Part shown: in pieces, positions 1-64,000 of the stretch
How positions within the stretch are numbered: position 1 is the stretch's first letter
Layout of the letters: every line of letters starts with the position of its first letter
Assembly (NCBI GenBank): GCA_964036295.1
Contig: OZ038469.1
Location: 186,001 to 250,000, forward strand
Direction of reading: 5' to 3'
Length of the DNA stretch: 64,000 bases
DNA from: Plumapathes pennacea
Lineage: Eukaryota > Cnidaria > Anthozoa > Antipatharia > Myriopathidae
The notes under the pieces: model-generated
What the model was told of the DNA's origin: nothing
What the model saw: the letters and a program-made list of their open reading frames with translations, nothing else
The model's database searches: none
Program-made: the position numbers and the translations under genes

Positions 1-3000
1 AAGATGCGCGTGATGGTAAAGGGTATAGAGCGCTAGCGGTCACGTGACACCAGTTACCTCGTTAATGGTGGGCGAGTTGATAATGCTCTTGGCGCGATGA
101 GCGTAGCGTAGTGTACTCAGACTTTCACCATAGTTACACTCTGCAGGAGAGACGGCTGCAACAAACATAATTTTACATGTCAAATTTCTCCTGAACGAGC
201 GTGTTTCGAGGAAAACTACAGCTGGTGATAGTTAGAGGCAAACTTTGCGCTCTTGTAAAGTTCCAAGCGCTCGTTTCTGCGGCACTGTCCGGAACAGTAT
301 GGAGTTGATAGTTCTTTCTTGGGGCAGGGGAGGTTGATATGTGCGTAACATACCTGCAATCATGACCGTCTTAGAGTTACCGCCCAGACTGTCCTTCAGG
401 AGAAACGTCAACACAGAGTCTCGGTAAGGCACAAACAGTTTCTTTCTGAATGCGAGCCTCTTGCCAACTGCTGACGACCCCGCGCAGTTTTCCGCTGCAA
501 GGAAATATAGAGATGCGGTCAGTTCTATAGCAACAACAACAACAACAACAACAACAACAAAAAAAAAAAAAAAAAAAAAAAGAAAGAAAAAACCGACGAA
601 GGGCTAACGCTTAAACGAAGTCAACTCAAGCTTCTGTAACGGTGTTTAGCTTTTTTTAGGTCAACTCTTAGTTGATTTATGAAACGGTAAAAGCAGGATG
701 CATGACCTAAAAAAGAAAACCAGAAACACAAGGGCACGCAAAAATGAGGAGTACACACCGAGAGTTGAAATGACAATCCCCAGTGTGACAAGGGACTTGT
801 TGATGTTGGCGCCTTCTTTCAATCTCTCCCCAGTCGATCCACTGGTGCTCGCTCGCTCACTAGATTGCCGCAGAAGAGACCACATTTTGTAAGGGAAATA
901 GAGATGGGAAAATCTAACCCTAAGCCTACCCTCCTCCTCGGCCCCGTCAAGGGACGTTGTGTTTCCTCCACACCTCCCTCGTGTTCTAGAACTAAACTAT
1001 AATGAGAAATACGTTACCTGCCGGCCAGGTCGACCAGATGGATCTTGCTTATGGTTTCACTCGGCATGTCCCCAACAAACTTGGCCTGGAATCGACAAAC
1101 CAAACGTTTACAAAACTTACATACAACAATATATGGACTGATCGTACCCAGGCTCTATCATGTCTCAAATAGAACCTGGGTACGAGCTCATCTAGCCGGC
1201 ACTTTTAGACGTTCTAGAGCTCAGGGTGATTTGACTGTGACGATCTATAATGTATATATATACCTGTGTGAACTTGATTGTGAAGATGGCATGAGACCTG
1301 CTACTCGTGTCATTCATCTTAGTGGAGGCCGTGGCCCTGAAAGATCCAGATGGAAAAAGAAGTATTAGTATAGTATTAGTATTAATCAGTATTAAAATAT
1401 AGATCATTATGTAAAACAATTCCACTATACCTGAGTCTGGAGCCTTGTTCCATAAGCACTTCAACTGAATCATAATCTGACACATGCTGCTTTGTCAGCC
1501 CTGTTGAACACATTAACACAACAACGTTATGCAGTAGCAAGTTGTGCAGTAAAGTTAAAGTACTGCTTGTTTATACATAGATGGACATTTGCAGAAAATA
1601 TGAAGATTAAATTGCTGGTGAACAGCAATGAGGTGGCTGCATAGTTTGAGTCTAAAATCTACTGGTGAGTAACCTTATCTTGAAACCTGAGTCCTGTGCA
1701 ATGTGCTGAAAATGGTCTAAAACATGCGATTACAAGCACCTTCCACATAAGGACCCTCCTTTGGGTGCTCACGGACTTTGAGGTTTTGCTGAGGAAGTCT
1801 CTTCAAGTTCTGGGGCCGAAGTAAATCCCTCACATGTTCATTATAGATTTCCAAGTAGCTGAAAAAGAAGAGAAGAAAACCACATGAATACAACAGTCTC
1901 TGGACTTCCTGCAATGTCTATTTTATCAACACACAACTCACTATAGTCAGCATGTCAGGTATGCACATGAACAAACAAACAAATGAATGAAATATTATTA
2001 TAATACTTGAAATTTAGACCCATCACAGTACCTCACTTCAGTCCTGAATGATGATGTGATTGATGTCCTCTCTGTAACATAATGGAATAGACCCTGCCAA
2101 GAAATAATTAACAAAAAAAAGCATGAATTTACCAAATTATAGTGCTTTGTACTATGGTACATACAACACATAAGTGCAGCAGAATAATGACTATTGATGA
2201 CACAGTCAGACAAAATAGATTTTAAAAGCTGATATACTGTGATAAATGAGTGCTGTTGCAGATATTGTTATACAGCAGATACAAGATCTGCAGAAGATTA
2301 TGCAGATACAAGTTACATACTAGCTACTGTACAGATTTCAGTGAACACCGTCCCACCCAAGTCAACAGAAAATGAACCATCACAGAACTTACTCTGCATA
2401 TCCTGGGAATAAGCCCAACATCCTCCTAAAAAAATAAAGTTCAGCAGTTACATCAAATGTGAGAGTCTGGTGTCCTTTAGGAACCTTTTGTCCACCTACA
2501 CCTGGTCCCAGAGGTTTTCTTCCAGAGAACGAGAGGAGCTGTCATAATGAAGTAGTGACAGTAATAGCAAGTGCTTGCCGCCTCCTGCCTCACTGCTTAC
2601 TTGGTGACAGCTCCTTAATTGTCTCTGTAAGAAAACTCCAGGGGGATTAATTATCCTAGAAAGAAAGGAAAAGGAATAGTTGTACTCACATTTGTCCCCA
2701 TCATAGTGTAGGTCTTGCCTGCACCCGTCTGTCCATATGCAAATATGCACGTGTTGTAACCTTCACATGCAGCATCCAGTACACCCACACCCAGATCCTC
2801 AAAAACCTGACAATCGAGCATGAACAAATAGTGAACATCAAAACTGTTTCATCATAAAAGATCCCCTGTTCATAGGGAAAACAACTTGTCATGTGAATCC
2901 CCAAAATAATAGTCAGATCAACACATAAATTTCAGCCTGTCCTAGCATTAAACTCCTGTATAGAAACATTGTTACCAAGCTCACATTACACACAAGTGTT

Positions 3001-3512
3001 CCATCATGGGAGGACGGGACAAAGGCACTAAAATTTAATGCACCACATGGAAGTTACCACCAAATCTCTCACCAATGTTTACAAAATGAAACATTTGCCA
3101 GAAAACTGTATGACTGCCATGTGCCAGCCATTTTTGGTAAATAAATGCTGTCAGAAATAAATCACAAATCTGCACGAAAAAACTGTACCTGGTCTTGACT
3201 AACATAATGGGGATCGTTGGGATTTGCAGACCAGTAGGAGTAATCATACACAAAGTCCTTCTTGAAATCCCGACCCTTGTCCCCTTCACAGCCCAATTCT
3301 CCATACAGCTGCATAAAGAAAACACTAAAATGATCAGTTAAGTCATGACACATCTGCCAAATACTGTAACAGAACCACATAAAACCCACAGGGATGGTTT
3401 ATACTTTGCAGACTGAAGTGAGAAATTAAGTGAGCTGGGAGGGGAGGCTTAGTTCCCAGCCATTGGGTTTCATTATGCATGTGCTGACTCTTGTGTTCAT
3501 GTGATATTTTTT

Positions 3513-3586
<74 letters not shown>

Positions 3587-5340
3587 GTATAATTTTTGTT
3601 ACTCACTGCCCATACAAACACTTGATTACAATGCCAGCTGCACACACTTGGTTTAAAGTAAGACTTTGTCTCTAGTCCATGTGGGGCATTGCTAACTTCC
3701 ATTATATATTTATTGTATAAATTAGGTTCACACTTGACCTGCTGTGATGTGCATATTCAGTATCAGCTACTGAGTGACGTAGCTGCTGAAGCTTTATAAT
3801 TATTGACTTAAACTCTATTGAAAAAGGTTCTTCAATTTTATTCCAGGCACATTGACCTTGCTAGTGTCTTGTAAGCTGATGTAAACCAACTGTTTCAACA
3901 AAGTTCCAAGATTAATTTATGCAATTTATTGGCAGCTTTTGAAATTTTGATAAACAGGAAATAATTTTCATTCTTGGCACAGATTGAGCAGGTTCTGGGT
4001 CTAATATTGCATTTAATTACCAACAACAACATAAAAATGTATAATAAAGAATATTATCTACACGACTGCATAGGTATAAAATGTCCCTGTATACACTAGA
4101 AGTTCGGGGCCTAAAAAAAATATATGGTGTATATCTTTAAGGATTATGCAGGTTTTTATGCTGTTGGATAATACCAAATAATTGCAACTTTTAGGAAATT
4201 TTACAATTTCCCACTTTTCAGTCAGTGGTGTAGAGTGTCAGCTAATGATTAAAAATTTGTAATGTATTATTCTTCTAATCTCCAAAGAGGCATCCTATAA
4301 TAGCAATACTAACCTAAGTACTGCAACAATGGAACATATATTACAGCTAATAAACGGCACGTGGTATCAACTAAAAAGAACAGTGAAGTGGATAAAAAAA
4401 ACTACATATGCATATATATTGCACGCGAAAGACAAAGATTACGAAAAACAGCTGTGCAAATCAAACAACTTTGACTGGGGTGAGGAAAGGACACGAGATT
4501 AGTCGAACGACAACAAGCTCAAAGTACATCGGCCTATCGAAATGTCACTTGATGTTTTGATAATATCGCTACTTCATTCAGAACTGGAGTTTTCGAGAAT
4601 AAAAATTTAGAACGTTGAATATTTATCACGGAATGACATAATCAGCAGGGTCTTTCTGGAAGTTCGCGCCTTGCTTGTGGAAATTATGCCGTAAATTGAA
4701 ACATAACACAGGCGGAAGTGCAATATGAATGCAAGGCTTAAGATCATTAAATTTATGTGAGAAAGTAAGTGTGTTGTATTGTACAATCGAATGGTACGTG
4801 TGGGACGGTGAAAAAGAAAAAAAACTTGAACATTAGCATTATAACGCTGAAGTTTCCAATTGGACACAGAGGTGTGACATCAACACGGCAAAGAACCTGA
4901 GTGTATTATTAATTGGAAAATGTGGCGCCTGTGTAGTACATGCGTCCGAAGGAGGAGTGCCGAACCAAAGAACTAATGATCGCCTAAAAAGCAATTCAGT
5001 CAAAAGAATTAAACGGAAATATTTATTTAGCAACATTTCAACTATTTATTGTATTTACCACAAAAATTTGAATTTTAGCAAGCAAGTGAATATCCTACCT
5101 TGGTGTTGAATATCGAAGTTTTCTGTCCTTGCATCTTGATAATGCACTTAGAATCCATGGCCTCTTCCCTGGATTGAAAACAAAACCACGAGCTCATCTT
5201 CAGATCGGTAAACAACGAGAAAGGAAATATAAATAAAAAACGCATGGCCGTGCTATTCTATGAAACAGGGCGCACTAAATCAACATTACTTACCTCTTGT
5301 TCAAAGGACGGACTCGAACTGCGACTTTCAGAGAAGCCAT
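1..5340 (-). CDS. KIF16B: KIF16B-like kinesin-3, motor domain part (partial, runs off left edge)
   Basis: Plus-end microtubule motor; vertebrate KIF16B carries early endosomes through a C-terminal PX domain, which would lie off the left edge. Thirteen exons are visible on the minus strand: 5340-5294, 5168-5099, 3308-3189, 2806-2690, 2425-2393, 2093-2032, 1858-1740, 1500-1431, 1336-1264, 1085-1018, 859-759, 494-354 and 155-58, with agreeing splice phases. The product starts [16 protein letters not shown] and shows the P-loop [10 protein letters not shown], switch I region NDTSSRSHA, switch [19 protein letters not shown], and the neck-side motif [15 protein letters not shown]. The kinesin-3 family is clear. 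KIF16B is preferred because the N-terminus and [11 protein letters not shown] agree with it, but a related member such as STARD9 is possible. The start is the only ATG before the first motor strand. There is no tail in the window. Confidence 0.88.
531..582. repeat. (AAC)n followed by a poly-A run
   Basis: A trinucleotide run of about ten AAC units runs straight into roughly 20 A residues, inside a kinesin intron. It could be a plain microsatellite or the remains of a retroposed poly-A tail. No flanking target-site duplication was identified. Confidence 0.85.
1143..1188. repeat. Short inverted repeat (hairpin) in kinesin intron
   Basis: GTACCCAGGCTCTAT is followed about 13 bases later by ATAGAACCTGGGTAC, which pairs with it at 14 of 15 positions. 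This is a strong hairpin of about 45 bp, compatible with a tiny foldback element. It lies between the exons ending at 1264 and starting at 1085. Confidence 0.7.
3516..3586. repeat. (TAA)n microsatellite, about 70 bp
   Basis: A near-perfect trinucleotide run in a kinesin intron. The long poly-isoleucine translation seen here on the minus strand is an artefact of this repeat. Confidence 0.95.
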
Positions 5341-7050
5341 CGTGAGTTCGAGCAGTTTCGTTTTAGCACCGTCGAACAATAACGTTGAATGAAGTTCTTT
5401 GTAACTTTTTGAATACGGCGATGAGCGTATAAAGCTAGCTCCGGCGAATTGTCCAGGCCAGAGAAAGACACGACATGGTCTTAAGCCGGTAAATAGTGAT
5501 CTGATTAGACCAGTAAGCTATAAACGAAGACGAAAATGCCACGATAGCGACCACATCCGCTGTTAAGGACGTTAAACGAGCTCAAATCACCTCAAAGAGA
5601 GACGAAGAGCAGACATGCAAAACACAGTGGGGTTCCTCTCAGTAAGTCCAAGCAGAGAGATAATAAATTCCTGCAAATCAAAAAATCCGGAGAACAAACC
5701 CGAGGTGTGTTTCCCTCGTGACTATTGAAATAGAAAAGGTTCGCTTGTGAGAGTCTTGAATGGACTTGTCCACGACTGCCAATCAAAACACCTGGTAGAA
5801 AGAGGATAAGCCAATCAGATATTGTGTTCTAAACGGAAAGTGTAACATTTGGGAAAACCTACCGATCGAGTATCTTTCACCTTTTCACTTTCAGTACAGA
5901 AGAAAAAGGTACCCAGTCGCATCTAGAAGGATCGTCGAGTCACAGTTCAGTCAACAGTGCGGTCATCTGTCGTGACAGATTTTTGTTTTGACACCCCCCT
6001 TCAGCATGATGGATCAACCAATCAACTGACGGCGGACAACTTTTTAACTGTGCTTTTTTTATTCACCTGTGAAGGGGTGCAACAGACAGACAGACAGATT
6101 TATTGACAATCACATGAGTGCGTGCACAAATATTTAGTTCTCGTGAGGATAGGTGAAACCATTACACAAGAAACACAATATTATGTGTATTTCATTCGTT
6201 AGGAAATTATTGTACGATAAAAATATACTAGGCTTTGGAAGATTTCTTGAAACTTTCCCAAGGGAGTTTGAATACCAAATAAAGCATGCAGGCATGTATT
6301 TTCTACAACGATCATGGCTAAAATTAGAATGACGGTGCGTGACACTCGAGGATTGCATTTAAAGATCGAATCAATGAACTGATGCCAAATCAAAATACGA
6401 GAAATATTAAAAGAAAGGGACGTACTATCGACGAAACTTTAAATTTCTTGTAGAGACAAGTCGTATGCAGTACGCGTTGGGTTTATACTCCCACTGTGCA
6501 CGTAAAGCCGGCGACAAGTATCAAGGAAGAAGATATTTCAAAATGATAGCCGCCCAGCTTATGTCACGTCACCGGGCTGATGTATGACACTCATCTCAAG
6601 TGGGTATTGACGTCTATGTTCAAATGAAGCAACAACTTGTCACTATTAAGTCTGGCTACATTATATCACTTATTTGTTTCAGATTGGTTTTGGGGGCTTA
6701 TCTCAATATTTTAGTGCTTTATGCATTGTCTTCAGGTAACCCATACCTTGCTATAGTATTTATATTCGCTGCTCATCTGAATATAGTTATTCTAAAGAAT
6801 AATATTGCTGTTGACAGACCGTCGCTTGTTAGGCTGACAGAAGAGGAATAATTAATGATAATAACAAACTTACATGACCATTTTCGTAATGCCTGTCGCT
6901 TGTGTCACAGTGAGGTCTTGTTTAAGTGAAAAATGAATAAGTGAGTAAAATAGACTTCCGTATTACCCTGTGCCTCGCTTTCAAGATGACCTCAGAGTGC
7001 ATAGCGTGACTCATCAAGAGAGGGCCTGGGAACCAGGCTCATCGTTCAAG
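5341..7050. promoter_or_regulatory. Divergent intergenic region between the kinesin and MAP10 genes
   Basis: About 1.7 kb separates the start codons of two divergent genes, so it should hold both promoters and 5' UTRs. No TATA box or known element could be assigned. A short GACA tract lies near 6084-6100. A small open frame at 6600-6851 could encode a hydrophobic peptide but has no recognisable relative and is not called. Confidence 0.5.
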
Positions 7051-9547
7051 ATGGAGTCTCTATTTTCGTTAGAAATCCATGTAGAAAGTGTTGAGGCTCT
7101 ACAGGTCATTTGTAGACTTCCTGCTGTAAGCTTTCGTCTTCTAGACTTTCCAACCTTGATTATTCACCATGTTTCACCGACAGTGGCGGAAAAAGTACGA
7201 CACAAAATTCTCATGGAGACTGGAGGAAACGGCTCATCTTTGGAAGACCTGAAAGATAGACGTGGAAATTTCCAGTTTCAAAAGGGGAAGTCGTGTTTGT
7301 TTAAAGCTAACATCGACGTGCTGCAAAGTCAGCTTCAAACGACGCCATTATACGTGATGTTGTTGGACTTGTGGCCCAAGAAACCTAAACTTGTTGGGAG
7401 TGGAGGCATTGAAATGAAGACCGCCATTGATACGATACACAAGCAGGTGAGGAGGAAAGGTGTTGCTGTTCCGTCATTCTACAAGGAATTTGGAGATTTT
7501 GATTTATTTAACTTGATGGGCAGTGCTATTGCAAGAGTCAAACTGGGCTATAGACTTGTCAGTTTGGGAGGTAGTCTCATTCCCCATGTCCCGACAGCAA
7601 CAATGACCTCCAAACGACAAGAAAACCAAGAGCTAACGGAAAATATCGACGAAGACATCGTTGAAGAGTCTGACATAGTCATAAGAGAGCCAGCTCCTGC
7701 AAAAAAGGATTCCAAGGAGCAGCAAGCGTCTGAACACCAACATGCACACACACAGACAACTCTTGTTGATACCTCAAAGACCTATCCACGGTTACCAGTG
7801 GAAGATAAAGAGGAACAGGATCTCGTTATAACCAATACTGTTTGTCCACCTCCCCTTTACTTTAACACTTTCTCAGAATCTCAAACAAAATCAGTCACTG
7901 AGCCCCACACACAAAACAGAAAGAGTTCTGCCTATAACAACAACATTGGTTATGCTGAGAATGATGTAGACTTGGAACATGATCATGCTTCTGTATTGAT
8001 GGGTGAGAAAGCTCACTGCACATCAGTGTCAGTTCAAACCGATCCTACTAATATGAAGGCACAATCAATGGGACCCCAAGATGAAGCCATGATGCAGCAA
8101 CCGACAAATGGACTACACAACTTGTTCACTGCGGTGGAAACTGTAGCTTCAGCCAGATATCCAATTCTAAATGCCTTGTTCCAGGAACTCTCAACTGTCA
8201 CCACACAGCAACACAAAGGTAAGAATGGGAGATTGAATACTTGGAGAGAAGCCAGTAAGTCCAATAAAGAGGAAACTCAGAGATTAGTGGTAACAACCAA
8301 ACCTGCAAAGTCACAGATCTCACAAAAAGGATCCAAGAAAACAGTGGCATCTGTTCCAAAGAATTCTTCTGTAATTGGGTTGCCAAGGCAAAGAGTAAGA
8401 TTCAAACAAACAAGTTTGACGTACAAGACAACCAGAACCCAACAAATGAGAATGGCACAGAACCTAAGGGGTCAGGTAGATAGGGGAAGGCTTTGTGCAG
8501 CTGTCAGCCAGCATGCAGATCCGCATGGCACGACCAAACAAACCCCAGAACGGACACATGCAAGGGATTTGGGAGTAACTTACAAAAAAGACCAGCGTCA
8601 ATTAGAAACGACAGCTGCTGAGAGGCAAGGAGCCACTGGTGCAAAGAGTAAAGCAATGCCTGAAAGCATCTCATCCCCTGCTGGAAGTGTTGTGCACAGT
8701 GCCAGGAGCTGCAGGAGTCAAAACAGTTTGGAGATTTTCCTTCCCACAGCAGATGGTAGGGTCTTCACAAAAATTGTCCAACGTCTTGCATACAATAAAT
8801 ACAGGAAAAGCATGTTTATCTTGATTGAAGTTTATGGAGATCAGATTACATTTAAAAACACTGATCTCTATGAAAGTAGTGTTTTGTAGTTGTGTAAAGA
8901 AAAAATGTTAACACACACTTGTACACTGTACTTTCTCAATAATATTTATTAAATATTTGCCTTTGATTTCAGGAGAAACAGACACCAGCTGTTGTACAGA
9001 GGAACCAACCCACCCACCTCCAGACAATAAGTTTGGTCACACAGGAATCCTGAATCAAGCCACCGAGCAACCTGGCACTCAGTTGCCACCACCAACAACA
9101 TCTCATGATGACGACTTTGATGACACAACATCATGGCATGATAATAATACATTAGACAGTAAACACAGCTTATTGCACAATTCAGAATCATGTACGTCAG
9201 ATAATACATCAGAACTGTCTGATGGTGTGAAAAAATCAGGCAAATTTAGGCCTCCGATTTCCAAGTCTCCCCTGAAGATCTCAAGGTCACACCGACCAAA
9301 AAGTGCTGATAGTCTGATACAGAGAGTTTCACTCTCGGATACTTATCTAAGGGAAACAAGGTCATCCAGTGATCTATTCGACTTACAGGAAATTTCCCAG
9401 CAAGTCGACAAGCAGTCACTATCATTAGATGGCAGCACCGCCAGAGAGAAGGCGAGTGCCAGTGATGGTAGTTACTCAGAAGATTTCCTTTCGGGGAGTG
9501 AGGCAGAACAAAGTGAATCACAAAAGTCAGATTCAAATGAGGACTAG
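7051..9547 (+). CDS. MAP10: Microtubule-associated protein 10 homologue
   Basis: Vertebrate MAP10 binds and stabilises microtubules and acts in cytokinesis. Two exons, 7051-8755 and 8973-9547, encode 759 residues. The N-terminal half carries the family signature: SFRLLDFPTL (about residue 30), GKSCLF and TTPLYVMLLDLWP (about 80-110), then VKLGYRLVSLGG; a later CPPPLYFNTFSE also matches. The C-terminal part is low complexity, rich in Ser, Thr, Asp and Glu, as in other MAP10 proteins. The frame opens farther upstream, but only with a GTG; the first in-frame ATG is at 7051 and begins MESLFSLEIHVE, like the family N-terminus. The donor at 8756 joins GAT-G to GA-GAA in frame; intron retention would add a stop at 8889. 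Human MAP10 is about 900 residues. Confidence 0.85.
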
Positions 9548-10163
9548 ATTGGTAGCACAATCAAAGCATAGCAATGTAAGACACTAATATTGCAGTGTCA
9601 TGTCGTCCAACATTTATTTTGTTCTAGAATCCCTGACGTGTGGGTGTTTGTTGTTACAGCAAATTTAAGTTACATATTCACAACTCTTCAATATTTCAAC
9701 TAAAAAAATAGCCAGATATTACCCAGAGTAATGAAGTAAAAATATATGATACATGACTTGAGTGTGATCAGTGATGTATGCAATGATTTGTGTAATATTT
9801 TTGACATCCTTTAAAATAAGCAATGAAATAAAATGGTTGGTGTTCCCACACTGGATATGAAAGTCTTTTTCACCTCGTACTATTGCTTAGCATCATTTTA
9901 AAATAAGTAAATGCTTTATGTAAAGTAACAGTAATCTGCAAGCCTGTTACTGTTGGTTGCTGCATTTATTTACTTTTTGTTTGTATAATACCATAATATA
10001 GTCTTTTGGTTAATTCGGAACCACTATCACCCAAAATTAGGAATGTGTACCCCGGCTATGGTAGGAGATGACAATACATCTTAGAGTGTGCTGGCAATAT
10101 TACTGTTCATCCGGCCCTGACAGGTTTGATCCAGAATAGCACAAGCAAATGCAGTTGAGTTGG
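9548..10163. other. Convergent 3' intergenic spacer
   Basis: Holds the 3' ends of MAP10 and ITPK1, which converge here. A candidate polyadenylation signal for MAP10 (GAAATAAAAT) lies near 9825. Nothing else was recognised. Confidence 0.5.
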
Positions 10164-13100
10164 TCACCGGATGACTATGGATGGCTTTTCATCACAGTTA
10201 TCCAGTAATGAGAGTGTTTTGTGATCAGGCACTTCTGTACTAATGTTGAGTAAATCATGAACATGTTGTACAAAATCTGCAGGGAAAGTAAGAGCTCCTT
10301 CATAACCTGAAGAATAATAGGACAAAAAAACTGTCATCAGAACTACAGCACACAGTTTTGCAATAGCATCCTGGAATGCTAACAATCCTGGGGAAGGAAT
10401 CAGTGAATGCACTGGAGTCTATTCCTTGCTCAAAATATTCTTTTTGACTGGGGTAAAGAGGGGAGGGGAGGGGGGGATACAACAAGTAACCACAAGAACA
10501 GAAGACAAAAAAAAGCAAACCTGGGAAATAGTTAATGTCTATTACTGCATGGCTTTTTGTCCCTTTTTCAACTAGAACATCAATTCCAAATAGAGAGAGA
10601 TTCTATAAAAAAAAAAAAAAGAAAAAAATCAGAACAACTTTAGTATATCAAGAACTGCTGAGCATGTAATAATATTAAATACATACACATTTAGAACACA
10701 AACAACAAAGTTGTGGAAAACATTACCAGTTTATCTCTGAGTTTCTCGACAACTTTGGACACAAGAATGTCATCAGGAGCTACTGGCTGCTCACAGTCAT
10801 GCTCATCTAACTGAAACAAAAAAAAAAATATATATATATAGGCACAAACATTTTCTCCTGTGTGGGTACCAATATTGTTATTCTAGTCCTTCACAATCTT
10901 GATATGTCACTATAAATAATATTATACTGTATTGTGCACTCTCGTCAAATACATGTTTGAGAGAAGCAAAAAAAATTTTTTTTCTGAATGCTTGAGCAAT
11001 GTAGCAAATAACTTGGGTAACATCAGCATTTAATGCTCTTCTTACATCACACAAATGGGAAGCAGAGCTTGGCTTGGAAACTTCAGATGTTGTAAAAAAG
11101 ATTGTGCTCCTATCATGACCTGGAAAACAAAATGTTATAGATTGGTCTCCTGACAAAAAATAGTGTACACCACAATGTTAAAAGAATGTATTAATATTAT
11201 TATAATATTATTTTATTATAAGTATTATTAATACAAGAAGGATACATACCTTGAGGGGTATAGAAATTCTTAAGAGAAGGCCTTTGTACAATATAATGGT
11301 TATTTCCAGCAACAAATACCTAGATATAGAGAGACACATAAACAAACAAGGTACAAAAAATAAAATAAATGTGGGAATAAAAACCATATGCAAGTTGGTA
11401 TATAATACAGTACTATCGCACAAAATGAAATAAACAAATCCTGCCTTGTATAGTGTTGCGTTGTGATTAACAAACTGCTGCAACACACATGGAGGAGGCA
11501 TAATATCTTTTAGTCCATCTTCACTGAATATAACTGCCATCTACAAAGCAAAAAAAAAAAAACAAAACAAAAATCAGACAACACCTCAGAATGTTATTAA
11601 TAATAGTGAAGGAATCTCTGAATACTTCCAAAATTTTCCCAACCTCTCAAGAAGAAAATGTATTATCAATTTGCGTGCTTATCATGTTGGAAATCAAGGT
11701 ATTTTGCATACCTTGTGTGAGATGTCTGATCCATGTCCTATAACTGATTTGCAGACTAAATAAAAGGAAAGAAATAAAAACGATAATAAATTAAATACCA
11801 GACAAAAATAATTAAATAAAATACAACAATTTGGTGTTTGAATATTTTACGTCAACATACGCTACTGACAATGAATATGACATCTGAAATAACTAAAAAA
11901 TTGGGGTTAGTACTTTGGCTGTATTCAGGCCAGCTGAGCTTTCTTTCCAATATTGTTGTACTCTGACAAGAAGTAAGAGAGCTACTTCACTCGATGATCT
12001 AATATCACATGCATGCTGGGACACACTCACCCACAGGAAATTTGATCGCAGCATCTCGAATCTTCTTGAGGTTTTGCTTATGATCCATGGTGTTTATTTG
12101 AACAAAGTTTGGACTAAATGCCTTGATTGCTTTGTTTGTACATTGAAATAGAACAGAGTAATAATAAATATTATTAGTAGGATAAAAAGTACAAATTGTA
12201 CTTTTTATTAAACGTATATACTGACTATTTCAGAAATGTTTTGAATTTAAGCCTGCTGGTCACACAAAAGCAAGAGTGGGAACTGCATTGTACTGTTCCA
12301 TCTAGAAAGCTCACCTCCATCTATGAATTCACATTCTTTCATGATTTGGTAGCTTTGTGTTCTGTCACACAACTTCCGAACATGATCCAGAGGATCTAGC
12401 ACAATAACTTCAGGGTGATCTCCTAAATAAAGCTAAAAACACAAGGACAGAACATGCTTCAGTGTTGGACAGGAATTTAGCCATTTATCTCAGTCTACAT
12501 TTATCACATGGAAAAACTCTCTGACAAGAACGAAAACATTTGGGTGCATTGACATAGTACTGTTAATTATCAAAATAATTGTGATAATTCCATGCAGAAA
12601 CATGTGACAGGGATACACGATCCAAAAAATCCATACTGTACACCTTTTTGCAAAGAACACATTAACACAGTATGTATAGCCCTGAATTCAGTGCATTGAT
12701 TGTTATAATGCTGGTCCCACTACCTCCAGGCTTTGGATAGTTTTCATAGCAGAAGTATCTCCATGGGTTGCAGCTGCCATGTAATCTGTGATCTTCTGAA
12801 TGATCAGATCAAATGGGCCTTGTTCTTCCAAAGGTTTGTCCAGGTCAATCTACAACAAAATCACACAAGACCTTCTAGATCACACCAGAATTAATATATC
12901 TGGGCACAATTTTGCACAAAACACTAATGGACAGGATCAGGCATTGATAATGGAAATTAAGTTACACAGCTGTATCCCTATTATAAAACATGCTAATTTG
13001 AGTAAAAGGTCCAAAGTTTGGGCAGAACCTACCCACCCACCCCTCCCCCTAACAATTATTGAAAAACACCCAAGGATCTGCACAGTGTCAAATTATAAGT

Positions 13101-13983
13101 GACAGTATGCTTGCCGGGCTTGACTTGTAGTCTAAAATCAGGCTAAACTTTGCCTTATTAGCCTAAATTTTACTGAAAACTTGATGATGTAATCAGTTTG
13201 CTGATGAGACAGCATTTGCTTCTCATGTTTACACCGCAAATATAATCGATTGCCCCTGATTAGTTCTAGTAATGCAACATTGATTTCAACTTGAACGATG
13301 CAAATAATTCAGGGTGTATCATAAATTTATACAAAAGAGTCCACCAGATCGTATCGCTCGAGTCACGCATAAAACATTAGGTGAAGTTTCTCTTCTGAAA
13401 GTAAACAAAATAACGGCTTTCTTGTCTGTAAATATTCTAGAAGAAAGCTGTGTGAAAATTGATTACTCGGGCAGAACTACTGAAAACAACATTACGCAGT
13501 AAAAATGACAACAGGCACGTGAGATGCAATGAATATTTCACAATAATAAACAAAAACATGCACAAGAGCACGTATCAAACACCGGACTCGAGTGTTGCAC
13601 TTCCCACACTGAATAGACCAACACACACAGGCAAATGCGACAAAACAACTTTTGTTTTGATGGTCTTTCTGATGCACTTTCTGGAAGAAATGCATTGTTA
13701 GTCCGTCGCGCTGATCAGATCTCGTTAGTCCTACCTCCACAAGGTCGATTCCAGTTTTCCTAAACAAAAAAAGAAAACCATGAAACAGCAATTAATACTC
13801 CATACTTCAGAAACTGACGTTTCCAAGTGAAGGCGATGATCAGAATGGAATTTGTACAACCTACCCACACAACTGCAGGAAAATGTCAAATATCGCTTTC
13901 CTTTTCTTCTTGTTGCTCAGGATAAAGCCTAGTCTTTTGGCTCTTGACTTAGACGCCACATGTCCATTCTTTCCTGAATACAT
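10164..13983 (-). CDS. ITPK1: Inositol-tetrakisphosphate 1-kinase
   Basis: ATP-grasp kinase that phosphorylates inositol polyphosphates, including Ins(3,4,5,6)P4, on the route to higher inositol phosphates; cytosolic. Twelve exons: 13983-13865, 13759-13735, 12849-12724, 12432-12315, 12129-12031, 11755-11712, 11540-11445, 11319-11250, 11119-11046, 10810-10727, 10602-10521 and 10306-10164. They sum to 1080 nt, 359 residues, with all phases agreeing. Visible family motifs are KRLGFILSNKKKRK near the start, the hinge PPPCVLQQFVNHNATLYK, FVAGNNHYIVQRPSLKNF, and the metal-binding SLFGIDVLVE and AVIDINYFPGYEG. Exon 2 is only 25 nt. The intron after exon 7 appears to use a GC donor. The start at 13983 is the only ATG before the conserved N-terminus; an upstream extension opens with GTG. 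MRPS18A lies 172 bp away, head to head. Confidence 0.93.
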
Positions 13984-14155
13984 AGTAGATTTATTCTGCT
14001 CCACGAAGCCAGCTTGTGCTTTCGATCCCTTGTTTATAACAGTTTTTGCTGAAAAACAGGATACAACGCCCACACGCCACTTGACCAGCGTACACGCACA
14101 TAAAGGCACGCCCTCATACTCTAGTGCCAGCTCCTCTCAGTAATTTAGACACAAA
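13984..14155. promoter_or_regulatory. Putative bidirectional promoter, ITPK1 / MRPS18A
   Basis: Only 172 bp separate the two divergent start codons, so the genes probably share a bidirectional promoter and short 5' UTRs. No TATA box is apparent. This is inferred from spacing alone. Confidence 0.6.
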
Positions 14156-15897
14156 ATGGCGTCCGGAGCTTCTTTGAGGAAATGCGTTTCATTTGCTTTT
14201 GCATGGCGGGGATCCCAAATTTTCTCCACGACATTGAGGAAACCGTCTTCTTATAAGAGCTTGGCATGGTTTAGTGCGACATCAGCCCGTTCTTTGACCC
14301 AAGTTTCCCAGAGAAAAGAGAGGATGTTCCATAGCCACTGTTCTTCTCCGAGCTGGCTGGGTATGTTTTATGCCCTTGTAGTCCCGATAAAGCAATTATT
14401 GTAAATTTAAAACGCTTCGTTAAGCATTTAGGTCTTCACAATGTTCCTCATTGCAGTGGTGGGCAAGCCTCTTTGTAGATTATCAATAATTGTATTAACA
14501 AAAAAATCTATAAAATGATATTTTTTGTTGCTGTAGGTGTGAAAGCGTCCAGTCTGACTGTCGATGTTCCTTCTCCTAAAGAACCTGTTGGTTGTCCGAT
14601 CTGCAGCAGGGACCTTACATTTACGTACAAGGCAAGGGACATGTCTTTTCTTTATGAGAATCACCATACAATAAAAATCAAAGCAGCAAGGTAGCTGTAA
14701 GCTCGCAAATTTGTAAAAAGGATTTTTTTTCGGAAGTAGCTATTTATAGAACTGGCTCAATTCACCATTTCGTGGTGAACCCGGGCTAAAAAAGTGTTTT
14801 ATAATAATTGAGACAAAAGAATTATCGATTCGGTTTCACGGGTCACGCGACCGCAGCACTCTCCAAATAACTGCGTTGTTCGACACACCCTGTTACTTGC
14901 CTTCATCATGCCCAAATTTGGAAAACCGCAACTGCTTTATTTGGAAATTGTTGACAACAGAGCGAATAGGGAAGCAGGGAAGTAGGGAAGTACGAGGGAA
15001 GGGAAAGTGATTACTATACCTCGCAAATCCCACAAAGTGGGATTCGCGAGCTAATAACAAGAATACTGAGTGTATGCACACACATTGTATAGTGTCGTTA
15101 ACACCTGCTAAATTTCCATTGTTTCCTCAGGATGTGCTGTTTTTATCACAGTTCCTCTCTCCAGAAGGTCGCATGTTAAACAGACGAGTCACAGGTGTGT
15201 GGTTCATTTCTCTGTCATATGGATAATGGAATACACTGTATCTCCTATCTAGACCCTGAATGTGATTACTACTTATTAAATATTCCTACTAATTATTATG
15301 TATACATACCACATGAGATGGTTCATAAGATGCACACACATCTGGTCAGGTCTTAGAAACAATTTCAGCCAATGTTTTGAAGTTTGAAGTCCAGCCGTTG
15401 TGGGCACCATCTTGGATTTCAAACACTGGGCAGAAAACATTATACATTACATATATTATTATTACTACTTAAAATATATATTAGAATAAGCTTTGGTGCT
15501 CATTCTAATATTGTTTATTACCTTTACATTCCAAAATATATTCCAATAACTAATTTTTTAACATTTTGCAATGTGTTAATATTGCTGTGTGTGTTTCTTT
15601 TTTCAGGTGTCTGTGGAAAACAACAAAAAAAGTTGGAGAAAACAGTAAAGATATCCAGAAGACTGGGTTAGTTTCCTTTTGTCTGTAGTGATTGGTCTGG
15701 GGTAGCTATGTGTTCTATTTCCCCAAATCAAAATTTTCAGGGCTGTTCATACATGTTTGCTTTATGTGCATGATCATCACCACAACTTGCAAATGTTTAT
15801 ACTAATACATATATATGGTTTGTTTTAATCACCCACAGGTCTTCTCCCCAAATTTGGAAATCCATCATCATTCACTATTAAGGAGCAGAAAAAGTGA
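14156..15897 (+). CDS. MRPS18A: Mitochondrial ribosomal protein S18A (mL66 type)
   Basis: A bS18-type zinc-motif protein that in mammals sits in the large mitoribosomal subunit. Five exons: 14156-14360, 14537-14628, 15131-15194, 15607-15666 and 15839-15897. The first exon encodes a Ser/Arg-rich N-terminus without acidic residues, fitting a mitochondrial targeting peptide. Then come GCPICSRDLTFTYK, DVLFLSQFLSPEGRMLNRR, VTGVCGKQQKKLEK and GLLPKFGNPSSF, in the order found in MRPS18A. The product is about 159 residues, shorter at the C-terminus than the human protein (about 196). The second intron begins GCAAGG, a GC-AG intron; no GT donor nearby keeps the frame. A candidate polyadenylation signal lies at about 15924. 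Confidence 0.88.
15020..15050. repeat. 31-bp near-perfect hairpin
   Basis: CTCGCAAATCCCAC, a 3-base loop, then GTGGGATTCGCGAG: 13 of 14 stem positions pair. It lies in the MRPS18A intron upstream of 15131, next to a purine-rich GGGAAG tract. It could be a foldback element remnant; no terminator role is expected in an animal. Confidence 0.7.
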
Positions 15898-16497
15898 TGC
15901 ATTGTGCTGGTTGTAAAAATTTTCAATAAAAATTGTCTTTTCAATAATAAATGACGTTGATGTACCAAGAACATGATTGTAACAGTGCCACAGCACTGGG
16001 AAAAAGTACATGCGTGCTGATGCCATGGACCTACCCCCAAGTGCCCATATCAGGAAAGTTGTCAGAATGTTCCAAACAATTTATTATTTTGTAGAAATTT
16101 TGTGGTCGTAAAGACAAAACATTGGCTTGTTTTGAGACCGGTTGTCTCAGAAAATACTGTATGTATTAGCTACCTTTTTGAGAATGAAAAGTGAGAAACA
16201 TAAAATTAACATGGGTAGTGCTTATACTGTAGTCTTTTCCTTGTAAGAAGGCAGTGGAAAAAGTTTCGTTCAGTCCCCGCCCGGGCACTACGATGATAAG
16301 AGCCTGGAAACTGATATTGGAAACATTCGCCAACATGGCTTCCGGCGACAAGAGTCAGTTTGTTTCTGAGCAAATGCTTGTCAATTGAGACAGGTGATGA
16401 GGCAGCAGCTGTGGTGCTTATGGTCTAAACAGTTTCTGTTGTGTCGCTGGTGGCGCGGTTTGCAAGTCGATTGAAGATCATAGAGTATCATTCAGCC
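15898..16497. other. Spacer between MRPS18A and UNC79
   Basis: About 600 bp holding the MRPS18A 3' UTR and, presumably, the UNC79 promoter and 5' UTR. No further gene or element recognised. Confidence 0.5.
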
Positions 16498-19400
16498 ATG
16501 TCTCGGCACAAGTCAACAAGAGCAGAACAATGTAAGCCGCGTAGTCTGTATTTATCCATATTCTGTCTTTCTATACACATATACACAATCGGTAAATACT
16601 CAAAATAACACAGAAGGTGGCTGTCTTATTTTTAACCATCAGGACGCTACATGTGACGGGATTTTTAAATTTTAGTCAATTTGTATTTTTTGACGGAATT
16701 TGCACCTGTTCCAACAGCTCTTTGGATAAATTAGTTGTACACTTGTATAACTCTGTACAGAGATGTGAACCTTAATGGATTTCCATGGAGGAAATTTAGC
16801 ATATTGCATGGTATTCTACACTGCACATTTGTTAGTATGCTATTATACTCTATGTAAGGAATAACTTAGTGCTGATGTTTTGCTGAAACACTGAGTTGAA
16901 TAACAGCGTTTAAAGTGTATAGAGTGAATAAAGCAGGAGAGGGTATATGGATGGAGAGCTATACTCCTGGTACTTTTTTTTGTGGGGGGGGGGGGGGGGG
17001 GCAGGGGGGGTCCCTTGGAATCTAACTCACCAACCCCCCCCCTCCCAAGTCTGTACATGTCGAAATATTTCAAGGATGTATTATTCAATATGAATATTGC
17101 GATACTGATCAATTTTTTCAAAACAGTCAGTGCTAAAGTGCATGGCTTGATGGAGATATACAGAAGACTTCACCACAGAACCCTGCCACTTCCAACAGGA
17201 AATGATGTTGCAAACTACCTCAAATGGTTCCAGCAAACTTTACAAAGGTTTGAATTGTTGAAATATTGAGAAAATTATTGATATTCCCCCTAACGTACTA
17301 CTTAATGTGATCATTTTTTTTTCAGTCTGGTAAAGGAAACCCAGCCCACTGTGCTGGAAGGAAAGAATATGTTCAATCACCATAGCTACCCCAACATGGA
17401 CTACACCGGGCTGTACCAGGCAGTCATGAAGATCACAGAAGTCGTGCCGGTAGTGGAGGTTGGCGTCCAAGGTTGGGAACTTTAGTGATCAGCTAGATAA
17501 TATTTTCATCAGACAGTTGGTTTTGACTAAATTACTTTTTTATGTCCATTGAATATCAACATAAAATAAGAAGTTGACTGAGGTAGATTTCCCATTTTGA
17601 AGAACATAGAAGGAAGATCTGAAAATTAAAGTTTCCAGTTCCATAAGACTAATGTTTGTTTACATATGTGCATATTTTTCTGTCAGCATTTGCAGAGAGT
17701 GTTCTATCGATTGTGGCATCTCTGGTGCCGTTTTTACCCAAAGACCTATTGGATTCTTTGCCCATGACTCTTGCGATGGTGCTCACAGTTTGGCCAGCGG
17801 AACTTCATCACTACATCATTAACCTGTTTTGTGGTTATCTCTTACCAATACTGTTAGGTAAGTGTAATCTATAAATCATCTCAAGGTACCATACATTATT
17901 TTGAATGTGCAACACCATAACACATACTATGGTGTTGTACAGTTATTTTTTATGTACATATATGTTATACACTTATAAGAGTATTAATACTATTTGTCTT
18001 TGTGATGCATGCAACCAAATTGTCTCTCCTTCAAAGTAATAACTAATATTAAATACTGCAAATTATTTGCTTCTGCTTTGGTTAAAAGGAATGGTTTTTG
18101 CACAGCCTTTTTGTGATTGGCTTTAAAACAGTAATAGAGGTTTTGGCATGCAACTTGGCTGCCCTGCACAACCTCTATTACATTGGTAATTTATGTTTAT
18201 AAAAGGTGCATTTAAAACTGATTTTATTGCCAATTTATTTCTTGACAGCTGTGCTTCATCCAGGCAACTTGTCTTCATATGCCTCCCTATGCTGCCCCGC
18301 TCTGATCATGACCATTCTGCAGTATTGTGGTGACAGTAAACAACAGGCACAGTTCATTGAAACTATGATGAGGTACAAGAGAGACGTTTGTCTTGACCTC
18401 CTGGCTGTGCTTGCATACGGCCCTGCTGGTGTGTTGAACTCTGCTGGTCAGATTCTGCTGCATTATTTTCCTTTGAAGAATGTTGGTTAGTATAATTTAT
18501 GATACCTGTACATAAAGCACGACACATTGCACACTGCTCACCATATAAGTAGGTGACTCCTGTATTGTTAATTAGTAACAATTCCTGATAGAATAACTGG
18601 TGTGGTTTAAGAATGTGATAACCAGCAGCTTTTCTCTCCTAGAGGATTTAATGCTCTGATGTTTCTGCCATTTTCAACATGGCTGCCATGCAAATTCTCT
18701 GTTGGTGTTTTGTTTGTCTGTCAGGTGGAGCAGATGACTGGCAGTTCCTCTATGAGGCCTGGCACCCAGCCAAGTGTCAGAACCCAGATTGCACGGTGCC
18801 CAGTACTAACCACCCTGTCAAGATCTGTCTGGATGGTATGTATGCTGCAGCCATTTGTTCAGCTGCTCCTCCAGTGTTCATCTGCAAGAAATGTGCAGAG
18901 CAGGCAGGCCCTAATGTCCAACAAGACGGCTTCCTACTGGATATCGTTCAACCAATGGGGAAAATGCGTCGGACTTGCGAAACAAAATTGTGTAAGGGGA
19001 ATGGGACCCCCTGCTCATACATGTGCTTCTCCTATGACTGCATCAAAGAAAACAGGTATGGATGTGTCAGTAGATGCTATGTTATTCTTGGTACATGTAG
19101 GAGAGAGATCTAGCTGCTTTTAATTTGGTACTCATCCTTACAATACAGTTCCCACTGGATAGTTTATTTCCCTTTGATAGCATACAGAACTATACAACCA
19201 TGTGTAGGGACCAGTGCTTTTACAAGTTTACAAGTGTACAGGGCTTTTACAAGGGCTTGGATAAGTTTGGTTAGACTTTTCAACCAGTTTTATTTTCTAT
19301 TGACCCCTTAATGCCAGTTGAGCATAAGCACGATTTAGCTATTTAATTGGCTGGTTTATTATGTTATTTTGTCAGACTGCGAGCCTTGACTTTGTGTTAT

Positions 19401-22400
19401 GGTTGTCACGAGCGTATCCATGGTAGCAGTACAGGAAAAGATCATGTCACCCAGAACCTGTTCCCAGACCCTTGGTCACTACAAGGTCCACACCAAGCCT
19501 ACCCCACAGAGGCAGTGGTTCGACTTCTAGGAGAAGCCAGGCCATGCCACAAGACAGCAAGTGACATGATAGGGTATAGCATGTATACTCTACATAAACA
19601 TAGCTGTATCTATGAGTTCTGAGTTTAATTTAACAAAACAAACCAGCAAACTGGCTCAACAGACTCACAATTTGGCCCAACACAACTGGGTTTGAGCAGG
19701 TTACACCAGGTTTCGTTATGGAAATTAAGGTTCTTTTTTTGTGCCTTGAGTTGGCTTGGGTCATCTTTTGAGTCCATTTGGCCACCCACTGTCTGATGCT
19801 ATATCTGTCCTTATTTTCATTTGCAGATTTGACCAGGATGTACTACAAACTGAAGAAGAAGGCATGGAGGAAGATGACAACGACATTGACAACAGGCGCC
19901 TACTGAGCCGTTTTGGAGTTTCACTCCTGATTGGTCTCTGCAATGAACCAATGAACTGTGAGTCCACAGAACGACTTGGCCGTTTGGTCTCCATGGTGAT
20001 GACATGGGTGGAGTCGACAGCCTCACTAGCAAGGGATCACTATGGAGAGTTATTGAAGAGGCTTGCAAGTCAGCATGCTTGTCGTTGGCTCTTGACAGTC
20101 AGGGAACACCGGTTTGACTTGTTTTGCAGGTGCTTGTGTCCTAACCCGCCAGAGTATGTTAGAGTTGGAGGCTGTTGGAACAGCCTGAGTAGCACAGTGC
20201 GGCAACACACAGAGGGACTGCACCGTCTTTCTCTACTCATCCCTCATCAACTCATTACAGTTGAGGTAAGTGAAGACTTTATCATATTCAGTATTTTCTT
20301 TATTTCACTCATTTCATTTTCTTCTTATTGACAGGTCTGGGAGGTTGTCATGCCGCAATGGATGGAGGCAATTAAAACCGATGTGCCTGGCGAGGAACTG
20401 GGTAGATTCAAAATGTTGTTCACGTAAGTCATGCAATGCGCAAATAATAATAAAATCTTGAAAAAAATAGTGATAAGATAGAAGTGCTTAAAGCACGTGT
20501 CGGGTCTCTACGCGTCAGTTTGTTGATTCCAATCTTGTTTGTTTTGTCTTCTGTTCTTTCAGTCAAATCTTTGATCCGATTTTGTCGCCTTACAAGCTCC
20601 CGGTGGACACACAGCTTGGTTTTGTGAGGAATGCTCTGGAGTCAGTTGTGTTTACAAGTCAAGTGCAGGCTCTGACCTGGCTCCAGGTGCGTTGCAAAGA
20701 CAAACACCAACAACAGAAACACCAGGCATGATTTGTTTTCTCGCTCACAAGATTGTGACGCGTTTCCTGATCAAGTGTTTTTCGTTGTCTTCTTTGTCTT
20801 AGATTCTTTCTCGAGTGGATGTTTTAATCAACCTGGACATGTTGCTAGAAATGTTCCTCAAGACAGTACGCTACCACTCCAACTCTACTGCTGCTGTTGA
20901 TAATGTCGTCACTATGTTTCCATTTCCGCTGTTCTCGAACCAAGCCCCCGCGTCACCCGCGCGATCTGACGTCCCCACCACACCGTCTAGTGTTGTGTCA
21001 CCAGACTTGAACCAGCTCGACTCAGTACTCTCTTGTTTCATCATGCAGCTGGACTTACTTGTTAAACAGGTTTGTGGTGCACGTGAATGTGTGAAATAGA
21101 CGTGATCTTGGGTTCGTCGTGTTCAAATGCTTCGTTTTAATGAGGTTATCAGAAATTAAGACAATCATTCTTATTTGTAAGAGACGATGAACGCAATAGA
21201 ATCTCAGCGAAAAAGGGATAATTGAGCAGTGAAGTAACGAAGACATAAGGAATATCGAGACAATTTTTCTTGGCCTCTCGGGTTGCCGTCGCCGTCCTTA
21301 TCTCTGTACTATCTTCATGTAGTGGGGTGTTTTTTTGGTGCATTTTTCACGCTTCATCGTCTGAAATTGATCCTCTCTTTAATATTCCCCAGATCAATGT
21401 CCGTTACGAGCGCCACAGAACATTTGTTACGTCAGCAGAGCGTGAAGACATCCGGCGACTGCTTAAACTTATGCTCGACGTGTCCTGGGACGAGAAGCAC
21501 GGGGATCATTCAGTAGGAAGGTGCAGTCAGTGCGACCTGGCGAGTATCTGGTTCAAACTGGCTCATCTGTTAGTCGACTGCGTGTACCCTGAGGGAGGAC
21601 CAGTTCCCGAGGAAGACACTTTAAATGCTATCGCTTATGGGCGAATTGGTCGCAGTAACACAGCCACGTCTCTTAAGAGTTCGAGTATGTTATTTATTGA
21701 TCCTCTTGTTACGACCATGAGGTAACGCGCATTTTATAAGACAACGTATTCTGTACATAAACCTTACCGCTGATGTAAGCACGCGAAAACATTGGCGGGA
21801 CCAGACTCCCGAGCGCTGAGTTTAAGGGAACCATCTTACCATTTTTTACTAATGGCCGCAGCCAATACTTCTCTTCAGACTTTGACATCTATTAATCTCG
21901 TGTAACTAAGGAACGACACTGTAGTTAAGAACTGATTTAGTTATGAATTCTCACTTCATCACTCATACATTTTCTTCACAACTGGTTGGGAGAATTAGCG
22001 TTATTAACAAGTTGCCACGTCGCTTTTCAGTTTCCCACAAGAGCTCCCAAGTGGAAACCATCGACGAGGAAGTATTTGAGGACGCCGTGGAAGAGCTACA
22101 TACGGCGGAGCATCTCCATGACAACCCAGAGAGTACTGCAGATGTTTCTGTTCACGAGAAAGAAGTCACGTTATCAGAAGCGACGTCTTCCTGTGGCACG
22201 CGCAACGCGGGCTCCAATCCTGGCACAAATTCTTCACCGCAGTTACAGTTAATGCTGGGGTTTCTCAAAGTAAGTGTGGGTCGCATGTTTTGGACGATGC
22301 TGGCGTTTCGCAAAGTTTACATAGACTACTACTACTAGTATATCGTCCGTGGAAGTTTTGATCCTCACTCTGTTCTCTTCCAGGAGCTCCCCAGACACGA

Positions 22401-25400
22401 GGATCTTAATGCGCAGCTCAGCATCATGAGATGCCTGAAAACCCTGCTGTTGAGGGGAGACTATCTGCGCATGGCCGTGGACGCTAACCCGGAATGTCTG
22501 GCGCACCTTCAGGAGGCGTTCATTTTAAAGTATGATTTTGGTTTTAGGAGAACCGCGAGTGACTCGTTCACATCTGTACTCGCGTACACATCACTTGTAC
22601 AACAGCACACGATTGAACATGTGATCCATAAACTCAAGTTGTGCCATCTCTTGCTATTTAGCTGGGATGTTTTGTGGTGTTCGTGATTGTGTAGATATAG
22701 TTTGTTTTTTTTTTGTTTCAGTACGTGGTGAGTAGGTGAAGCCTGCTTTTGCTTTCTTAGCGCGTGGTAACTTGTGTAAATGTAGTGTGCGTTATGCAGA
22801 TACAGCGTCCTTGTTTCCTCAGCTTGTGGTCTCTCGTGCAAGCGGAACACTCGGAACTCTCCCAGCTGTGTGTGCAAGTACTCCTGCATTGCATCTGCCA
22901 TCCGCATGGAGCTGAGAAACTTTGTCAGGAAGTTGAGAGCGCTTTCTGTGATGATGACTGGCGGGTGCGATTCTCGGCTGTGGAAAAGGTCACCGTCATT
23001 GCCAGATTCTTAGAGAAAGAGAACATCAAGTCTAACAACATTGCCATGTCGGCCTTAGCGCATTGTATCACTTACTTAGTGGGCGCAGTAGAGGATATTT
23101 GCACAGCGGTCACCACCAGGGCCGTTGCCATGTTAGGCACCATATCCGCGTCCGCCTTGAAGTTCCTTTATAAGTGCATTGAGCATCAATACGATGAAGT
23201 CCCTCGAGACCGTCTGCTTCTGATTCACACTTGCCGGATTCTCCACCGCATGTTGACCCAGTCCACCCCCCTGTGTGGACAGTTCTTTATCCGGCGCTTC
23301 AAGCATCTCCTTATTGAGAACGCAGATTTTGTTTCGTTTGCGGGCCCCAAAAGCTCCTCAAGCCCAGGGATCACTGCAGCACAGGCGGCGAGTCCCTCTC
23401 ATGTGAGCGAGAGTTCCGTAAATTCTGGCGCTGATGGCCGCAAGAGATCAGGTCTGTCGGCAGGTGTTGTGTGACAGGTGTTATTGTGTTGTGTGACGTG
23501 TGTTACAGGTGTTACGTTATTGTGCAGCAGACATTTTGTGATATTCATTACGCGTTGCTGTTTCTGTGTGACTGGGTGTTAGGTGTCACTGTTGTCATGG
23601 ATACATTGAATAAGCAAATAATTTTTTTTATTTGTTTCTCCAGCTGTCCATCTTATTCGTTCCCAGTCCACTCATAAGTCTTTCCACTCTCGCGGTGGCA
23701 CATTTGCCTCTATTGGACTACCGCTGACCAGGTCGTGTGCGGTCTTCAGGTGTACATACACCTTAAAGTTTTCTGGGGAGAAAGTTACTTACAACCGGGA
23801 GGACTCGGCAACAGGTAATGCACTGTACACGGGTCGTTCTCTGCTTGACTGTGTTATTTGTTGGGGGTGGGGTGTGGCGGGATGGATTACTACCAGTTCC
23901 TGGAATAGAGGAAGGTCTTCAATGCGGAGAGATTTGATCGAAAGAACGGCAGTAGGTGTGTTGTCCTAAGTAATAAAATGCTAGGAGAAAAAAAGACAAA
24001 ATATTGCGGGGATGTTGACTGCCAAATCGTTTTTACTTTCTTTTCTTTTTGATAGGAAACGGCAAATCTGCCAGTGGAGGTCACAAGCGACGCGTGACCA
24101 ATGGTTTGTCCAATCAGGACCCTGACACTGATGGCAAAGAGCGCATGTTTTTGGGCGGGCAACTGCAGTCCAATCTGCCCACACTTGAAGAAGAGGACAC
24201 TGACAAAGAAAATTCTCGGATGTCGCTGGTTTCGATGGAATCCGTCGCAAGTCAGGGGGGTGGTGTCGTACCCGAGGGGGGTAGTATGGAGGCAGAAGCT
24301 ACATACCAGTTGGTGACGTTATCAATGGACTTCCTTGCGTTTCCGGGCGACATGAAGGGCGCAGAACTGCAAAGTCGTGTTAAGACGCAAAGCTATGAAG
24401 TGATTCAGATGAGCCATTACCTAGGAGTACTGATGGGGTACGACATTAAAGTTGGAGAATTCACAGGAAATCCTCTGCGGCTCAGGTAATTATGAGAACA
24501 ATTCAGTGAAAATCAAGTATTCATAAGCAATACCCAATGAAACTCAAGTAGTTATGAGCAATACCCAATGCAATTCAAGTATTTATGAGAAATATTCTAC
24601 GCAATTCAAGTTATCGTGAGAAACATCCATTGCAACTAAGGCCTGTTTTAGGCGTCGAACTTCACATGTGTCGAATACAATGCAAATGAGCAAAATCTGT
24701 TGTTCCAGCATATTTACGTTGTATTCGACGCATGTGATGTTGGACGTTTAAAACAGGCCTAAGTTAAATGGAGAGAGTTTTTTTAATTTTTTAATTTTTT
24801 AATTTTTTTGGTGTGTGTGCTGTCAGGTCGTTCCCAGTGTTTCGTGCGTTCATGGCGGGTATTGTGCAAGTGTTAGATGAGAATCAAGAGTGGGGCGCGG
24901 AGCTACTCAACCTGACGCTTCAGCTCCTGCTGTTTTGTGCCGCGCCCAGGCCCCAAAGAAGGACTGAAGTACCCGATTTTTCTCTCATTCGTTTGCCTCC
25001 ACACATCCGTCACAAGTGGCTGATGACTTGCCTTATAATACTCTACAAGGTAACGTTCTTGTGCACTGAATGCTGTACTCAATTGTAGTCCTCACTCGCG
25101 TGCCCTACTTATATCTGCTGTTTTGCAGCGTTTCAGAATTGAGTAACTTGTTGTGAATATTACCTACAAAACAAACGAGAAAAACAAAAAAAATTTGGGG
25201 ACGTGTATTCTTATCTGAGCACATTCCCGCGAGAGGCATAGGAGAGTTCGAGATTAAAGTCTGCCTTGTCTTGTTAATTCTCCTCGAACTCGAACGGCCA
25301 TGTCAATGTCGGTTTAAGAACTCTCAGATATACGTATAGCTGTTAAAACACAGCTTTATGTCAACTTTGCCCTTCTAATTTGAGCATTAAACGTATTAAA

Positions 25401-28400
25401 ATTCTCTTACATGACGTACTTTGTGGTCTTTAGTACCCATTCTACAGCGACACTCGCAAGCGAGACACGAGGAACCTGATCAGTGTGATACTGAACACAA
25501 TTGAGGCGCAGGATCATGAATGCAAGGGCCCCAGAGAGGCGGCCCTCCTAACACAACCTAGTATGGCATGCTTAACTGACAACCTGGCGGACACGCAACC
25601 AAGAAATGGTAAACTTTACAAGCAGCTTGTTTGTTGTGTTGTGGTACAATATGCTGTCTTATCCGTGCTTATTCTCTGTTGTGTTGTGTTGACCTGTTTT
25701 TGTGCTGTGTTTTCCAGTGTTGGCGTATACGTTGCTGTGCTGTGCTGTGCTGTGCGGTGCCGTCTAATACGACGTACTGCTGTGGTCTTACCATCTTTCT
25801 TTCTTTGATAGAATCCCTGTTGAACCAGCGCATGCGCGCTTCATGCGACAGATACCTCTCGTCACCTGCTGTCAGCGTTGCATCAGGTCGAGGCCATCCC
25901 TACGTAGAGAGGAAAGTTTCGTCACCTCCCACGTTTCATTCGAGCAAAACACAAGAAGGGAGGGGAGATACAATTGGCAGATCACGCGTGACGTCACATG
26001 ACAAGCTCTTATCTTCATCCACCCCTCTGTTGGCTGAGCAGAGCGGTCATGGAAATCACGGACTTGAGGCTGTTGAGGACGTGCATTCGTCTGCTAATGG
26101 AGCTGGTGACAAAGTAGCGAGGTCATGCAAAGGTAAGTGTGACTTTAGTGTTCCATAGCGAGACTCGCACCTCGTGCTCTCTTAGATTGGAATGCTAGTA
26201 CTTTGTTAGGAATAATGGACAGCTAACACTTTGGAGAACTAGTTTTGACTGTAGAGGCGTGGGGGAAGATGGGTTGAATAGGTGTCGATGAGTGAAAACT
26301 GGACGCCGTTGAGAGGTCTGATGTTTCGAGGTAATACTTGGAAGAACTAGATTGGGACTGCGTCCACATTGTGTAAAAGCGTATTGCTTTGTTTGTTTCG
26401 TGGGAACTATTTTCCTGCGCGCCGCGTTGGATTTTGTGGCGTCAAACGATCACAGTGAACTCTTGCTTGTGTCCAGTCCCCACAGATTCGATCAACAGCA
26501 AGGGGCCTAGTGAGATCACGGATGAGGACCCTAGGAGAACGTCCCGCGCTAAGCTCCAACCAGAAGTGTCCCCGTCAATGAGGTCTGTCAAAAAAGCACG
26601 GGAGAGGAGCCTGAGCGCCAGTGAAGACCCTGAGCAGAGCCCGGTCACGTGTGCCGAGTGTGGAGTGGCACTAGAGCAGTTCGATGAAGAGACGCTGAAC
26701 TTGTGTATTGTGGTACTGTCCACGTTTGTGCACCGCAGCCCGTCCATGGCCATGCCGCTCCTGCTGAGAATACTACAGTCCGTGGGCAGGTCAGTTCACA
26801 TCCCCACCCCCCCCCCCCCCCCCTGGGATATACGGTAATATCTATGGCATTAACCTTCCCCCTCTATTTACTAGAATATACGAATTACTCCCCCTTCCTG
26901 GGATATTCCCATATTTTTCCCTTCCCCTAGTTGTAATGGATTTCGTTTTCATTGGCTTTGAACTCGTCGTCCTTTGCTTTACCTTGTTCGCCTTGCTGTC
27001 GTTTTATGCGTTGTTGTTTACCATTAATCTTTTGCGGTTTAAATTTTGTGTTGTTTCTCAACAGAAAATGTGTAAATCCAATCTTTCCTTGGCAAGATAG
27101 ATGGTAAGACCGAAGCAAGTTGTTAGTCAACAACTTGTTGAAATAATTGACGGAAATTTCTGCAGGACGGCGATTTTCTCATTTCTAAAGAATCTTTTTA
27201 TCTATTACAGTGACGTACTAGTGCCAGGCTCCACTATAGAAGTAGCCAAACAGTTCATCAGGTGTGTGCTCATCAAACTCGCGCCAAATGGAATCTTCTC
27301 GGAGCTTTTTCGCACCACACTCACAGGTAAGCACCTCCTGTCACGTAAGCCACCAGCGTTATCCCAAAGATATGCGTCACACAAGGCACCTGTGTCAAGT
27401 AAGGATTTGTGTCACGCAAGGGGACCAACTCATTGATCTGGTCCTTGCTGTTTGTCATGAAGTATTTGGTTATGCATTTATCTGACTAAAGCGCCCGCAT
27501 GAAATAATGTGCCTAGTCTCCAGTCCCTAATAAAAGTATTGAATGTGGATGGAATGTACACTGTCTTTTTTCCACAGACAAGGTCCTTCTGCAAGCCATC
27601 GCTTATTCTCTCAATGAATTCTCCGCGTTCGACCAGATGTCTCCTGTTGCTTTCTTGCTGGAGGTGCTGATACAAACTCGTATTATTATTATTTTGTTTA
27701 TTTGTTTGTTTATTATTCGTGCTCTACTTTCGTAATTCTGTTGTTATACAGGACGTCCTTATTATTGCTTTTGTTTATTTGTTTGTTTGTGATTCGTGCT
27801 CTACTCTCATAATTCTGTTGTTATGCAGGACGTCCTTGGCTCCAGAACTTTGACTGACCGACTGATGGTGTTGCTAAGCAACCTTGATGTGTACTTTGAG
27901 TTTGCATCAAGAGAGCCCACGAGCGCATGGCAGAGTCAGCTGTCTCACTTTGAAACGTTCTTCAGAAAGCTTCCCTCCGTGTTACCAGAAAATGTGCGTG
28001 ACTTCCCTGACGACTTTTAAATCTCATTGCCTCACCCCTCCCCCCTCGTACCATTTTAAATCAGAATGTTTTCCTGTATCTACCCCGACCTCATAAGTGA
28101 CAGTCGATTGTGTGACAGATGATTGTGTGACAGTTGATTGTGTGACGTGCTCAGTTTTGTGTGATTTGTTCTTGTAGTGTGATTTATCACCCGTTCTGCG
28201 CATCATGGCGGTCATATTAAACGCGGGAGACGATTCTTTCAAGGTAATTATTAAACAAGCTCATTTCAGGCGTGTATGGCGAGGTAAAACGTTCTGTTTG
28301 CTTTTTATTCAGGTGTTGTTGCCGTCGTTCTCGCATGTGCTGAGCTTCACCATAAACAAGTGCGCGTTTCAACTGCAGGCGCTTCAGGACTTGTGCATCA

Positions 28401-31400
28401 AATGCACGGAGACCTTCCCAAAGGTGCTGTTTTTTTTTGTCTGTAACCTCCACCGAGTGGAGCATAAGTTACTCGATCCTGATTCTGTGTTCTGTTATGG
28501 TTCATTCTTTGCAGGATCGTGATTATGTTTTGTGGCCTGTTCACCTGTTGTGCTGTTTTTTATCTTAAACCTGGTTTTGTGTTCTGTTATGGTTCACTCT
28601 CTGCAGGAGCGCGATTGCCTCTGTCTGACTCGAGTTGTGGGGCTGGAGCTCGTACAGGCCGTCAAGTTTAGGTCTTCTCTACCGGACGCCAATCTACAAG
28701 CATTGATACAGGTGAACAGGCCTTGTTTATACCCACTGACATCTGTGTTGTGTGTTGTTTGTGAGTATGCGTGTATGAGAGAAGGGCATTGTTACAATCA
28801 GGTGAAGAGCTAGAACATTTATTCCTTGTTTAATTAGTTTTCATTTTTAACCAAAACAAGATATCAAATGATTTTTGTCGTTTTTTCTGTTTTGCTGGAT
28901 GCTGTTAAAACTTAGTCAATCCTGCGACCATCCTTCCTTACAGTTTGTAGCTATAGACGCTGGAAGCAAGATTAAGTTTGGAGGAGACTCGGACAAGACT
29001 TCCTTTGACGTGTCATTTGGGGTCAGTAAAGCTACACGTTGTGTCATGTAATTTGCTTTGCTTACAGGTTATTGATGCACCAGATAACGCTTCCAACGCT
29101 CATATAGTTTATTGTTTTGGCAGACCGAGTGCAAAGCTTGGGTTTTCTTAAACTTCTGCCGGTTGCGTCAATTTGCCGCACGGCTGCGCAATATTTTGTC
29201 CGTACACGCACGCGTTTTCTGTTCTATGTTAGATAATAATGTTTGTCGGCCGCTGGATAATAAATATATTAATTCGCATTTGTACTCCTGTTCTTGCAGG
29301 TCCGCACTCGAGCGATCGAGTGTGTCCGCCAGTACATGACAGAAGCCGTGGAGTTTATTAAAGATTGGCGCTTCACCGCAAGGTCCAAAAATGTACGCAC
29401 GTTTTGATTGATACGACGACGTCTACTTGTGTATTTGTCTGTTTGCCTCTATTGCTGTCTTTCTGTGTAGAATACAAAGTTACTCTATGACGTCACAGTA
29501 GCCTTTTATGGGTACAGAGTTTCGTGTCAGCGGGAACAAAGTATGTAAAGAGTTTTGCGTTTGCACTCACAGGAAAATCGCCGGCTGAGTGAGCCGAACC
29601 TGAATTTAGACACGCTTCCAATCCAACTAAAAGCGAGCATCGCTCAACTGGTGGCGCTAGAACTCACCAAACACTCGAAGGAAAGCAAGATCTACAGCAA
29701 GGCCCTGGGATGGCTAAGAAACCCACCCAGCGCCACACAACTAGGGTGAGCATATTGATGTTAGGGATAGTTCTGTTCCTCTCCTAGTACAATTATTACA
29801 TATACTACATGTTGCACTTCAACAAGGTCCATTTTAGACAATGCTTAGGATTGAAATGCGCAAAGTTTGTCAGGTGTGGCTCTTCAGATGGAGCACTTCT
29901 CAAGTGTTTAAGTGAAACACAATGCCTAAAAATAGCTTGTTCATCTGTTCGTGTTTCGAAACTCCGTGAAACGTCATGAATTTGGTTTCTATTGCGGTTT
30001 CGTATCCACTCCTGTGCTTTCAGTTTCGTGTTGCCTTGATCAGCCGGACTTACATTCGTGATTTTGTGGAAGACATTTAATATCGTGAAATAAGATGAGC
30101 TGGCAAGATTCAAAGAACTCGCTCGCAGACAGGACGAGGTTTTTGTGGAAGAACACTCTGATGTCGGACGTTAGTTTTCACCTCCGAAATAATACTGGTG
30201 ATCAGGTGGCTGTTATTTTCGCACACAAGTTCGTTCTGGCAATCAGCAGTGCAGTGTTCTTTGAGATGTTTTATGGCGAAAAAGCTGAGAATATCGACGT
30301 ATTGGAGCTTAGCGACAGTAACTCGCGTAGCTTTGAAGAGTTCTTGCGCTTTCTGTATTATGATGAAGTGCACTTTAAAGATCTCGACAGTGCCATAGAT
30401 ATATTTCTCCTTGCTGTGAAGTACAACGTTTGCTCACTCAAAGCGTCGTGCGTTGCGTACCTTGAGGAACACCTTACAGCGGGAAATGTGTTGCAAGTTT
30501 TGTCCCTCGCTCAGGAACATGGAGAAGAGAAGCTTGTTAAGTGCTGCTGGGAACTTGTGCAACTACAAACTGAAGAAGCCGTGAAATCAGACTGGTTCAT
30601 CAAAATAGACAAAGCCCTTCTGCTTGACCTTTTGAAGCGAGACAACCTAAATGTGCGCGAGATTGATTTATTCAAAGCCGTGGAACGCTGGGGGACATTT
30701 CAGAGCAACAGAGCTGGTAATTCCTCCAGCAGAAAGTGCAGCAAGAGAGAATTGCTAGGACAGGAAGTCATGAGACTCATCAGGTTCTCGACCATGTCTT
30801 TGGAGGAATTTGCAGAACACGTGCCTGCATCAAACTTGCTTCAACACGACGAGATCATCCGCCATTTTGTAAACTTTAGTTGCTCAAAGCCGCGCTTGTG
30901 TGTAGCGCCTCGCTCTGGAATACTTCACAGATGTTTGAGGTTTAGTTCGACACGGCGCTGGTTTTTATACAGTGGGTCTGCTCCCGAGTTCATGTCCTTT
31001 TCCGTTGACACCCCTGTTCACTTTTTTGGAGTTAGGTTGTTCGGAAGCGAGAATTCCCACTACACGGCCAAGCTGCAGATCTACGAGACTTCGGCGACAA
31101 AATCTGAGATAGCTTCCGTGCAGGGAGGATACAGTTGTGCCGTGCAAGGAAGACAGGAATATTTTGGGTTTGATGTTACACTAAAAAAGCCAGTTCAGCT
31201 GAAGAAAGATACGGTTTACATTGTCGAAGTCCTACTAACAGGACCCCCCTCAAGTTTTGGCTCGGCGGGGAAAACCATCGTGCAGTGTGATGACGTCACA
31301 TTTACTTTCCTGGACGACTGCTGTCCTGTATTTGCCAAGTTCCGAGCCGGTCAGTTTGCTGATATCCTGTATTTCAAACAATACTGATAACGGAGAACGA

Positions 31401-33717
31401 ATATGTTGATTAAAAAGCCCTGTAGATCATGATGAACGAAAAGACGCCTATACAAACCGACGCTCCATTGGCTAGATACCAGCCTTCCTTCGGCATTGTG
31501 TGCTGGATCAGGTCTACATACGGGTTCTCTTGAGTTTCTGTATTTTCTCAACATATGTATCTGGTCAGTTCGTTCGGACCTTGCAATTTAACGAGCCTGT
31601 AAAGGATCAAAGAAATAAAATTTGTCTCTGAATGATGTGTTGTGGCCATTCTTGCTACTCCATCATTTACTGAGTGTTGAAATACAAGTTCTCCTTGTCG
31701 TTCGTGAAGAGACATTATGGGTGACGTAAGGAGAATTCCTAATTTAATCAGTTGTTTGCTCTGTACCCGAAACTCCTGCTCAAAGATTGGTAGTTTTTAT
31801 TGTGAGCTTTGATTGAGGGAAAACCGAATAAAGTGATTCAGATAGAATCCAATATCCACAAATCATTGGCTTACAGTCTGCGAAGAGAAGTCTTTTCCTA
31901 GCTAGCTCCCATCATTGTAAATTTTTACTTGTTCCTGTTGCCCCATCACACATGTTAGCGGTCTGCCTGTTGAATCAATTTGGGGTTTATCCGGGAACTT
32001 CTATTTCGCTCGTAGTTAGATTTCTTCTTTTGCAGGAAGCAGGAGCTCCTCGATTGTGTGAACAACATACGACTGCTGTCCTGGCTCCTGCACGGCTCGC
32101 TGGCTCACCTTCTTAACTGCCGAAGCTCCCACGTGACTTGTCATCCCGTGTCCTTTGAAGAGAACATTCACATCGCGGACTTTGTATTGATTATCCTGTT
32201 CAGCTTCGCAGAACCGCTGAAGGTAACCGAGACTTGGTAACCGGGCCTCCCCTCGTTATTGCGTTTGATGATTTTATTGGTTGATTTTCTTACAGGAGAG
32301 GCTGGACATGACGGCTCTGTACCACGCGTTCAACTTGTGTGAGGTGAGACGACACCGCGGAAATACGTCATAGATAATAGATAGTTTGGGCTGACCAACG
32401 GAAGTGACGTCAAGAACGCATTTCCTTGGTATACCGCTGACTGCTTCTGTGTTTCAGCTTTGGACTTTGTACTGTGACCAGAATAAGAATCAGGGAGAAT
32501 CCTCGACCCAGGCCACTTCCATCATTATGGAGTTTTGGGGTAAAGTGACGCCAGGAATCCTGCACTTGTTGGTCCAAGCAGAAGATGTAAGTTCCGTTAC
32601 AGCTGCATCTTACTACACCATACTTATGAGTTGAGATGTTACTGTGCTAGTGGCCGTTAATGTCTGTTTTCTCTCCTGTAGTTGGTTCAGACTGTTAGCC
32701 ACAACTTTCTCAACTTGCTTGAAGCGCTTCACGAATGTAACTCCACGCCTCTACCTAAGGTACAACTCTGAGTCATTTGTTGCTGAGTGCTTGCGCGCGA
32801 GCGTGCGTGAGTGTTTATATGCGTGCGTGCGCGTGTGTGAGTTCGCGTGTGTGTGCCTGTGCGTTTAACAAGACGCACTTTTAATTTGTGTTCTGAGAGG
32901 AACTGTAAAAGTGAATCAAGTTGATAGTTAACAAACTGAGCAAGTGTGGAGTAGAATAGTTGTCTTCGCAGGGTCTGTGTAAACCTGCTGCATATTGCTT
33001 TTTCTCTCTAGTTTTGTCCGTGGACTGATGTGCATGTCTTTTGTGCTCTCTTCTTTCCGTAGTTATATCCCATGTGGTACCCGATACTCACGTATTGCTT
33101 CTCATCTGGAGTAAGTACACATGGCCTCAGCTGCTGGAACCTTTGTGCGTCTGAAAGTCACGGCCCGATACAAATCACATTGTTACTCTATTGGTTACCT
33201 CACATTTACGTTGTGGCGTATCGTATTGCGTGCTCTGTATTGTATAGTTGGGATATATGTTATTGATTTTATAAAAATCTTAATTCAGTGTTTTGTTATG
33301 ATGTTGCATTCTTGTTAATTTGTACATTTGTCCGTTGGTTGATTGACTTCATGAGGTTATTATTCGATTGAATAATTTGTTGGTTGCTTGCTTGCTTGAC
33401 TGCTTAGTGATTGATTGACGGATTGGTTTGCTTCTTAGTTGGTTAGTAGATTGTTTGTTTGTTTGTTTGATTGATTGGCGGATTGGTTGGCGGATTGATT
33501 GGTTTGTTTCTTGAGTGATCACTTGAATAATACTTTTTGGCATGTGTTTGCTCGTCAGGTTTCTGAAGCTAACCACGCACGTTTGAGAAAGTCCCAGTCC
33601 CGTCGGAGAATCAACAAAGACGCTACCGCTGCCCTGTCCAAGTGGCTCAAGCAACTTCAGTTCAAGATGGCGCTGGCGGAACAGTCGGCGCACAACGCGC
33701 GCTTCTTTGTGTTCTGA
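16498..33717 (+). CDS. UNC79: UNC79, NALCN channel complex subunit
   Basis: UNC79 with UNC80 and FAM155 stabilises and localises the NALCN sodium-leak channel that sets resting excitability. About 36 exons join in frame to roughly 2,200 residues (human about 2,600). The N-terminus, from exons at 16498-16531 and 17127, reads as MSRHKSTRAEQFSAKV and PTGNDVANYLKWFQQTL, matching the family. A Cys-rich block follows at 18726-19055. Other matching stretches are HGAEKLCQEVESAF (near 22910), PLLLRILQSVGR (near 26755), VAKQFIRCVLIKLAPNGIF (near 27245), NNIRLLSWLLHGSLAH (near 32058) and ALSKWLKQLQFKMALAE just before the stop. The protein is predicted mainly helical-repeat, without membrane segments. 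The start is the first ATG joining in phase to the conserved second exon. The largest intron (29746-32035) contains a separate BTB gene. Confidence 0.93.
16983..17001. repeat. Poly-G run in UNC79 intron 1
   Basis: A run of about 18 G, followed shortly by a second G-rich block and a C-rich block. The complementary blocks could form a hairpin or G-quadruplex. Confidence 0.85.
18131..18181. repeat. 51-bp inverted repeat in UNC79 intron
   Basis: The stretch opens GTAATAGAGGTT and closes AACCTCTATTAC, a perfect 12-bp inverted repeat around a 27-base spacer. It looks like a small foldback element. Confidence 0.75.
24485..24633. repeat. Degenerate minisatellite in UNC79 intron
   Basis: Four to five diverged copies of a unit of roughly 38 bases, recognisable by CAATTCAAGTATTTATGAG followed by AATACCCAATG. 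It starts right after the exon donor at about 24485 and abuts the inverted-repeat element at 24634. Confidence 0.75.
24634..24765. mobile_element. Foldback / MITE-like element, 132 bp
   Basis: The left arm begins AACTAAGGCCTGTTTTAGGC; the reverse complement of the right arm begins AACTTAGGCCTGTTTTAAAC. The match continues for about 50 bases through a shared TCGAATACAA, so nearly the whole element is two arms around a short spacer. No open frame is present, as expected for a non-autonomous DNA transposon. Target-site duplication was not clear. Sits in a UNC79 intron. Confidence 0.75.
26807..26822. repeat. Poly-C run just after a UNC79 donor site
   Basis: About 16 C residues, beginning some 17 bases into the intron after the exon that ends ...LQSVGR. 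Likely length-variable. Confidence 0.9.
27684..27837 (+). repeat. 77-bp tandem duplication containing a 3' splice site
   Basis: Two adjacent copies (27684-27760, 27761-27837) share the T-rich tract, the segment ATTCGTGCTCTACT, the acceptor TTATRCAG and the first nine exon bases GACGTCCTT. The downstream copy continues into the conserved UNC79 exon DVLGSRTLTDRL. The upstream acceptor would insert 77 bases and shift the frame. Confidence 0.85.
28486..28622 (+). repeat. 92-bp-period duplication of a second UNC79 3' splice site
   Basis: TGTGTTCTGTTATGGTTCA, a C/T-rich stretch and TGCAGGA are repeated 92 bases apart (acceptors at 28514 and 28606). The downstream copy leads into the true exon ERDCLCLTRVVGLELVQ; the upstream copy reads to a stop. 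The region between is less similar. Confidence 0.75.
30095..31387 (+). CDS. BTB-BACK-PHR protein (BTBD1/2/3/6 type), intronless, nested in UNC79 intron
   Basis: 430 residues in one exon. The BTB domain (about 18-125) carries SDVSFHLRN, HKFVLAISSAVFFEMFYG and FLRFLYYDEV; BACK follows (about 130-235, with ENVL-like AGNVLQVLSLAQ). A C-terminal PHR beta-sandwich runs from about 275 to the end (SVDTPVHFFGVRLFGSE, ending ADILYFKQY). Vertebrate members are substrate adaptors for cullin-3 ubiquitin ligases. Length and domain order equal those of BTBD3/BTBD6, but the exact orthologue cannot be told. The gene has its own ATG (30095), stop and a polyadenylation signal (AAATAAAATT near 31611), and lies on the same strand as UNC79, whose exons at 29745 and 32036 flank it. 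The lack of introns suggests a retrocopy origin. Every domain is intact, so it is not called a pseudogene. Confidence 0.9.
   Translation: MSWQDSKNSLADRTRFLWKNTLMSDVSFHLRNNTGDQVAVIFAHKFVLAISSAVFFEMFYGEKAENIDVLELSDSNSRSFEEFLRFLYYDEVHFKDLDSAIDIFLLAVKYNVCSLKASCVAYLEEHLTAGNVLQVLSLAQEHGEEKLVKCCWELVQLQTEEAVKSDWFIKIDKALLLDLLKRDNLNVREIDLFKAVERWGTFQSNRAGNSSSRKCSKRELLGQEVMRLIRFSTMSLEEFAEHVPASNLLQHDEIIRHFVNFSCSKPRLCVAPRSGILHRCLRFSSTRRWFLYSGSAPEFMSFSVDTPVHFFGVRLFGSENSHYTAKLQIYETSATKSEIASVQGGYSCAVQGRQEYFGFDVTLKKPVQLKKDTVYIVEVLLTGPPSSFGSAGKTIVQCDDVTFTFLDDCCPVFAKFRAGQFADILYFKQY
33340..33525. repeat. Degenerate TTGA/TTGG/TTGC tetranucleotide tract
   Basis: A T- and G-rich tract of variants of GATTGATTGGCGGATTGGTT in the last UNC79 intron. 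Open frames across it are spurious. Confidence 0.8.
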
Positions 33718-35849
33718 AGTCTTTGTGCACCTGTTGGATCTTAACTAGTTTCCAAGCCCACCCTGTCACGCAGCGCTTGATAGCCTTCGTGTGAAGGTTG
33801 TTTGTCGCTAACGGTACGCATGAGTAATAACAAGCTTATGCACGAGCCTAAGAAGTGTTCCGTTATCTTATGCCGAGTTATGTCTCGATGTTATGTGTAA
33901 AAGCAGGGTTTCACTAGCGCGAGTAGTCGACAGGCCCCATTTGACATTGATCAGCTCAGGATAAATTTTAAAATGCTTATTGTACACAATGTATGTATAT
34001 AAATAAATAATTGTCAGGATAGAAAGAGCCACCAAGTCAAATCCTAGTTCTGTTTGAGAAATGATCCGGCAGAACTCTGTACCAAGCTGCGCGCGCTTTT
34101 GTTGCGATGTCACGGCAGTCGTGAATTAATGCTGGTTCGGAAGGAATAGTGAAAATATGCGTGACAGCTAACGTGGTTTAAGAAGTCCTGCATCGTGTTG
34201 GAAACGCGCCCACGCCTGATATCTTGACGTGCATAAATGAAAGAACCTGGGTCGAACATGCAGCCGTGAGAATTTAGAGGAATCTGGGTACTAGTTTTGT
34301 CATAGAGCGGAAGTGACGGGGCAGAATATGAACTGATGATGAACACTTGACACGCGGTATCATTGGAACTTTTGCCGATCTTCTTTGGGAATGGAGCCCT
34401 CAGGATTCGTGGTAAGTTCTCTAATGCTATTAGATACTGAACGTAATCCAAATACGTAGTCTCCCCGGACTTCACAAGTCAAGGTTCGATGCCCTCGAAG
34501 TCGACTTTTCAGTTTCAAATTTCTGTAGTATATGTTGCTTCTACAATCCACATCACACGTAATCACAATGAACAAGCAAATCGTTTGTACTTCACAATTG
34601 AGTGTAACTTCTCATTTCTACGTACCCTACCTTATCTGCCTTCGACTCGACTCTCTGACGCCATTTTAAATTATAAATACACACATAAGAAATCGAAAAA
34701 TGAGTCGCTGGGACATATTGTGATGATCGATGGGGATCGATCCCACAAAGAAATATACAGTGTTAAGAACCTTATAAATAAAAGCTTTCAAATAAAAACT
34801 AGATAAAACTATCTAATGAATGTCTGATGAATAAATAGATAAATAAATGTGTTCGGTCATCCCATAATGTTTTACTTTGCATTTTGTCACGAGATGAAAA
34901 TGAGTGGGACTGGAAACTAGAAACATCCAACACAAGCAAGTGAACAGGATGGCATACTTTGCATATTGTCTTTTTTCCACTCACAGCTTGTCCCACAATG
35001 GAACATTTATAATGCAGATTTGAATAAATATTAAAATTGGTAAAATTTAAAATATTCAACCAATAGACACAATAACACTGCATGAGCATGGGATGATACC
35101 ACTGACCAGTCAGACCATAGTTGACAAAAGCATAAATAAATTAGCTAAAGCAACAAAGAAATGGGTCTTAGCAGTAATTCATAATTTACAGGTATTGTAC
35201 TTGTCAGTTTGGGAATGGGTGGGAGTTTTTATGTACTGGTAGCAAGCTCAGGATTATCCAGTGAAACAAAAAATTAAATAATAGTAATAAATTGAATTGG
35301 TGGAAATGGATTGGTTTAATTTTGGGGGGAGGGGAGAGCCTGGAAGTGTGAGTCAAGGATTTTAGAGCATACCTGACTTTGGTCAGGTGGACATTGACCT
35401 TGTACCCAGTCTTTTTCTGGTAGGGGTGATTTCAGTGAACTCTCTCTAAGGCGGCCACCCTCGGGACTAGATTTTGTGTCTGCCTTAGAGAGGTGTCCGC
35501 TTTAGAGAGGTGTCTGCTTTAGAGAGGTGTCCGCTGAGAGAGAGTTGACTGTAATATTGTTTTCCATGCTACCACTGATGTATTGCACATTTGTTACTTA
35601 TAGTATTCTGGTAACAAAATATTCCTATGTTTCAGTATAGCTTTCCACTTACTGTATGTTTTGTACCAATCTATATACCAAACTATTTACAACCTTTTAC
35701 TCAGAATCTCTGCCAGGAAACCTTCCAGGGAGTATGAGTAGCAGAAAATGTGAAAATGTCTTGCAAAACATTTTCTTATATAATCCCAAGACAATTACTT
35801 GAAGGGATTCTAATTTCTGACCAAATTTGGCCCTCCATTTTATTAACAG
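33718..35849. other. Intergenic region between UNC79 and the ankyrin gene
   Basis: About 2.1 kb, AT-rich. It holds the UNC79 3' end, a repeat element at 35435-35549 and presumably the missing first exon or promoter of the ankyrin gene. Open frames at 34110-34475 and 34360-34575 (minus) and 34489-34806 (plus) have no recognisable domain and no supporting splice pattern, so they are not called. Confidence 0.5.
35435..35549. mobile_element. MITE-like repeat with internal 20-bp units
   Basis: The outer ends form an imperfect inverted repeat: GTGAACTCTCTCTAAGGCGG at the left, and GTCAACTCTCTCTCAGCGG as the reverse complement of the right. Inside are tandem copies of a 20-base unit based on TTAGAGAGGTGTCCGC. 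No coding capacity. Probably a dispersed, high-copy non-autonomous element. Confidence 0.7.
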
Positions 35850-38800
35850 CCAAGTCTCAAGACACTATCATTCCGCGCTGTAGCTACAAGAGAGGAAAAT
35901 AGTGGACTTAGCTTCCTTCACGCCGTTTGTATTGACAGCAGTGACCAAACAGTTGCCACGATTGCCACGTGCTGTCCAGGAAAGCTTGACGCTGCGATTG
36001 CCCTTAGTGTAAGAGTCGGCAAGAATTCTCGCAAATTTCCAGGACAGACGACCTTGGGTATCCTGAGTCTGCAAACCACGCTAGCCGCTCAGAGATGCAG
36101 AGATGTGTTGGTGCGGGCAGTTGGAGACTTAAGAGACAAATCAGTGTTTCATGCCGCAGCGAAACAAGGCAGCGTTTACCACGTGAAGAAGCTTCTTCAC
36201 AACAATGTTAACCAAGTGTCACCGGAACCAGAAGATTGCGGTGCCACTCCTCTGATTCTGGCTGCGCATTTTAACACGACAAATGTTGTCGAGCTTCTTC
36301 TCGGGAAGGCGGCTTCTTTGTGTAATATGGATACTCGGGGCTTATGTCCTCTACACCATGCCGCACTCGGAGGAAACGCAAGCACAATTCTACGGCTGCT
36401 AGAACATGGAGCCGACGTACACGTCAAGGTGTTTGAGAGTGAAATGACGGCTTTCCATTGTGCTGCACAAAGTGGTAACACAGCAGCAGTGCGCGTTCTT
36501 TTGGAGCACGGAGCAAAGAATGTTGGTTTTCGTGACCGTAAAACTCCTCTGATGTATGCAGCCGAGAACGGTCACGTGCAGACGGTTGAGTTGTTTGTCC
36601 AACTTGGTTGCGATGTGAATGCCCAGGACAATTACCACTACTCGTCTCTTCACTATGCTGTGAAAGGAAACAACGTTGATGTCGTGCAATTATTACTGCA
36701 GTCTGGAAGCCGCTTAGACGCGAGATTACAAGATAACCAAACTGTCCTGCATTTGGCTAGCGATGTGCCCATGGCCCGTTTCCTGGTTCAGCAAGGTTGC
36801 AATGTGCGTTGGCGAGATAACAACGGCAGGACGCCTTTTCTGTGTGCAGCTGAAAAAGGGGCTACCGATGTCGTGGCATTCTTCTTGAACAACGACAGTG
36901 AAATTTTAGCAAGGGATGTCTGTGAAAGCACGGCCCTTCATCTTGCCTTTCAAAACAACCGTTCTGATACTGTTAAGTATTTAATGAACAAACTGACAGA
37001 GTCCATTCAAAACCGTGACGGTGTAACCGATTTCGTGGACGTACTCACAGCTTGTGGTCGGAATGACGTGCTAAAAGGTCTTTTTAAAGAAGGGCTGTCG
37101 GTTGACAGTCGACCCAGAGATAAACAGACACTTCTTATGATCGCCGCAGCATACGGACAGTTGAAGACTGTGTGTCTTCTTTTGGATCAAGGGGCTGATG
37201 TTAATCTTACGTGGACAAATGATGCCGACACATGGGATTTCGGAGAGAAGAATGAATATGAAGTGAACGCACTTCACTGCGCGCTGACCAACCGACATGA
37301 AGACATCGCTAAAGTTCTTGTAGAACGCGGGGCTGATATTAAGATGTGTAACTCTGATTACCTCACTCCTATTAACGCTGCTGCAAAGCAAGGCTTGACT
37401 GGTGTAGTTGAGTTTCTGATCGAGCAAGGAGTGGATACTGCTGTGAGCGAGGGAGAAGATACTCTTCTTGTGTCTGCTGTCAAAGGGGGACACATTAAAA
37501 CAATCAAGTTCCTGTTAGATCGGGGTGTTGATGCCTCTGCTTGTTATGATGACGGTGAAACGGTTCTGCACAGAAGCATCTTCTGGGCCCCAAAGGAGAA
37601 CTTCCTGGAAATAACAAAACTACTAATCGAGCGTGGACTAGACATCAATGCTAGAAGCCATGTTTCCGGGGGACAGACACTCTTGCATCTTGCTGCTGAT
37701 AACGACAAGAACACCACAGCCGAGCTACTTGTCGAGCTTGGAATTGACGTGAACGCCACCGATGAACATTTCACTTCTGCGCTGCACGTAGCTGCCGACA
37801 ATAACAACGTCAGACTCGCGGAGTTCCTGATAGATCGTGGTGCTGATTTGAACGCAACAACCCAGAGGAAGAGAACGCCTCTTCACAACGCTATCGAGAA
37901 TAACAGCGTGGGAGTGGTAGAGTTGCTACTACAGCGTGGCTGTGAGATCGAGGTGAAGGACTCGTATACTTGGACTCCACTCGCCTCGGCGGTCAGAGAA
38001 AATAACTTAGCCTTTGTGGAGCGCTTTCTGCAACAAGGAGCTGATGTCCACGCGCGTACTAATAAAGGGCGCACTCCACTCATGCAAGCTGCCTTCTTTG
38101 ATATAGGCGAACCGGCGATCGTCAAGTTGCTGTTGGAACACGGCAGTGGTGTCGATGATGTTGACAATGATGGCAAGTGCAGTCTTCATTTAGCGGTAAA
38201 CTCTGCTCGTGACCGAAAGAGTATTGTGGAGGTGCTTGTCGATAAAGGAGCCGATGTTAACAAGCCAGATGCTCGCGGTAACACCCCGCTACACCATGCA
38301 GTATCGAGTGAAAATTATGAGATAGCCGAGTTTCTGTTAGGTCGTGGCGCTCGTGTGACGTCCTTGAATGAAAATGGCCGTTTGCCTATCCATTCTGCTT
38401 CTTTACCAAAATCTCCATGTTCAAGAAATGAACGCCAAACAGAGATAGTGGAACTACTGCTCCGTCATGGAGGCGATGTTCATAGTACTGACGCAGATGG
38501 CTTCCTGCCAATTCATCTGGCTTCCAAAGCAGGCAATACTGATTTGATGGACATTTGTATACGGAGTGGCGTCGATGTTAATGCCGTGGACAACAAGGGC
38601 CGGACTGCTCTGCATTTCTGTGGGAAGCCAGAGGCCGCTGAATTTCTCATCCAGCGCGGAGTGGACGTCAATAAACTGGATGAGAATGGGATAACCCCGC
38701 TCGGTGCAGTACTGCAAAGAAAGATGGCCGGAGATATTTTACCAGTTCTCGTAAACCACGGAGCTGATATCTGGACCAAGGACGCTAAGTATGGCGGGAC

Positions 38801-40205
38801 GACCCTGCACAAGGCGGCATCCTGGGGAATGGCGGATGTGGTGGGATCTCTTGTTGAGCGGGGATTGGACGTCAATGCCGTAGACAAGAATGGCGATACT
38901 GCGTTACACCGCGCTGCGTCACACGGAAAAGTGGAGACATTAGAAAAGCTGATTTTACTCGGCGGAAATCTGAAGGCAGCAAACAACAGGGGTCAGACAC
39001 CACTACATATAATTTATGCAGGAACCTTACCATATTCTTCGAATGAAACCAATGTACTACTGAAGTATGAGAATGATTTGCACGCGGTGGATGATAAGGG
39101 TAACACGCCTTTGCACATTGCATCATTGTACGCCAAAGTCGGTGCGATTGAGCCCCTGTTGGCCGGTGGGAGTATTGTAAATGCGTGTAACGCTGATGGC
39201 AAAATCCCCCTTCATTTTGCACTTTATGGGATTTTTAAGGAGCATATAGTGGAGCAGTTGTTGGAAGCAGGCAGTGATGTCAACTTTAGATACAAAGATG
39301 GCCTAACGCCGATGCAATTCGCTTCCATGTACGCCACCGACGATAACCTTGAGAAGCTGGTGAAGCACGGAGGGGATCTGAAAGTTGCCGACGCCTGGAA
39401 CATGACTCCACTGCATATGCGGGCAACAAACTGGGAAAACTCCCCCTCTACCTTTGAGCTGTTGATCGAGCACGGCTGTGACGTGAGAGCTGTGGATGAC
39501 CGAGGGAACACAGCCTTGCATCTAGCCGCGATGCTCACTACTCCGTCTCATGTGCAAGCCTTGCTCAAGCAAAACAGCGACATGAATGCTGGCAATAATC
39601 AAGGAAGTACACCTCTGCACTTGGCAGCAGCGAGAAATGATCTCGGAATCGTCAATCTGCTTTTGGAGGCTGGCTGCGAAGTTGATGTGACCGACCGAAA
39701 GGGAAGTACACCGCTACATTTAGCGGCCGTGTTTGGTCAAGCCGAGGTCGCCTCCATTTTGGTAAAAAATGGCGCCGATGTGCACGCGACAGATACACAA
39801 GGCAGCACCCCAGTCCATTTGGCGGCGGCGTTCGGCAGTTTACACATTCTTCACTTACTGCTCCAGAACGGCGCGTGCGTACAGACCCGGGACGGGCGCG
39901 GCAACACTGCGGCGCACCCCGCAGCGGCTAATGGTCACGTGACGATCCTACAGGTCCTGTTCAAACATGGCTGCGATGCCCGAGCTGCCAACTGTGACGG
40001 CGAGACAGCGTTACACTTCGCTGCTGGGTCTGGTCAGACGTATGCAGTGAGGCTTCTGATTGAAAACGGAGCAGAATGTTGGTGTTTGGACACAGAAGGC
40101 AGGTCTCCGCTCGACTGTGCGCTTATGTGTCGTCAGACGGTCACAGCTGAAGCATTGTGCGGCTGGCTTGTTGACAGTGAGGATCGACATACCGCCAAGA
40201 AATGA
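35850..40205 (+). CDS. Giant ankyrin-repeat protein (5' end unresolved)
   Basis: One uninterrupted exon encodes more than 1,400 residues, nearly all ankyrin repeats: roughly 35-40 units of about 33 residues with the TPLHLAA...GHxxVVxLLLxxGAD pattern. The last repeat is followed by a short tail ending SEDRHTAKK. No transmembrane, death, kinase or NACHT segment is visible, so a scaffold or binding role is likely but unproven. The frame opens after a stop at 35844, and a good acceptor (TTTTATTAACAG) ends at 35849. The only upstream starts in frame are non-ATG; the first in-frame ATG is at 36327, inside the second repeat. The real start therefore probably lies in an unfound upstream exon. A transposon-like repeat lies 300 bp upstream. 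Confidence 0.85.
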   Translation, partial: PSLKTLSFRAVATREENSGLSFLHAVCIDSSDQTVATIATCCPGKLDAAIALSVRVGKNSRKFPGQTTLGILSLQTTLAAQRCRDVLVRAVGDLRDKSVFHAAAKQGSVYHVKKLLHNNVNQVSPEPEDCGATPLILAAHFNTTNVVELLLGKAASLCNMDTRGLCPLHHAALGGNASTILRLLEHGADVHVKVFESEMTAFHCAAQSGNTAAVRVLLEHGAKNVGFRDRKTPLMYAAENGHVQTVELFVQLGCDVNAQDNYHYSSLHYAVKGNNVDVVQLLLQSGSRLDARLQDNQTVLHLASDVPMARFLVQQGCNVRWRDNNGRTPFLCAAEKGATDVVAFFLNNDSEILARDVCESTALHLAFQNNRSDTVKYLMNKLTESIQNRDGVTDFVDVLTACGRNDVLKGLFKEGLSVDSRPRDKQTLLMIAAAYGQLKTVCLLLDQGADVNLTWTNDADTWDFGEKNEYEVNALHCALTNRHEDIAKVLVERGADIKMCNSDYLTPINAAAKQGLTGVVEFLIEQGVDTAVSEGEDTLLVSAVKGGHIKTIKFLLDRGVDASACYDDGETVLHRSIFWAPKENFLEITKLLIERGLDINARSHVSGGQTLLHLAADNDKNTTAELLVELGIDVNATDEHFTSALHVAADNNNVRLAEFLIDRGADLNATTQRKRTPLHNAIENNSVGVVELLLQRGCEIEVKDSYTWTPLASAVRENNLAFVERFLQQGADVHARTNKGRTPLMQAAFFDIGEPAIVKLLLEHGSGVDDVDNDGKCSLHLAVNSARDRKSIVEVLVDKGADVNKPDARGNTPLHHAVSSENYEIAEFLLGRGARVTSLNENGRLPIHSASLPKSPCSRNERQTEIVELLLRHGGDVHSTDADGFLPIHLASKAGNTDLMDICIRSGVDVNAVDNKGRTALHFCGKPEAAEFLIQRGVDVNKLDENGITPLGAVLQRKMAGDILPVLVNHGADIWTKDAKYGGTTLHKAASWGMADVVGSLVERGLDVNAVDKNGDTALHRAASHGKVETLEKLILLGGNLKAANNRGQTPLHIIYAGTLPYSSNETNVLLKYENDLHAVDDKGNTPLHIASLYAKVGAIEPLLAGGSIVNACNADGKIPLHFALYGIFKEHIVEQLLEAGSDVNFRYKDGLTPMQFASMYATDDNLEKLVKHGGDLKVADAWNMTPLHMRATNWENSPSTFELLIEHGCDVRAVDDRGNTALHLAAMLTTPSHVQALLKQNSDMNAGNNQGSTPLHLAAARNDLGIVNLLLEAGCEVDVTDRKGSTPLHLAAVFGQAEVASILVKNGADVHATDTQGSTPVHLAAAFGSLHILHLLLQNGACVQTRDGRGNTAAHPAAANGHVTILQVLFKHGCDARAANCDGETALHFAAGSGQTYAVRLLIENGAECWCLDTEGRSPLDCALMCRQTVTAEALCGWLVDSEDRHTAKK

Positions 40206-41331
40206 AGACTATTATTAGTAAGGTTACTTATTTGACGAATTGACTTTGCAATTATTAATATTGTATTCAGACTACCATGTTGATAGGATAATTTTTTAGT
40301 ATAATATGGACGATCGAGTTGAGCTAGGACGGCGACGTTTTGCTACACCCGTTCTTAATAATTGTATAGGGGGCCGCGCGGCTGCGGTAGTCATACCAGC
40401 TTAATTTGTTGTTCGGGTTTTTTTGGGTCTTGCGTGTTTGCTCGTCTAATACGTTTATGCCAAGATTGTGATGTTCTGAGGTAGTGGTAAAGTAAATGGA
40501 GAGATTGCAATAAGAATAGGAAAGAAAAATGCCATATTGTATCTTTTCAACGCTCCTTGAATTATTCGCTAAAACAGTTCAATCAACAGTTATTAAACCA
40601 ATGAACAAAGTTTGTAATCTCAAATGTTTCTATAACACCAGCGATACGGGCACGATACTGAGCCTGTGCCCCAACGCCCTGGACAAGGCGTTTTTAAAGT
40701 AACAATGGATTTTACGTCATTCCTACTGTTGTTTACGCGCGCCTGGTCCTGGGAACTAGCATTTTATGAAACTGGGCCCTCTTGAGTTTTCTGTTTCGAC
40801 GTCGTTTTTATTATTTGTGTCACGCCAGTTAAATATAAGCAATATACAACTTGGCCAGTGTCAAGGAATATGAATCAAACTTTTATACCCAAGGCAAAAT
40901 CAACCACTAACAATTTTAAAAGCCGACAATTTTGTGAAAAGTTGCCGGAATAACAGTTGCGAGTTTCTTGAAATCTCCCATTGTTTGTTACCGGTTAGAG
41001 TTATTTGTAGTCGTGACGTTTCCGGAAAATTCCCACTGAGGCCGCCGGGAGATCTTTCAATTTTTTTTTTTTTTTTGGGGGGGGGGGGGGGGGGGGAGGG
41101 AGATCATAAGTTTTGAGAACATAAAGAAAATATACACTGACACAAATTTAATGTATTATGAATTGTCAGGTATTTTCAGATGTTTCAAAATGAAGGCAGA
41201 AAGCACATTACATGGCTGATTTACAAATCTACCCCTACCCACCCCTACCCAGTCACGGATTGCCACTTTCACTTCCGCGTTCGTGGGTTTCTCGGAAGCG
41301 AGAGAGCTTAATATTTAGGTGAAGATCAACC
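40206..41331. other. Intergenic spacer with poly-T/poly-G tract
   Basis: Holds the ankyrin gene 3' UTR and the kinase-Rab promoter. A T run then about 20 G residues lie at 41060-41097; a CCCCTACCCA direct repeat lies near 41232-41252. Nothing else recognised. Confidence 0.5.
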
Positions 41332-43449
41332 ATGGGGAACGCTTCATCCACAGACGAAATCAGGCTTGGAGAAGCTATCGGTGAGGGTTCGTACGGTGAA
41401 GTGTTCAAAGCTGTATGGAGAGGGAAGCCGGTGGCTGCCAAACGGATTCGGGCCGTGTTCTTTGAGCATGACGAAGATGGCAGCGTGAGAGAAGCCTTCC
41501 TACAAAAATTTAAATCGGAATGGGAGCTTCTCAGCCGTTTGGATCACCGTAGCATCGTGAAATATTACACTGTTATACTTCCACCGCGTCCTGAAACGCC
41601 GATAATTGTCACAGAACTGCTGGACTGTGACTTGGCGCATTTACTGAGAAACTCGCGAACTGTACCAAAAGTTGCCTTCCCTGATGCGGTTACGATAATG
41701 CTTGACGTTGCGGAAGGGTTGAAATATCTGCATGCGCTCAAACCACAACTGGTTCACCGGGATCTGGCTAGCAAAAACATCCTGTTGACACGAGACAAAC
41801 ACGCAAAGATCGCCGATATGGGTTTGGCGAAGGCTTTCCCTCATGGTGCCATGATGGCGACCGCTGTTCCTGGGACTCCTGTATATGCCGCACCAGAGAC
41901 TTACCCCAGGAGACGGCACGGAGGGTTTCATTCCCAATCCGTGTACACAGAGAAAATCGATATCTTTTCATTCGGCGTGTTGCTGCTTGAGGTGATTGTG
42001 GGACATTTGCCGAGTTACATGCCCGACCCTGTGACACCAGGTGAGACATTTTTTTTTTTTTTTTTTTTGCTTCTGCTTTCTGCTTATAAACATTATATTT
42101 TTCTTGAATTTATTTTATATGTTGATAACATCGTTAGGATTGAAAATATTATTTTGGCCCCGAGGGCATGATTGCTCGTTTGACCGTACGTCACGCTACA
42201 CTAGGCTTCGCCGGGAAACCCCCAGCCATAAACCAATCTCCCATACACAAAGACAATATTTGTCAACAAAATTATCACATTGTCTTTTAGGATAGAAAGA
42301 TGCAAAAGTGATATAAGCCCTCCGTTCTAGGCTAAAAATTTACAGCAAAAAGTCAACAAATCTCACGTCATGCTTACTGTAGACTTGTTTATTTAGCTGT
42401 CGCTTGCTTTAGTTTTATTTTATTTTATTTTTTTGCCCCTACCAGGAGGAGAAGTTATTCTAGAGTATTACCGGCGTAGTGAAGACCTGGAGGAGATGGG
42501 TACGGATCATCCTCTACACAACCTCGTCCTCAAATGCCTGGAAAACGACGCTGAACTCCGCCCAAGTGCAGAGAGCATTTCCGACCAACTAAGAAAGTTC
42601 ACGAAGAAAACTCAGCCTCGCCAGATATCCGGCTCTCCACCGCCCGATGCTATTGCAATGCAACACGATTACAAATTCAAGATCGTGCTTTTGGGCGAAT
42701 CTGGCGTGGGAAAGACGTGTATTGTGAAGCGATTCCTCAACCCAAACATCCCCTTTCCTGATGACGAAATTCCAGGCACTATCGATCCCGGGGAGCACTT
42801 CGAGCGCCTGCAGTACCGCGGCAAGTCTGTGCACCTGCACATCGTCGATACCGCTGGTCAAGGACGATTCAGGTCCGCAGACAATCTCGTGCCACAAGTG
42901 TTCCGACGCGTGCGCGGTGTCCTGATCGTCTTTGACGTGACGTCACAGATGTCCTTCTTGGAAGTGCGCAACTGGCTGGACGTTGCGAGGGAGAGATGCG
43001 GCGAAGACGTAAAAATAATTTTGGTGGGAAACAAGACAGACGAAGGAGAGCGGTGGGTGGACAGCCGTGAAGCGTCTGTGTTCGCAGAGCAACACAAAAT
43101 GTCCTACATCGAGACGAGTGCCAAGCAGAAGGAAAATATCGACGAGTTGTTCTCGTATCTGGTGAGCCTCATGATTCAAGATAAAAACGCGAGACAGTTG
43201 GAGAGAGACCCACTCGCCTTCCACACCGCTGACGGGCCTGTGGGCTCACAACTGTCCCCCCGTCCGCACGAAATAACCGCGCGTGAAGTGTCCCCCCGGC
43301 GCGTATTCGTGCCCGAGGACAGCATCACTTTAGATAATGTGGATGTACGAAACATGTCCGCCGGGAGAGCGCAACATGACGACCATTCGACACCTGTACA
43401 ACCAGCCGAGCAAAAGTCTTTCTGGAGTAAATACTGCACTGTGCTGTGA
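41332..43449 (+). CDS. Protein kinase fused to Rab-like GTPase, with N- and C-terminal lipidation signals
   Basis: Two exons (41332-42040, 42446-43449) encode 570 residues. Residues 12-290 form a TKL-like kinase: glycine loop GEGSYGEV, VAAKR lysine, catalytic HRDLASKN, DMG in place of DFG, APE, DIFSFG and a final RPSAESISDQL. After a linker of about 25 residues comes a Rab/Ras-like GTPase (about 312-485): P-loop GESGVGKT, a switch I threonine in PGTIDPGEHF, DTAGQGRF, NKTD and ETSAK. A low-complexity tail ends KYCTVL, a CAAX box whose final Leu predicts geranylgeranylation. The N-terminus MGNASS fits N-myristoylation. All key catalytic residues are present, so both domains may be active. The kinase end and the GTPase share one exon, so the fusion is real in this assembly. 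A membrane-bound signalling role is inferred. I know of no named family with this order; ROCO proteins have GTPase before kinase. Confidence 0.9.
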
Positions 43450-44078
43450 AAACCTCTTGTCCAGGAGAAATGTTGCTGCACTCAATTTATTTGTGAGGTA
43501 CACAGGGTTGTAACCTGTTCAGAGATGGATGCAAATTCAAATTCAATTTTACCCACTGTAAGAAGTTTTCCTAAAAATATATAATCAAGGTAGTATTGCG
43601 GACGAAATTTCGAGCTGATATGCATGGTTTGTTCAGCCATGACAGCTTTACTTCATAAATGCGCAAAACACTCAAAGAACACGCCCCGTGCATTTATAGG
43701 ACTATGGGCAATTTATTTCCAACAAGGACCAAGTACTAAAACTTGATTGAGACGATTGTTTGAATGATGAACTTAAAGATGCTTTGAATTAATGTTTGAG
43801 TGACATAGCTTCCACAAGTTGCCAGTGCCATTTACCGTTAGTGACAATGTTTTATTAGTAAGTTATTTCAATCGCTGTTCCATTCATTTGTAAGAGTTTA
43901 CTTGAATCTACCACTAATATTATATCAGTTATAATTACACACTTAAATTGATTCTTCTTCCCAATTTCATTTTCCGCCCGGAAATCTTTGACCCGCGCGT
44001 AGAAATCAAAGCTTGAATTTATACATGAAACATTCAAATCTGCACCTTAAGTTGCATAGAGAAGATGCAACTAAGTTT
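43450..44078. other. Convergent spacer between kinase-Rab and first ARF gene
   Basis: About 630 bp, AT-rich, with the 3' ends of two converging genes. Nothing else recognised. Confidence 0.5.
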
Positions 44079-44672
44079 TCATGGTCGAGAGTCTTTGGTT
44101 TTTCCTTGAAAGTCCTTCACCATGACCGCCAGTCTCTCAATGGCTTCAACGATTCCTTCGCCGCTTGTTGCGCAGGTTGCTTGCAAGTGCCAGGGGTTGA
44201 GCCTGATTTGGGCCAACTTGAGCTCCTCAGCAAGTTGCTCGGCTTTTGTAGCATATGCCACGTCTTGTTTGTTCGCAAGCACGATTAGAGGCACCCCACT
44301 AAGTTCATCATTGCGCAAAAGCATGAATAGTTCCTTCTTCGCCTCTAGAAACCGTTCTTGGTCGGAGCTGTCTACCACGAACATCAAGCCCTCACTGCCG
44401 TGAATATAATGGCGCCAAAGCGGACGGAGATGATCTTGACCGCCAACGTCCCAAACTGTGAAAGTTACGTTTTTGCACGGGGACACGGTTTCGACGTTGA
44501 ATCCAACGGTTGGTATCGTGGATACGTCTTCCTTGAGCTTCAGTTTGTACAGGATAGTTGTTTTGCCTGCGTTGTCCAAGCCAAGCATCAGAATGCGAGC
44601 TTCTTTCCGATTAGAAAACTCCTGCAGTATTTCCGTCAATCTCGTGAAGAAGCGAGAAAAGTGACTTCCCAT
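44079..44672 (-). CDS. ARF-type small GTPase, copy A (intronless)
   Basis: 197 residues in one exon. ARF-family GTPases recruit coats and effectors to membranes. Motifs: N-terminal MGSHFSRFF (myristoylation glycine plus amphipathic helix), P-loop GLDNAGKTT, switch [23 protein letters not shown] and CATS. Compared with ARF1 (181 residues) the ends are longer, and one extra residue sits in the interswitch turn (VSPCKN for ARF1 VEYKN). It is the most diverged of three neighbouring paralogues: it has AYATKAEQL where the other two keep an LPRA motif. The direct neighbour downstream is the kinase-Rab gene, on the opposite strand and converging. The exact orthologue is not clear. Confidence 0.9.
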
Positions 44673-45275
44673 GACGGACTCGATTTGACTGTGCTACAAC
44701 CCTTCACTGGAGCAAGTGCGAACTAAAAGAACCCTGATGTCATCACCTGGAAATAGATACTCCCGGAAATCTCAATAGCAACTGCTGAGTCGCGATTCTG
44801 GGTTTAATGAATTTCGTTAAAAATTACAACTCTCTCAAAGCTATAAAAACGACTAACAATATTGTAATATCATAAAAGATTGTTGAAAGCTATTGATCTT
44901 TCTTTGAAAACGGGTACAACTAAGCCCTACGTCAAGCAGAATCTGCAACTATTTCAATTGTTTTCTTTTGAGCAAGCGAGTACTTTAGCTGTCATGATGT
45001 TGCGTTTGACTGCCTGGATTCTTTTTGTCCATATAATCAGAGTTTCTAAGTCTTGGACCATACACGAGGTCCGTATATATTTGGATTCATTTCGACCTAC
45101 TGGCCAGGGACTTTGAGTTATAATGCAAATTATTTACAAAAAGATAACAGTACAAAATAGCGAGTGATACACAGTAGAAAACATACAAACAAGGTCATCA
45201 TTGTAAACACGGCCACAGTGATGTCGCAGCTGTCCACCGTCGTACGAGTGGAGTCCGACGCTACGCTATACCGTG
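44673..45275. other. Spacer between ARF copies A and B
   Basis: About 600 bp presumably holding the promoter of copy A and the 3' UTR of copy B. No gene recognised; open frames here overlap no conserved domain. Confidence 0.45.
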
Positions 45276-47526
<2,251 letters not shown>

Positions 47527-48238
47527 ATGGCGTCTCGTTCTGTACAGGTCGAAGAAGAACCGGAGTTGCCTGAGGAAATATCGGAATCGCTGGAGTCTTT
47601 TCACGAAGCACTGGGCAAGATTGATGATGTGTTTAAACCTCTTCTGGACACGCCTGTCGATGATCTCAAAGAGAAGGTTAGTTGATAAGCACGTGCGACA
47701 TGACCGATTGCGGTGATATTTCAAAATGCACCTTTATAAGTTTAGTTTTGTTCCTCTCCAGACATAATTTTAGTCCAAACATCTTTCTTGTCAATTTCTC
47801 GCCGTCTCAGAGCACCATAGTAGGACCAGCTGTGTAGACCTGCAGAATCATCACTGAAAACAAAAGTAAACAAGAAGACTTTGTACTGTAAGGCAAATGT
47901 TATCAAGAGTACTACATTGAATATCTAAAGGTTTAAATGTTGTGTGAGATTTGTATGATATATTTTAACCTGTCATAATTGCTTTTATGCACAGTTGCAG
48001 CCCTTGGAGCGTGCCAAACTTGACTTGGTGATAGCATATTCCATTAATTCCATGTTCTGGAGTAAGTGATCTTGATCCATTAGTTTAGCCACATGAATTA
48101 AACAGCTGTAGAGTGGACAAGTCATGTTTATATTTTATTATTTTTTACAGTGTATCTGATCACCCAGGGAATCAACCCAAAGGAGCACCCAGTCAAACAG
48201 GAATTGGTAAGTTGGAAACAGCTTTGGAGCAATTCCTT

Positions 48239-48270
<32 letters not shown>

Positions 48271-49641
48271 GTCACAGCCTGACTCATGGCACAAATTTCC
48301 CACATTGTGGGCCAGCATCATAAATATGTTCTGTATCTGGAATACATGTAAATCTAAGAGAAACTCAGTTCTATGTTATTTTGGTTCATAAATATATCAA
48401 TCCGTACTTAATATATTAACAGATTTTCAACCCAGTATGCATTCAAAATCTGAACTACCTGCATTGGGTATTCAGAAATTCATTATTTTATTGTTTCATT
48501 GTTTGTATGTCTTGCTTCTCAAGATAATTGATCAGCAGTTTTTAAGCAGGTGCTAAAACATTAATGTAAATCTTTTATTTCAATTAGGAGAGGATAAAAA
48601 AGTACATGGGTAAAGTAAAAGAAGCTTCAGAAAAGGAAGAAGGCAAGTATAAAAATCTGTGACATGTGAAAAAGAAAGTATTACAAACAAAGTGTCACTT
48701 AAGGGTACTGTACACTTAGTGGTGCAGATCAAAAGTTGTCCTTTGGAATTTTGCAGGTCTGATGAAGTTCTGGTGTTAATATGCTTAACTTATTTCACAG
48801 CTGCCATTAGGATCGACAGGGGAGCTGCCAAACGATTTGTGAAAAGTGCTCTGTGGGACCCATCAGGTTGGTAAAAAATGAAAATAATGAGACAGTGTGG
48901 GCTGAGCGTCATCATTATTATCAACATTATTGTGTAAAAAGATGATCACAAAATCCAAATAAGGATATCGATTTTCATAGAATTGCCAATAGTTTAGGAA
49001 ATGATATTGGCTTCTATTTAAGGTGGTAGACAACACTGGGCATGTTCTCTGAAAAAATCACAACAAAATAATGATACAGTAATTTCATTACCTGTGATAT
49101 TATAGTAATAGCAAGAAGCAAAAGTAAAATAACTCCTGTTTCTACCTTATTTTATGAGGCTAAAGTTTACATGAGTGCTACATTATATGTGGCTATGTTG
49201 CTATAAAATGGTTCTACTGTTGTGGCCCCCTGTACATGTACAGTTTGTTGTAAACTATAAAATCTATTGATCTTGTTATTCTGCTGTGTGATTAAAACTA
49301 CATTAATCAACATCCTGTGTTACTATAAAATCAAAACTTCAATAATCTACATTGTTTAAACTCTTGGTCATTTAGGGGTAATGTTTAGGAGAAAACAAGG
49401 GACATACATAACTGTATAACAGGTTTCATGATACAGAAAATGAATGTTAATGGACCAGTTAGGTTGTTCCACTTTTAGGAATGTTATTGGAATAGCTTTG
49501 TTTTGCTGGAAAGGATATCTTACAAATAGTTTTGTATTCTCATTTTTAGGGAAGGAAAAGACTCCCAAGAAGTCAGACAAAAGAAAAACGGCTGAAGAGT
49601 CTCCCAAGTCATCAGAAAAGAAGAAGAAGAAAAACAAATAG
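47527..49641 (+). CDS. C1D: C1D nuclear protein, exosome cofactor (Rrp47/Lrp1 family)
   Basis: C1D binds EXOSC10/Rrp6 and helps the nuclear exosome process structured RNAs such as 5.8S rRNA precursors. Six exons: 47527-47676, 47995-48061, 48151-48206, 48588-48642, 48801-48866 and 49550-49641, giving 161 residues. The Sas10/C1D helical core shows [51 protein letters not shown] and RIDRGAAKRFVKSALWDPS. The C-terminus is lysine-rich (EKKKKKNK), as expected for RNA binding and nuclear import. The fourth intron starts GCAAGT, a strong GC-AG donor; a GT donor inside the exon would remove conserved residues. The protein is about 20 residues longer than human C1D (141). Confidence 0.92.
48249..48271. 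repeat. Poly-T run in C1D intron 3
   Basis: About 22 T residues shortly after the donor at 48207; probably length-variable. Confidence 0.9.
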
Positions 49642-49953
49642 TGTGACTTCCATCAAGTTATGGAGACTGAACACTGAATTAATAGTGAGACTTAACAGCT
49701 GCCATCACAAGACGAAGTAATGTTGACATTTAAAATGTTTCTAGTGTGAACAGGACTCCAATGAACATTCAAAGAAACTGTTGTGTTGCTATGGATGTGT
49801 AGTTGTTGTTAGTTGTCCAGTCCGGGCTGGTGTGAATGAGCCCTAAGTAACAGAAGTGACAATATTCAGGGAATACATGTAGGTATTAAAAGTTGATAGG
49901 CCGTGAGGGTAACTACTTGTAGTTTTAGTGATACAACAGGGCTACTTGTTTCT
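49642..49953. other. Convergent spacer, C1D / collagen-Ig gene
   Basis: About 310 bp of 3' UTR from both genes; nothing else recognised. Confidence 0.5.
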
Positions 49954-52550
<2,597 letters not shown>

Positions 52551-53044
52551 TCTGTTTCGTTTGAGCTAACGCGTTTACGAATTTATTGGAAGAAAAGCAA
52601 ATCAACCTTTGAGACGAAATCTTGTTTAGTACTCGCGTAATAATGACACAACCCAGCCTTATAAGAGCAAATGAAGCGCTGAAGCCGAAATGTGATATAA
52701 CCAAAATGTATCCGGTCTCTTCTCACATTTTGGTTTCAGCACTTCCTTGTTTTAATTGAGATAATGTTTCAGTCACGCGAACTGAGTGACAATTTACGCG
52801 CGTTGTAGCGCTGTTATCTGATAGGTTGGCAATTTGACGAGGAGCAGAGATTAAGTGTACTAGCTCCCTTCTTTTATATACCGGCGCTTCTCAGTACAAC
52901 ACACAACACAGCACAGAAATAGTGTAAGGGCATAAATTTCTGATTTGATCAGGTATCGATTGGCATACAATGGAACCTCCCTGAGCGACCACGACTCGGT
53001 CACAAGGCTTTTATTCTATGACTGAGCTCGCACACATCGGTTTG

Positions 53045-53094
<50 letters not shown>

Positions 53095-53239
53095 TTTTTC
53101 CCTGCTCAATGACGGGGAAGCTCGCTTGAGGTGGAGAGACTGGTGCGAGTGTGAATCCAATATGGCGGCGCGCGTGTAAACTTCTCCAACCGGATACAGT
53201 ACAAACCCTACTTTCCGTTTGCATGGTGTCGGTACAAAT
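52551..53239. promoter_or_regulatory. Divergent intergenic region with (TA)n-poly-T
   Basis: 689 bp between divergent start codons; likely holds both promoters. A (TA)n run (53049-53078) goes straight into about 22 T residues. A TATATA at about 52876 lies in less repetitive sequence on the left side. No confident assignment. Confidence 0.45.
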
Positions 53240-56200
53240 ATGTACAGGGTGCTAATTTGTCCGCTCATCCTGAGTGTCCTCGCTGCATCAGCAAGCGAGG
53301 AGGGAGACTGTTCTTGGGTGATTGAACTCGTAAAGAAAGATCAAATGGAGGAAGTAGTACCAACCTTACTCCCCGGAGGGAAATACTTCATACGGATTAG
53401 AATACAATGTGATGGAAAGGTTGGCATACAAGTCAGCTGTTGTGTATTTTGGTTATGAGGTTTTTGCTTCGGTGGTTTTAAAATGATATGGTAACGTGGG
53501 TTGAAAGGTGCGATGCCAACTCTACATTTAAAGAACGTAATATCTCTTGCAGATTGACACAGAGATGTTGAGAAGCCTTGTATTGACAGGAGTTACTCCC
53601 CTGGTTTATGTTGAGTCAAAATACTTTGATGTGGATCAGTATTATTCAGCCGGAACCATTCACCAACTGGTAGCTGCTCTGGTGGAAATGGGAAATTACA
53701 GCTGCAGTGGTGAAAAAGAAAATTCAAACATTCAATACTACAGGTGACGTCTGACTCCCGTGTGCACAATATTGTGTTTTCATATTGCTCAGAAATGTTG
53801 TAAGCGCTGTTAGACAATTAAGTATGGCTTCTATGGTCATTATTTAAGGTCAGTTGTTATTTTTTTGTGATCAAGGAGCTACTGGTAGTCTATTATAACA
53901 ACAATTTTAACTCTCCAGTGAGATCATTTGATGTTGTGAATCTTCTTTTTTCTTTTGTGCAATAGTGGAGAATACCTATGTGGTCAAACTCATTCCACAT
54001 GCTTTCAAACAGGAGGATCTGAACCTGATGATAACTTGGGTTGTTGTGACTGTAGTGATACTGCTTGTACATCTGGTTTGTTTGTGTTTTGTGCTCCTGC
54101 ATGGCTTGTGCCTCTTCCCCTCTCTCAACATGCGCTGAGTATAAACGTGCAGGTTGTAGACACTGGAGCTGGACCATACATTAGACCAGCTGGGTATGTG
54201 AGCTACTTTATGGCTGTCCTTCCTGTACTGTGCTTGCTGTTGGGCCATTTCTGTGTACTCTATTTCTGTACACTGTGTTTGTTTTTTGAATATGTGAGTG
54301 TTCTGTCCTGTGGTACAGTGTGGCTCCTACATTACAGCACAATAGTATTAGCAAATAACTCATTTAGTTGTACTAGTACTGTGCTATGCTATGTGTTCTG
54401 TGATACAGTGCAGAGTACAATAATATTAGCAATACTGAAAAGTTTTGTGCTTCAGTTTGCTGTACTATACTCTGTAGTGCTTCACCATTGTGCTGTGATC
54501 TCTTTTTTCTTGAACTCATTTGTTGTATAATTTACTGATCATGTGTCCCCACTTTAGGTGTGATTTCCATGTCGATGGGTTCTACAGTGTAACAAATGGT
54601 GTAGCAAAACATGTGCTTGGTCAGGACACACACCAACTTGTGACTGTCCAAGTAGCAGCTGGTGTCAACTGTCAGCTAAGCCTCACTCCTGTGTGTTTCT
54701 ATGGAGGACCACACATGTCAGACTTCATCCTCTACTCCAGCTCAGAGTTTGCATCGATAAAGGTGCTAAAGGTGAGAAATAATAAGACTGACACCAGAGC
54801 AAAGTGGTTTTGATGTCAGGTACTTACAGATGTCAAAGAGATTTTCAATTACTTGGTGTGATCTCAGTGAACGAAGGTGTATTTTGAAGGAAACTACATG
54901 CATAGCTTAGCATTATGTTATCGGAGGCATCACAAAGCTGATGAAGCATAGGGTTAGGGTTATCTTATCAATTTACTGGTTAATATATTATACATTTATC
55001 TTTACACTGATGTAGAACTAGTCCTCACAGGGACTAACTTATTGTAGTTAAAACTGATGAAGCTAATGCTTATGACCACCACTCACCAGAAGCTAAAGCT
55101 GAAAACATCATTTATGCTCTATTCACAGCCTTAGCATACCAGCAGTTACATCAAGCTTTTGTTGATGGATTGCACTGAGCATAATATGTTATCTGGCGTT
55201 AGTTCTGTTGTCATTCTTTTTTATGATGTTGATTAGCGACATTCAGTGAGTGAATCGTTTTCTTCAGGTGTCAGAACAGAGTAAAAGTGTGAGCGTTTGC
55301 AGCCAGCAGTTGTCATCTGATGTGATTAAGGGAACATTGTCTTTACCTGACAGAGTTCTCACCAACACTCCGGTACGTAGTCACGTTTTAAGAAGCGTGC
55401 ACGCAATAAAATATTTACATAACTTAAAGTTTACAAAATCAAAATATGACCTAACCCACATAATGCATTTTACTTGCAGTCTGGTGTTTACGAGGTGCAA
55501 AGCAATATCCGAGGAAATCCAGAATATACTGGTATGTAATAAATCAGACAGACAAGAAAAAGATGAAATAATTGAAGGTTGTAGAACGTTTGACAGTTTT
55601 ATTGTTTCATTTTGTAGGGTCTCGCGTGAGTGTTCTGCCGCGGTGTGTGTTGAGCTTGGCAGGACCAGTGCAGTCTCAAGTTCTTTCCGTTGTTGTACTC
55701 GCTCTGGGAGACGCACAGGATCAGGAGAGGGTGTTTGTTGCGACAACAGAACAAGGTGAGAAAAAGTCCAAGCAAAACCAAACTCCTTAAAACAAATATT
55801 AAGCCCAGATGCGGCTTAACAGTGTCATGATATTGTAACGAGCCTCAGTCAAGACAGTCAAGAGTTTAGTTTTCTGTTTGCCTTAATGTTATTTGTAAAT
55901 TTCTGCAGATCAGCCGTTGAACTTCACCGAACTGCGGGATGCTCATGACCGCAACGCTTGTCAGTTCCTCAAAGCCGCGCTGCAGGAAGAAGGTCAGCGC
56001 ACTTTGCACTACTCAGTCACTGAATTGTTCACATTTTACGCAATATAGGTTAGTTCTCAGACCACACGCATCTAAACAGGGAAAGAAACAACAGTAGTTC
56101 GTCCCTTGGTTTATTTTTGATGACTGTTTATACTTGTTGTTGTTTACAGGCGCGTGGTCATGTCGAGTCGTGTCAGGTAGCATCAGTGGTTCCTCACCAG

Positions 56201-59200
56201 TCTTGTTTGTGATTTTGGTACACGCGCAGGGTGCTTACACAGCGGGATTTCATCTGTTGCAGTTTTCAGGTCAGTAAGTACTGTCGCCCTCGTCTCTGTG
56301 CTGTTGACGCGCACATGACAGTTTGCTATTTTCTTCCTCAGAAGCCGCCGGACCAGGTTGGGTTAAACTGCAGTCATCCCTCTCTGTCGCGCCGGCTTTA
56401 TCTCGTCCCTTGACGCTGTCCGGTATCTCATTTGCTGCCGCCGTCACTAAGAGTTTGTTTCTGTGGGGAAGCGCCTTACTTTACAGGTAATTAGTTCAGT
56501 AGCGGGTAAATTATTTCGGTTATCTGTGGTAAGAGAATGCTCGATGTTTTCCTGTTATTCACCATGCAGCCCAAAAGGCGCAGCAAACCAAAACAATTAC
56601 GTATACACGATTATTGATTTCGTCAGGAATCACGCAGACATTTCTGTACCTTGTTGTTGGTCAATGAAACACAGGCTGTGCACGCTCAGGAAAGATAGAC
56701 CCAAGCCCGTCGGATGTAAGTTTGAGTCTGATCTGAACTTTTCTGTTGCTTCAGTCCTGATGGCGGAACGTCTGTTGACTGGCTGACAGGATATGATGGA
56801 GAGTCCACCATCACTGTGTTCACGAGCTCCTCGCGGGACGGCAGTTACGCGTTTCTTACAGAGCTGCAGGAGGTATTATACTAAACACAATGTCAGACGA
56901 GTATTTATTGTCGTTGAGGGCAATATATCACTGTGTTAAGCGGCTTTACTTCAACTCAGAACTTGTGACAACTTTGTTAGTGCGCGTTGACAATTCTTCA
57001 TTTTCATCACTCGAAAAAGATTAAACAATAGAGTAATTCATAAGAACTTGCCTTTCTACTAACACGTGATTAATTCTGCAGCTATGGATTGGTCAGATTG
57101 GCTCCCCTAGCGTGCGACGTTTGAACGATAATTCGGGCGTCTGGCCACTGACCCGGAATACCGTGCTCACCGTGTTTTTTGATTCACAAGGAAAATTGCA
57201 GCAGGTAGCAGTTATTTTCACGCATTACTTTGTCCCGTTTATTCGTCTCGTATCTCATGTTCTGTCTTCTCAAATCTTCTGTTGTTGTTGTTGTTGCTGT
57301 TGTTTTTATTGTTGTTTTTGTGTTACTCTCCGCAGCTTGTGGCACAGAACAGTTCAGCAGCTGGCACGGATTGCGTGTCACGTGTTCAAGTTCCCGCTGC
57401 CGATATTGTCGTTCAACAAATCTTTCTAAGAAAAAGAAACGAAAACCTCCAGGCATCACTGGGAGCTCCAGATAACTCGTCATGTGACTCGCAGAGTCCA
57501 GAGCCCAAGCTTCTCACCGAACGAACTTGTCCGTTTGCGACTATTCGCTTCCAGGCCCCGCACGGCATCACAGTGCACCGGAAGTGTGAGCACCGCTTTG
57601 AGCCTTCAGTATTTATGGACGGAAGTCTAATTCAATCTAAATCAAGCGTCCTCAATTACTTTGCGTTAGTGGAGCGAACTGTAAACCAAGAATGTGGAGG
57701 TGACACAAAAACGAGCAGCGGAGTCACGGAGGAGAACAAGTTCCCGGAGCAGATTTACTTGGGTCGCTCAGAGGTCTATCGGTTTACTCTCTATTTGTAT
57801 CTCGATCTGGATTATTTGGTTGGTAAGTGTTGCATGTTGTAATTTTGTAGAGGGGCATGTTTTCACTGCTTCATTTGTACGTTGCTGTTGTAGTTCTGTA
57901 TAAGGGCATGTTTGCACTGTTACCTAAGGTTTGTCATTCTTTTTTCCTTCTTAATTCTTCCTCCCCTTTTCTTCTCTTTGTTTTGTTTGCTTGTGTACGT
58001 CTTCTTTTGTTTGTTTGTTTGTTGGTTTACGTCCCTTCGTTTCTTGTTGTTTATTTGTTTGTTTTTGGTGCACGTCCTTTGTTTCCTGTTGTTGATTTGT
58101 TTGTTTGTTTGTTTATATTAGACACTAGCTGGCATGCATGGTCTTTGGATCATCTGCACGTGGCCTTGCACCTGTCAGACGCCAGGCTGTTGAATTTCAG
58201 CGCTCAGCGAACGGAGCTGGTGCAGCAGAAAGCGGTCAAATACGAGGTGAGACACTTCATAACAGCATACATGAAGTACCAGGCGAGACATTTCATACCA
58301 ACAAAGAAACGCTTGGACTAGATCGTTGTTCCGCAGTATATTGTGTTCATTTCTGTGCGCAGATTGTGGTGCAGGACGCTGGGAAACAGTTCCGACAATA
58401 TCCTCCAGGTGAAGGGTCTATTCCAGCATCGCTGCACTTACAGGTAAAACAGCACGGGCAGTGTGAAGGCAGTTAAGGCACTTGACTGTGGAAGGATCTA
58501 AATTGTGAAGTTGGTACAAGTTTGATATCCTTTATCTTATCCCCTTATATTCGGCGTGTTCATTTTAGGTGTGGAATTCTGCTCTGTCTTGCACTGCGAG
58601 TTCTATTAATGGAGAACTGTTTGAGGTATCGACTCATCATTCAGTTGCCTTGTGTTGTTTGCTATTGGTTAACGTACATTTGAAATATCTGTGATACGAG
58701 TTTGTCGTGGAATTCTCCAGTCTTTAAGTCTAGTCCAACACTTTCTATTTCTTGTGATCTTTTCCTGCTCAATGTTCTTTTGTTGTCAGTGTTTATCGTC
58801 GACGTTGTGACGTTGTGATGGCCATCTTTGCTGCCCGCCTTCCGTTCCGCAGTGTCGTTATTGTTCGTCTTGCTTGTTGTTGTTGTTAGTTGGTAATAAC
58901 GAAGTTTTTGTCGATTGTGCTTGCTGTCGTTGCAGGGTTCACATATTTTGACTTTCCTTCTTGGTTGTCCTGCTGGAAGAAAGGTTGTGTTTGACGCCGA
59001 CGCAAGCAAAGCCGCGTCTGGAAAGAGTCAGTTCTGTTCTGATGAACCAGGCGTGCCATGCTTCCTGTTTGAGCGAAGTAAGTTAAAAGATTTGCTCTTT
59101 AAAAACAAACACTTTGTGAAGTGTAGTGTATTTTTCGTCCATTTTGTTCTCTTCATGACTCGTGTCGAGCTTTGTCAGTTCTGCTGCACTCTTTGAAGGT

Positions 59201-60941
59201 ATATATCTTCGTGCACTGGGTGCCTTTCAAAGGGTCATTTTTCTGTTTCATTGCAGCTTTCCTGCCCGTCTTTATGCTCGTGGACCTGGTAGCAGGACAG
59301 ATCAGTCAGTTTACTGCCAACTACACGCTTAAGGTTGTTGGCGGAGGAGCTGGCTTGAGTTCAGTTAGAGATTACACACAGGAAGAGCAGGAGACATACA
59401 ACTACAGGAAGTCAGGGTTAGATGTTGATCAACATAGAGCTTCTCCTAGAGTTCAGTTAGAGATTACACACAGGAAGAGCAGGAGACGTACAACTACAGG
59501 AAGTCAGGACAGGATTTAGCATAAAATACTAATGTATTATCATTATAGAGTGGTGACTACCTATAGCGTGTTCACTTCACACGATGTTGTGTTTATGCAG
59601 GTCTAGCGCTTCTCTTGTTTGGGCTGCAAAGGAGAAGTCGCTTGGAACAAGGCCGGTTTTTAACTCGTCTACCAACGCAATCAGGTAATAAGGAACTGGG
59701 ACAAAACTGTTAAATCTCTCCTCCTCTTCCCCTCCCCCACCGGCGTGTGTTTTGATGCCGTTGTGTTTTGTTTTCAGTTGGCTCTGCGGTTCTCGTAGCG
59801 CGTGTGGTGATATCAGTCCCAAGTTCCCGCATAATGCCGAGTATTACTTGAAGCTGGAGTTTTCCAACAGGTTGTGTGCACGTCGTGGTTTGTTTCCTCA
59901 GTCATTTGAGTCTTGGTGAAGTAAATTCTCTCTTGTTATTATTATTATTTTTTTTCAGAGAAGTGGGCATGCGTTCGTCCAACTGCGAGTTCACCACAAG
60001 GTTCATTATCCGAGTACACGGCCTGCCCCCGGGCTCCCTGCACCCCTCCTCAATTATTGTGTTGGTGAGTTCCATCAAAGTCACGTAAAACACAATGTCA
60101 CGTGTACCTATCCGAGTATATCGCTTCGGAATTATTGAATACCCGAAAAATTGAAAGACGAATTGGTGATACTTCAAATTTCAGAAATAACACTGCCATA
60201 TTTTTCAAACATGTGCGTGCTTGACGGTGCAGAACCAAGTGACCCATCGTGTAACAAAAGTGTGATGTCATCAGTCCTGTATAGGTATCTTGGCAACGGT
60301 GATCCTGTGCTTGTTCGCTTTAAAGAGGGAGGATGCCCGGCTGCTCAAGCTGTTTAAGAGACTGGGCTCTGCCTTCTGTGGTCACGTGTCCAAGAAGGTG
60401 GATGTCGCGCGTGTTCGCGTAAGGCGCTGGAATAACCGTAAAACGGGGACTGGTGACGTGGAGCTGGCACAAATAAGGAAAAGTGAGTCGTTTTACACGT
60501 GCGTTACACGTGTATTTCACTTGTTGTGTCCGTGATTACCGTCAGAACTTTGCACAAGGTTCTTTTTGTCTTCCACCCCCAAACACAATCTAGAAGTAGC
60601 TCACTTGAAGAGTTCAAGTAACAAGATATAAGATTATCGATCGTTTGGTGACTTTTCTTGGCTCTAATTGCACTACGTTCATCATGTAAGCTTTGTGCTT
60701 TCGGAACCGGCTTTGGTAAATAGTCAAAAACTGGACTGGGAGCGGGAGCTGAATGCTGTAATCTTGACTACACGCCACGTTTAAACGTGAGGAGTTTGGT
60801 GCAGCTCGTTGACTCTGCAGTTTTCTGTTTTTGTTTGCAGCTTCGCCTTCTCTTCCGTGCGACGCCATTCCAGTTGGAGATAATGAAGTCGACGACCACA
60901 AACTCACAAGCGACCTGACGCAGTTTCCCGCTCACGCCTGA
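53240..60941 (+). CDS. CATSPERG: CatSper auxiliary subunit, gamma-like
   Basis: CatSper is the sperm calcium channel; gamma is one of its large single-pass auxiliary subunits. About 23 exons join in frame from 53240 to a TGA at 60939. A signal peptide (MYRVLICPLILSVLAASA) is followed by a Cys-rich N-terminus (GDCSWVIEL, CCDCSDTAC) and a propeller-like middle (TELQELWIGQIGSP). A membrane-proximal region has LGCPAGRKV, GVPCFLF and NYTLKVVGGG. One membrane helix (SIIVLSCIGILATVILCLF) sits near the C-terminus, before a basic cytoplasmic tail ending LTQFPAHA. The architecture fits CatSper beta, gamma, delta and epsilon; gamma is favoured by the N-terminus, not proven. The start is the first in-frame ATG; a frame from 53219 opens with TTG. 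The membrane exon starts at 60275, as a nearer AG breaks the frame. Confidence 0.68.
58003..58117. repeat. T-rich (TTTG)n tract in CatSper-gamma intron
   Basis: Blocks of TTTGTTTGTTTG separated by TTCCTGTTG or similar; two longer segments (58004-58050 and 58080-58115) resemble each other. Open frames here are spurious. Confidence 0.75.
59357..59508 (+). repeat. 60-bp duplication of the end of a CatSper-gamma exon
   Basis: The last 60 bases of the exon ending at 59416 recur at 59449-59508 with a single mismatch (GACATAC versus GACGTAC). The first copy keeps the donor (AGG|GTTAGA); the second is followed by ACAGG and lacks it. Confidence 0.9.
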
Positions 60942-61512
60942 TGCAGCGGTGACGTCATTACTTTTAGCTGAAAAACAATCTTCTCTTGTATGCCTGCCAG
61001 TCGGAACTGCGAGGGCTTGCGAGTCGGACCGAACCGACCCAAACCCGACCGACTCGAACCGAACCGAACCGAACCGTGTGATGCCGGAAACGGTCAGTTT
61101 AGTTATGAGCAACACGTTGGCTTCGCATGAACCTTTCTGCAGATCATTTTCAAAGCACAGCGTTCTTTTTCTGGGACATTTGAAGCGTTTATAAATGTGT
61201 CAGTCATATTTTTAGCGTAGATATATTTTGATCTTCTTTAATAGACATTTTCAGTTTGTGTGGTTCAATAAATAGCTTGACCTGTTGCTTGACGGCTATA
61301 AAATTACTCAAGTTTGTGAGAAGTGAGCTCACAGTGGCATCACTACTTTGACTGGCTTGACACCTGGCAGTCCCTTCCCTACCCCCCTGGCTTGGAGTGT
61401 GCAGAAAAGGCCTGGTGACCAAGGGGTTGGAATGGCCGGCTTGTTACACGTCGGCGTGATATGAGTTCTGCACCTCAATTACCTCTTCTGTTTTATTTAT
61501 AGTTCACACAAT
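60942..61512. other. Spacer between CatSper-gamma and GALNT genes
   Basis: About 570 bp with the CatSper gene 3' UTR and the GALNT promoter. Contains the GAACC repeat at 61024-61077. Nothing else recognised. Confidence 0.5.
61024..61077. repeat. (GAACC)n pentanucleotide repeat
   Basis: Diverged then perfect GAACC units; the last four are exact. Confidence 0.85.
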
Positions 61513-63630
61513 ATGGGTCTTTTAAAACGTAGGAAACTAATTTTATTTGTGTTAGTGTTAGTCTGGCTTAGCGGATTGTATTATTTTCTGGTGCCACTTA
61601 TGGGCAAAGAAGACCACAACACTGAGGAACTGATAGCAAAGCACGAGGTTCCACGAGATGACACCGATCAGAAGGTACTTAACTTTGTCACTTTACATTT
61701 TACAAGTAGTTGAATATAGAAGGCATTGTGATATTTACCCGAAAGCATGAGGGAGGCTGTTTTCGTCTCAAACAACTGGTGATCATATTGTATTGATGTC
61801 ATGTTTTGGCAGGACGCAAAGACACTTGAAGAGAGTGTTCAGGATACTAGAAAGTTCAGCGATTTCGATGTACAGAAGTATCTATCTGGAGATAAAGTTG
61901 GAGAAGGGGAGGATAAATACATGAAAAACGCATATAATCAAGAGGCTAGCGACAAACTCGCATTTGACAGAGAAGTGCCCGATGTTCGCCATTCAGAGTG
62001 AGTAGACTAGAAATCACAAGTATCAGGTTTAACGAGGCGACCGTCTGTTTTCTATAGTTTGTACACACGTAAAAGTAATGTGTGTTATTTTTTAATGGAC
62101 CGCCTTTGTGTTTGGTGTTTATTGCTGTTCTTGTTATACTTTTGTATAGCAACGCGTGAAATCACTAAGGATATACTTACCGTAAACTTCAATTATCGAC
62201 CTTGCCAGACGGACAAGGTTATGCTTCAGTATCTAATGCATAAAATAGATAGCTGTTTAAAATATACTACTTGTTTTTTTCTAGTCAGTTATTTTTTTCA
62301 TAAATTTTCCAGCTTTGATGTTGACTATAATATATCTCCCTGCCCAACCCCTTTGTAAATGTGGAAAGGTTAGAGACACAGCAGAATCCGAAGTGCGCTG
62401 TGAAAAATATAATACAGTAAGCAGTGCTGCCAAATATCTTTTTCCTTTTATCTCATATTTTCTTTGTCAGGTGTCGAGGAAGGTCCTGGCCACCTGAGGG
62501 TCTACCAACGACTACTGTAATCATTTGCTTCCACAACGAGGGCAGATCAGCGCTGTTACGAACTGTAGTTAGGTAAGGCACACAATATACATACTGTATT
62601 GTAATCATACATGTAACATTATTAACATAATGGATATAAGGCACTGTACAATATGACAATGACCCAGATATTTTGGCTGGCCAAACCTCATTATTGTGGT
62701 TTGAGGAATTTTTTATTTCAGCTTCTATTTCAATAATATTACCTATGAGAGCAAGACAGTGTTCCAGTACTTTGCTTAATGTAATATTTTGTTGTTGTTG
62801 TTGAAACAGCACACTAAAGAGAAGCCCTCCTGAATTATTGAAAGAAATCATTCTTGTGGACGACTTTAGCAACAACCGTAAGTATTGTTTTTATTATATA
62901 CACAAGAGATTATCATGCAGCCAAAATAAAATGTGTTAGTGAACTACTGCAGATCTCAAAATACAAGTAATGATAATTTTCACTAATGCTCACTTGATGG
63001 GTATTTCAGCTTCTGATGGGCAGTTATTGGCTCAGCTGCCAAAAGTGAAGGTGTTAAGAAATGAGCAAAGAGAAGGTAAAGTTATAAAACGTCCTTTAGA
63101 GTTTGTACCTTGTTTGTCCTGCAGTGATTTATACAGTTGCTGTTAAATTGAGAGATGCAGAATGATGTACTGCAAGGGTGGTCATTAAGTCTGTACATTT
63201 TGACTTAGTTTGCACAAACATGTCACTTAAAATAATATTAGAAATTTTAGGGACTTTTTGCTATAATCTGCCCAGGTTTTTCTTGATGGGTTCAATCTCC
63301 AGGCAACTATAGTTTCTCTTTCTTGTACCTGCATTTTAGTTTCAGGAGTTCTAGAGTTAAATCACAATAAGTCTTGACTTAGGGAAATGAGCAACTGCTT
63401 CTGGACATGTAATATTTGCCTTGGTGTTGTATTGTTTGTGTCTAGGATTGCAGATGCACTCTCGGGTTGCCATGTACAGTAGTTCATATTTGTTTTGTTT
63501 GTCTCCAGGACTGATGCGCTCCCGGGTCAGGGGTGCAGATGTAGCTGAAGGAGATGTGTTGACCTTTCTTGACAGTCATTGTGAGTGTAATCACCACTGG
63601 CTGGAGCCCTTATTGGAGGCCATTCAACAG
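61513..63630 (+). CDS. GALNT2: Polypeptide N-acetylgalactosaminyltransferase, GALNT2-like (partial, runs off right edge)
   Basis: Golgi enzyme that transfers GalNAc from UDP-GalNAc to Ser/Thr, starting mucin-type O-glycans; GT27 family. Six exons are visible: 61513-61674, 61813-61997, 62471-62572, 62810-62877, 63010-63075 and 63509-63630; the rest lies beyond the window. The start gives a short basic cytoplasmic segment and a signal anchor ([19 protein letters not shown]), a type II topology. The stem contains [20 protein letters not shown]. The GT-A domain begins with [21 protein letters not shown], and the metal-binding DSH motif appears in [20 protein letters not shown]. These stretches match GALNT2 more closely than other isoforms I recall; GALNT14/16 are alternatives. 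The lectin domain is not in view. Confidence 0.9.
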
Positions 63631-64000
63631 GTGATTCTGGGAATCTCTTCTTCCTTGAAGTGTCTAAAATTCATCAAGTATGATCCTTAGATACCTTATT
63701 CAAACTTTGTTATACACAATAAAGTTTAAAGTTGTTTAGAGGTTTATTACAATTTATTTCAATATCTGATTTCATGTCTGATTTCATATTTGTAGTAGCT
63801 TTCCTTTAGTGTGAATAAACCATAAAACCTGGCAAACAGACTTCCAAGTCAACCGAAGTTTTCAACTTGAATTCAGCTTGGGCATTATCTGGCCATCCAC
63901 AGGCTCAATTTGGGCTGGACTCAAAGTTCCACCCAGTTTGATGCAAGTTTTTAACCATTTGACCACCCAACCTACGTTAAGCCGATTCTGAATGGTTTCT
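63631..64000. other. Intron of the GALNT gene to window end
   Basis: The 370 bases after the last visible donor hold no recognised exon; the next exon is presumably beyond the right edge. Confidence 0.6.

Follow-up and report, generated by a model that had tools for sequence, protein, structure and literature searches.

A locus on contig C8 of the antipatharian Plumapathes pennacea raises the question of whether a protein kinase and a Rab-type GTPase are encoded there as one polypeptide and, if so, what such a protein would do. The window analysed here is the whole 64,000-nucleotide stretch C8:186001-250000 of a 290-Mb, 24-contig genome, which was protein-searched; positions without a contig name are those of the window. 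A phase-1 join of 41332-42040 to 42446-43449 yields 570 amino acids without an inner stop, so that the kinase-Rab gene occupies 41332-43449 on the forward strand in two exons (709 and 1,004 nt). The gene model, Pfam, and a motif check reproduced the coordinates, motifs, and exon lengths given in the preliminary description. The features of the gene are as follows:

41332..42040, forward strand: exon 1, the N-terminal part and the kinase as far as the phase-1 splice (residues 1-236 plus one base), donor CAG/GTGAGA
42041..42445, forward strand: intron, GT-AG, phase 1, 405 bp, acceptor CCTACCAG/GAG
42446..43449, forward strand: exon 2 (1,004 nt), end of the kinase C-lobe, linker, Rab GTPase, C-terminal tail, and stop
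41332..41349, forward strand: MGNASS, N-myristoylation-type start (MGxxxS) by sequence, the open frame having no earlier Met
41359..42591, forward strand: protein kinase domain by Pfam, TKL-like by its best PDB matches, residues 10-285, with the intron inside
42658..42678, forward strand: junction MQHDYKF, residues 308-314, just N-terminal of the G domain and resembling the N-terminal tail DHYDYIFK of the in-genome GTPase L001
42679..43173, forward strand: Rab-type GTPase domain, residues 315-479, Pfam Ras E 6.7e-41
42874..42876, forward strand: Ser380, in switch II, opposite the LRRK2 site in an aligned Rab35 chain
43435..43446, forward strand: CTVL, CaaX-type C-terminus by sequence

Directly upstream of the gene lies a 1,452-codon open frame (35847-40205, forward strand) that consists mostly of ankyrin repeats by Pfam, and further upstream is an open frame with BTB-BACK-PHR domains by Pfam (30089-31387, forward strand). 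Just downstream, on the opposite strand, are three consecutive ARF-like open frames (44079-44693, 45276-45977, and 46726-47301), of which the first was run against Pfam and matched Arf.

The kinase half was matched by the Pfam Pkinase and PK_Tyr_Ser-Thr models within residues 10-285 (E 2e-40 and 2.7e-39), and all of its catalytic residues are present, namely K37, E63, HRD142-144, N149, DMG162-164, and APE187-189. Among the best 60 of 2431 PDB matches, the top ones were the TKL kinases CTR1 and TNNI3K, with TAK1, Roco4, and B-Raf also present and EGFR, SOBIR1, PTK6, Fyn, Src, and plant receptor kinases mixed in. We take the HRDLASKN catalytic loop to be tyrosine-kinase-like in appearance and the GTPxYxAPE segment to be Ser/Thr-kinase-like. 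At the site of the window's DMG, eight of the ten other first exons in the family described below have DLG, with NLG in member D and DIG in member G.

The GTPase half is equally complete in the window copy, with GESGVGKT320-327, T348, DTAGQ371-375, NKTD, and ETSAK all in place, and the motif check found all five G motifs. Of its best 60 among 806 PDB matches, 59 were Rab, Sec4, or Ypt chains and the remaining one bears the name 'GTP-binding protein' alone, while a profile of the family GTPases gave Rab, Sec4, or Ypt chains in 60 of the best 60 of 2042. Rabs are further marked by the RabF motifs IGVDF, KLQIW, RFRSI, and YYRGA; in the window gene only RFRS is clear and the rest have diverged. 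Rabs also bind and hydrolyse GTP and undergo membrane cycling, as the Rab part may do. Pfam Roc also matches this GTPase (E 1.5e-18), and this, together with the Roco4 kinase among the best 60 of 2431 PDB matches, would fit a relative of the Roco family (LRRK/DAPK) that has lost its COR domain. Against that origin, the Ras model scores 140 bits and the Roc model 67.6 bits, the PDB chains matching the GTPase are Rabs among the matches listed, no COR was found in the six of six members scanned with Pfam, and a Roco-type kinase of the same genome (L070) falls outside the family in a kinase tree, on a long branch that makes its position unsure. Membership in the Roco family was therefore rejected, since no COR domain is present and the G domain is of the Rab type, and descent from a Roco protein by loss of COR appears very unlikely. 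The COR-A model itself gave 63 matches in the genome, 55 of them over the cut-off; one (C9:7366897) is flanked by a Ras match (C9:7364258) and by the L070 kinase (C9:7370081), a Roc-COR-kinase arrangement. The 63 matches, many of them in long open frames, suggest that Roco genes have expanded greatly in this genome.

The searches placed the window gene in a family of 12 loci, of which nine are complete kinase-GTPase genes, one lacks the GTPase, and two are single exons. First-exon matches were found at 11 places (160.8-527.8 bits; next kinase, 72.5) and second-exon matches at 10 (100.8-761.4 bits; the next, a GTPase lacking the kinase end, 91.0). Apart from the window gene, the loci are:

C8:2.40 Mb: C8b (L015), complete gene
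C8:11.2 Mb: C8c (L016), complete gene
C1:18.009-18.046 Mb: cluster of members A to G
C1:18033568-18035478: member E (L011-L012), without a GTPase; the second exon stops past the C-lobe in a hydrophobic stretch
Member H: kinase exon alone, with no second exon found in a search up to C1:18062000
C1:18.168 Mb: member I, GTPase exon alone, with no kinase exon found in a search back to C1:18156000

All nine complete models are free of inner stops, Pfam matched both kinase and Ras in the six of six members scanned (of 12 loci), and identity between the window protein and the other members is 36-46%. Because 11 more loci have the kinase half, the GTPase half, or both, and eight are complete, the layout is not a chance arrangement, and the sequences establish both the fusion and its family. 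Unlike the C1 group, the three members on C8 show strong divergence, the window protein being 43-44% identical to C8b and C8c with saturated dS. Beyond this genome, 40 pattern matches in viral contigs contained no relative of the family, and at 30 loci in bacterial and archaeal contigs the matches end at residue 307 or earlier, that is, they cover the kinase only. The same genome yielded two observations on other genes. The mitochondrial cox1 (L029), which lies on a contig of 17.7 kb, is interrupted by an insertion with a LAGLIDADG-type ORF, and Wnt exon matches numbered 63, with dense matches on both strands at C10:7.00-7.10 Mb that resemble a tandem Wnt array. Both the cox1 insertion and the abundance of Wnt matches would fit an anthozoan cnidarian. 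Scans for GFP and innexins gave no match in this genome or in the control genomes.

The paralogues also bear on whether two neighbouring genes or transcripts have been read as one, a mistake that the preliminary description had judged unlikely. An in-frame Met308 stands just ahead of the window G domain, so a Rab-only product is conceivable, but this Met is absent from C8b and C8c. In all 10 loci with a GTPase, a single open exon encodes the kinase end together with the GTPase, and the phase-1 intron lies at the identical place inside the kinase in 10 of the 10 loci with both splice sites. Mis-joining of two genes is ruled out by this shared exon and common intron, and two separate genes or transcripts are extremely improbable. 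Since both domains have an exon in common and the intron place is equal in the paralogues, a single polypeptide is indicated; its kinase-then-Rab anatomy is secure as sequence, and the gene is presumably expressed.

How the two halves came together is suggested by the junction and by the trees. The sequence just ahead of the G domain, DHYDYNFKILLLG in C8c and MQHDYKFKIVLLG in the window gene, can be set against DHYDYIFKILLIG, which starts the in-genome Rab L001, and the junction looks as if a kinase had been placed ahead of an entire Rab. L001 and a second in-genome GTPase, L002, are called Rabs here from a reading of their sequences. When a phylogeny was built for each domain, the GTPase placed the family on one side of a branch (93/96) beside L001 and L002 in a tree of 20 rows, a value reached after dropping eight rows, family member G among them; with all 28 rows the family needs two changes, and one change is seen in 40% of bootstraps. 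The kinase trees leave a single clade unproved, as 22 rows put the family on one side of a branch at 51/96 and in 52% of bootstraps, whereas 17 rows split it (two changes; 24% of bootstraps) with one clade unrejected (p-AU 0.359). Kinase and GTPase distances co-vary across nine genes (r 0.79), with only two of 2000 permutations as high. Most simply, the fusion would have arisen once, in the ancestor of the paralogues: one origin fits the intron and layout common to the members, the way in which the distances of the two halves co-vary, and the GTPase branch, though the trees by themselves do not prove it.

Sequence constraint on the two halves was compared among paralogues. A measurable dS was obtained for 35 pairs, each between two C1 members, and their dN/dS was 0.14-0.40; in the five pairs with both exons measured, the ratio was 0.18-0.30 in the first exon and 0.23-0.45 in the second. 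These values show purifying selection among the C1 paralogues. Saturated dS was seen in every one of the 30 pairs that include the window gene, C8b, or C8c, so that selection on the window copy is presumed. The catalytic set of Lys, alpha-C Glu, HRD, Asn, and DxG is intact in 10 of 11 family kinases; the kinase of member D has HRN and NLG, and that of member G has APK. GTPase motifs have decayed in several members: the catalytic Gln is replaced by Glu in B and C8c and by Val in G, the P-loop of G reads GRT, and altered G motifs are found in F (SKVD), C8b (ETSAL), and C8c (EVNAK). This pattern touches on a reading in which the Rab part is a mere membrane anchor or scaffold and the kinase is unregulated by GTP cycling. 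It would account for the loss of the catalytic Gln in three of 10 GTPases and of the P-loop Lys in G, for the further changes that leave GK[ST], DTAGQ, NKxD, and ETSAK together in just four of 10 (window, C, D, and I), and for member E, which has dropped the GTPase and ends instead in a hydrophobic stretch that could be a tail anchor. The retention of the GK[ST] P-loop and the switch I Thr in nine of 10 GTPases and the exon 2 dN/dS below 0.5 in all five measured pairs argue against it, and we consider a purely anchoring role for the Rab improbable.

Membrane attachment is suggested by both ends of the window protein, as the preliminary description had emphasised. We read MGxxxS starts and Cys ends as myristoylation and prenylation signals, and take a Leu-ended CaaX such as CTVL to be of the geranylgeranyl type; CTVL is a CaaX and not the usual Rab-type Cys end. 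An MGxxxS start was found in eight of 11 family first exons (MGNASS, MGSSSS, MGNAGS, MGNTDS, MGNETS, MGVGSS, MGVVCS, and MGIGSS), with residues 3-5 variable; it is absent from B, F, and C8b, the last of which has more Met codons upstream. Prenyl-type Cys ends (CTVL, CVLA, CAC, CNC, CSCC, and CSC) occur in six of 10 family GTPases though the tails hardly align, with CXC or CC ends in A, D, F, and I, and ends unlike the prenyl type in C8b (CRCRRS), B (CSN), C, and G. The double signal described for the window gene therefore stands and lipid signals are a common trait of the family, but not a universal one: four of the nine complete members (window, C8c, A, and D) have both, seven have at least one, and C8b and B have neither.

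Self-phosphorylation, an idea of the preliminary description, is possible, with Ser380 of the Rab part as a candidate site for the kinase of the same chain. This residue corresponds to what we take as the LRRK2 site of Rabs, T72 of Rab35. In a self-modifying switch, the kinase would phosphorylate its own Rab at Ser380, in cis or in trans, and so fix the Rab on the membrane, as LRRK2 does with separate Rabs. Such a switch would be in keeping with the position of Ser380 and with Ser in nine of 10 family GTPases, the exception, G, having also lost its P-loop Lys. Three ordinary GTPases of the same genome also carry Ser or Thr there, however (Thr in L001, Ser in L002 and L004), and Ser380 therefore permits self-action without supporting it. 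Member D retains the Ser despite its HRN/NLG kinase, and the linker is short (in the nine members with both motifs located, 37-51 residues separate the C-lobe RP motif from the P-loop), which would make action in cis harder. We regard a switch of this kind as unlikely.

The explanation that we favour, and hold to be slightly better than evenly balanced, is a membrane-anchored kinase that is addressed, and probably gated, by its own fused Rab. Rabs mark membranes, and kinases act on membranes. From the domains and terminal motifs we infer lipid attachment, GTP gating, and substrates as follows. A TKL-like kinase is joined ahead of a complete Rab in one protein, and N-terminal myristate together with a C-terminal prenyl group would keep that protein on a membrane. 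The Rab part would serve as both address and gate, in that its GEF, GAP, and effectors would set the membrane on which the kinase works and the timing of its work. The kinase would phosphorylate proteins on that membrane, mostly other molecules, with Ser380 of its own Rab or of a neighbouring one as a possible extra target. A more far-reaching proposal, an undescribed animal family, expanded to some 12 loci in this one genome, whose members unite a kinase with the Rab that controls it in one doubly anchored molecule, Ser380 feedback included, is offered tentatively and is doubtful as a whole. If true, it would amount to a minimal natural LRRK2-Rab pair, coupling GTP loading, membrane address, and kinase output within about 470-570 residues.

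The kinase-Rab arrangement is a new domain layout made from known parts. No kinase-Rab family of this layout was found in the open-access literature among the matches listed, in agreement with the preliminary description, which named none. With neither COR nor another recognised domain between its halves, the fusion offers a small system for the control of a kinase by a G domain, and the family suggests that kinase-GTPase coupling also arose outside the Roco family. Multidomain ARF-family proteins are likewise lineage-specific small GTPase fusions, but with ARF in place of Rab, and the passages of PMC8358228 that describe them name no protein kinase fusion. The large Rabs Rab44, Rab45/RASEF, and Rab46/CRACR2A resemble the kinase-Rab protein in being multidomain with a C-terminal Rab domain and differ in the EF-hand and coiled coil in front, and 'kinase domain' is named 0 times for them in the sections of PMC8303950 at hand. 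No EF-hand family was matched at E 0.001 in the six of six kinase-Rab members scanned with Pfam. In the text of the Phytophthora kinome at hand (PMC3019232), 'Ras' occurs 0 times and GTPase three times.

LRRK2, LRRK1, and Dictyostelium Roco4 (Roco group 2) likewise have a kinase and a Ras-superfamily GTPase in one chain. They differ in their GTPase-COR-kinase order, in their LRR and often ankyrin parts, and in having Roc and not Rab. To our knowledge, dual lipid signals are not found in these three proteins. DAPK1 (Roco group 3), which also carries ankyrin repeats, shares the kinase-first order. As far as the relevant part of PMC6337361 describes them, LRRK2 phosphorylates Rabs in trans, mutated LRRK2 is a common cause of inherited Parkinson's disease, and group 3 is the sole Roco group with the kinase first. 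The contrast in domain order that the preliminary description drew with Roco proteins must be narrowed, as DAPK1 already has its kinase ahead of the GTPase, whereas the contrast in COR holds, since DAPK1 has a COR domain (PMC6337361). According to the same part of that source, DAPK1 combines a calmodulin-dependent kinase with RocCOR and a death domain (PMC6337361), whereas in the kinase-Rab protein a Rab follows directly after the kinase.
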